Both the position numbers and the translations under genes were made by a program. Below the pieces are notes generated by a model. It did not search any database and was not told the origin of the DNA. It saw nothing but the letters and a program-made list of their open reading frames with translations. This document shows positions 1-64,000 of a DNA stretch of 64,000 nucleotides, in pieces. How positions within the stretch are numbered: the first letter of the stretch is position 1; each line of letters starts with the position of its first letter. Source of the DNA: Tubulanus polymorphus (lineage: Eukaryota > Nemertea > Palaeonemertea > Tubulaniformes > Tubulanidae); contig NC_134029.1 of assembly GCF_964204645.1 (NCBI RefSeq), positions 4,845,001 through 4,909,000 of the forward strand, in the 5' to 3' direction.

Positions 1-1951
1 ACGAAGTTTGCTTCTGAATGACTTTTAGTCACAGTTTATTTTCTCAATTTATCACGAAATGCGGTAAAAGATTGGCTTTGCTGTCATAACTGCTTCCTGG
101 TTACAATGATTTCTGTTTATGTATTCGTATGAAATGTTTGCGAAAGTCTGACCCGCCATAACCGGGTAAAAACGAAACATCGAATAAGAGAAGACTGAAG
201 TAACGGAACGACGATAAGATGGTAACTTTTCGACTATATGTCGATTCCCCCATTTCGATGGCGGAAAGTGTGATGTATGTACACATCAATAATGTTATAA
301 CCATGACGGACACAGAAATACAACATTGATTCCCAATCGAATCGATACGAGTCCGCGTAGGGTCTACTCGACGTAAATCACACAGACTATACACATATAC
401 ATGTGCTGGACGCCTCGTCTGATTTGGTGTTATTTAGCCAATTAACTAAGGACATGATTGTGAATTAGGGGAACCTTGATTAACGAGGCGTGCTTATCAT
501 CCGTGTGTGAACATCGATCAATCTTGTGCAAACCCGGACGTCATTTTTCGCCATGACGGACACCGACTTTTACCGCCAATTATGGCGCCACGACCAGTCC
601 TTTTAATCCGGGTGATTTGGCATCAGAAATCGAATTCATCCTTCTGAAACAGTGAAAAAATGCTCAGGAGAAAAATAGGCGTAGAATCAAACTCTGTTTG
701 GCTGAAACCTGGTCAATATGGTATCAAGCATTTCAAATGGTCAGGCTCAGTCACTGGTGACTCTCGTTGGATCAGGTTATTCACGGGCATAAATTCTATA
801 TAGAATAACAATCGATTTAGAACGTAAAATCCTTTAGAAAGATAGCCGAGATTTTCCTGGTATTATACACAAATTCTCGTTTCGAAAATTGACAACAGAT
901 TGTATTGAGTCGTCGCGACGCCGATGGTGACGAACTTCACTCTTTCTCGTACTCCAATTGCCTGGGGATCGCAATCTTTAGAATTCATATTATCCGGTTG
1001 TCGATTGGAAATTAATTTCCATCTACTTTATAGTTCAAACCTAGCGAAGAAACCTTGAAACATGCGAACAACGAAAGTTCAATTGAGATAGCGATCTGAC
1101 GATAATCTTAATAATTCTTTTCACGAATTTGTACATCGCTTCGTTTCGCCGGCGCTCGCACAGACTATTCAGACACGATTTTCAAAGGATTGGCATTTGA
1201 TTAATTCTGGTGTCTAACACACATTCATATATTCAATTTAACGTTCAGATTTGGTTGAAGATTATTCGTGGCATTTGGCAGATCGAACTGACCGTGCACA
1301 AGTGCCGTACTCCGGATCAGTAATTATGAACTAGTGAGCTTCCTCTTCAATACTTTGCTTGACGGAAATTGACATTTTATCAGTATTACCCGCGTGTGTA
1401 TTCACCGCTACTCACTAATTGTACGGTAAAATACGAAGATGATTTCTTTCTCGCCGAAGCTTAGCGCAATTTCCGGTCAACCAATACACTTCCGGTCATC
1501 GGTAAGGGTTCTGTTTGGTCTGGCGTCGTGAAAGAGTTCCCTAAAGGTTTAAGGTGTTTATCCCTGACGCCAGAAGAACGCGTTAGTCATATCGCTGCTT
1601 TATAACGAGACTAGCGACGAGTCTATATGCCCGATGTAGGAGTAGGAAATGTCGTTGTGCAGATACCCGGATGTCATCGTTCATATAAAATGGCTTCTGC
1701 CAAAGTGATCAAATCAGCGACTACACGATTCTGATTATACGATCGGGATTAACCACTACCGCACCGACGCTTCCACATGCCAGGGGCCGATCCCTGTGAT
1801 AATCAGACCAAAACCGGCGTTACATACTGCGTGGCACTTTGACCCATTTTGTAAATTGAGCGTCGTTCTGGGAAATTCTAGAAGATTTTACGTTCGAAAG
1901 GGAAATAAATCAGAAGGAAAAAAATAAGGAACTCATTTCGACTTTGTTCAG
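1..1951. other. No gene recognised (upstream of nAChR)
   Basis: AT-rich, non-repetitive sequence. Only short open frames without family resemblance or convincing splice context were seen on either strand. It may hold the promoter or 5' UTR of the receptor gene to the right, but no promoter motif could be defended. Confidence 0.5.
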
Positions 1952-2027
1952 ATGATTCCAGACATGAAGGCGGGATCATGGTTTGTCTTCATTTATCTTA
2001 TATGGTTCTGTTCCGCTTTCCTAGCTG
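1952..2027 (+). CDS. Candidate signal-peptide exon of the nAChR gene
   Basis: An ATG at 1952 (in-frame alternative at 1964) opens a 25-codon frame with a charged start followed by a hydrophobic run (SWFVFIYLIWFCSAFLAG), which looks like a signal peptide. A donor-like G|GTTTAC follows at 2028, leaving phase 1. That is the phase expected for the first exon of alpha7-type receptor genes, whose second exon (about 140 bp) returns the frame to phase 0, the phase in which the exon at 8124 starts. The second exon was not found, so the link is inference from phase, orientation and position. A chance hydrophobic frame remains possible. Confidence 0.3.
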
Positions 2028-5000
2028 GTTTACTGCGGTTTCATCGCGCGCCATGACAAAATTTTTGATTAATCGTTTGGTTCCAAATACATTTATTCAT
2101 TTCCGGCAAACTATATTTCAAAACCACGACGTTCGAATGATGTTTACAACAATGAGGAAGATGTTCTTCAGATTTCGACGAAAAGGTTGTGGTCATATAT
2201 CATCTACATGATGATGTATACATAACATGAAATACGAATCTGTTTGAATTCAAAATGGCGGATCTCTTGGTTAGTTATGTCTGCACGTAAATTAGACACA
2301 GCCTCGTCAGTTTATACGCAGGGAAAATCTTTTGAAACTTGGGTGTCGCCTGAATATCGGTTAATAGACCATTAGATGGGTTCACACACCTTCCGACTGT
2401 CAATTGGTTGACGACCGCCGTTGGAACTAATGGATGATAGACGTGTTACTGTGCAATATAAAACTGACAACGTTAAAAAGACACACGGCAATTCCAGTAG
2501 CGTTGATGAAAGGAGAAAAGAGGGAGAGACTCTAAGATTGCCGCAGGTCTTCTCATCAGGTGTGTACATACCGTTATGACCTGGGGCGTCATCCTTGGCC
2601 ATTGCGGTGTCTGATTTTGCGATGGAAGATCGTTTCGAGGACGACGTGGAAGTCAGGTGTGTTATAAGTCGCTAACCTCGTTGTACATGTATATACGTGA
2701 GGTGTCTATGAAAAAGGTTACACGGTGCTCGTTTGCTTTCGTAAAAACCGATGAATTCTGCCAATTAATTCGAGAAAGCCAATTGTTGAATGGTACTTTA
2801 TACGGGACGACCACATACTAGTATAGTACACTCAGTAGCGATCGTTTTCCATCCAGAGTGTGTTATTGAAAGACTATTTGACCGAGTATTAGCACCTCTG
2901 ATTCTGTCCTCTATCACACCTCATTAGCCTATAAAAACTGATTGCAATTTCGTCATATTCGGGGGAAAAGTGTAAAAAAAAGTACGCTAGAATGTTCCGT
3001 CCAACGAATATGCCATCACGGAACATTTGGTACCATTCGAAAGCTCGCTATCTTGGCTCCAGAGAATCAGGAATAAACTGACTTGTTCTTTAAAATTCTT
3101 GTCGACGAATAAAGCACTCCATTTATCCAAAGGTCTCGGCCACTACGTGCTTTCAAAAGCTTCGGGTTGAAGTCGCAAATTATCCCTTTCTCAAACTATT
3201 CGCCGAAAATCGATGAATACACGTCCAATTAATTTGTACTTATCGATTTCACTGTTGTCCATTATTTTCGTTTGGCGCTGGAAATCTAACCTCCATTTGT
3301 TCACTTACGATTATCTTTTTCTCGGTAAATTGGCGACGAATTGATTTCTGATTGCGTCCCGAACACGTGTTTCTGGTCGTATTCTATCGATTTCGGATAA
3401 TTGCTTATTTTCATACATATAGAACGTAATTAAAAAGAGTCGAAAATAAGTCCTAAGTAGATGTATTTGTATTGACCTTAATGTCTCGTGCATCGACGTC
3501 ATTTTGAAATTAAGTATTTCTGAGATCCTCGTTGCGGGTATCCGACGAGCAGGATCATTTATGCATAGGGAAATGGCAGTTTCGATAGAAAAATACACAT
3601 CTTCAAACAAGAATCCTTTGCACCCTATAAATCGTAAATGTCCAAATAACAATTCAATCCAAGAAACCCAAATCTACGTATTTATTCATCGGCCATTTAG
3701 ATATTCGACGTATGTCCATGAAGTGGGTGGCTTGCGGAACCCCACGACTTGACGATACTCCGTAAGTGCTTCTTTAGCCGACCAAATGCGCCCCCATATC
3801 GAGGATCTCGATGATTATGTAAATAATTCAGCCACCGGTCAAAAAGGTGACGTCCTTGAAGAGGCTGAGTCTATTTGATCTCGGTATTTGTAAAAATAAT
3901 CTAATCCTTGACCCGATCATCAAATCACGCGGTGCTTTTAAGCGTCAGGTTGAAAGAAGCATAATTTGGCTTATTGAAGATATGGTGGAAATAAGACACG
4001 AGCGAAAAAAACTGTGTTGACTGTTAAGTGGTTAGGTGATAAATAGCGTCAGTGATTTCCAGGTGAGAGGGATGCAATCATTGATGGTTATTGACGGTTA
4101 CTCCGTCGTATATGAGCCGTTCGGGTGCGTGGTAGCATCGATCGAACAAGTCAAACTCGGAAAGATGGACATTTCCTTCACCGCTTCGACTAATAATATA
4201 TGATTGGTTATCCTACCCGATGGTATGATGAGCGGTGAACGCAATCTTCGATAGCGGGATCGAGTTTGCGTGAGATGTGCGATAACTGATCGAGGAGGTA
4301 GAGCACTATTATGGTCAGAAAAAGTATCCCAGCATTTCATTAACTTTTTTATCGCTGCTATCAGTAGTAACTATGATATCGCCTGTATTGATCGGCCACG
4401 CGGTAATGGTGACCTATTTAGTCACACACCACTAAGTTGTAAATACAGTATCGATAGTTGATCATGTCGTGATCGTGATCAATTTTCTATCTTTCCGTGT
4501 TCCTGTCTACAGGTCGTAACACCGAATGGGTTTCTTATACAAATAACTTAACCGGCAATTGCAATTCGAAAGCTCGAAGAGAACGCCCTCTGGTGATATA
4601 AGAATAAAATTTAGATTTTAAAGAAAAACCCGGGAGCCGCGACGCTAGCTGTCCCGCCAGAGGTCGTGACGAGCACTCAGACGTGATGTTGTCAAAATTA
4701 ATTCGTTTTGAAACTACTTTGAACTAAAAACATTTCGTTTAAGGTTTCACCACACCGAAAATATAGTTATTTCTGAATATGTCACCTCCGGGCCTCCGTA
4801 AAATGTGGAATGAATTGAACACGGAAGACCGAGATACTACTAGCGAACCTGGTGCATCCTCGCTTGCCATAAGTGGAATCGTCGATTGCGACACTAACGT
4901 TGGAGCTTCCCTATTGCTTCAGCAATTTCTAAATGCTATTTCTCATCGTCTGGAATCGAAAAGGATTTTTGCATTTAGAATCTTTAAAAGGTTTCGCCGA

Positions 5001-8000
5001 TTCGCTCAGACGAAGCCTACACCACACTACCTCGACAATCACTGACGATGTCAGATGAATTCGAATGTTGATTTTTTTTCTTACGTCAAACGCACATGAC
5101 TGACTCACTGTAAAATGCGCTAGAAAACAGTTACCTTCGATGGAACACCGATAATTTCGCGTAGTGCTTTATTCAAATTAAGGCTCGTTCGGCTGACTAA
5201 GACGCGTAGAACGCTCCATTCAACGAGGCCGCTTGTTGCAGTTATCGTGAATGAACATCCATCGGATAAAAGATTATGTGGTGGTGAAAGGGAAGTAATA
5301 GCAGTCTGGCAAGTGTCGTCAAGTTTATCGACGAATACTCACTACTTTTAGTCTCTTGTCTAGCGTTACCAATAGAATGCCAACGCTACAGAACGAAACA
5401 AGAATCACCAAAAACTTTAGCTGACTAGCAAACGTTGAATTTAAGTAAAAACTAACTTGCTTATGATAGTGATGCATGGCCGGTCTGACAGGGATTGTCT
5501 CGCTATGCCACCATTGTTTATGACGTAACCTACGGATTCGGACCAGATACTTAGTTATCTCCGTACATCGTATTTCATCCCGTGTATAATGGCTGATAAA
5601 ACCTTAGGTTGCTGTATTAATAGAATATAGAATGAAGCAATCGCTATCTTCCGTTTAAAGTAAGAGGTTGCACAACATCAATGCGATCTACACGTCTTTT
5701 GATCTTCTATTTGTCACTAAGAACTTTAGTTAATGATCATAAGAAAAAGTGCGTTACTTTTCTTTTTAAGTCGAGTTGCGATCAACAGATTCTCAATGAA
5801 ATGAGAAGAAAGATTGGTCTTAAGTGCATTTGGAACGTTTTGATTTAGCTTCAATTGGAATAAGTACAAACACAAAACGACATGTTTATATTAGTCTACT
5901 AAACAGGCCTTACTTAGTCCTACCGTACTCCATGGATGTAACTAATTTTCCTAGATGTCAGACGGAAAACCGTTGAGCTTCTCAATAGGCTGAATATATT
6001 ACCACAGTTAACCGCCTTCTGCTCCAAACTGCGTTTTCAAGACGGTTCTTTGTGCTTTGAACGTTCCCTATCGTCGGTATCAAAATAACTCAACCTTAAG
6101 GCCTCGGAGAACTGACCAAATTATCTATTTGTTTATTAAATGTTTTTGAATTGATTTGATATATTTGCACAAATAATTGCTACAGAGATTATAAATGACA
6201 AAACGTTGTATTCGGTGTCACAATGATTTATTGGAGAAATTTGGGAAAAAACAAAAAAGCTTACGCTAGTCTCAATCCCTCACTACATACACTCGCGTTC
6301 TAGCCCCTATACGCACACCACAGTTACCTGATACACTTGTAAAGGTACAACGTAAATAAATATGTTCAGAACGCACAGATTTCTATTGATAGATTCACAG
6401 ATTTCTATCAAGAACGAGAAATACGTATAGTTTTTGAACTGTTACGAGATTTTAATGTTGTGACCTTTTTCTGATTAGCAGTAAGTTTTCGGGAGAGATC
6501 GGGTACACCGCGTCATGATTTGTCTGATCGGATCAGATGGCAACGGTGTATTTACACTTAGCGACAATTATCCAGGCAGTTGCCACAGAAAATTTCCATT
6601 CGATCGGTTCGACGTGACTGAATTATTAAACATAAACCTCATCGACAGTTTTCTGGCTGGATGTTGAGTGCAAACCTTCGGATTAGAATTTACATCATCT
6701 CCTCATTTTGTTGCTGCAGGTGCTTTGAATTTAATAAAGACGCGTTTTGAAATTAGTCGGTATTCTAAGCGAGAAAAAGAAAGACCCCAACAGCGATATT
6801 TCTGGTTGATTGGCTTGATTGCTTCGTCGTACAGCGGAATGTTGATAACACAGTGTTTTAAATATAATTCATTAAGTCCTATTTAAATAAAGCATCGGTG
6901 CCTTATTGAATTAGTTAATTTTCCGGCTCAGACGCTACTGCGATAATGACTTTTAACAGCTTTCTTTCAACAATTGAAAACTTCAGCAGACGTTGTACAT
7001 CTACTTCCCGATATGATGACGTCACAGTTATGTTTACTACGTGATGTGAAGTTATTCTTTATTTCTGTAAATGAAATTCACTAGATGTCACAAGACATCT
7101 CAGGTAAGTGGCAGAGTTACATACAATACAAATGGATTAAACTTGTCGTGAGCAAATGTAGAAGAGAAAAGCCAAAGAATGCAGTATATCCTGTAAATCT
7201 AGATGTGGAATACCTGTCTCGGATTACTCTTATGAAGTTAAGATGTTTTCTTATAGCTTCCGCTCTTTGAACTAGAGGATTTTCTAGTTCGAAAAATCCA
7301 TTTGCGATTAAGAAAAATCGTGACGAAAAATACCGTTCACTTCAAGCAAGGCATTTGAGACTTTATTTCAGATGTGCTTCCGAGCCATGAGAACTCAGCG
7401 CAACTTTTTATAACTTAATTCTGACTGGTGAATAAAACGACTATGCGACCCTCTTATACGTAATGTACATTCAAATGATATAAAGTTTCATTCCTTTCAA
7501 TGTTGCAGGTAGAAATTGAAGGCGAGACATAGATTGATACAAATCATTTTCGATGCCTCCAATTTCCATCCAACCAACAGCGGCCACCCGACGCAATAAA
7601 TCTAATAACCTATTCGATATTAAATCGTATAGAATCGAATCGCTTATAGAAAATAGTGTGAAGCAATCAGTAAAAGGCCAGAGTTGATTACGAGATACGA
7701 ATATGAAACTGCACCCGCAAAGAATACCTTCGATACGACAACAATAACGGTGCCACGGCGTATTGACGCCAGTTGAAAAGAAATAGCACTGCGCACACGT
7801 TGTAAACTCGTAACTGCGTTGGACTTTTTTTATTGCATTTACTTTAGTTTGTGGCGATGAATACTGGTTGAAATATCGGAACAATACCACAATACCCTGC
7901 TACTACTATCAGCTCAATTACTTCACTACTACAGAACCTTCAAGATAATGATTTCCCATTCACAAAATTACATCGACCGTCGAAGAAAACAAGGATTTAA

Positions 8001-8123
8001 TCGTCAATTTGAAGTCCCTGTGGCATTTACGGGGGAGGGGGGTGATTGGTGGAGGCATTTTTTTCTGGAAAGTAATTGGATGTAATTCTGTTAATGTCTT
8101 TGAAATATTTTTCTGATTTTTAG
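2028..8123 (+). other. Putative nAChR intron(s); no other gene recognised
   Basis: About 6 kb of AT-rich sequence. The expected N-terminal ligand-domain exon (RxLL...RPV...LxQI-type residues) was looked for and not recognised. A perfect CRE-type octamer TGACGTCA lies at 7017-7024. The open frames (for example 4779-5045 on + and 7471-7890 on -) show no family features. Confidence 0.4.
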
Positions 8124-9910
8124 GATGAAGTGAATCAAGTTCTCACGACAAATGTTTGGTTGGAACAGGTTAGTACGTTATAACTAATTAGGGTTTTCTG
8201 ACTTTCGTCGAAAACCCTCTTGAAATTCTGTTGATTATTATTATTATATATTTTCCGCCGATTTCGTCAAATAAAATTCATCTTCATTCAGATTCGGCAA
8301 CTGACAGCTTCGAAACGGAATGTATAAATTGATACTGTAATAACGGTCTCTCTGAACCAACAGATTGTCTGAATGTACTTTCCATCCTATTTGAAACTTA
8401 AAATTACTTATTAGGTTACTGTAAATAAAGAATTGAATTGAATTGTTAGACAACAAGCACCGACGAAATAACAGTTTGTGACGTCATTTAGTAAGTAAAT
8501 AAAGGAGGGCTCCGAGAATTTCCAAATCACGGGAGACTATACTGGGTTAGACCATTCAACCAAAAAGAGGAATGCTCTGATAATATCCAAATCATCTCAT
8601 TTTATTTTTTCCATCGAATACCCGGTTATTAATTTTTCCTTTCGATCACATGCATCCAGAAAACCCGTTATAGCTGCTTTGCAGCTATATTTCTTACTAA
8701 ATTTTGATCAACAATTCTATACGATGGGTAACGATAGGTTGACTTGTTTTTCCTCTTTTCGAAAGCTTGATATTTCCCCGTACATGATAAGTCATTACTT
8801 GTTACTTGCTTGGCTCCACTTTACCGCAATATGAGAAGAGCGTGGGCCAACACAGCTTAATCAACGGCACCACCGAGCAATTAATGATTTCTATTCGACG
8901 TTGCGAAGAACTAGTGAATGATAGGGGGATTAGGGAATGGAGGGTGTAAGGCCAATTGCTTACTGATTGGGGATTAATGCAAAATTACATGCAATTTATC
9001 AGATATCGCACAAAATCGCTCGTAATGATAATCTTAACCTTACATTTCCACGTGTGTCGTAGGTAGAAAGTTAAGGCTAATGAAACGTTTGCCTTCTAGT
9101 CTCTTCGTCTATCTATCAAATCTTACTTCCAATATCAGAAGTTAAGATTAAGAATTTGTAGCGGTTCGTATTGACGATAACAGTGTTCGATTGGTGTGAA
9201 CAGAAGAGCTGGTGTGAGCATAGAACTATAACGGAATTCTATGGTGTGAAATGCCATCCGTCATTCTCGATACGGAGTCTATCTTTTTATAGGCTGGGCA
9301 TATGTGTTTGTAAAACGATCTTCTGTACCTTGATATAGTATGGGTCGCCAGTATGTCTGAGTTGGTCGATGACGAGGTCGTGCCGTCCAAAAAGTAGATG
9401 TGCTAGTGAAACTAAATCATATATGTGAAGTCTTAAGTTCATAAAACATTTGCATAATCTACAGGTTTAACTTTCATATTATAGTCCTTAATTTCTACAC
9501 CAGGGAAATCTTTAAGACATTTTGGTATTCCTGGCCAACCCTTTCGGAATGTCCTGTGGTTGTATCCCGATGGACAGATCAGTGTCACGTCTGGAGACGT
9601 CCTTCGTTCAAGGGGAATCTGGTGGAAAAATTAGCCATATTTGCCAACGAACTGCCGCATGTCCTTGAACGGTGGATAATATTGTCAATTACGTCACGGG
9701 CCCCGATTCTAGGTTGTCCCTGCACTGAACCGTTGCCACGTTACCCCGTTGGAACATGTCACGTACAAACAAGGAAAAACATGACGCATTTTCCTGAGGA
9801 TTAGAATTTAATCTCTTTCAACTATCGAAAGTTCAACATAGACAGTAAACGGGAGAAATAAAGAATTGTTTTTCGTATGAAAATTTGCTTGAATGCAACA
9901 GAATTGGAGC

Positions 9911-9957
<47 letters not shown>

Positions 9958-10047
9958 CCGTCTGTCCGTCTGTCCGTCTGTCCGTCCGTCCGTCTGTCCG
10001 TCTGTCCGTCTGTCCGTCTGTCCGTCTGTCCGTCTGTCCGTCTGTCC

Positions 10048-10088
<41 letters not shown>

Positions 10089-13000
10089 CCTGTGTGCCTG
10101 TCAGTCAGTCGGGTCTCTCTGCCCATCTGTCTGTCTACCCATCTGCCTTTTTGCCAATCTGTACCTGTCTGCCAATCTGCCACTTCAACTCGACCTCCAC
10201 CTTCCATTAAGAACTGTACAATAATTAGTGGTCAGACCTGACTAGTTTCTGAAACGCTTTACTCTCGTTTTTTCACGTTTTTGTAATGCGTTTATCACTA
10301 ACGGGGGCGAGGTTTTTCTCTGATGGTGTTTGTTTTATATTGAATCAACTCGTCACTGTGTCTTACCGATTGATAATATCACTAACGACTGTAGATCCGA
10401 CTGCAGTGCGCAAACTGGACGACATTCTTATTAGATTTGTTTGTTTGACTGATTCAATCTTTATTTCTCCCGGCGGGCTATACGTGAACGATAAACTATA
10501 TATAACCTGTCCCCAGGAGGCTTAAATCTGTTGTCATTTCCGCGCGCCGCGTATATACCAACATTTTCAGCGTAAAATTGATATCCAATCTCACGCAGTT
10601 AACTACTACGAAGTAATATCCGTCACGTCATCCATCTTCGTTTTTATTTAACATCACTGGCCGCATAACCCAATTCCACTAATTCGAACACCACGAAATG
10701 TTTAATAGATAGGAGAAAAACATGAATAATGTTAGAAAGTATTAAGAGCAATGATCTCATAAGGGTTGGAAAAGATCGCGCGAAATTTCGACCCGAACTC
10801 GGAAACTTTCATATGTTTTCTGCTCTGCTTTTTGACGATGTATTCCATGGCGGAATGATACCTACATGTGTATATACACCGTCATCAGTGTAATAAGGTG
10901 AAATCATCTCGAATTTCGATGGTCATTATTTAGAAATATCCGTCGTGTCTCTTTATCTTGCAGGAATGGATAGATGAAAGATTGAAATGGGATCCGGCTG
11001 ATTACAATGGATTGCGTGTTTTACGAGTTCCATGCAACAAAATATGGCTTCCAGATATTGTGCTTTATAACAGGTAATTGTAGATTCATGCGGTTGTTAT
11101 TAATTAGTATCGCGTTGCCTGGTGTCTTCGTTACATATAGTGACAATCGTCATTCGTGACTACAAGGAACTTGAGGAAGGTAAACAAGTATGATTTCATG
11201 GAAAAATGGTATGTCATCAGAAGCGGGTATTGTACGCGTGATTCCGGTCTAATTGGATCGGTTGGCTATCTTACCGCTGCGCACTGGAGCCCAGCCCGAC
11301 GGGCGGTGCGAGGTTGACTAAGTAATCAAACCAGCCCATAAATGCCCAAACCTCGATCAACTTAGATCTCCAGTCAGCCTACGCTTCCTTTGTAATGTGA
11401 TGATATAATACTGGCGTCTCTTGCGGATAAATCACTCCTAATACTAGTTTATTGTGGCCATTATTTGTTGATAGCAGTTCTCCGGACAATAGGCTGATTT
11501 TTCCCTGTACAGACATTCAGCCTTTATCATCTGAATGTTTGCCGATAAACCCTTGATCATCGTCGTCATGGCACTGATTTATCAGCTTTATCCCTACACT
11601 AACCTTGCTGATCGCAAAGGACCGGAATAATTGTTATTGTACTAAATGCTACACTGGACATTCTCTCACTGGCGGATAACTCCAAAACAATTGAAGTATA
11701 TGAATTGAAGGCAACCCTGTTCACATTTTGGCATCTTGAGGTCAGAAAGTTATGATTTGGTGACTGTTCATTATGCATTTTCAAATAGAATCAATAAACG
11801 TGAAGACTGGCAACGAAGCCTTAGTATAGGGTATTTTGATTTCATCAAAAATGCCCGTTTTCGTTATACTCCTTGCGTAGTAGCTTCATCGAGTAAAAAG
11901 TGACTGATTCACCCGATGCACTCACTAGCTACGAGAACTCGTAGTTCAAATAAAACCAAGTTAATCTACAAAGTACTGCCAGTCGTCACATTTACTAATT
12001 TGTCATCACGTTAACACGGCTCCTCTATACGAGCCCTCAAGAAATCAAATCTTGAAATAAATCATGACAGTTAAGTCCAACGAAGACGACACGGCATAAC
12101 ACGTGAACAACTCGTTGGATCTCGGACACGTTTTTCCCAAAACCATGTTTCTCGTTTCCGGTAAGCGCACGTGACGCGGGGAACGCTCGGAAACATGTTT
12201 TACAGTCTCCTGTTTCCGTGTTTCCATGTGACGTCTGCGTTGGGCTTAGGATTTCACCATAGAGAAAGAAATGTGTTCATCTCCAATTGTTCAAATCGTT
12301 ACAATGAACAGTCGTGGAACTGGGTCCTAGCGAATAGATAACTATTATTTCCGCCTATACGTATATTTTCTCGCCCGCGATCTATAACTATGATCGATGC
12401 AATAATTGAAGACGATTAGAGACTAGCGCAGATTGGTTCCACCAGTTATGATTTATGATAATCTCTCAACGGCGTTCTGTTGCCTCGTATAAAACACCCC
12501 GACGACGTCTGCAATTATAGACAAAGTCAGTCGTGTTTTATGTGTAGACTTAATAGACGAGAAAAGCCGTAATTACTATAACTCAATCCGATAACCATAT
12601 GGATAATTTTTACGACGTAATTTTCTAATAAGATACACGGCGCGAAATGAGATTTTGATCACAGATTGTCTGCATTTCTACCGGGCATATCGTAACCATA
12701 TAATTAATTTGAGTGAGTGCCAATTGGTTTTTCTGTTTTAATCAAAATGTTGACTTCCCTTTACCTAACTGCTACCAGTTTTTGAGTCGAGAAAGAATGA
12801 ACTCTAAGGTGTTTAAGTAATTGGTAAGGATCCCGTGGCCACTTCCTAAGCTTCCTTAAAGTACCATTGCATTCTCAGGAATAACGACATTTTACGTATG
12901 TCGGTCTGTAAAAACGGGCCCTGATTTCTACTCCTTAACAGCTGCGGAATCGGGTGCTAAAGAGAGACAGGACTGGTTAAGTGTTGCTAGAAAATGTTTA

Positions 13001-16000
13001 TCTTGTCGATTCGTCAGATCTCAGAAAAGGATTCTGCGCACGTATACGATTTATTTTTAATTTCAACATCTAATAAATTCCTGTACTTTCAGTGAAGATT
13101 CTCTTTTTTTCAGCGCTGATGATTTCACCAATGGCTACATGCAAAGTAAAGCTATGGTGACGTCTGAAGGTAACGTGTTTTGGCCTCCTCCGGCCAAACT
13201 ACGCAGCTCCTGTAAAATCGACATCACCTATTTTCCGTTCGACGACCAGAAATGTAAAATGAAATTCGGATCCTGGACGTACGACGGATTCCAAGTGGAC
13301 GTGACGAACCGGTCTCAAGATGTAGACTTGTCTAACTATGTGTTTAGCGGCGAGTGGGAACTATTAAACATTAAAGTGATAAGAAACGAAGTGAAATACG
13401 CCTGCTGCGAGGAGCCTTACCCAGATGTAACCTTCACCGTGGTTATTCGGCGTCGAACCTTGTACTACCTGTTCAATATCATATTCCCGTGTTTGTGGTT
13501 AACAGTTTTATCGCTGCTTTCGTTCTGGTTACCGCCAGATTCCGGTGAAAAGATCACACTAGGAATTACCGTGCTGCTCGCGTTTTCTGTGTTTATGTTA
13601 CTCATAGCTGAAAGTATGCCCGCTACATCGGAATTCGTGCCATTAATAGGTATGTATCGTTATCGACCGTGCTTTCCATTTCAAACAATAACACAACGTT
13701 GGTTTGGAAATAAGTCCTTGCACAACAAGAGTCAACTTGTCAAAAAGAGTTCCTTTATATCTTAGCGATTAAAAAAACGGGATCCACATAAAAAAATCTG
13801 AGGTATATATTTAGGCCTAAGTTTTCAAGATTTTAACCGGTTGAAACTGGCTCTAGGTGACAAAGTAAGAAAAGGGTTGGTAACGAAGTTCATATATCTT
13901 ATGAACTAAGTTAAACCGAATTTCAGTGAGTCGGAACTATAGTCCGAAAATAGTCGACCACGGGATTGAGCACGGTCGCTATACAATGGCCGACACTGTG
14001 GAACGCGTTACGACCCAATGATAGTGCATTTCGTTATTCGTTCCGACCAACCACTTAGCTCGAGACTACGTAAGTTTCCCTCAGCTGTTCGATGTGTCTT
14101 ACGTCCAGTCTACGCCGATTACTTGACCTTGACATTGACAAGTCCAAAACAAACGATTGGATTATAATAGAGATTATCAGGATACCAACAAACCGCTGCG
14201 AAGACGAACTCGACAAATCTCATTCTGTTATTCGTGACGAATTACCTCGGCGATGATGAGGATGGGAAAAAGAGAGAGTTTGATTAAAGACTCAATTTGC
14301 CGTCGTCAGTTCACGTCGTCCCTGTTGAGTATTTAAACATCCAACTTCCATTAACTGTTCATCAAAACAAGACATATCTCAGCGTGTAATCGCTACCAGC
14401 GGCATGTTACAATCCACGTTCATCTCCCGACAACGGTTTGAATTTTACAAAATGCATCGGAGAATCTGGCGCCGTAGGAAGTCTGCATTTTTTCTGGTAT
14501 TATGAGCTTTGACCACTATTCCGATGCTATTCTAATGCGATGTGTCCCATCGTGAACGTTAGAAATTAAGTTTAGTTCATAAAAGCGCGAAATCGGTGGA
14601 TTATCCTATTAGGGCAGCATCTTAGCTACACGTCGAAGTGAATTCCGCCCCACGTATACCCAACCAAACTTTTGAAATAATCTAGTATTTATGGAGGAGT
14701 GGTATCCCAATACAGGTATCCAGTTCACATCGTAGCTAAAAATTGCAGGGAATCCCCCATGCTTGGAATCCTCTTTTTCATCATTAATCTGTCTCCCGAG
14801 ACCTACGGATTTGATGCATATTCACAACACTTTCTAAGGAATTAACAGCTATTCCCTTCATGTTAAGCGGCCATCTTGGATATCGATGAATGACGCGAAA
14901 CATATTCAAAATGGTTTACGCTTAGCAACTGAAGTTTTCCCCGAGTATCTAGTTGTCTGATCGAAATCGTGCGTGATGCATGATGACCAACATTATATGA
15001 AATAGATGCATTTTAAAAAGATGATATCTGAATTTTTTCTGACAGTATTTTGATTGAGATGTGTTGAAAATAAAGTTCATCGCACGTCCACGGCCGGCTT
15101 AATATGACGTTATTTCATTAAATGCGGCACATCGAAGGTTACCACGCGTTCAACTCCTCCCTACCCAACGACTTAACAAGTAGTACTGATCACACGCTAA
15201 TCCGACTTGTAAAACTTCGTGAGATATTTACCCCAATCGACGCAGTAACAGTCAAATCGTATTAGCCCGAAGTTGCCCTTTGCCAATTATTGTCATCTTG
15301 CAAAGTTGACAGCAAATATCTATCGGTCAATCAGCCTGTCAGCTTGGAGTCGGATCGGTCAGTCGGGTCACCGATGCGTCAGTATTGCTAACGTCTATCA
15401 ACTGATTTCAACAATAGGTTCGCAACTTACACATTTAGTTCGCAGACGTTCTCTCAAAACGTCGATATATTCTACGCTTTCGTCGTCTTTGACACCAGTC
15501 CCTGGTGACATATTCTATGTCGCCTATGATCAGAGGATACTCGTTACACTGCCCTGTTTATCCCGTACTAATTGGAGGATGCCTCTAAGATTCTTTCATG
15601 AAGTATTTATTTTTCTAACGTAAATCCATACAGTCGATAATCACATCAAGAACGAAAGAAGGATCTTCAATAAAATTGAAAGTAACGAGTGAATAGCGAA
15701 TCCCAGTAATTTTACGCGATGACCGACGGATCAAATAAAATGTCTGTGTCATTTTCGAAAGTGAGAAAGTCTTATACAACTTATGAATAAATGTTTTATT
15801 GTCGTTGACTGTTGGCAGACACCCAGTGACAGTCAAACCTCTGAGCTCAGCTTACACAGCCAGGCTACAAGTCCAAGACCAACTAAGCTCTGTAGTCAAT
15901 CTAACAATTTAAACCAAGTCGTTCGATCGGAAAAATGAAAACGTCGATATGCAAAATCCCTCAAATCGACGGCAAAAGCACATTTCAGCCCGAAAACGTC

Positions 16001-16954
16001 GTTCGGCGCGAGAAAAGCCGTTTGCTCGTCGAGACACCACGTTTGGACTTTGAAGTTAAAACTGTGCAGCTGGGCCCTGGATCTAAAGAGCGATGAAGAT
16101 CGTGGTTGTTATAGTAATAAAAGCGAACAGGTTACTATAAATCAGCGGGATTCGATTTCGAATCGTAATTCTGGATGACTGTGTGCACGTGTAATAAATG
16201 AATCGGGATAATTCTCTGAGTGTAATGCGATATTAAAAAGATATATAGTCGTAGAAAAGACACATTCGGAATACGAGATACATTTAACATGTGTCAATTC
16301 CATGTGGAAGGTTACATCTGTGAGTTCGAATAGTCGAAAACGACTAGATCACTTTATCAACATGTATTTCCTACATTCTATTTTTTCTATTTTTCAGGGA
16401 TATATTTGACAACAACGATGGCTATGACGTCGCTGTCGATTATCTTAACGGTGTTCGTACTGCAGTTGCATCACGTCGGGCCGCATCAGAAACCGGTGCC
16501 GAAGTGGGTGCGGTTCTTCATGTTCAAAATCCTCGCTAAAATGTTGTTCATAAAACTAAACACGCGCGCCTGTGCGCCGGGGTACCATCGCTCGAGCGTG
16601 AAAGAATACCGGGACCACACTGATGGTCGTGTGCGCGAGGATATTTGCCTGACGACGTTCAGAGAACCGGTCGTCGTCGACAACTGTAACGGGCGCGTCA
16701 GTCCGATCCGACTGTCTTACGACAGAGTAGAAAACGGTACCGAACCGGGCAGCGTCACTTTCGATAAGATATCGAAACATTTGAAGCTGTTAGTCGCCAA
16801 ACAAAACTATGACGACACGTTCCAGGAGATAACCAATGACTGGAGACTCGTAGCTCACGTGATGGATCGATTTTTATTTTGGATATTTCTGTTGACGGCG
16901 TTCATGTCTTCGATAGCCATCCTCGTCATCCGGCCGTTAATGAAACCGCAATAA
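8124..16954 (+). CDS. Nicotinic acetylcholine receptor alpha-type subunit (alpha7/9/10-like), 5' part incomplete
   Basis: Ligand-gated cation channel subunit of the Cys-loop family, acting in the plasma membrane as part of a pentamer. Coding exons: 8124-8168 (DEVNQVLTTNVWLEQ), 10964-11073, 13114-13649 and 16398-16954, all with GT-AG borders and consistent phases (0, 0, 2, 1). Exon sizes 45 and 110 bp match those of vertebrate alpha subunit genes. The third exon holds the Cys-loop (C, 13 residues with YFPFDDQK, C), loop C with vicinal cysteines (YACCEEPYPD), which marks an alpha-type agonist face, then M1 and M2 (GEKITLGITVLLAF); the glutamate before M2 indicates cation selectivity. The fourth exon carries M3, a loop of roughly 95 residues, and M4, ending in MKPQ and TAA. 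These exons give 415 residues; about 65-75 N-terminal residues are missing. Which of alpha7, 9 or 10 it is closest to cannot be settled by eye. Confidence 0.93.
8190..8218. repeat. Short inverted repeat
   Basis: AGGGTTTTC and GAAAACCCT are exact 9-bp complements around an 11-base loop, 21 bases after the donor of the 45-bp nAChR exon. The function is unknown; it may be chance or the edge of a repeat. A repeat-like GAATT run lies close by near 8430-8447. Confidence 0.4.
9910..10090. repeat. CTGT/CCGT tetranucleotide microsatellite
   Basis: About 180 bp of tandem CTGT units, many replaced by CCGT so that an 8-bp period (CTGTCCGT) dominates the middle. The edge decays into degenerate CTGC/CTGT units to about 10190. 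It sits in an nAChR intron. The Ser/Cys/Leu/Val-rich open frames across it in several frames result from the repeat and are not genes. Confidence 0.97.
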
Positions 16955-17442
16955 CTCCAGCCTCCTCCTTTCTGCCTATCCACGCACCGCATCATCCCTA
17001 GTATAGAGTAGAGGTATCATCTACGAAAACGCCTTTTAAAGATAAAATACGCACGTTACAGTCGTTTATGAAATAGAAAATTGTAGAAATGCCTTATTTC
17101 AAAAAACCGCATCATCGAGTGACAACGTGTAAATACGCAATCAAAAGTGACTGACGTGTAAATACGCAATTCATTGGCACCGTGTTTGTATTTGTTTCCC
17201 GATTTGTACATACTACTCGCAACTATCAATTCTTCGTATAATAATGATGATTTTGAAATTGCAAAATATTTATTTCCTATGGTCGATTTGAACGTTACAA
17301 GCCACAAAACAACGACGAATAACTCGACGTGTTCGTCGTGTGTGTTAGTAATATATATCGGGCCGAAACGCCCTGTAATAATGTAAATATTGTGAAAGGA
17401 TTAATGTAAAAATTCGTGAAATTATCTTTATTGCCTTTTTAA

Positions 17443-17448
17443 AATAAA
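17443..17448 (+). promoter_or_regulatory. Polyadenylation signal of the nAChR gene
   Basis: AATAAA about 490 bases after the receptor stop codon, in an AT-rich tail with no better candidate nearer. This implies a 3' UTR of about 0.5 kb. Confidence 0.6.
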
Positions 17449-17610
17449 ATGATATGATGTTCATCGAAATTGCAGCGCTAAACTATCTGGATTTCTCAAA
17501 ATGCGCGCGACGACTGCAGACGACAGCGGTACCATTTACGAACCCGTTGGTCACAAGATGGCGGATGAGTCTGACAAAACAACCAACGTTTCGTCGGAAC
17601 ATAAGCTGCG

Positions 17611-17940
17611 ATCACACGGACACGATTTGCCCCGGGCCAAATTGACACGGATCAGGCTCGGGCCAAATTTAGCCCGTGCCTAATTAGAGAGTGCTTTCAC
17701 ACGCAAACCATTCATTCGTTACTAAACAATGCTCAGACAAAGCGAAGTGGATCATTTCCGGTGCCAAATTGAAATTCAAATGCAATCATTTGTCTGGTGC
17801 TAAAATTTGGCTCAGGCCTGATCCGACGTTATTGGTCGGGCCAAATTTGGCCCGGGCCAAACAGACTCGGGCCCATTTGGCACCCGTGTGAACAGTTGTT
17901 CCGGGCCAAATTTGGCCCGGACCAAAAATGCTCGTGTGAT
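17611..17940. mobile_element. MITE-like element with terminal inverted repeats
   Basis: The left end, ATCACACGGACACGATTTGC then CCCGGGCCAAATT, matches the reverse complement of the right end (ATCACACGAGCATTTTTGGT then CCGGGCCAAATT), giving imperfect inverted termini of about 32 bp. The 330-bp body carries several more copies of GGGCCAAATTTGGCCC-type palindromes. There is no coding capacity. A clean target-site duplication was not identified, so exact ends and superfamily are open. Confidence 0.6.
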
Positions 17941-18290
17941 CTCGGCTAATTTGTTTCTACGGAAAACGAACCGTATATCATTTGATAACCTGGTTCAATT
18001 TATGGCCCTCACAAATCCTTTGCTCGTCAGTGACTTAAGCTTTATGTTCAGGGTCTGTTGATATCAATACATAGAACTGGAAAAGTAAATCTATTATTTG
18101 TATTTCGTCACAGAACACTGCCACTCCTTAACAAATTTTATTTGTTCAGGAACCAGCAGTGGTACGTAGTTTGACCCGATGAACGGAATTAGAACCTCTG
18201 ACCTTGCTGTCCTCTAAATCTATCATTTATTACTTACTTACACCTTGCCGTTTTTCATTCTAATAGCCATATTCAGATTCACAGTAAAAC
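17941..18290. other. Intergenic, nothing recognised
   Basis: Sequence between the MITE-like element and the conserved 3' flank of the first SLC18-like gene. No open frame of interest and no repeat was recognised. Confidence 0.5.
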
Positions 18291-18497
18291 AAAACGTAAA
18301 AAACAGCAAAACAAACGTAACGTTCTTGAATAAAACCTGTACATTATGAATATACCTTTATTTTTCATCTCGATTGAACTTGAAATGTAACAATATACAA
18401 AATACATAATACATAAATGCATTGAGGATAATGTATAAAAACAACCATTCATTATCGATTAAGGTCTAGACAATATCAAGATATAGGCAAACGTAGA

Positions 18498-18519
18498 AAC
18501 AACAACAACAACAACAACA
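18498..18519. repeat. AAC trinucleotide repeat
   Basis: About seven AAC units in the 3' flank of the first SLC18-like gene. The equivalent place in the second copy is not expanded. Confidence 0.8.
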
Positions 18520-18540
18520 TATAGCGTAAGAAACATAAAC

Positions 18541-18800
18541 TATTTCGTTTCAATCCAATATACATAAAAGAGTGTGGATATGCATTTTGTCTCAACGTCC
18601 AAAATGCTGCAAAATGTAAGTTTATCGAGCCGATTGCAGAATATGTAATTAATCTATATCAATACCATATTATTCCGTTTCAACCAAACGTTGATATGCA
18701 TGTCTGTCTCGCCGTACAGCATTTAGCAAAATGTAAGTATACACAGATAGCAGAATAAATAAGAGCCCATATCACTTCAGACATCACAATACAAATCAAG
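18541..18800 (-). repeat. Two tandem ~130-bp units in the 3' flank of SLC18-like copy A
   Basis: Two diverged units start near 18541 and 18671. Both hold TTTCGTTTCAA-like, GATATGCAT, CAAAATGTAAGT and a block like ATATCA in the same order. The same two-unit arrangement is present downstream of the second gene copy (21801-22060), so it predates the gene duplication. It probably lies in the 3' UTR, since TTTATT (AATAAA on the minus strand) occurs at 18965-18970 and again at 18357-18362. Confidence 0.6.
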
Positions 18801-19026
18801 GAAATACAGTTTGCAAAAACGACATGCATTGATTGCAAACTTTTACTGGACTTACTCCAACTTAAGTTGAATAGTTACTTCTTGATTTCCAGATAAATTT
18901 TTATAAGTGAAATCACTAATATCCATTCAAAATGTGATACTTTCATAATGTGTTATATTTTACATTTATTGGCATATGGGCCGTGTTTGTCTAATTCAAT
19001 TGCACACAAAAATGACGACCATATTT

Positions 19027-20700
19027 CTAAATGGCCAATGCATTCTCTTCCGACAGAGCAGACTTATTCAAAACAACCTCGTCTAATGCGGGTTCCGACG
19101 GAGCAGAGTCATCCAAAACAACCTCATCTAATGCGGGTTCCGACGGAGCAGAGTCATCCAAAACAACCTCATCTAATGTGGGTTCGGGCGGAGCAGAGTC
19201 ATCCAAAACAACCACATCTAATGTGGGTTCCGGCGGAGCAGAGTCATTCAAAACAACCTCGTCTAATGTGGGTTCCGGCGGAGCAGAGTCATTCAAAACA
19301 ACCTCGTCTAATGTGGGTTCCGGCGGAGCAGGCTCGTTCAAAACAACCTCGTTTAATGCGGGTTTACTCTGAACCCCGGTAACCACGACATTTGCCAAGG
19401 GAAGTTTGACTTTTTCTGGAATGTTGCGAAGAGCCAGTGCAAATAGAGAAATGACAAAAACAAATATGGCTTCCGCTCTGTAGAGCCATGCGAACGATAT
19501 AATATCTACCAAAACCCCACCGAGGATCGGACCCAGAACGAATCCCAAGTCATTAGACGCAGTAAGCAAACCGAATGTTGGTCCGTAAATACCTGGTTTA
19601 TGGCGTATATCGTTAATAAAACTGAGAGCCGTGCCGACACAGCAAATAACGATACCAGCTCCCAGTCTGAACAGACATTCTGGAGCGATAACAACCCAGA
19701 TCATTTTGCATTCGGGATATAAAGCCATCCCAACCACGCACAGCCACATTCCAGCTATGATGAACTGCCAGCGGTATTTGGTACCACATATACCTACGAT
19801 GGCTTCACCAATGAGCATGAAACATAAACTGACGCACATTATTACACCCATCTGCCACATTTCGGCGTTCAGCGTTTCGATCATCCAATTCGGTCCAGTC
19901 GCCATAAATATACCACCCCCGACATACAGACAAAAACAGCACAGCAACGCGCTGACGAAATACGGGTCTTTTATCAGCGAGAAATAGTAGGTGAACTTGA
20001 TTTTTTCTGAAGAAGTTCGGTCGATGTCGGGTTGTATGATAACCAGTCGCATGGCTCCATCCAGTAATGTAATCACGGCCAATATAAGAAATGGAGTAGA
20101 TAAACTGGATAAAGCAAAAGCCACCGGTCCCAACGGGTACCCGAGAATGAGTCCGATAGAGTAGCCGATATACGCCGTGCTCAGGGCTTTGGTTCGTTTG
20201 CCATTATCGGGAAAAGTCCTAGCTACCAGTGCCAGACACGAGATGACCGATAGACTAGACCCGATAGCTTCAACCACGCGTAGTACGATCAACCAGGCGA
20301 AATTCGGTACGAAAGCGAATCCAACTACGGCTCCGGCGTTGAAAATCATTCCGATTAACATAGGCCAACGATTGCCTAGACGATCAACGACGAAGCCCGT
20401 TATAACGTTGAAGAGTACCTCAGCGGCCGGTCGAGCGGCTATGACGTATCCTATTTGTGTCGATATTTCGTTGGCGCTGTCCGTTGTAGAAAAGTTGTCC
20501 GTTTTATCGTGGAACTCATCCTCGGTGATCGAATCAAAAATCGATCGGTTCGTCTCGCCTAGTTCGAACTTGCGCAAAATAACGGGCAACAGAGGAACTA
20601 AAGTCGAGTCGATCAACGTATGTAAGCACATTGCGATGAAAGTCACCGATACAACAAGCAATGGAGACTTGCGAATCTTCAATATTACGTGTCTCACCAT
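19027..20700 (-). CDS. SLC18-like vesicular amine-type transporter, copy A (557 aa, intronless)
   Basis: Major facilitator protein with about 12 membrane segments, resembling VMAT/VAChT-type proton antiporters that load small cations into vesicles. Seen: Asp31 in the first helix (LIDSTLVPLLP), a luminal loop with two N-glycosylation sequons near residues 51 and 69, MFS motif A (GFVVDRLGNR, residues 102-111), the antiporter motif C region (GLILGYPLGPVAF), and FLILAV-x-LLDGAMR, close to the VMAT sequence. The Asp that VMATs carry in TM10 is not in the same register (TASNDLGFVLGP), so the substrate is uncertain. The whole frame is one exon, unlike typical SLC18 genes, suggesting retroposition. 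The tail (residues 449-553) is seven 15-residue acidic repeats followed by ALAI. It is paralogous to the copy at 22414-23877. Confidence 0.88.
   Translation of the reverse strand: MVRHVILKIRKSPLLVVSVTFIAMCLHTLIDSTLVPLLPVILRKFELGETNRSIFDSITEDEFHDKTDNFSTTDSANEISTQIGYVIAARPAAEVLFNVITGFVVDRLGNRWPMLIGMIFNAGAVVGFAFVPNFAWLIVLRVVEAIGSSLSVISCLALVARTFPDNGKRTKALSTAYIGYSIGLILGYPLGPVAFALSSLSTPFLILAVITLLDGAMRLVIIQPDIDRTSSEKIKFTYYFSLIKDPYFVSALLCCFCLYVGGGIFMATGPNWMIETLNAEMWQMGVIMCVSLCFMLIGEAIVGICGTKYRWQFIIAGMWLCVVGMALYPECKMIWVVIAPECLFRLGAGIVICCVGTALSFINDIRHKPGIYGPTFGLLTASNDLGFVLGPILGGVLVDIISFAWLYRAEAIFVFVISLFALALRNIPEKVKLPLANVVVTGVQSKPALNEVVLNEPAPPEPTLDEVVLNDSAPPEPTLDEVVLNDSAPPEPTLDVVVLDDSAPPEPTLDEVVLDDSAPSEPALDEVVLDDSAPSEPALDEVVLNKSALSEENALAI
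19042..19356 (-). repeat. Seven 45-bp coding repeats in the transporter tail
   Basis: Seven in-frame 15-codon units with consensus LDEVVLNDSAPPEPT. The first unit is LNEVVLNEPAPPEPT and the last LDEVVLNKSALSEEN. The middle units differ by one to three residues. The repeat is acidic and proline-rich and is predicted to face the cytosol. Confidence 0.95.
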
Positions 20701-20759
20701 TTTCGCATTAACGACTAGAACCCAATTTTGTCGTCAATTAGTCTCAAATGATAATGATA

Positions 20760-21420
20760 TAAGCATAGGTTTTTTACAACTGCTGTACACGAGCAACACT
20801 ATCTTTCACCATGCATAGAACGTACTGTGGCTTGTACAAAACAAAACGCCTAGTGTGTTAACCAGACCGAGCTAAAATATAACTTAGTCATGGTAATTTC
20901 ACGTGTGACCCTAATGACCGGTCTTGAAGTTTTGCGCTTAGCACGTGGCTGCGTCACATCAGTGGTCAGATACAATGAATGACAGACCAGTTGAAGTTCA
21001 TGAATCACCCGTTTGCGTTTCTGAATTGACTGCGTAAATAAAAAACCTGTTTTTTGTTCTGTGCGAATGTTATTTACGTGGAGAAACTGTAACTGTAATT
21101 GTATGTATAAAACTGACAATCCAAATTGTGTGTTCTTTTGTCAAAATCTGCTATTTATGTGGAGTTTGACACTATCCGATATTTTGTTAAGCCTCATGTC
21201 TATGCTTGACATTTAAAGGGGTAGATGCAGGTATGAAGATATTCGACTTGCGTCCAAAATGTGGCCGAAATCAGCACTTAGAACAAATAGTTTTATATTT
21301 TCCTTATTTTCTATTGTTAAAAAAGGCCTGTGGATACAGAGTTGAAGTGGCCTTCTTTATCGCTCCTTCTGCGAGGAATTCGATCCACGAAATCGAAAAC
21401 GAATCCTTAAAATGAAACGT
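20760..21420. other. Spacer between SLC18-like copies
   Basis: 5' flank of copy A. The first 80 bases upstream of the ATG resemble the corresponding flank of copy B. A stretch at 21300-21420 (GGCCTGTGGATAC ... ATCCACGAAATCGAAAACGA) resembles 24200-24300 upstream of copy B, showing that the duplicated block includes the 5' flank. No gene was seen. Confidence 0.6.
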
Positions 21421-21800
21421 ACAATTAAAAGCAAAGCAAACGTAACTTTCTTGAATAAAACCTGGATAAATATGAATATACCTTTATTTTTCGTCTCGAT
21501 TGAACAAGAAATGTAACAACATACAAACGTTTAAATGAACTTAAACATAGATTACGTATGGATATTTTATGCGCTCTTATATGCCAAAATTGGCCGGTTG
21601 GATCAATTCATTATCAAATTTTGTGACGAAATTATGCACAATAAACAAAGAATATACGTAATACATATTACATAATAAATGCATGATATATAACACATAA
21701 AAACTACCATTAATTTTCGATTGAAGTTATGACCATATCGAGATATAGGCACACGTAAAAACGAAAACCACAACATAGAGCGTAAGAAACATATAAATTA

Positions 21801-22060
21801 TTTCGTTTCAACCAAATATACATAAAAGAAAGTGAATATACATTATGTCTGTCTCAACGTACACGATTTTGCAGAATGTAACTTCATCTAACCGATTGCA
21901 TGATATGTAAGAATTCATATCACTTGTAAACTGTTTCGTGTCAACCAACAATACGTGATAGAAAGAGATATGTATTTTTGTCAAAACGTACAAAATTTTG
22001 CAAAATGTAAGTATACAGAGCCGATCGCAAAATACGTAAGAATCTATATCACTTAAGAAA
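21801..22060 (-). repeat. Two tandem ~134-bp units in the 3' flank of SLC18-like copy B
   Basis: Units beginning near 21801 and 21934 share TTTCGTTTCAACC-like starts, CAAAATTTTGCAAAATGTAAG-like centres and CATATCACTT-like ends. They are the counterparts of the units downstream of copy A. TTTATT at 22317-22322 is a possible minus-strand polyadenylation signal closer to the stop codon. Confidence 0.6.
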
Positions 22061-22413
22061 TAACAGTACAAATCAAGAATAGACGCACAATTTAGAAAAA
22101 GGAGTGCGCTTTTCTGCGTAAACGAATACGTTAATTGGAAAGCTGTAACAAATTTACTGGAACTTAAGTTCATTAGTTAGTTGTGAAGTGATTTGTGAAA
22201 AAAATGAAAAACCTACGAATAACATCGCTCATATCCATGTAAATATCAAAACCTATGTAATACTCTAATTACAGGCGGAACAGAATGTCTCATATGTTAT
22301 ATTTTTACTGTTGACATTTATTGGTATATGGACCGTGTTTATCTAATTCATTTACAAACATTACGACGGTCATATTTTTCTATAGAAGTGTAAGCGGACG
22401 CTTCTATTATTTT

Positions 22414-23877
22414 TCAAATGGCCAATGCATTTTCTTCCGATGGTACAGATTCATTCAAAGCAACCTCGTCTGATGTGGGTTTCAACAGTGCAGAGTCATT
22501 CAAAGCAACCTCATCTAATGCTGGTTCACTGGTTATCTGAACCCCGGTAACGTCAACATTTGTCACGGGAAGTTTGACTCTTTCCGGAATATTGCGAAGA
22601 GACAGTGCGAATAGTGAAATGATAAAGATAAACATGGCTTCCGCTCTGTAGAGCCACGCGAACGATATGATATCTACCAAAACCCCGCCGAGGATCGGAC
22701 CCAAAACGAATCCCAAGTCATTAGACGCAGTAAGCAGACCGAATGTTGGTCCGTAAATACCTGGTTTATGGCGTATATCGGTAATATAACTGAGAGCCGT
22801 GCCGACACAGCAAATAACGATACCAGCTCCCAGTCTGAACAGACATTCTGGAGCGATAACAACCCAGATCATTTTGCATTCGGGATATAAAGCCATCCCA
22901 ACCACGCACAGCCACATTCCAGCTAAGGTGAACTGCCAGCGGTATTTAGTACCACATATACCTACTATGACTTCACCAATGAGCATGAAACATAAACTGA
23001 CGCACATTATTACACCCATCTGCCACATTTCGGCGTTCAGCGTTTCGATCATCCAATTCGGTCCAGTCGCCATAAATATACCACCCCCGACATACAGACA
23101 AAAACAGCACAGCAACGCGCTGACGAAATACGGGTCTTTTATCAGCGAGAAATAGTAGGTGAACTTGATTTTTTCTGAAGAAGTTCGGTCGATGTCGGGT
23201 TGTATGATAACCAGTCGCATGGCTCCATCCAGTAATGTAACCACGGCCAAGATAAGAAATGGAGTAGATAAACTGGATAAAGCAAAAGCCACCGGTCCCA
23301 ACGGGTACCCGAGAATGAGTCCGATAGAGTAGCCGATATACGCCGTGCTCAGGGCTTTTGTTCGTTTGCCGTCGTCGGGAAAGGTCCTAGCTACCAGCGC
23401 CAGACACGAGACGACCGATAGACTAGACCCGATAGCTTCAACCACGCGTAGTACGATCAACCAGGCGAAATTCGGTACGAAAGCGAATCCAACCACGGCT
23501 CCGGCGTTGAAAATCATTCCGATTAACATAGGCCAACGATTGCCTAGACGATCAACGACGAAGCCCGTTATTACGTTGAAGAATACCTCAGCGGCCGGCC
23601 GAGCGGCTATGACGTAACCCAATTGCGTCGATATTTTGTTGGCGCTGTCCGTTATTGAATCATTGATGCCGTTGTTCGTTTTATTATGGAACTCATCCTC
23701 GGTGATCGAATCAAAAATCGATCGGTTCGTCTCGCCTAGTTCGAACTTGCGCAAAATAACGGGCAACAGAGGAACCAAAGTTGAGTCGATCATCGTATGT
23801 AAGCACATTGCGATGAAAGTCACCGCTACAACGAGCAATGGAGACTTGCGAATCTTCAGTATTACATGTCTCACCAT
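22414..23877 (-). CDS. SLC18-like vesicular amine-type transporter, copy B (487 aa, intronless)
   Basis: Second, nearly identical member of the tandem pair, with the same MVRHVILKIRKSPLLVV start, the same motif A (VVDRLGNR), motif C and FLILAV-x-LLDGAMR core, and the same ALAI end. It differs mainly in the first luminal loop (four extra residues and different glycosylation sites) and in the tail, where only two degenerate 15-residue units remain (residues 454-483). Membrane transporter of the SLC18/VAT type by sequence; substrate not predictable. It is also a single exon. Start codons of the two copies are 3177 bp apart and stop codons 3387 bp apart; the difference reflects the tail repeat and luminal loop. 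Both frames are intact, so both copies may be functional. Confidence 0.88.
   Translation of the reverse strand: MVRHVILKIRKSPLLVVAVTFIAMCLHTMIDSTLVPLLPVILRKFELGETNRSIFDSITEDEFHNKTNNGINDSITDSANKISTQLGYVIAARPAAEVFFNVITGFVVDRLGNRWPMLIGMIFNAGAVVGFAFVPNFAWLIVLRVVEAIGSSLSVVSCLALVARTFPDDGKRTKALSTAYIGYSIGLILGYPLGPVAFALSSLSTPFLILAVVTLLDGAMRLVIIQPDIDRTSSEKIKFTYYFSLIKDPYFVSALLCCFCLYVGGGIFMATGPNWMIETLNAEMWQMGVIMCVSLCFMLIGEVIVGICGTKYRWQFTLAGMWLCVVGMALYPECKMIWVVIAPECLFRLGAGIVICCVGTALSYITDIRHKPGIYGPTFGLLTASNDLGFVLGPILGGVLVDIISFAWLYRAEAMFIFIISLFALSLRNIPERVKLPVTNVDVTGVQITSEPALDEVALNDSALLKPTSDEVALNESVPSEENALAI
22429..22518 (-). repeat. Two 45-bp coding repeats in copy B tail
   Basis: Units LDEVALNDSALLKPT and SDEVALNESVPSEEN are homologous to the seven-unit array of copy A. 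This marks unit number as the main difference between the paralogues. Confidence 0.9.
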
Positions 23878-24067
23878 TTTCGCATCTAACGACTAGAACC
23901 CAATTTATTGCAAAGTCTGAAACGATTATGATACGGGTGATTGTTTTACCACTGTTGTTCACATGCAACGCCACAATTTAGCATTGAACAATATATACAG
24001 GGGCTAGTTCACAAAAGCACGGCATCTAGAAATGTACATGGCGTGTGTATACAAGACTTATGTATAT

Positions 24068-24183
24068 CTGACCATCTACGAAATCAGAAAATTTGTATGA
24101 TATTTTTCGAAAGACGGTTTCACGTCTGACCATCTACGAAATCAGAAAATTTGTATGATATTTTTCGAAAAACTGTTTCACGT
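24068..24183. repeat. 58-bp tandem duplication
   Basis: Two adjacent 58-bp units (24068-24125 and 24126-24183) beginning CTGACCATCTACGAAATCAG and ending TTTCACGT, differing at a few bases near the end. They lie about 190 bp upstream of SLC18-like copy B and have no counterpart upstream of copy A. Confidence 0.95.
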
Positions 24184-24349
24184 CCTTGTTTTAATGAAAC
24201 AAAGGCCTTTAGATACAAAAGTGAAAAAGCTTAGCCTACCTTATCGTTCTTTAAGCGAGGTTGATCGGCGAAATCGAAATCAAATCCTCAAAATGGAATT
24301 TCAACTGCAGCCAATCGAGATATCACTCTTTTCCCGATGAAATGCAAAG

Positions 24350-25720
24350 CTGGAATATCTAACAGTTGTGCTACGTGTCGCAATTTTACCAACATCAGTG
24401 AGTCACGCGCTCGTGAATTTCGCAGCGATTCCGAACAAATGTTGCCACGGAAGTAAGTGTTATTGCCGATATATTTTCACGACCTGGCAAATTTATGTGC
24501 TTAACGCCAGAAAACGAACGAAAAAATGAGTCCAGCTGCTGCTCTACGATCGAGCTGAGTCAACAGGTCTTCAGATTAACTGGTCAACACCTTGGTGAAA
24601 ACTCGAGAACGCTCGTGATGATAGTATTGCAAGAAGCGACCATGATTCAGAGCTATATAGATATTAAATGACGATGTTTTATTCATTCATTTTGAAATTA
24701 TTTCCGGGAATAGTCTAGACTTTCGTTCTTCGTCGTTTTGACAAAATTTTCACGATTCCCAACTCACTTATCAAATTTTAAACTACAAACTAAACTTAAC
24801 CTACAAGGGGTTTAAGTTCTTTATGTGCCGTGTATAGGGCCGACAGCGCAAGATCCTCGACTGCTTTGCGTAGTACAAAATGAAGGGAAATCAATTGAGT
24901 TAATGCACTATCTACGGAATTTCACCAGTGTTTTGCCTTAGAATTTCCAGAAAAACGTCCCTCTCAAGCATCGAATTTCCAAATGTAACTCTTCCATACG
25001 ATATTTCCTGAGGATCTTTGGCTTCGAGGAGTGACAGTCAGTACGAGAAATCCTCTTCCGATTTGTCCGATTTTAAGTTGGAAATTGTTTTCTTTGTAAG
25101 ACCGAGAGACTATGTCGTATCAAAACTTATCAACAACATCAGACTAATAGAAATTTCTTGAAAAAACCATGTATTTATTTAAACACACATATAATTTATG
25201 TATAATTTGAAATATTTACAGACTAGAAAGAAATGCATTTAAATTGCGTACGATATTCGTTATATACATTGATACAATAAAGTTTTAGATTAAATGGTCT
25301 TATTTGAATTATGATATCATTTCTATATATCTATACATATTGTAAGCGGTATAATAGATTATTATATTCGTAATGTGTTGAAATAAATTAAGTTACATCT
25401 TATGATTAACCTACAAGAATAGTTATTTACAAAATGCCATGACCTCCAGATGACGTAACAGTGAGAGCATAGAAGATGTGGGGGTAGTTTCGCTTAAAGA
25501 TAGTATACATATCATATAATAGTATATGATCTGAGATCTGTTTACTATCGAGAAGAAGAATACCGATTATATACAACGTGATATAGAGAAAACACAAACA
25601 AACCTACATCACATAGACAGAGATCAGGGCAATGTTAAAAGAATGAGAAAATGCGAGGAAAATGCAAGAGATCGGAAGGAAATATGACGTTCATTGTCAT
25701 GAATCGTAGCTGCTTTTCGC
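24350..25720. other. Intergenic; probable 3' UTR of the Ig-domain gene at its right end
   Basis: AT-rich with no coding frame recognised. TTTATT near 25172 (AATAAA on the minus strand) could end the transcript of the four-Ig gene, implying a 3' UTR of about 0.5 kb. Confidence 0.45.
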
Positions 25721-28667
25721 TCACTTGGCGATGGATACGCTGGCCGTTGCGGAACTTGCACTGTTCTTCGTCGTTGTGGGTTCAGTAGTGCGCTGTTGTA
25801 AATCTTCTAAAAAAAATAGATAAGTCGTAAAACTCATAAGCACATTTTTGACACGTGAAACTTTACTTCATCGAATTTAAAACGCCTGAAATAAAATCTG
25901 TCGCTATACGCTAAACTTACTTTTGATTACGTGTACGTATGTCCACGCCTTCTGCGAATTAACATTACAGAAATACCAGCCAGCGTCATCCGGGGTCACG
26001 TGATTAATTGTAAGGTCTAAGCTTTTATGGTTGCATTTAGTGACGCGAACACCGTCTCGTAATTTGGTCGGGTTGCAACCGTACGCGAACATCGTCGCAG
26101 ATGGCTGTTTGCTTTGTCCGTCTTTTCTCCACAAGGCGATAGGCGATTTTTCACGATGTCCAGGGCTCACCATCGCTGAGATCTGTCTACACTTCAGACC
26201 AAGGCTGTCGCCTTCTTCGACCACCCTACTGTCGGATTCAATTGTCACCTCGGCTGTAATGCGAATAACAACTGTCTTAGAAAGAAAGATTACGCTAAAT
26301 CGAGAACTTTTAGAGTACGAACGCTCGATATGAGAACTCGGGTAATAACCGGAATCAAAATAACCTACCTATTGGTTTTCCGACTGAAAGAGACAACGGC
26401 TCGGATTTGAATCTACCGAAATGACACGAATATTCTCCTTGATCGGCGGCTGAGAACTGTCGTATCTGCACGTGCAAATACATCCCCGCGACGCATCTAA
26501 CGCCGTTTACACGTGGATCTGAAGTCATACAGGACGTTCCGTCAACTACCAGGTTTCCGGAAGGTCCGACTAGCATCAACGACTTGCTCGTCGTGTCTAT
26601 GGGGCCATTTGCAACCCTCGTACAGGATATATCTACGGCACCGCCGATAGGGGGAGCTAGATAATTGGCACTGACTACGAACATACCTATAATGAAATAA
26701 AGAAGACATTTTAGAATAATAACCAAACCCAACGGTGTAATCAGAATAGCACAATTGAATGTCAACATAATTTCTAACTTCATTGACCAACTTGAAGTTA
26801 CAACGCTGACAATTATAAAGTAGGTAGTATGTAAGTAGTGGTCATATTTTAAAAAAAACATTTTTCAGGCAGAATGAAATAAATGTAAGTAATAAGAAGT
26901 AGTAATTTAACCTGTCATTGTCATAGAAGATGTGACTCATTTTATGCGTAGTTATGGTAAGTATTCGTTGTTATTGACTGATAATTGTTTTCAATGTCAG
27001 TCTAGTAGTCTAGACGCAATACATCACTGTTACCGGTTTCATGGTAAATACATTACGAACGATAAGAATTAGTTTATATTTACGATAGTTCGTGAAACAA
27101 ATAGCGCTATAAAACTCACCAACTTGTACGCTAATTTTCCCGCTGTAGTGGTTATTATGGAAACACTGGTATGAACCAGCATCGTTTAGCTTGGCGTTGG
27201 GAATTTTGAATTCAACATCTACTCGGCGATCATCGCTAGTGACATCTATTGGACGATTTTGTACCATGCCGTTCTTGCCCATGAGAATGACGTATTTCGA
27301 GATGACTGGTTCGTGGATCTCGCATCTGATACGGATAGTTCCGCCTTCGGGAATAGCTGAATCCGGCCCGTGAATCAGCACCGAATCTACTTAGAAAGAA
27401 AACGGAATTTTGACAGTTTTTTCGATGATCGGATACGGAATTAAATTAGAATTAACTAAAAAATCTCCTTAAAGCAATGATTATTGAAATGATACAAAGT
27501 TCAAGAAAACTTTTTTCAAGAAAGTTTAAGTTTAAGTTAATTTCAAATAGACCATCATTGTGCTTAATTTCATTACAATAAATTTCTACAAATACAATAC
27601 ATTCAATACGATACAATACATTTCGGTAAATATAAAGTAAATAGAGTTAGTTTTTACCGATTTTCAGATGTTTGATTTGAGAATATCGGCCTTGGCTGCA
27701 CTTATAAGCACCGGCATCTTTCAATTGGAGATTCGATAATCGCACGTGTATACAGGACGATGGACGGGTACACTGATTACTGGCGGTTATTGCCAGGTTT
27801 GATACGCGATTGCCGTAGGTATTCCCGAAATCAGGACCGGATAAAATCATATCGTCGCCGTGTTCTAACAGCAGTGAAAACGAGTTGCTCATCGCCGATT
27901 CGCAGAGTATATCTACACTGTCACCTCTACCGGCCGATGTTCTCGATATGGTCATTTTAATATTGTCTGAAAACCGGTAAAAGTAAAAAAATAACGGAAC
28001 TCAGAAAAAGGAAAACAAAAACATTTAACTTCAAACTACCATCATTTCGATGTTTTTATACATGACATGTAGTAACTAGTACTAACGGATAAAAGCAAGC
28101 ATACATGACAACATATTCTACCATAACAAACGATTATCTGGGAAGAAATGGCTAAAGTTGTTACTAGATAAATCTATACCTCTAAATTTTAGGTGGTTGG
28201 GTAACACATCAATAGTGTGTTAATGTGTTAGAAGAAATGAAAAAAAAATCAGTCAGCATAGCCTAAATACCGCCACTTCATAAACATCCTCTTAACCTTG
28301 ACCGTTAATATCAAACTATTTGCTCATGACTACTTTCTGATTGCGCATTTATGACACAGCAATAACTGCGAAAGTTATCGAGTATTTATCGGTATATTTG
28401 GGTGAACTTTGAACTATATTCGTTGATTATGATAAGCTCAAAGTTCCCGTTCAATTATGAGAGTAAAGCGCGGCCGACGAAAATGGCAAACGTTTTTATT
28501 GAATATGCGTTAGAATCGTCAGGATAGCTTAGACGGATCGGAAATAAGCAAAATCGATGAAATATAATGCTGAACTTACCAGGAATAGAGGCTGCGCTTG
28601 TGACCAGACGTGTAGATACCATTGCTGCCACCAGTAGAAATAACATGTACTGTTGTGTAGTCTCCAT
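25721..28667 (-). CDS. Secreted protein with four Ig-like domains (466 aa)
   Basis: Six coding exons on the minus strand: 28580-28667 (signal peptide, METTQQYMLFLLVAAMVST), 27658-27966, 27120-27386, 26369-26686, 25921-26253 (one Ig-like domain each) and 25721-25806 (tail). All internal borders are phase 1, the usual arrangement for shuffled Ig exons, and the sum is 1401 nt. Domain ends carry DAGAYKC, DAGSYQC, DQGEYSC and DAGWYFC. Domains 1, 3 and 4 have an additional cysteine pair between the canonical ones. Only domain 4 shows the usual core tryptophan (ALWRKDG). The tail is Thr/Ser-rich and ends ASVSIAK with no membrane or GPI segment, so secretion is predicted. A role in recognition or adhesion is possible; no named family was recognised. 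An in-frame ATG at 28790 is unlikely because a TATA box sits just above it. Confidence 0.85.
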
Positions 28668-28808
28668 CACTCGTTGTATATGAAATATAGCTTCTTCTTT
28701 GTGATCGAATACTCTGTAGTTTACTATCGGCTGTTTAGAATGTTCTCTTCTTCTTGCGAGTTCTGCGCCGTTCTTCGCTTTTTGGCCCATCTCTCGGCGA
28801 TAAAGCGA

Positions 28809-28816
28809 TATTTATA
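28809..28816 (-). promoter_or_regulatory. TATA box of the four-Ig gene
   Basis: TATAAATA on the minus strand, about 140 bases above the chosen ATG. Transcription would begin near 28780, below the upstream in-frame ATG at 28790, which supports the start at 28667. Confidence 0.5.
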
Positions 28817-28819
28817 TTG

Positions 28820-30916
28820 ATGCAGCGCCGAAAATAGACTGTCTGGGTTTTCCGCGACGACACACATATTTTAGTTAATGCGTGACTAACGCACGCGATT
28901 TCGGTGACCCCTCGTCACCCGAATGAATGAGTGAATGAATGAGCGTATTTCGAGCACCCTAAATAAACCCCCGCCATGCTGCCGGGTTGCTAAGAAAACC
29001 GCAGTGGACTCAATGGGAACAGCGAATCATCTCCTCATTGACCAGCTTTGTCGAGTGCTTAGAAAAAATACACGATGTGTTCAAATGTCTTTTTTCAAAG
29101 CATAAGACTGACTAGTCAGCGCAGTTTCTGGTGAAATTGGAATAAGTATTATAGATCGTAATAAATGATATTTTGAGAACCTTTTTAAAAACTAACTATA
29201 TAACAACAATCCACTTAGTACAATTTATTGAACACTTGGGCCACTATTCAAGGACGGATCGGACCAATGGACGTGGGCAGTTTCATCTCTGCTAGAAATT
29301 AAACTCTTAATAGTAATCTTAATCTATGTATTAGTCACATACTCTTGAAATTCATCGAAAATTAACCCGACACGATTAAGTACCGACCGAGTTGCCAAGA
29401 ATCTCGATGTTGGTTTTTCCGGGTCTGGCTTTTCCTCGCCGCTAAGTGATTAATATAGTCTGTACAGCGTTACCAAAAATACACGATGAAAATACACACG
29501 CTTTTGCTCGAGGGATATCCCACTGCAAAATTACACCGCAACTAAATTCATCAAATATCAGACGGTTCTCGTTTTCCCCAGCCGCGTGTTGAAGAAAAAA
29601 ATACGTTGATTTCCATCTATTTGAAAATGAAACTAATAGATCATTTAGATATGGCCATTTTTTCTATCTTAAGTGTCTTATCAAAGTTCCTTGATCTCCT
29701 TATATCAAATGGAAGGAAAGAAACTACTTAGCTCTTCATAGTTCAGTTGTCGATTTGAAAATTGTCTCATTCAAAATAGATATACAATGATAGAACGATA
29801 ACCACACTCAAACGTGGTGAACGGATAATACGATAAAAACCCACTATCTACAGATTAAAAGTATTTTAAAATCAAGAAATTTATCTATTCGAACAATCTG
29901 AAATATATAAAATGCGACGTTTCGATCTCACCCTAGAGATCATCAAATTATTTTTATTTGTAAATAGTGGGTTTTTATCTTAGATATACAATGAGTTGGG
30001 AAAGGTTTTTATCCGATTTTAATTCTTGATAAGTAAAATAAACTGCAAATAAAAGCGATTTAGCCAATAAGTTTATTCGTGGCACTAACTGGCGCGTTTT
30101 CATTTGTATAGTTCTTACCTTGAGAAAATCTAACTTTTCTTCAAAATCAGGAGCAATAAACAAAGTATTTTTGAGGTTTCTATCGATCTTATCTTGATAA
30201 CTAAACAACTAACAACTTTATTTCACATGTACAGGCATAGAAAGCCGAATCGACGAAAACAAAATGAAAAATAAAAAAACTTATTTTACCCGCTCGAGAT
30301 ATCTTTGCTAGAATTGTATTCGATTTTCCAATCATCGCTTTCGATTTCCGATTGTCTTAGTCTTAGAAATTGGAAAAAATATTTGTTTACTCAAACTTCA
30401 CTATGGATATTTCAGTTTTACGTCACTCCCAAAAAAATATTGTGCGCAAATATATAAATACACCTTTCCAACTGAATCAGACGTGATGTGAGACGAAACC
30501 ATTGAATTTCAGTTTTACTAAAATAACACTTGTTACGCTGTTCGTCTGGACTTTCATCAACAGTTTCTTATTTTGAATATCTATCACAAATATCATTAAT
30601 GAATCTTCGCGTGAAAGTGGAGGGAGTGGCTCCACACTTATAAATATGAAGAAATGACACGACACGACAATGAGACGAATTGACTACTTTGAGGAAGCCA
30701 TAAAAAGGCCGAAGTCGCTGTGAGTATTTTGAAACAAACGTGGGATGTTGTAACTCACTTAATTCATCGAGATATGAAATTAATGAACTTTTAACCGTTG
30801 TTTTAACGGGCTAAATTTAGCCGCGTTCAGTTTCTGTCAATAAATAACCGGTAAGCGATGTAGTGCAATAGTTTAAGTTGGTGACTGCTGGACGACACGG
30901 TCGAAAAGATTTCAGG
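28820..30916. other. Intergenic, holds one repeat element; no gene recognised
   Basis: AT-rich spacer between two divergently transcribed secreted-protein genes. Apart from the inverted-repeat element at 29832-29979, only short, compositionally biased open frames were seen (for example 29975-30208 on the minus strand). Confidence 0.5.
29832..29979 (-). mobile_element. Inverted-repeat element with hammerhead-ribozyme-like motif (Penelope-like/retrozyme relic?)
   Basis: Arms GATAAAAACCCACTATCTAC (29832-29851) and its near-perfect reverse complement (29960-29979, one mismatch) flank 108 bp. On the minus strand the interior reads TTTGATGATCTC, a six-base loop, then GAGATCGAAACGTCGC. This resembles the CUGAUGA / stem II / GAAAC-GUC core of the hammerhead ribozymes carried by Penelope-like elements and retrozymes. 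The catalytic C before UGAUGA is a T here, so the copy is probably dead. The assignment rests on memory of the family core, not on a search. Confidence 0.4.
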
Positions 30917-32290
30917 ATGTATCGTACACTGTTTGCATTGTGTCTCGTCAACGCTTCACTTGGATTTTGTGAGTACTGTAATGTGTTGTGTTATTACTTT
31001 CGAATTCATGTATCGTGTCTCTTCGTCTGTTCGATGTTTCAAATGTCATCATTATCCTTTTACCCTATGTTCAACGCTAGTTTTTTTTAATGTATCGTGG
31101 AATTCTTGAATTCATTCACAATCCCGATATTGCTAGGATGAGGTAAAGATAGTGCTCGTGGCAACATTGTTGTTTGTACAAGTTTTCTTAGCAGGCATTT
31201 TTACGAAAGAAGACTTTTTGAAAGGTTCTCGTGATGCATGTAATTTGAAAGTGCTCCCCGGAAGGCTTATAGAAATTATATGCAAATGCGAGTAATGCTA
31301 CGGTTCCTGACATATTTTGAGTGAAAACGGAGAAAGGTTTGCTACGTACATTTCTGCAATTTGACCTCCAATCAAGTTAGTTTAGAAACATATTTTGAAC
31401 AAGAAATAATGGAAAAGTGTCACCAAATAGTGAACTTTAATGCTCAAATTCTCTTAAAGTCAGCATCAGGGCAGACCTTCGTCGATGCCTCCTCACGGTC
31501 GCGGCGTATCTAGTATGATTATGTCTCAAAGTGTTTTGCATAATTTGGATGAAAGGGGTTCGAATTTCAGTGTGTGCATTTGTTGTTGTGCAGATATTAA
31601 TTCCCAGACATCGTCCATCATCTTTTCTTTCTTTATGTATTTTCAACTTCAAAATCCATAATTTGTACGAAGACTTTTTCATGCTACATCTCGTCATTCA
31701 GTTAAGAGTCGATCAGTTAATAATAGATTTCAATCTACCATAATAGAATAACTTGCGTTATCTAATGGAGAAAATACTCAAATTTTCAGGGATTACAGAT
31801 AACTCCAGCCGACAATGCGGGGAAAACGAGCAAAAAGGCAAGTACTAGGCCCTACTACTTTGTTGAGCTGCTAAGATTTTTATGCATGTTGTTCTTGATA
31901 TTAATATGTTTTAAGGCCAGTTTTATACCCTATATTCACCATGTTTATAGCGTGTTTTGACTGTAATTCATGAATTTTCTTTATTCATCTTTAGGAGCGC
32001 CTATCGGTGACTACGCCGTCTTCAACCTTTTGCAATACTCCAATTCCATAATACACGCGGCTTTCATCACCACAACCGTCGGTCGTTCGAAAAAGATCTA
32101 CGTCATTCCAGACGAGCAGCTGGACGATTTGAAGAACGGAGCGAACGGAGCGACGTATTTGATATACAACGCACAAGAAGACACGTCGACGTTACAAAAT
32201 GATATTCCCGACGAAATTGCGAAGGGAATGATTTCGATCAAATCTGATAACAGAGATTATTATCTAAAGGTAATTTGCGAAAGAATGTGA
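30917..32290 (+). CDS. Small secreted protein of unknown family (about 131 aa)
   Basis: Three exons: 30917-30968, 31790-31837 and 31995-32290. The first encodes a clean signal peptide (MYRTLFALCLVNASLGF) and ends at a strong GTGAGT donor. The middle exon joins in phase 1 and is best closed by a GC donor (AAG|GCAAGT); the nearby GT alternative would lead to a stop. The last exon reads GAPIGDYAVFNLLQYSNS and onward, ending VICERM-stop. A donor-like AAAG|GTAATT at 32270 leaves open a longer, further-spliced product. The mature protein is mixed in charge and asparagine/aspartate-rich, with one early Cys and one near the end. No domain was recognised. An AATAAA at 32815-32820 would suit the shorter form. 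Confidence 0.5.
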
Positions 32291-32814
32291 AAGAGTTCAT
32301 ATTCATTATCGTGCAGGAGATCGAGAACGATATTTTTTTCGTTTTATTCTTCGATATGTTTAATGTATACAAGTATAGTATTTATCGATCTATGTGTTAC
32401 AAAGTCAGACCAAGGTAGCAATGACAATCTGGGTCATCACATTTTCTAGTCGATTAGGCCTCTTTCTGTGTCTAAGATAATCTGACACTGGTTTCTCAAA
32501 CGCAATTTTATCATATTGTCGTAATCAAATCAACGTGTGTATGTGAACCAATCGTGTGGTTCAACAGATGAGGAACGTCTCACTGTCACAGTAGCACTGA
32601 GGCTTGTTATCGATCTCGATGTTTTACATATTATATTGATGTTCTGTGTACAGTTTGAGCTATTCTAATCTATCAAAATCGTAATTTATCAGTTAATTTT
32701 CGGTGCATAATGAATAGGGCGCGAGGAGCGATTTTTCAATCGTTCAGGAATTTAAATCAAATGTTTGGTTTATACTTCGTGTGGTACAATGTTAATCAAG
32801 GTCAAAGGCGAGAT

Positions 32815-32820
32815 AATAAA
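32815..32820 (+). promoter_or_regulatory. Possible polyadenylation signal
   Basis: AATAAA about 525 bases after the stop of the small secreted gene. It supports, without proving, that the gene ends at 32290. Confidence 0.35.
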
Positions 32821-33186
32821 AGAAAAACGTGTTATGTATTTTAGGATATTCCTTTTCATTTTTTTTTCTTTTCGGTCAATGTACATGATAATTCATCATT
32901 AAGTTCGATTTTGGAAGTGTAGTGGCCATTTTATCCAATGAATTTTAGAAAAATGTATTTCGTATTGGAAAAGATCGATTCGATCGTGCATTCGCGTATC
33001 AGTGAATACGGGAAATGATTTCTGCGTGAGGACCAGATTACAAACAATGACCTTGACATGGATTAGTTTACCGAATACACTGTTTTGAAAACATGAAACG
33101 CACATACAATGACTCAATCATACCCAGATATTTATTTTTTTATGTTCAGTGTATCGGTATATCATCGGTATATCTTATACACTGTA

Positions 33187-34173
33187 TTACTTACAGCGAA
33201 TTTTCTTGAAGAAATAAACTCGAACTTCGTTACCCAATAAAAGATAGATGTAAAAATTGATAGCGTAATTTACGCTAATGACGACTGTGAAAGCCGTGAG
33301 CAGTCGCTCGGTTAAATACGCCGGAATCACCATGAATGAAGTCACCGTATTCGGCATGTTCGTAGCGGCAAACACCAGCGAAACGGTGACCAACATCGTC
33401 GTCGTTCGTAGGTTCTTCGTTTTTGTTTTACCGTCGGTTGCTTTTGTCGTACCGAAATTTCGCGATCTGTACAGCGCAATGGCGATTATCGAATTGAACG
33501 ACAGTATCAGAATGACCGGCACGAAATGAATGTACGAAACGGTGAATACGAACGCCATTCGCTGATTCTCGAATGTAAAATAGCAGCCGAGATTTGGTGA
33601 ATATTGCATAATCATCAACGTATAGCTTGACAGTATCGTATTCGGTATAAACATGACGGCCATAACGACACGGGCGAAGAATGGCGTGCATATCAGACGA
33701 GATGTGAACGGAAACAAGACGACTAGAAGCCTTTCTAAGGTGATGGCTACGACCAACCAAGAGCTATAACACACCGACAGTTCGAACGTAAACTCGTAAG
33801 CGATACAGCGTACGCGACTCGAAAAGGTAATACCGGTATTAAAGCCGCTTTCGAGGATGGCCTCGAACACGGGAATTCCGGTGAGACTGAGGCATCGCGC
33901 CAGATCGGTTACTGATAACAGTACTAGGTAATTGGCGTAGGAAAGCCGCCGGAACTGTTTGCTGGACATCACTAGAAACGTGGACACGTTGCCGAACAAT
34001 CCCAACGCGAAGATGATCGGTAAAGTGACGAGTAGAAATACACGGATGCCACCAGACGATCCCGTAATGGACGAGAGCGCAAAGAATAAATGGTACGGCC
34101 GCCCAACTTCTGCCTCGCTAGTATTCATCATTAATTTGATTATTTTTTCGACAAAGGTCTTGGCAACTGTCAA
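33187..34173 (-). CDS. Rhodopsin-family GPCR, orphan, neuropeptide-receptor-like (328 aa, intronless)
   Basis: Seven-helix receptor predicted at the cell surface, coupling to G proteins. Seen: sequon Asn17 in the N-terminus, GN in TM1 (Asn62), LSVTD in TM2 (Asp90), the conserved disulfide pair Cys123 (TM3) and Cys197 (ECL2), ITLERLLVV at the end of TM3 (Glu147-Arg148, LER where most receptors have DRY), Pro274 in TM6 (NMPN), and NFYIY in TM7 (306-310) in place of NPxxY, followed by a basic helix 8. The pattern is common among invertebrate FMRFamide-type and other peptide receptors, but the ligand cannot be inferred. The frame is uninterrupted. The tail is very short. TTTATT at 33131-33136 offers a close minus-strand polyadenylation signal. 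Confidence 0.9.
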   Translation of the reverse strand: MTVAKTFVEKIIKLMMNTSEAEVGRPYHLFFALSSITGSSGGIRVFLLVTLPIIFALGLFGNVSTFLVMSSKQFRRLSYANYLVLLSVTDLARCLSLTGIPVFEAILESGFNTGITFSSRVRCIAYEFTFELSVCYSSWLVVAITLERLLVVLFPFTSRLICTPFFARVVMAVMFIPNTILSSYTLMIMQYSPNLGCYFTFENQRMAFVFTVSYIHFVPVILILSFNSIIAIALYRSRNFGTTKATDGKTKTKNLRTTTMLVTVSLVFAATNMPNTVTSFMVIPAYLTERLLTAFTVVISVNYAINFYIYLLLGNEVRVYFFKKIRCK

Positions 34174-34179
34174 ATAAGG

Positions 34180-36736
34180 AGCAGCGTCTCAAAATTCACC
34201 AACAGGATATCGTCTTGCCCAATGACGTACGCTTGCATTCGGCGAATAGCAATAGATGAGTTTTAATCTGAGATTTCTATATCGATCAAAGAAGTTCTGC
34301 AACGTGTTATTGAACTGTAATTTTAAGAAATCCAGCTGTGTCTCGATAATGTCTCGATAATTGTAGATAATAGCTGCAATTTCGGGTGATTTCAGTAACT
34401 ATGGATAGAGTATCATAATGATAGCTGATATAGTCGAAAGAAAAAAACATTTGTAAGTCCTATGCCAAAAAATGATGAAGCAAACAACATTTAAGTATAC
34501 CTAACTGTGATGGGATTTTATTGATATATTACCACATTACCACAATGTTGTATGTTAATATAGAATATACACGTAGACATAAAACCAATTTGCACAGTTT
34601 TCGCTATTCAGTACAAGGAACCCGAATATAGAAAAAAAAACTGGAAATCTGAAATTAATGATCTACAAATGTCTGCCTTCCTTCCTTCCTTCTATATGTA
34701 CATATAGGGGTTTATGCATATAGACCCGTTCTCTTTCCAAATCTCCTGAATGTGTGCAACCATTTGATTTTGAAATTTAAACATTTTCAAGGAGCAAGAC
34801 TTAATAAGACATATACTAAAATACCGTACACGGAAATATTGCAGTTGAAAATTAGCTCATGATATTTCAAATTTCACATACTATGATTATCTACTAAACT
34901 CAAGTTCTTCATGGAAGTTAGATTATAATTTTATGACAGCCGACTTATTTTCGCTCAAGATGAAAGCGATTATAAGTCAGAAAATGCACGAAACAACGAT
35001 CATTTTAATGTTGACGTATGTACAGAAGTATTTACATGTTTAGAACTCTGACCCAGCAAACGGCGTCATTCGATATATGATTTTAATACCATCTAATTAA
35101 TTTACACGGGTTAAAAGTATTACACAGAAATTACGTAATAAATATTCATTGATTTCGACGGAAAAAGAGATGTCGTCGATTTTTGATCAAGTTTAAGATG
35201 CGGCCAAGAACTGACGACCGTATGAATGTGTGTCCCGCTGACTACATGTCTTGTTTATTTTGCTTCAAACAAAGCTCGTCGTTTTCCATTTCTCACGGAG
35301 CGGGGATATCATAAATATTAGTACATTCAAAGGATTTCTACTTCAAACATTCCCACTAGTCCCGGTTATTGTGTTGCGACCTTTGCTCATTTTTTGATTC
35401 TTAGATTATCTAGATGCGTTAGATGTGGTTACGATGAAAATCAGAAATCCCACGGTCCCCAATATGATAATGTAATCACATTTTTTTTAGTTTTACGCTA
35501 GTTAGCCGTAGGTTTAGATTAATCTGCTACGGCAGCGATCCGATCCAGTAAGCTTCTATTTTGTTGAAATATCCAAATTTTTCAATTTAAAGCTTCCATT
35601 TTACATAATATTCAATTACTTCATTGGCGCCAAACTCAATGTCTGACATCTTTCCATACGGCGATCAGATGTCTGCGTTACATTTTGTGTAGCGTCTAAA
35701 TGCATTTACACATAATAAACTAAAATGTGATCGTCTCTATATTTGACATACATCTAACTACATCCAGCGCGGTATGACGATATAGCATTATTATCGTGTA
35801 TCACTGAAATGTCAAAATCAATGAATGTATGTATGTATGTATGTATGTATGTATGTATGTATGTATACGTATGTACAACCTGAACCAGCGACATGTGATT
35901 TCGTATAGATCACGCCATAAAAGATGGACGCATGCTGAATCAGCCATCTTTTGTAGAAGGTTCCATAGCAAACATTCGCCGGGTCAACAATATCATATGC
36001 GTCTTGTATCAAATAATTCCAGTGTAAAAAAAACTTGAGCTCGATTGACCAGTTCGTTTACAGAACTCACTGAGACGTCTTTTCTTAATAAACCTTTCGA
36101 TTTGACGCCCTGCTATATAGATTCTTAAGAAGATTTCGTTTTTCTTCGTTAAAGATTAACGTCTTGTAAGTAGCGCGACAACCGTTGATATTTCTGAAAT
36201 AAAAGTCTTGTCATGTTCCTATCAACCTATATCTACACTTGAGTATGGGCGTTCGTATCCGGGTAGCCGTCGACTCCTATCAGTTGAGATGGACCGCTGT
36301 ATGTGTACTGTAAATATAGACAGAAGTAAGTATATAAGCAACTACGAAACTCATTTTGCAACGACTAGAGGTTTGAATTTTGTAAAATCTGACAGTATTT
36401 CAATCGATTCTATTATCGTTGTAATTACGCGTGGCCGTGTCGTAATTCACTATTGAGTGTGATTTGAGAATACTTAACCCGCTTAATATGTTTTTATCGT
36501 AAATCTGAGTTTGTTATCGTAATTGATGAATTTGATAAAGACGATAGAAATTAACCCGAAATAAACGTGAACGATTTCTGAGTTGATTTCGGTAAGATAC
36601 GACAGCGAGGGGATTTTAATGCTAGCAAATATATGATGACTGTAATTAAGAAATTCTTACTCCTTTGTCGTCGTTTCCGTCAAAAATGCAATTATTCTGT
36701 AAGAAAAACGAAACAGCGATAGTTAGAAATTATGAA
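34180..36736. other. Intergenic; no gene recognised
   Basis: Spacer between the GPCR and the 3' end of the glutamate receptor gene; the right part is probably the receptor 3' UTR. It contains the ATGT microsatellite at 35825-35866. The open frame at 36208-36456 on the plus strand has no recognisable features. Confidence 0.5.
35825..35866. repeat. ATGT microsatellite
   Basis: About ten tandem ATGT units with a trailing ATACGT variant. Confidence 0.95.
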
Positions 36737-47115
<10,379 letters not shown>

Positions 47116-49513
47116 ATCCCTCACCGTCACCGGGTTCCATAAGATTTGATGAAATATGTCGATAGATCCATCAGCGTTTACGGTACGTTTCCATTCGATT
47201 CCCAAGATTTTATTCCACGCCTCGTGAACGCGTCACCAAACCATGATAAAACGCTCGCAATCACTGATCGGAAAAAAAATCAACGACGAACCGCGAAGAT
47301 GTACTGGATATAATGTGGATATACCGCGCGCGCATGCGCCACTAAAAGATGGTCGACGAGATGAGAAGGAATATATTTTATAGAATCCGCGGGGAGCGGT
47401 TCTTAGCGTCAATACCGAGTCGTCGGTATAAGGGAAGAAGCCAGTCTGAAGTGAACACACGACTATAAATCAAGCGTCAGCAGCATCAGCAGCAGCATCA
47501 CTGATGCGTTCAGTATACGGGTGTATGCGATCTGGCATGGCGCTTCTACTGGGAAAGGAATCATCAAAGATTCAGAATGGAGTAATGGCATCGCGTTCCA
47601 TTACTGCCGGCTGTCAATCAATAGCTATCAAATCTCATCTAACCGAGCATCGCTGAATAAAATATCCTGTCGAATTTACTGCAGATATTGACTTCATTAC
47701 GGGTATCTACTCAATGGGGGGATGGGGAGATGGGATGATCATAACATGTTGTTTAGATTAGTTTCAGAAGGTTTGATTTCATTCACTTCGTCGCCTTATC
47801 ATCGATTGATTTGAATAAATCGCCAATTCTAAAATCGTCGCTGTAAAGTTAAAGAACTGTCATACATTAAGATGAAAATGCTTGAAATACAACCAAAAGC
47901 AACACTGACTTATTTTTCTACTGAAGCAACGTTTTTCTACTGAAAAACTCCCAATGTATGATAGCCTGGACGAATCTAGTACGTCCATGACGACAGCAAT
48001 CTATTGATCTGCATGGAACCTATGGAATATTTGGTCGAATCAGATAAAAATGACTTTTTCGACCTATTTGGTCGAAAAAAGTACAAGTTGAATCATAACA
48101 TTCGAATTGATAACGAAAGTGCTTTTTGGACACGCTTAACAAAATCTAATATGAAAGCGGAAGAATTCTATGCCTGACAAAAATTGTTGTCTTGTTTTCA
48201 AGTTGTTTTATTATTCGTGTACCTTTTTGTTACGAACATATTTCCAGCTCTCTTTCCGCCTTTGATCGTTATCAATCGATCGTAAAATTCCCCCCAACTT
48301 TTCCCACGTTTATCACGCCTTTCAAAAAACGAGTCATCGAAATAACAAAAGTAACCAGAAAATAAATAAATCGCACGATCAAAATAATCCCGAATTACAG
48401 GGAGAAGAATAGAAATTTGCTTTCGTTTTCAATCGATGTTGATAATTTGGAGATAGGTAATACGTTACTCTTATATGGAAAATACAAGTAGGGTATATAA
48501 GTATACACTATTTTTGGAATATGCATGTATATAAATAGAAAACCGAATTTATGATATATTCCAACGAATTGTTCCGTCGAAAAAACATGTCATGTTATAT
48601 ATTATTTAGACGAAAAACTAGCTTAATATAGAAAGTATGGTAAATTGAGTTTTTAACGGTTATGCGACTGTCTAGATCATCAGGAATGGTTGATCGGTTT
48701 TTCAATACCTTTATTTGTATAGGTTTCAGTTTGAACTCGTAAATGTCATAACATGCCACAAAATGCATTCGTCGAAGCGACGTTCATTCGAGCGCAAATG
48801 AGCAAAAAACTTTTGAACCAGATTGTATAGAAAATCGACTGGATTGCGGATATTCAAAACCGGGGTGAATATTGTTTACAGGGCTTCAAAAACAGGAACT
48901 TAAATCATGCCGACTGAGGTTTTTTTTATAAGGAAAATTCTGTACGAAAATTTATTATTTCAGCCATTAAATTACCACGCAAAAAGTTCGTGTATTGTAT
49001 ATTGAAGTACACGCGGTCGCGTCTGGAGACTTCAGGTGATCTCGGAACGAAGACGGGCAACGTTCAAAAAAATTAGAACCGGCAATTTTTGGAGAATTTG
49101 CGCAGAATCTATAACAAGGTACGTAAATACGGTTAGCGAAATGCTTTGATAGGTTCTTGTCGGCGCCGATGGGTTTAAGGCCGATAAAAGCCAATAGAAT
49201 ATATTTCATGTGAAAATAACCACAAATTTTCACAAAACAAATATTGGTGAAAACGACTCATCGGATTGGTTTGATACATAGACTGGTGGCCGCTGAGCGG
49301 CAGCCTGTCCGCCCGAGAAATCTTAGGCAATGTATTAGACTAATGAAGGGTTTGCAGCCAGGGTTTGTGTTGGTGTGAGCTTCGGCGGGCGGTAATTAAA
49401 CTCTGGCCAGCAAGGATGGTAAACAAAATATTTTTCATATTTCAAACTATACTAGTTGTACCCGTGACAGATACAGCTAAATCTAAACATTATTTTACAG
49501 ATTTCGCTTGCAG
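47116..49513. other. Intergenic between divergent genes; nothing recognised
   Basis: Contains the upstream region of the glutamate receptor gene and a short CAG/CAT-rich stretch at 47467-47502. A minus-strand frame at 48967-49233 begins with a weak signal-like segment and has several cysteines but no splice or UTR support. Promoter elements could not be fixed. Confidence 0.45.
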
Positions 49514-49514
49514 A

Positions 49515-49844
49515 ATGGGAGCTCAAACTAGCACGGAATCCGATAGGCATTATGAAACCGGAGTAGGACGCGAACCTGCAGAGCACCACCAGGTTATACG
49601 TCAACGAAGTTGGGGAAACAACGTATACGCCCCCTATCGGAGTAGGGATAGTCCAGTGACAGAGGCGACCAGTAGCTCTCGACGTGCGGACGAGAACCCC
49701 GGATATGAACAACAGGTCAGGATTATGCCTTCCGATCAACAGAGCGCACCTAACCAAGATCAAGCTCGAGATAGCGTTCCAGAGAAAAAGCAACTCGTGA
49801 AACAGAAATCGCGGAACTACATGATGCAAATTAAACATGAATAA
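49515..49844 (+). CDS. Small hydrophilic protein with N-myristoylation-type start (109 aa)
   Basis: An acceptor (TTTCGCTTGCAG) at 49513 is followed by one base and an ATG, so the first exon is probably non-coding and lies upstream. The protein begins MGAQTSTESD, which fits the N-myristoylation pattern (Gly2, Ser/Thr at position 6). It is otherwise hydrophilic and rich in Gln, Arg, Ser and Asp, with RQRSWGNNVYAPYRS near residue 40 and a basic end, so it looks disordered and perhaps membrane-tethered. The stop codon overlaps an AATAAA, and further candidates occur downstream. No family was recognised with confidence. The open frame also extends upstream of the acceptor, but less plausibly. Confidence 0.45.
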   Translation: MGAQTSTESDRHYETGVGREPAEHHQVIRQRSWGNNVYAPYRSRDSPVTEATSSSRRADENPGYEQQVRIMPSDQQSAPNQDQARDSVPEKKQLVKQKSRNYMMQIKHE

Positions 49845-50621
49845 ACTGTACAAAAATATCCACGGACTTGTTACACGTTCTGCTGAAAACGAAAGTATTG
49901 TCGTTGGGACATAAAACTCAGATGTAAATATAATTTAGTATGTGATTTTCAATATTGCGATGATTATGATATCTAATGTTTAATAATTTGTTATTTATTA
50001 TCAAGTATGTGTACAAATACCTGTTATCCATTGCCTGTCACTTGTTATATACCCGGAGAGGGGAAATGTTTCCGGAAACGTTTGTATCAAATAAATTTGC
50101 TTACTCATTTGAAGATGAGATTTATTGCGTTTACGCTTTTATGGTCGTTCAACTTACTACCTCAACTCTCTACCGAAGAATATCTTACGTTTACCACGAG
50201 TTACACGTGTATTTTAGAAGAGTGGTAACGCATCTATTTGAGGATGATTATGAGGATGATTCCAGGTCTTCGATGTTTTGCAAACTTTCCGTAACGAATG
50301 ATTGGTCGGTGAAAAATATGTAACTGCCACATAGAAATGTCGGGAAAACCAGCCTCGGCTGTGTACTGCAGAGAGAAATAGAAAAAAGAATTCACGTAGA
50401 GCGTAGGCGTAGTAAAACACAATAACTATAGCGGGGCATATTCACTTGTTTACTACCGTTACACACAACTCTCGTTGTTGAACTTGTTATAGCTTTTTCC
50501 CCATTCAAAATACGAGGTACATGCGAGCAAAATGCCAGCAATCGTACAGCCGTGCTTAATTAAATCGTTCATACTTAGGATATCAACTTCTCGAGGGCTT
50601 AAAAGATAAACGTTTTTATAA
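49845..50621. other. Intergenic / 3' UTR; nothing recognised
   Basis: AT-rich sequence between the small protein gene and the ADAMTSL5-like gene. Overlapping open frames at 49976-50323 have no family features. An AATAAA near 50090 could serve the small gene. Confidence 0.45.
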
Positions 50622-53600
50622 ATGGATCGAGCCGACTACTGCGGATTTCTGACGCTAGTTCTGATAATACAGGTAAAATGATTTTCTCAATTCCACGTGG
50701 TCATCAAAAATATCGAGCACGCGAAGTGGGCAGTAAATTCCGAATCAAATATGTGATTCTTCCGACTATATTTTGGATAAAGTGATGTATAAACGTTTAA
50801 GTCGCAAATACCGTGGCATCCGTCCAAATCTGGTGCAATTATAAATGTATGCATAGATTAATTGTATCATATATCCGATTATAAAAAGTAGGCTCAATGT
50901 ATTCATCGCTTCTTCTATTGCGCGTATGTATCTGCTGGTAAAACGTATGTAAGAGTTACGAGGTCAATTCCGTGAATTGAATAGTGGTTTCAGCAGTCTG
51001 ATATCCTTTTTTTGTCGGAAAAAAACATTCAATGGGGCCTATATTTATTTCCCAGGAAAACGGACGCTTTTGTTTTTAATACGTGGAGTAGATTTCATTG
51101 GAAGAAGGTAGTTTAGGACTTATTGATTGAGTCACTGTTGTTACCCTTTCAAGTTAACACTTGAAAGGGTAACTGATGCGTAAAAGTTTTTCGAGTTGGC
51201 ATCATGTGTGTTGGTACCGCAGGATATCGGGGATAAAGCAAATTTTCAGGTTAACGATTCAGTCGTAACGAGAAAATGTTGAATTCTAAAAGTTGCATTT
51301 CAGTGGTTCGAACGCTTGGTTTTGATTACCGAAGAAGCCGTTCATAACTTCAAGCAAAACGCAATCAAAATACACCTTACAGTAACCTTATAACATTACA
51401 ACTAAATCTTACAGTAATATTTTACCTTTTGCCAACAGTTGGGTCAAGGGTAGAGAAAGATAATGACAATTGCTACATTTATTATGTCCGATGTCACATA
51501 TACAAAATAAAAAAAAAACCATTGCCTTAAGTAAATACACAGCGCAGATCGAGTTAATTCATTATTAGAAAAAGAGAATCCGCACAATGAATTTCTGTGC
51601 CTTTGGTAAATAACGGTGCGTGTCAAGTTTGTAAAGAGAAACTGAAAAAGCTATTTACAAAAAACCTAGTTCTTAAAAAAAGAAATTCACAATCAAGTTT
51701 TATTTAGATAGGTTTGTTTAGCATTGAATTGAAAAATAGGGACGTAACTTAAACATGTACGTACTCCTGATAGCTTGCTGATAGCTTCTTGAAAATAAAA
51801 TTTCGTCAAAATGTTCGATTGGTATAGAAATAAATGGTCTTTGGGAAACTAGTTCTCAAACTGATATTTCGTCATGTTTTTGCCCACTTTTTCACAGACG
51901 ATAGACTGCACGTCGTTGTGGGGCGCGTGGAATCCATGGTCAGGGTGTTCTCGCACATGTGGAGCTGGTGTACGTCACAGGACTCGTCAATGTTACCACC
52001 GAGATTTGCATCTCATCCGGCCAGTTCACCATGACAGATGCACAGGTCACAAAGATGTCTATCAAGTTTGCTCTCTGAAGGTATAATCTACTGAAATACG
52101 GCCGTTGCATAGTTAGAATTTATCAGTAGATATTCGGTAAAGGTCTCTCTGTTTACACCTGATATTCATACATTTTCAGCCGTGTATGGCTAAGTTCCAG
52201 GATGATCGCGAATATCAATGTTACAATAAAACAAATCACCGCTTCCAACTCGGGCACAAAAATACTCGTTGGACTTCGTATGTTGCAGGTGAATTCTACT
52301 GAAATCAATTTTCACGTACTCACATCTCCTTATAAACAAATGACTGAGATCATCAAGTTTGATCTCAATATTAACGGATTTTCAAAATGTTACTATATTT
52401 CCAGAATTTCGACCGTGTGACTTGTTCTGTAGTCCACAGGGTTATAATTCATTCTGGAGTTTCGGTAATGCATCCGACGGTACTGTGTGTTGGCCAAGAA
52501 AATCTGGAGTATGCATTAACGCCATGTGCGTGGTAAGGAAACATCCCTCGTCCCACTGCGAAAGCCAAACTCTGTGGCGATTTAGCGATTTGCCTAGCTG
52601 CTGGCGGATAGAATCTTCCAAGCTTTTTACGTACCAAACACCACGTTCTCCTATGCGAGTTCTTTATAACCTGTTATAATGTGTTCGTTATCTTCAACGC
52701 AAACCTATTCGCTTCTACACTGAGGTAATCGATGTAAAACGTGATAATACGTTTGGGGTATAATGTAAAGATACACGAATTTAACGTTCGTCTTTATTCT
52801 ACGTATATGTATTCTGCAACGTCCGATGGCAATAATTTCAGGCAGTCGGCTGTGATGGTACGACGTCGTCTACGAAACAATTGGATAAATGCCTGGTCTG
52901 CGGAGGAAGAAACGAATCGTGTACATACTACAGCAATCAGTTCCGACAAGTTACCAGACCAGGTACGTGTATAGGGAGAGAGATTATGTATTACCAGTTC
53001 CTACATCAAAGACATGTGACAAACCGACAGCAATGAAAAAAGAAACATTTGGTTTATTCAATACTTCGTGATAATAAAGTTTTCGTTAGACCTACGATTC
53101 TAAAAGAAAAACTAGACTAAACTGGTACTGAGATCTGAAACATCACCACTTCGACGATGCAAGCGATCTCGGAGATGAAGTGATGCTTAGTTCCGTTATG
53201 TAAAGGCAAATACGTTTTGAGATAATTTTCACATAAAGGTCCGTTCCATATGAAAATACATTTCTAGGTTATCCACTTGGTTTGCATAAACTATGCCTAA
53301 CTCGCTTTTTTATTGCAGTGAAATGTTGCAAAATCATTGGAAAATACACTATAATATAATCTGTTTATTCAGATCTGATAGGTTATACGAAGGTGACAGC
53401 AATCCCAGCGGGGTCGACCAATGTTTTGATAGAAGATATTAACATCAACGTAATTGGTGAGTTCCAACATGAACAACAATCTTCAACCAGTATACAAACT
53501 TAAGTCAGGACCAGCAAATTCAAAATTCTTATTTGATTTTACATATTATTTTGTCATTGGTGTAATAATCTTATTCAGCGTTGGAAGATTCCGGGGCATT

Positions 53601-55052
53601 TCTCGTATTGAACGCGTACAGACTGAATAATTTCGACACTTCTCCGCATCTTTCGAAGGCTGGTTTACAATACTACAGGACACCGGAAAATAGAGGCCAC
53701 ATATTTCTTATCGGACCTACCGTGGAAGAACTCGAAGTCATGGTAAGGTAAATGGGCTATACGCATGCATCTTAATCGTGTTGAGCAACCCAATATAGCA
53801 TATGGAACTAACTCGATTTTTTTATCTTGACTGTTCTGTTAGCGGTATAAGAAAGTGATGTACTTGTCTATATGAATCATATCACACAAGATATATTTAG
53901 TGTCTTTTTAGTAGTGATATCGCATACAGTTAGCGATCTAATCAATACGCATCACATATCGTTATTTGCCCGCTTTCCTTTTCGAAGGTTTTACAACGTA
54001 ATCGACCGATCGTGATCAACTACGAATATTGGTGGTCCTCCCAAGCCGCGAGCAGACGTGGCCATCCGATGATGAACAAGACGCCGGCTCCAGGAGAAGT
54101 AAAACCCACGTCGACGGTGACGGTCATAAACAATTCGGATAAATCCGAAAAAAGAAAACGTAAGAAGCCTCGTGATAATACGACGAACAGACGTCAAAAG
54201 GATGGAGGATTTGTAAAAAACAGTAACAACGACGATAGAAAACAGGGAAAGTCAGACCGACGAAACTGTCCACCTAAGTCAGGTTAATATTTCATTTCAT
54301 TGTGAATGAAATCTCCCGAAAACTGGATTTACCTTTTCAACTTTATAATTTGTAGGTCGTCGTAACTCGCGCAGGAATGGTAATAGAACACACGCTAAAC
54401 ATCAGTATTGTAAGAGCGATTTTGGTAGGTTCAACCTGTAATGAAAACCGTTTATTCGTCATCAAACATCAGGTCGAAATCAATATTCGCATTTTATCGA
54501 ATCGAATCGATCATGGCAATCGATTGATCGTAGCCCGGTTAGCTCAGTCGGTAGAGCATCAGGCTTTTAACCTGAGGGTCCTGGGTTCGAGTCCCATACC
54601 GGGCGTTTCACTATTTTTTACTATTTTTTATTTTATGCTTCTATTGTTCTAACTAATGGAATCCGAATGCCTTGGAATTCGTTCGTTGACTTAGCCGTGT
54701 GTTTCAAAAGGCTCCTGGTTGACTACCATTTGGCATTTCTTTTGCAGTCATCAAAGTGACAGTAATGACGAGGACAACGAATGGAGCTTTGTATCGATAT
54801 ATAGTGATAGTAAGGCAGATATTTCGAACACGGGTACAACTGACGCGTCAAATGTTCATCTGGAGCGATGCTACATCGTGCGATGTGCCGTACATGCACG
54901 AGAGTAAAGACTACATCATCATGGGCACGTCCCGCCCAGACACCAGCAAACGACGCGGTATATTTCTATTACAAAAAAGTGATTACGCCAAGAAATGGAC
55001 ATCGAGACGCGAAAACCTGGCCAAAGCGTTAAAAACGAGACTTAAATGTTGA
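50622..55052 (+). CDS. ADAMTSL5: ADAMTS-like protein 5 homologue (TSP1, Cys-rich, spacer, NTR; 502 aa)
   Basis: Secreted matrix glycoprotein related to ADAMTS proteases but without a protease domain. Exons: 50622-50672, 51898-52080, 52180-52288, 52405-52532, 52842-52962, 53373-53456, 53579-53742, 53988-54282, 54356-54424, 54748-55052; all frames join and total 1509 nt. Domains: short signal peptide (MDRADYCGFLTLVLIIQ), one thrombospondin type 1 repeat (about 18-78; WGAWNPWSGCSRTCGAG), ADAMTS Cys-rich region (to about 197; VGCDGTT and CLVCGGRNESC), spacer (TKVTAIPAGSTNVLIED onward to about 300), a basic linker with KRKRKK, and a C-terminal netrin-like NTR domain (from YCKSDFVIKVTV, Cys397, to the terminal Cys). 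One TSP1 plus an NTR module is the ADAMTSL5 architecture. The likely role is in fibrillin microfibril-type matrix, by family. The last intron contains a tRNA gene. Confidence 0.92.
51140..51173. repeat. Perfect 15-bp inverted repeat with 4-base loop
   Basis: GTTACCCTTTCAAGT and its exact reverse complement are separated by TAAC, in intron 1 of the ADAMTSL5-like gene. This is a strong hairpin or cruciform candidate. No coding or repeat family was recognised around it. Confidence 0.9.
54533..54605 (+). tRNA. tRNA-Lys (anticodon TTT)
   Basis: A 73-nt cloverleaf. The acceptor stem GCCCGGT/ACCGGGC is perfect, the D arm holds TAGCTCAGTCGGTAGAGC (box A), the anticodon stem TCAGG/CCTGA encloses CTTTTAA (anticodon TTT), and the T arm has GGTTCGAGTCC (box B) with one C-T mismatch at the base of the T stem. 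There is no tRNA intron. T-runs follow within 15 bases as a Pol III terminator. It lies on the same strand inside the last intron (54425-54747) of the ADAMTSL5-like gene. Confidence 0.94.
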
Positions 55053-55349
55053 TTTTTGCAAGAATCAGTTTTAAAAGAATGTAAATCACGCGAAAGCTAT
55101 AATGGATTGGAAATTCAATTTAAAACACAGCTGCAGTCACGGGGACCTCTAGGAACCAATTCTGGGGTTACGCTAATGTTTATCTATATGAGCGTGACCT
55201 ATGAATCCCGTAACCTAAGCTGTGACAAGTAAGACCTTTTGCCGGTGTCTCTCACAAAAGGCGACAATGGTTCAGAATACTGAGCTCTGCTGAAATAGAT
55301 GTATCATAGAAATTCGTTTGAACATGTTTTGTTAGTTTTAAAGAAATTA

Positions 55350-55355
55350 AATAAA
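55350..55355 (+). promoter_or_regulatory. Polyadenylation signal of the ADAMTSL5-like gene
   Basis: AATAAA about 300 bases after the stop codon, followed by a T-rich stretch. Confidence 0.6.
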
Positions 55356-55494
55356 TGTTTTTTTCTACAATCCATTTATGAAGTAAATGTTTACTCTGAC
55401 GTCGCAGGCCCACAGGTTAAGAAAACGACCAGAAATAGTCGTTCACCGTAGCCCCGGGTTTGCTCCCATTCACCGGAGAATTTTACGCTTTTTA

Positions 55495-55824
55495 CAGCGG
55501 CGGATCCAGGATTTCATGGAGGGGGTGCGCAAATCCAAACAGGGGGTCTGGGGGAAAATTTTTTGAAATTAGACGCAAAATTAGACGCGCGGAGACGCGT
55601 TCTTGGCACGGTCAGAGTACGATTTAACTCGCAATTTGAATAGTGATTTTCACAACTTTCATGAACGATGTAGGACTGTCGTATAAAAGCGCTGGTAATT
55701 GTACACGACGACATAAGCTTACGCATTTTCAGGGATTTTTCACATGCTTGCCTTCGTTTTCACGAAAAGATCAGTCCATAAAAAAATACCCTGTGCGACA
55801 CCTCCCCCTCTGGATCCGCCGCTG
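55495..55824. mobile_element. hAT-type MITE
   Basis: The left end CAGCGGCGGATCCAG and right end CTGGATCCGCCGCTG are exact 15-bp inverted repeats, followed inward by GGGGG/CCCCC tracts. CAGNG-type termini with GGCGGATCCAG are characteristic of hAT non-autonomous elements. TTTTA flanks both ends as a short direct repeat; a full 8-bp duplication is not visible. There is no transposase frame in the 330 bp. Confidence 0.75.
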
Positions 55825-56227
55825 TTTTAGTTTATAGTAGTAGTATTGTATTCATTTTCATTTGGTTGTTATATTACTACATGATTGATATTATATAATA
55901 TACAGTGAAAAAAAATGTAACAAGAAATGTGGGCTACACGGAGAGATCACAAGGATTTATTATTATTATCTATTAATTTATTGAAATTTGTTTTATTTCT
56001 TTTGATTACATTGACCTTTATCATTAGAAATAACACTCAGTCCGAATCACTTCGGTTCCCTAAACTATATAAAAACTACGCGAGTCTTTCTCCAAAGAGC
56101 GAAAAAGAAAAGAGTCCAAGCATAGAGCAAGTGGATGCACTCTACACACTGAAGCGCCGCGCGTGCGTGTGTAACGTATGTAAAGATCTAGCTATATATA
56201 CATAGTGATTGTGCAACTCAACACAGC
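55825..56227. other. Intergenic, nothing recognised
   Basis: AT-rich sequence between the MITE and tRNA-Arg. The open frame at 55927-56205 has no recognisable features. Confidence 0.5.
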
Positions 56228-56300
56228 GGTCCTGTGGCCCAATGGATAAGGCATCTGACTACGAATCAGGGGATTCCAGGTTCGAGTCCTGGCAGGATCG
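56228..56300 (+). tRNA. tRNA-Arg (anticodon ACG)
   Basis: A 73-nt cloverleaf. The acceptor stem GGTCCTG/CAGGATC has one G-T wobble, the D arm reads TGGCCCAATGGATAAGGC, the anticodon stem TCTGA/TCAGG encloses CTACGAA (anticodon ACG), and the T stem CCAGG/CCTGG is perfect around TTCGAGT. T-runs follow at once. Confidence 0.97.
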
Positions 56301-56723
56301 ACTATTTTTCAAAATTTTTTTATGTTTTCAAGATAATGCTGGAGACGTTAATGTTAAATTTGGCTCCATATCTTATCGACAATGTAAATAAGACAAACAT
56401 TTTGTTTTGACGCTACTTCCAAAGTTCGCGTCGTCTGTGGCAACCGAACTGTATCTGACGATATTGGTTCATTGCGCTGGGTCTCCAAAAACTGCTGGAA
56501 GCTGAACAACCACGTGTTTCCAGCTAATATCCACAAGTAGACCGATGTCTTTACGCAACACTCTATCGCGGTTGTCCTACAAAGTTTGCAAAATGTTGAC
56601 TAGAGTAAAACAAACGAGATTGGAAAATCAAATGCAAATCTTTGCAATTTGTTAGAAAACATTAACCAGAAAGAACGATGATCTGAAGTAAATGTTTTTT
56701 GTAAGTGTAATTTATATTTGCAT

Positions 56724-58287
56724 CTATGATATACTTTGAATACTCGCTACATAATTCAAAGAAGCGTTATCTGTCTCGTTATTAATTTCATCAGTTTGTT
56801 TTGGTTTCTGTTTGATATGTTTGATCCAATCTGGAATCAGTATCACAACGCAAATACAAAACAAACCGGCGCAGAAATAGAACGAGATCGCGTAGTTTCC
56901 CGTTGCGTCGTAAATCCAACCTGAAAAAGAAAACATGCGTAAAATAGATTTAATCGGTGGTAATGAGACCTGGAATGAGACCGAGGTTTTTACGTATGGT
57001 GAGACCTACCAGCGACTGGAGCACCGAGCAAATATCCAAATCCCCCCAAAAACATACTATACGAATATGCCATGTACAAATATTCCTTTCCGAATTGTTC
57101 CAGAATTATCAACATATGTAAACAACCATAGCCAGTGATTGAAATCCCGATACAAGCCCCGGCTGCCAGGGCTGCTGCATAACCCTTCATAAATGGTATT
57201 ACACCGACTTGAATCGCGAATAACGTGTTCAGAATCATGTAGAAGGTGAAGGTATCGATCCTGGGATGTTTGGCCAGAAGTGAGACAATGATGCGCGCAA
57301 AAAGTGACGATAGACCAAGCGCTGATAAAGTAAATCTCGCCTGTTCGGGGGATATTTCCAATAAAACTCTAGTTCCAGACACGATATGCACATATACCAT
57401 CGATATTCCACCACATAACAAAAATGTGTGTATAACAAATGCTACGAATAACTTATTTTGAAAAAGGTCCAACTGATGAAGATCGCGAAATCTTTTGGTT
57501 TTCTCGCATTTCTTCTGCCGCAATAGCGATTCTTGGTTTTCCTCGAGTTCTGGAAGCGGTTTTTTGGACCAGCGACGAAATATGAGTCCTATCGCGCATT
57601 GCTGAGCCACTATTCCGCTAAGAATCATACAGCATCCGCGCCAACCGTACAGTTTCAAACAGTAGTTTATGATAAACGGGAAAGAAAGAACGCCGATCGA
57701 ACTACTGGTTGTCCTCATGCCTTGTACAAGTGCCGCCTGCTTTGGAAATCGGTATATTAGATATGGTCCTAAACTACAATAATGAATAGTGAAGCCACAT
57801 CCTGAAAAATTAAGAGCAAAGGCATTAAAATGAACATTCAATCTAACAAAGGAACCATATTTCAAGTTTACCTGCTAAAAATCGTAATGCTATTGCGAGG
57901 TAGATATTGTATGTGAATGACGTCACAGCTGCGGCTGATGCGTTGATCGTTGAAGCGATGAAAAATACTTTGCGAAAACCAAATCTTTTTACCAATAGAT
58001 TTGCGATCGGAGCTGAATATGAAAGGTAAATAATCAAAAGAAGAGAATGTCCACGATAGCTAACACTTACCCCTGAACTTACCCCCACAACAGCTGATTC
58101 CGATGATAGCCGTACCGAGCCAAGCTGTTACACCGCTTCCCTTGTGAAAATAGTTCACCCATTCCGCCACCAGAATTCCATCAACGTAATTACCTCCTCT
58201 GATGAACGAAGAGGCGAAACCAGCAGCCAAGACGATTACTGTTTCCAACAGGTTTGACTTCTCATTATTTACTGCTTTGTCGGCCAT
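56724..58287 (-). CDS. SLC16-like (monocarboxylate transporter family) protein, copy 1 (444 aa)
   Basis: Major facilitator transporter with about 12 membrane segments, plasma-membrane type. Exons on the minus strand: 58083-58287, 57872-58012, 57010-57801 and 56724-56920, all joined in phase 1 and totalling 1335 nt. Seen: WLGTAIIGISCCGAPIANLL and KRFGFRKV, matching the MCT TM2 and loop; a long charged central loop (residues about 190-230); an Arg in the predicted TM8 (FARI, Arg285), equivalent to the MCT substrate Arg. The MCT partner Asp four residues earlier is Ser281, and the N-terminal DGGWGW signature is absent, so proton-coupled lactate transport is not safe to assume. The start MADKAVNN is 28 bases below a TATA-like stretch. 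The protein is identical to copy 2. Confidence 0.88.
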
Positions 58288-58314
58288 AACTTAATCTTAT
58301 GCGTCGCATTGTGG

Positions 58315-58325
58315 TATAAATATAT
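58315..58325 (-). promoter_or_regulatory. TATA-like element upstream of SLC16-like copy 1
   Basis: TATAAATATAT (plus-strand reading; ATATATTTATA on the transcribed strand) about 28 bases above the ATG. It is identical at 60961-60971 in unit 2. In unit 3 one base is changed (TATAGATATAT, near 63607-63617). Confidence 0.4.
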
Positions 58326-59369
58326 CGATCAATAAAAAGACGACCTTTGAGCGATTGATCGAAATTCTATTGACTTTCTTGTCCTGGTGATAAGCTTGTA
58401 TTATGTAACAAAGTCCCATGTAAAATGTTCTCCAAAACCAATGGATATTTTAAGGCCAAAGTATTATGTATAATATGTACAGCCGCTAACCTTGACACAC
58501 TCATTTAATCGTATATTTGATTCTGTTTTATTACGCTGTATAGGTCGCGTCATACGAGTTATGTCAAAGATAATTTTTCAACGCTTATTGAATAGACGCA
58601 GTGATCTTGCAGTTTCCAAGAAGGAAAAACGTAGATATCGAATGGCAAATTTGTGGGTGATTCTTTGCTTTTGGAGACGTAAAAAAGGAATTTGGTATTA
58701 TAATACCGGTAGTTCATTTTAGAAGAACCCGTGCAATAGAAATAAATTCATGTACGCGGATAAGCACAAAATGTAGAATTTTCTTAAAAAGTGATGTAGA
58801 TATATGACAAATAAAATGATGCATTTCACTTCAAACTGACCGCAAATTTCACTAGGATATGGCTCTATCTTGGCCCTGTAGTGGTTAACAAACTGGTAGC
58901 CTCCAATGATATTCAGGAATATTTCTTAGCACGGCGTGGCCAAAAGCTACCTTCACACGACAAGCATATTTTTTTCATGCGATTCCAAAAAGTTTGGTAT
59001 TCTCACGCGAAAAAACAAAAAAACGGGCTATTTTTGTGGATGTTTTTTTGTCGTTGCTCTAACCGTACAGAAGGATTTTTTAGTACGGCCCGAATCAGCC
59101 ACCATAAAACTAGGCTAGATGGATACATTTTAATCTTGTTAGGCGACTCAAATACACTATGCAATGGTGATCAAGTAATTTGTTTCCAGCTAATATCCAC
59201 AAGTAGACCGATGCCTGTCTTTACACGGCTAACATACTCTATCGCGGCTGTCCTACACTGTTGACACTGTTGACAAAATGTTGTATAACAAATAAGATGG
59301 GTAGATCAAATGTAAATCTTTGCCTTTTGTTAGAAAAGATTAACCAGAAAGAACGCTAATGTGAGGTAT
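58326..59369. other. Spacer between SLC16-like copies 1 and 2
   Basis: About 1 kb of AT-rich sequence, repeated almost exactly at 60972-62015 and partly at 63618-64000. Open frames at 58492-58722 and 58881-59264 recur in the second spacer only because the DNA is nearly identical; neither shows domain features. The segment 59180-59360 is the older homologue of 56512-56720. Confidence 0.6.
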
Positions 59370-60933
59370 CTATGATATACTTTGAATACTCGCTACATAA
59401 TTCAAAGAAGCGTTATCTGTCTCGTTATTAATTTCATCAGTTTGTTTTGGTTTCTGTTTGATATGTTTGATCCAATCTGGAATCAGTATCACAACGCAAA
59501 TACAAAACAAACCGGCGCAGAAATAGAACGAGATCGCGTAGTTTCCCGTTGCGTCGTAAATCCAACCTGAAAAAGAAAACATGCGTAAAATAGATTTAAT
59601 CGGTGGTAATGAGACCTGGAATGAGACCGAGGTTTTTACGTATGGTGAGACCTACCAGCGACTGGAGCACCGAGCAAATATCCAAATCCCCCCAAAAACA
59701 TACTATACGAATATGCCATGTACAAATATTCCTTTCCGAATTGTTCCAGAATTATCAACATATGTAAACAACCATAGCCAGTGATTGAAATCCCGATACA
59801 AGCCCCGGCTGCCAGGGCTGCTGCATAACCCTTCATAAATGGTATTACACCGACTTGAATCGCGAATAACGTGTTCAGAATCATGTAGAAGGTGAAGGTA
59901 TCGATCCTGGGATGTTTGGCCAGAAGTGAGACAATGATGCGCGCAAAAAGTGACGATAGACCAAGCGCTGATAAAGTAAATCTCGCCTGTTCGGGGGATA
60001 TTTCCAATAAAACTCTAGTTCCAGACACGATATGCACATATACCATCGATATTCCACCACATAACAAAAATGTGTGTATAACAAATGCTACGAATAACTT
60101 ATTTTGAAAAAGGTCCAACTGATGAAGATCGCGAAATCTTTTGGTTTTCTCGCATTTCTTCTGCCGCAATAGCGATTCTTGGTTTTCCTCGAGTTCTGGA
60201 AGCGGTTTTTTGGACCAGCGACGAAATATGAGTCCTATCGCGCATTGCTGAGCCACTATTCCGCTAAGAATCATACAGCATCCGCGCCAACCGTACAGTT
60301 TCAAACAGTAGTTTATGATAAACGGGAAAGAAAGAACGCCGATCGAACTACTGGTTGTCCTCATGCCTTGTACAAGTGCCGCCTGCTTTGGAAATCGGTA
60401 TATTAGATATGGTCCTAAACTACAATAATGAATAGTGAAGCCACATCCTGAAAAATTAAGAGCAAAGGCATTAAAATGAACATTCAATCTAACAAAGGAA
60501 CCATATTTCAAGTTTACCTGCTAAAAATCGTAATGCTATTGCGAGGTAGATATTGTATGTGAATGACGTCACAGCTGCGGCTGATGCGTTGATCGTTGAA
60601 GCGATGAAAAATACTTTGCGAAAACCAAATCTTTTTACCAATAGATTTGCGATCGGAGCTGAATATGAAAGGTAAATAATCAAAAGAAGAGAATGTCCAC
60701 GATAGCTAACACTTACCCCTGAACTTACCCCCACAACAGCTGATTCCGATGATAGCCGTACCGAGCCAAGCTGTTACACCGCTTCCCTTGTGAAAATAGT
60801 TCACCCATTCCGCCACCAGAATTCCATCAACGTAATTACCTCCTCTGATGAACGAAGAGGCGAAACCAGCAGCCAAGACGATTACTGTTTCCAACAGGTT
60901 TGACTTCTCATTATTTACTGCTTTGTCGGCCAT
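59370..60933 (-). CDS. SLC16-like transporter, copy 2 (444 aa)
   Basis: Second unit of the array, with exons 60729-60933, 60518-60658, 59656-60447 and 59370-59566, each exactly 2646 bp from the counterpart in copy 1. The predicted protein shows no difference from copy 1. All splice sites and the reading frame are intact, so it is expected to be as functional as copy 1. Transport role by family only: MFS/SLC16 fold with the TM8 arginine kept and the usual preceding aspartate replaced by serine. Confidence 0.88.
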
Positions 60934-62015
60934 AACTTAATCTTATGCGTCGCATTGTGGTATAAATATATCGATCAATAAAAAGACGACCTTTGAGCGA
61001 TTGATCGAAATTCTATTGACTTTCTTGTCCTGGTGATAAGCTTGTATTATGTAACAAAGTCCCATGTAAAATGTTCTCCAAAACCAATGGATATTTTAAG
61101 GCCAAAGTATTATGTATAATATGTACAGCCGCTAACCTTGACACACTCATTTAATCGTATATTTGATTCTGTTTTATTACGCTGTATAGGTCGCGTCATA
61201 CGAGTTATGTCAAAGATAATTTTTCAACGCTTATTGAATAGACGCAGTGATCTTGCAGTTTCCAAGAAGGAAAAACGTAGATATCGAATGGCAAATTTGT
61301 GGGTGATTCTTTGCTTTTGGAGACGTAAAAAAGGAATTTGGTATTATAATACCGGTAGTTCATTTTAGAAGAACCCGTGCAATAGAAATAAATTCATGTA
61401 CGCGGATAAGCACAAAATGTAGAATTTTCTTAAAAAGTGATGTAGATATATGACAAATAAAATGATGCATTTCACTTCAAACTGACCGCAAATTTCACTA
61501 GGATATGGCTCTATCTTGGCCCTGTAGTGGTTAACAAACTGGTAGCCTCCAATGATATTCAGGAATATTTCTTAGCACGGCGTGGCCAAAAGCTACCTTC
61601 ACACGACAAGCATATTTTTTTCATGCGATTCCAAAAAGTTTGGTATTCTCACGCGAAAAAACAAAAAAACGGGCTATTTTTGTGGATGTTTTTTTGTCGT
61701 TGCTCCAACCGTACAGAAGGATTTTTTAGTACGGCCCGAATCAGCCACCATAAAACTAGGCTAGATGGATACATTTTAATCTTGTTAGGCGACTCAAATA
61801 CACTATGCAATGGTGATCAAGTAATTTGTTTCCAGCTAATATCCACAAGTAGACCGATGCCTGTCTTTACACGGCTAACATACTCTATCGCGGCTGTCCT
61901 ACACTGTTGACACTGTTGACAAAATGTTGTATAACAAATAAGATGGGTAGATCAAATGTAAATCTTTGCCTTTTGTTAGAAAAGATTAACCAGAAAGAAC
62001 GCTAATGTGAGGTAT
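60934..62015. other. Spacer between SLC16-like copies 2 and 3
   Basis: Near-identical copy of the previous spacer. At least one substitution distinguishes them (GCTCTAACC at 59056 region, GCTCCAACC at 61703 region). No gene was recognised. Confidence 0.6.
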
Positions 62016-63579
62016 CTATGATATACTTTGAATACTCGCTACATAATTCAAAGAAGCGTTATCTGTCTCGTTATTAATTTCATCAGTTTGTTTTGGTTTC
62101 TGTTTGATATGTTTGATCCAATCTGGAATCAGTATCACAACGCAAATACAAAACAAACCGGCGCAGAAATAGAACGAGATCGCGTAGTTTCCCGTTGCGT
62201 CGTAAATCCAACCTGAAAAAGAAAACATGCGTAAAATAAATTTAATCGGTGGTAATGAGACCTGGAATGAGACCGAGGTTTTTACGTATGGTGAGACCTA
62301 CCAGCGACTGGAGCACCGAGCAAATATCCAAATCCCCCAAAAAACATACTATACGAATATGCCATGTACAAATATTCCTTTCCGAATTGTTCCAGAATTA
62401 TCAACATATGTAAACAACCATAGCCAGTGATTGAAATCCCGATACAAGCCCCGGCTGCCAGGGCTGCTGCATAACCCTTCATAAATGGTATTACACCGAC
62501 TTGAATCGCGAATAACGTGTTCAGAATCATGTAGAAGGTGAAGGTATCGATCCTGGGATGTTTGGCCAGAAGTGAGACAATGATGCGCGCAAAAAGTGAC
62601 GATAGACCAAGCGCTGATAAAGTAAATCTCGCCTGTTCGGGGGATATTTCCAATAAAACTCTAGTTCCAGACACGATATGCACATATACCATCGATATTC
62701 CACCACATAACAAAAATGTGTGTATAACAAATGCTACGAATAACTTATTTTGAAAAAGGTCCAACTGATGAAGATCGCGAAATCTTTTGGTTTTCTCGCA
62801 TTTCTTCTGCCGCAATAGCGATTCTTGGTTTTCCTCGAGTTCTGGAAGCGGTTTTTTGGACCAGCGACGAAACATGAGTCCTATCGCGCATTGCTGAGCC
62901 ACTATTCCGCTAAGAATCATACAGCATCCGCGCCAACCGTACAGTTTCAAACAGTAGTTTATGATAAACGGGAAAGAAAGAACGCCGATCGAACTACTGG
63001 TTGTCCTCATGCCTTGTACAAGTGCCGCCTGCTTTGGAAATCGGTATATTAGATATGGTCCTAAACTACAATAATGAATAGTGAAGCCACATCCTGAAAA
63101 ATTAAGAGCAAAGGCATTAAAATGAACATTCAATCTAACAAAGGAACCATATTTCAAGTTTACCTGCTAAAAATCGTAATGCTATTGCGAGGTAGATATT
63201 GTATGTGAATGACGTCACAGCTGCGGCTGATGCGTTGATCGTTGAAGCGATGAAAAATACTTTGCGAAAACCAAATCTTTTTACCAATAAATTTGCGATC
63301 GGAGCTGAATATGAAAGGTAAATAATCAAAAGAAGAGAATGTCCACGATAGCTAACACTTACCCCTGAACTTACCCCCACAACAGCTGATTCCGATGATA
63401 GCCGTACCGAGCCAAGCTGTTACACCGCTTCCCTTGTGAAAATAGTTCACCCATTCCGCCACCAGAATTCCATCAACGTAATTACCTCCTCTGATGAACG
63501 AAGAGGCGAAACCAGCAGCCAAGACGATTACTGTTTCCAACAGGTTTGACTTCTCATTATTTACTGCTTTGTCGGCCAT
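62016..63579 (-). CDS. SLC16-like transporter, copy 3 (444 aa, two substitutions)
   Basis: Third unit, exons 63375-63579, 63164-63304, 62302-63093 and 62016-62212. Compared with copies 1 and 2 the protein has Ile189Met (loop after TM6 region) and Leu367Phe (MFFGGFG, in a late membrane segment), plus a silent change in a leucine codon of exon 2. The upstream TATA-like stretch also carries a substitution. The frame is intact. Same family features and same uncertainty over substrate. Confidence 0.88.
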
Positions 63580-64000
63580 AACTTAATCTTATGCGTCGCA
63601 TTGTGGTATAGATATATCGATCAATAAAAAGACGACCTTTGAGCGATTGATCGGAATTCTATTGACTTTCTTGTCCTGGTGATAAGCTTGTATTATGTAA
63701 AAAGTCCCATGTAAAATGTTCTCCAAAACCAATGGATATTTTAAAGCCAAAGTATTATGTATAATATGTACAGCCGCTAACCTTGACACACTCATTTAAT
63801 CGTATATTTGATTCTGTTTTATTACGCTGTATAGGTCGCGTCATACGAGTTATGTCAAAGATAATTTTTCAACGCTTATTGAATAGACGCAGTGATCTTG
63901 CAGTTTCCAAGAAGGAAAAACGTAGATATCGAATGGCAAATTTGTGGGTGATTCTTTGCTTTTGGAGACGTAAAAAAGGAATTTGGTATCATAATACCGG
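63580..64000. other. Start of a further array spacer, cut by the window edge
   Basis: Matches 60934-61355 with a few substitutions and one 1-bp deletion, so the repeat continues past 64000. Whether a fourth gene copy follows cannot be seen. Confidence 0.85.

Follow-up and report, generated by a model that had tools for sequence, protein, structure and literature searches.

Transporters of the SLC18A family (VMAT1, VMAT2 and VAChT) are MFS proteins with 12 membrane segments, a long first lumenal loop containing N-glycosylation sequons, and a cytosolic C-terminal tail, and trafficking signals reside in these tails. The pocket of VMAT2 is lined by the acidic residues D33, E312, D399 and D426 (PMC10959523). 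Drosophila Portabella is an orphan SLC18-related protein, related to VMAT and VAChT yet neither of them (PMC8566550). A lineage-specific repeat has been described in the cytosolic tail of one SLC18 protein: the C-terminal polyQ tract of Drosophila VAChT, in which a change by a single residue alters vesicle filling and release (PMC6402538). Coding minisatellites, among them those of FLO1 and FLO11, consist of in-frame units longer than 10 bp that are unstable through slippage or recombination, and effects of their length have been shown on cell-surface proteins (PMC3899988). We found nothing specific in the literature on expansions in SLC18 proteins.

The window (the whole stretch of 64,000 nucleotides of Tubulanus polymorphus DNA analysed here) contains a tandem pair of transporter genes, A and B (Table 1). 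Pfam MFS_1 matches both, with an E value of 4.8e-42 for A. The best solved relative of A in the PDB is VMAT1 (1.6e-56), followed by VMAT2 and by VAChT (9e-31), and the matches to SLC18B1 (4e-07) and NorA (4e-05) are weaker, placing A in the SLC18 / drug:H+ antiporter type, closer to SLC18 than to other MFS proteins, as originally predicted. In A, too, the first lumenal loop is long and contains N-glycosylation sequons. The hydropathy profile of A has exactly 12 hydrophobic segments with predicted cytosolic ends, and basic residues fall mostly in the even loops, as in a positive-inside arrangement, so the tail behind segment 12 is most likely cytosolic, which agrees with the original prediction.

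Table 1. Positions of the features of the A/B locus within the window.
Feature	Position	Strand	Basis or remark
Coding sequence of gene A, one open frame of 557 aa encoding an SLC18-like MFS transporter whose tail is expanded	ATG 20700 to stop 19027	-	ORF and translation; Pfam; VMAT1 match; 12 hydropathy peaks
Coding sequence of gene B (487 aa), the tandem paralogue of A at 92% protein identity	23877 to 22414	-	ORF, genome search, A/B alignment
Array of seven 45-bp units, in frame (A residues 447-551)	19048..19362	-	TRF, unit listing, genome-wide DNA search
Two 45-bp units, residues 452-481 of B	22435..22524	-	Unit 1 contains DSALL (DxxLL-type)
C-terminal ENALAI and stop of A, common to B	19027..19047	-	Unit listing
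Duplicated segment, copy A: coding sequence with similar 3' and short 5' flanks	18285..20759	-	blastn A vs B
Duplicated segment, copy B	21408..23933	-	blastn A vs B

The pocket differs from that of VMAT2. The four acidic positions listed above align with H27, M266, I352 and T380 of A, and the pocket-aligned residues of B are identical to those of A, so neither protein carries any of the four acids. At a distance of one helical turn from the pocket positions, A does have Asp (D31 and D384); R189 of VMAT2 is conserved as R141, and K138 is replaced by R90. Lacking all four acidic residues, neither A nor B looks like a VMAT or VAChT orthologue, and orthology to either is unlikely; with the amine-site acids absent, a vesicular role for the pair is itself unproven. 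VAChT is represented by a separate, clear gene in the same genome (contig C4, 6e-178 to solved VAChT). In being related to VMAT and VAChT while probably neither of them, A and B are like Portabella, a likeness drawn by description. The genome holds further SLC18-like matches, many as single open frames, and a tree joins A to B with full support, nested among SLC18-like genes from the same genome. Four closely similar SLC18-like genes were also seen on contig C6 (loci L003-L006 and L016); the distance between L004 and L005 is ~512 kb, and in-frame stops break up the L006/L016 copy.

TRF identified an array of 45 bp x 7.0 at 19048-19364 in A (93% matches, score 487), within the uninterrupted 557-aa reading frame. 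Codon shuffling gave a TRF score of no more than 70 in 1000 controls, 500 made from the complete coding sequence of A and 500 from its tail. With tandem units longer than 10 bp, a multiple of three in length, inside an open frame, the array is an in-frame coding minisatellite. The original prediction had suggested as much and had placed it at 19042-19356, which is the same array in another register. Read in frame, the units of A are PALNEVVLNEPAPPE, PTLDEVVLNDSAPPE (twice), PTLDVVVLDDSAPPE, PTLDEVVLDDSAPSE, PALDEVVLDDSAPSE and PALDEVVLNKSALSE, and those of B are PALDEVALNDSALLK and PTSDEVALNESVPSE, making the predicted count of seven against two exact. Both proteins terminate in ENALAI. The units are rich in Glu/Asp, Val/Leu and Pro, also as predicted, and this acidic, hydrophobic and proline pattern is retained in all of them; the tail of A has a net charge of -26 over 132 residues, vs. 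-8 over 59 residues in B. A plus-strand ORF crosses the array (18897-19382), and we set it aside, having no other support for it, because a 45-bp period tends to leave frames open. When the entire assembly (267.8 Mb in 77 contigs) was searched at the DNA level, the array was found in A and B only, a restriction that is not absolute since the search passes over very common words; a mobile or genome-wide repeat was ruled out on this result.

Comparison of the units indicates when the array grew. The proportion of silent differences (pS) is 0.10 among A units and 0.27 between A and B units, and position 7 of the unit is Val (GTT) in all seven A units and Ala (GCT) in both B units. Units 2 and 3 of A are identical, and units 5 and 6 are one base apart, as recent duplication between neighbouring units would leave them. 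The lower silent divergence within A and the GTT/GCT split indicate that the A array spread or was homogenised, through local duplication or homogenisation, after the A/B duplication, consistent with the predicted expansion in A and not in B. Of the 45 bases, 10 differ between the two B units, which matches the divergence of A units from B units and makes an old two-unit state probable. None of the other family members examined has the repeat, and their tails span 5-34 residues, except for the 119 residues of the VAChT gene. Unit number varies between the paralogues, and a polymorphic unit number in the A array is plausible; no alternative haplotype of the array was found in the one assembly. 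Silent divergence is also uneven along the rest of the pair, with 6 of 139 silent sites differing in alignment codons 201-400, vs. 27 of 182 in the remaining body (P 0.0025). The low-divergence stretch, 19500-20100 in A against 22670-23280 in B, suggests gene conversion between the two genes.

The transporter body is constrained, with a dN/dS of 0.23, whereas among the A units pN is 0.107 and pS is 0.103 (pN/pS ~1.0). Parsimony assigns ~9 replacement and 3 silent changes to the A array; although 12 changes is a small count, they fit neutrality (P 0.66) and fit a body-like constraint poorly (P 0.018), and testing the array changes directly against those of the body gives P 0.057. When A units are compared with B units, the ratio falls below 1 (0.65), so that some weak constraint may have acted on the units.

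We consider it likely that the array is a coding minisatellite of the ordinary kind, which gained units in the permissive tail of A after the A/B duplication and has been drifting under weak or no selection. A short, probably two-unit, stretch would have grown to seven units in A following the tandem duplication, likely by replication slippage or unequal exchange between units. Its location would be permissive, beyond the final membrane helix, in a tail that is most likely cytosolic, rich in proline and acidic residues, and probably disordered; we judge disorder from composition, because structure prediction from A and B alone was too poor for use (mean pLDDT 33.9). Additions of 15 residues would preserve the frame at little cost, and unit number and sequence would therefore drift, the repeat probably having no specific function.

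Neutral substitution inside the units is compatible with selection on the length or charge of the tail. The expanded tail of A could then be functional, with unit number serving as a dial on vesicle sorting, retention or transporter activity, which we regard as unlikely. The trafficking role of SLC18 tails, the retention of the acidic, hydrophobic and proline pattern in every unit, and the effect of a single polyQ residue in Drosophila VAChT all point in this direction. Like A, the fly protein has a lineage-specific repeat in a cytosolic SLC18 tail; unlike A, it is a true VAChT with a single-residue repeat and a measured effect, and the 15-residue acidic unit of non-VAChT A is known from sequence, as is its array in comparison with FLO1 and FLO11. 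Against a role for length or charge stand the neutral ratio of unit divergence and the two-unit B, which is equally intact as a gene. The motifs that such a role might use were also not found: the A tail contains no match to [DE]xxxL[LIM], DxxLL, YxxPhi or NPxY, and thus no dileucine of the VMAT/VAChT type. DSALL, the single dileucine candidate of the pair, sits in the shorter tail of B. Other short elements are present in the A tail, namely seven VL pairs, three CK2-type TLDE sites and PxxP spacings, and a canonical EEFELL occurs in locus L018, a remote member of the family whose tail is different. The suggestion in the original prediction that the repeat could tune vesicle targeting is not borne out by units that have no recognised sorting motif and diverge at a neutral ratio, in a protein without the VMAT amine-site acids. 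As sorting signals the A units found no positive support, and a role that depends on tail length is conceivable purely by analogy with the polyQ tract. That a polymorphic unit number in A is a heritable dial on sorting or activity, separating its role from that of 92%-identical B, is highly improbable.

Could each unit instead be a degenerate version of the SLC18 acidic dileucine region, as in VAChT, providing many weak adaptor-binding sites? The unit segment DEVVLNDSAPP aligns with EETVLVDDYPP in the tail of the genome's own VAChT (shuffle P 0.015, uncorrected), and the latter segment aligns with the dileucine region of solved VAChT. However, the second leucine is replaced by Asn or Asp in every A unit, and by the same shuffle the likeness to the VAChT tail gives P 0.053 for the whole A tail and P 0.72 for the B tail, so homology of the unit to the VAChT dileucine region is unproven. 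We find this explanation improbable. Similarly improbable is a seven-unit count produced by assembly error, collapse or expansion: tandem arrays are error-prone, two A units are identical and the count comes from the assembly alone, but the array spans 315 bp, most of its units are distinct, its frame is intact, and an assembly of 268 Mb in 77 contigs was probably built from long reads, each exceeding the array in length.

If the array is a neutrally drifting minisatellite, the locus is a clear, small case of a tandem-duplicated transporter pair diverging first in the tail while the membrane body is constrained. Should tail length matter, the pair would offer a natural test of what the tail does, given two almost identical bodies. 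Of these two cases, the neutral one is favoured by the evidence.

In this genome, arrays of this kind are not rare. Four weak matches of the tail at the protein level, on contigs C67, C11 (two) and C4, were rejected as relatives of the tail repeat; they are unrelated open-frame repeats of 45 bp x 8.6, 45 bp x 21.5, 15 bp x 33.5 and 15 bp x 47.1. An arbitrarily placed 150-kb sample contained another in-frame array, of 24 bp x 8.5, within a 281-residue open frame. Repeats in reading frames have been reported for ~17% of human genes (PMC3899988), and one survey found strong recent unit turnover to be rare in human proteins (PMC3995336), which makes the A/B difference notable as a case and not in kind.

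Several further repeats were observed. In locus L023 (1-1601), ALGKR-type cleavage sites recur along an open frame that resembles a neuropeptide precursor, and the locus also has a separate 45 bp x 8.6 open-frame array. A 31-bp (62/93) satellite-like array occurs on several chromosomes (L033, L034 and L037), the arrays being grouped here by period, and it takes up all 10 kb of sample L034, which lies on the same contig as the window. Within the window, an 8-bp minisatellite, CTGTCTGT, at 9910-10179 has ~28 copies and is open in several frames on both strands. At 56722-64000, a tandem repeat with a period of 2646 bp and copies 99.5-99.8% identical continues past the window end, and each copy carries a minus-strand ORF of 294 aa that is MFS-like and, judged by eye, possibly of the monocarboxylate-transporter type.
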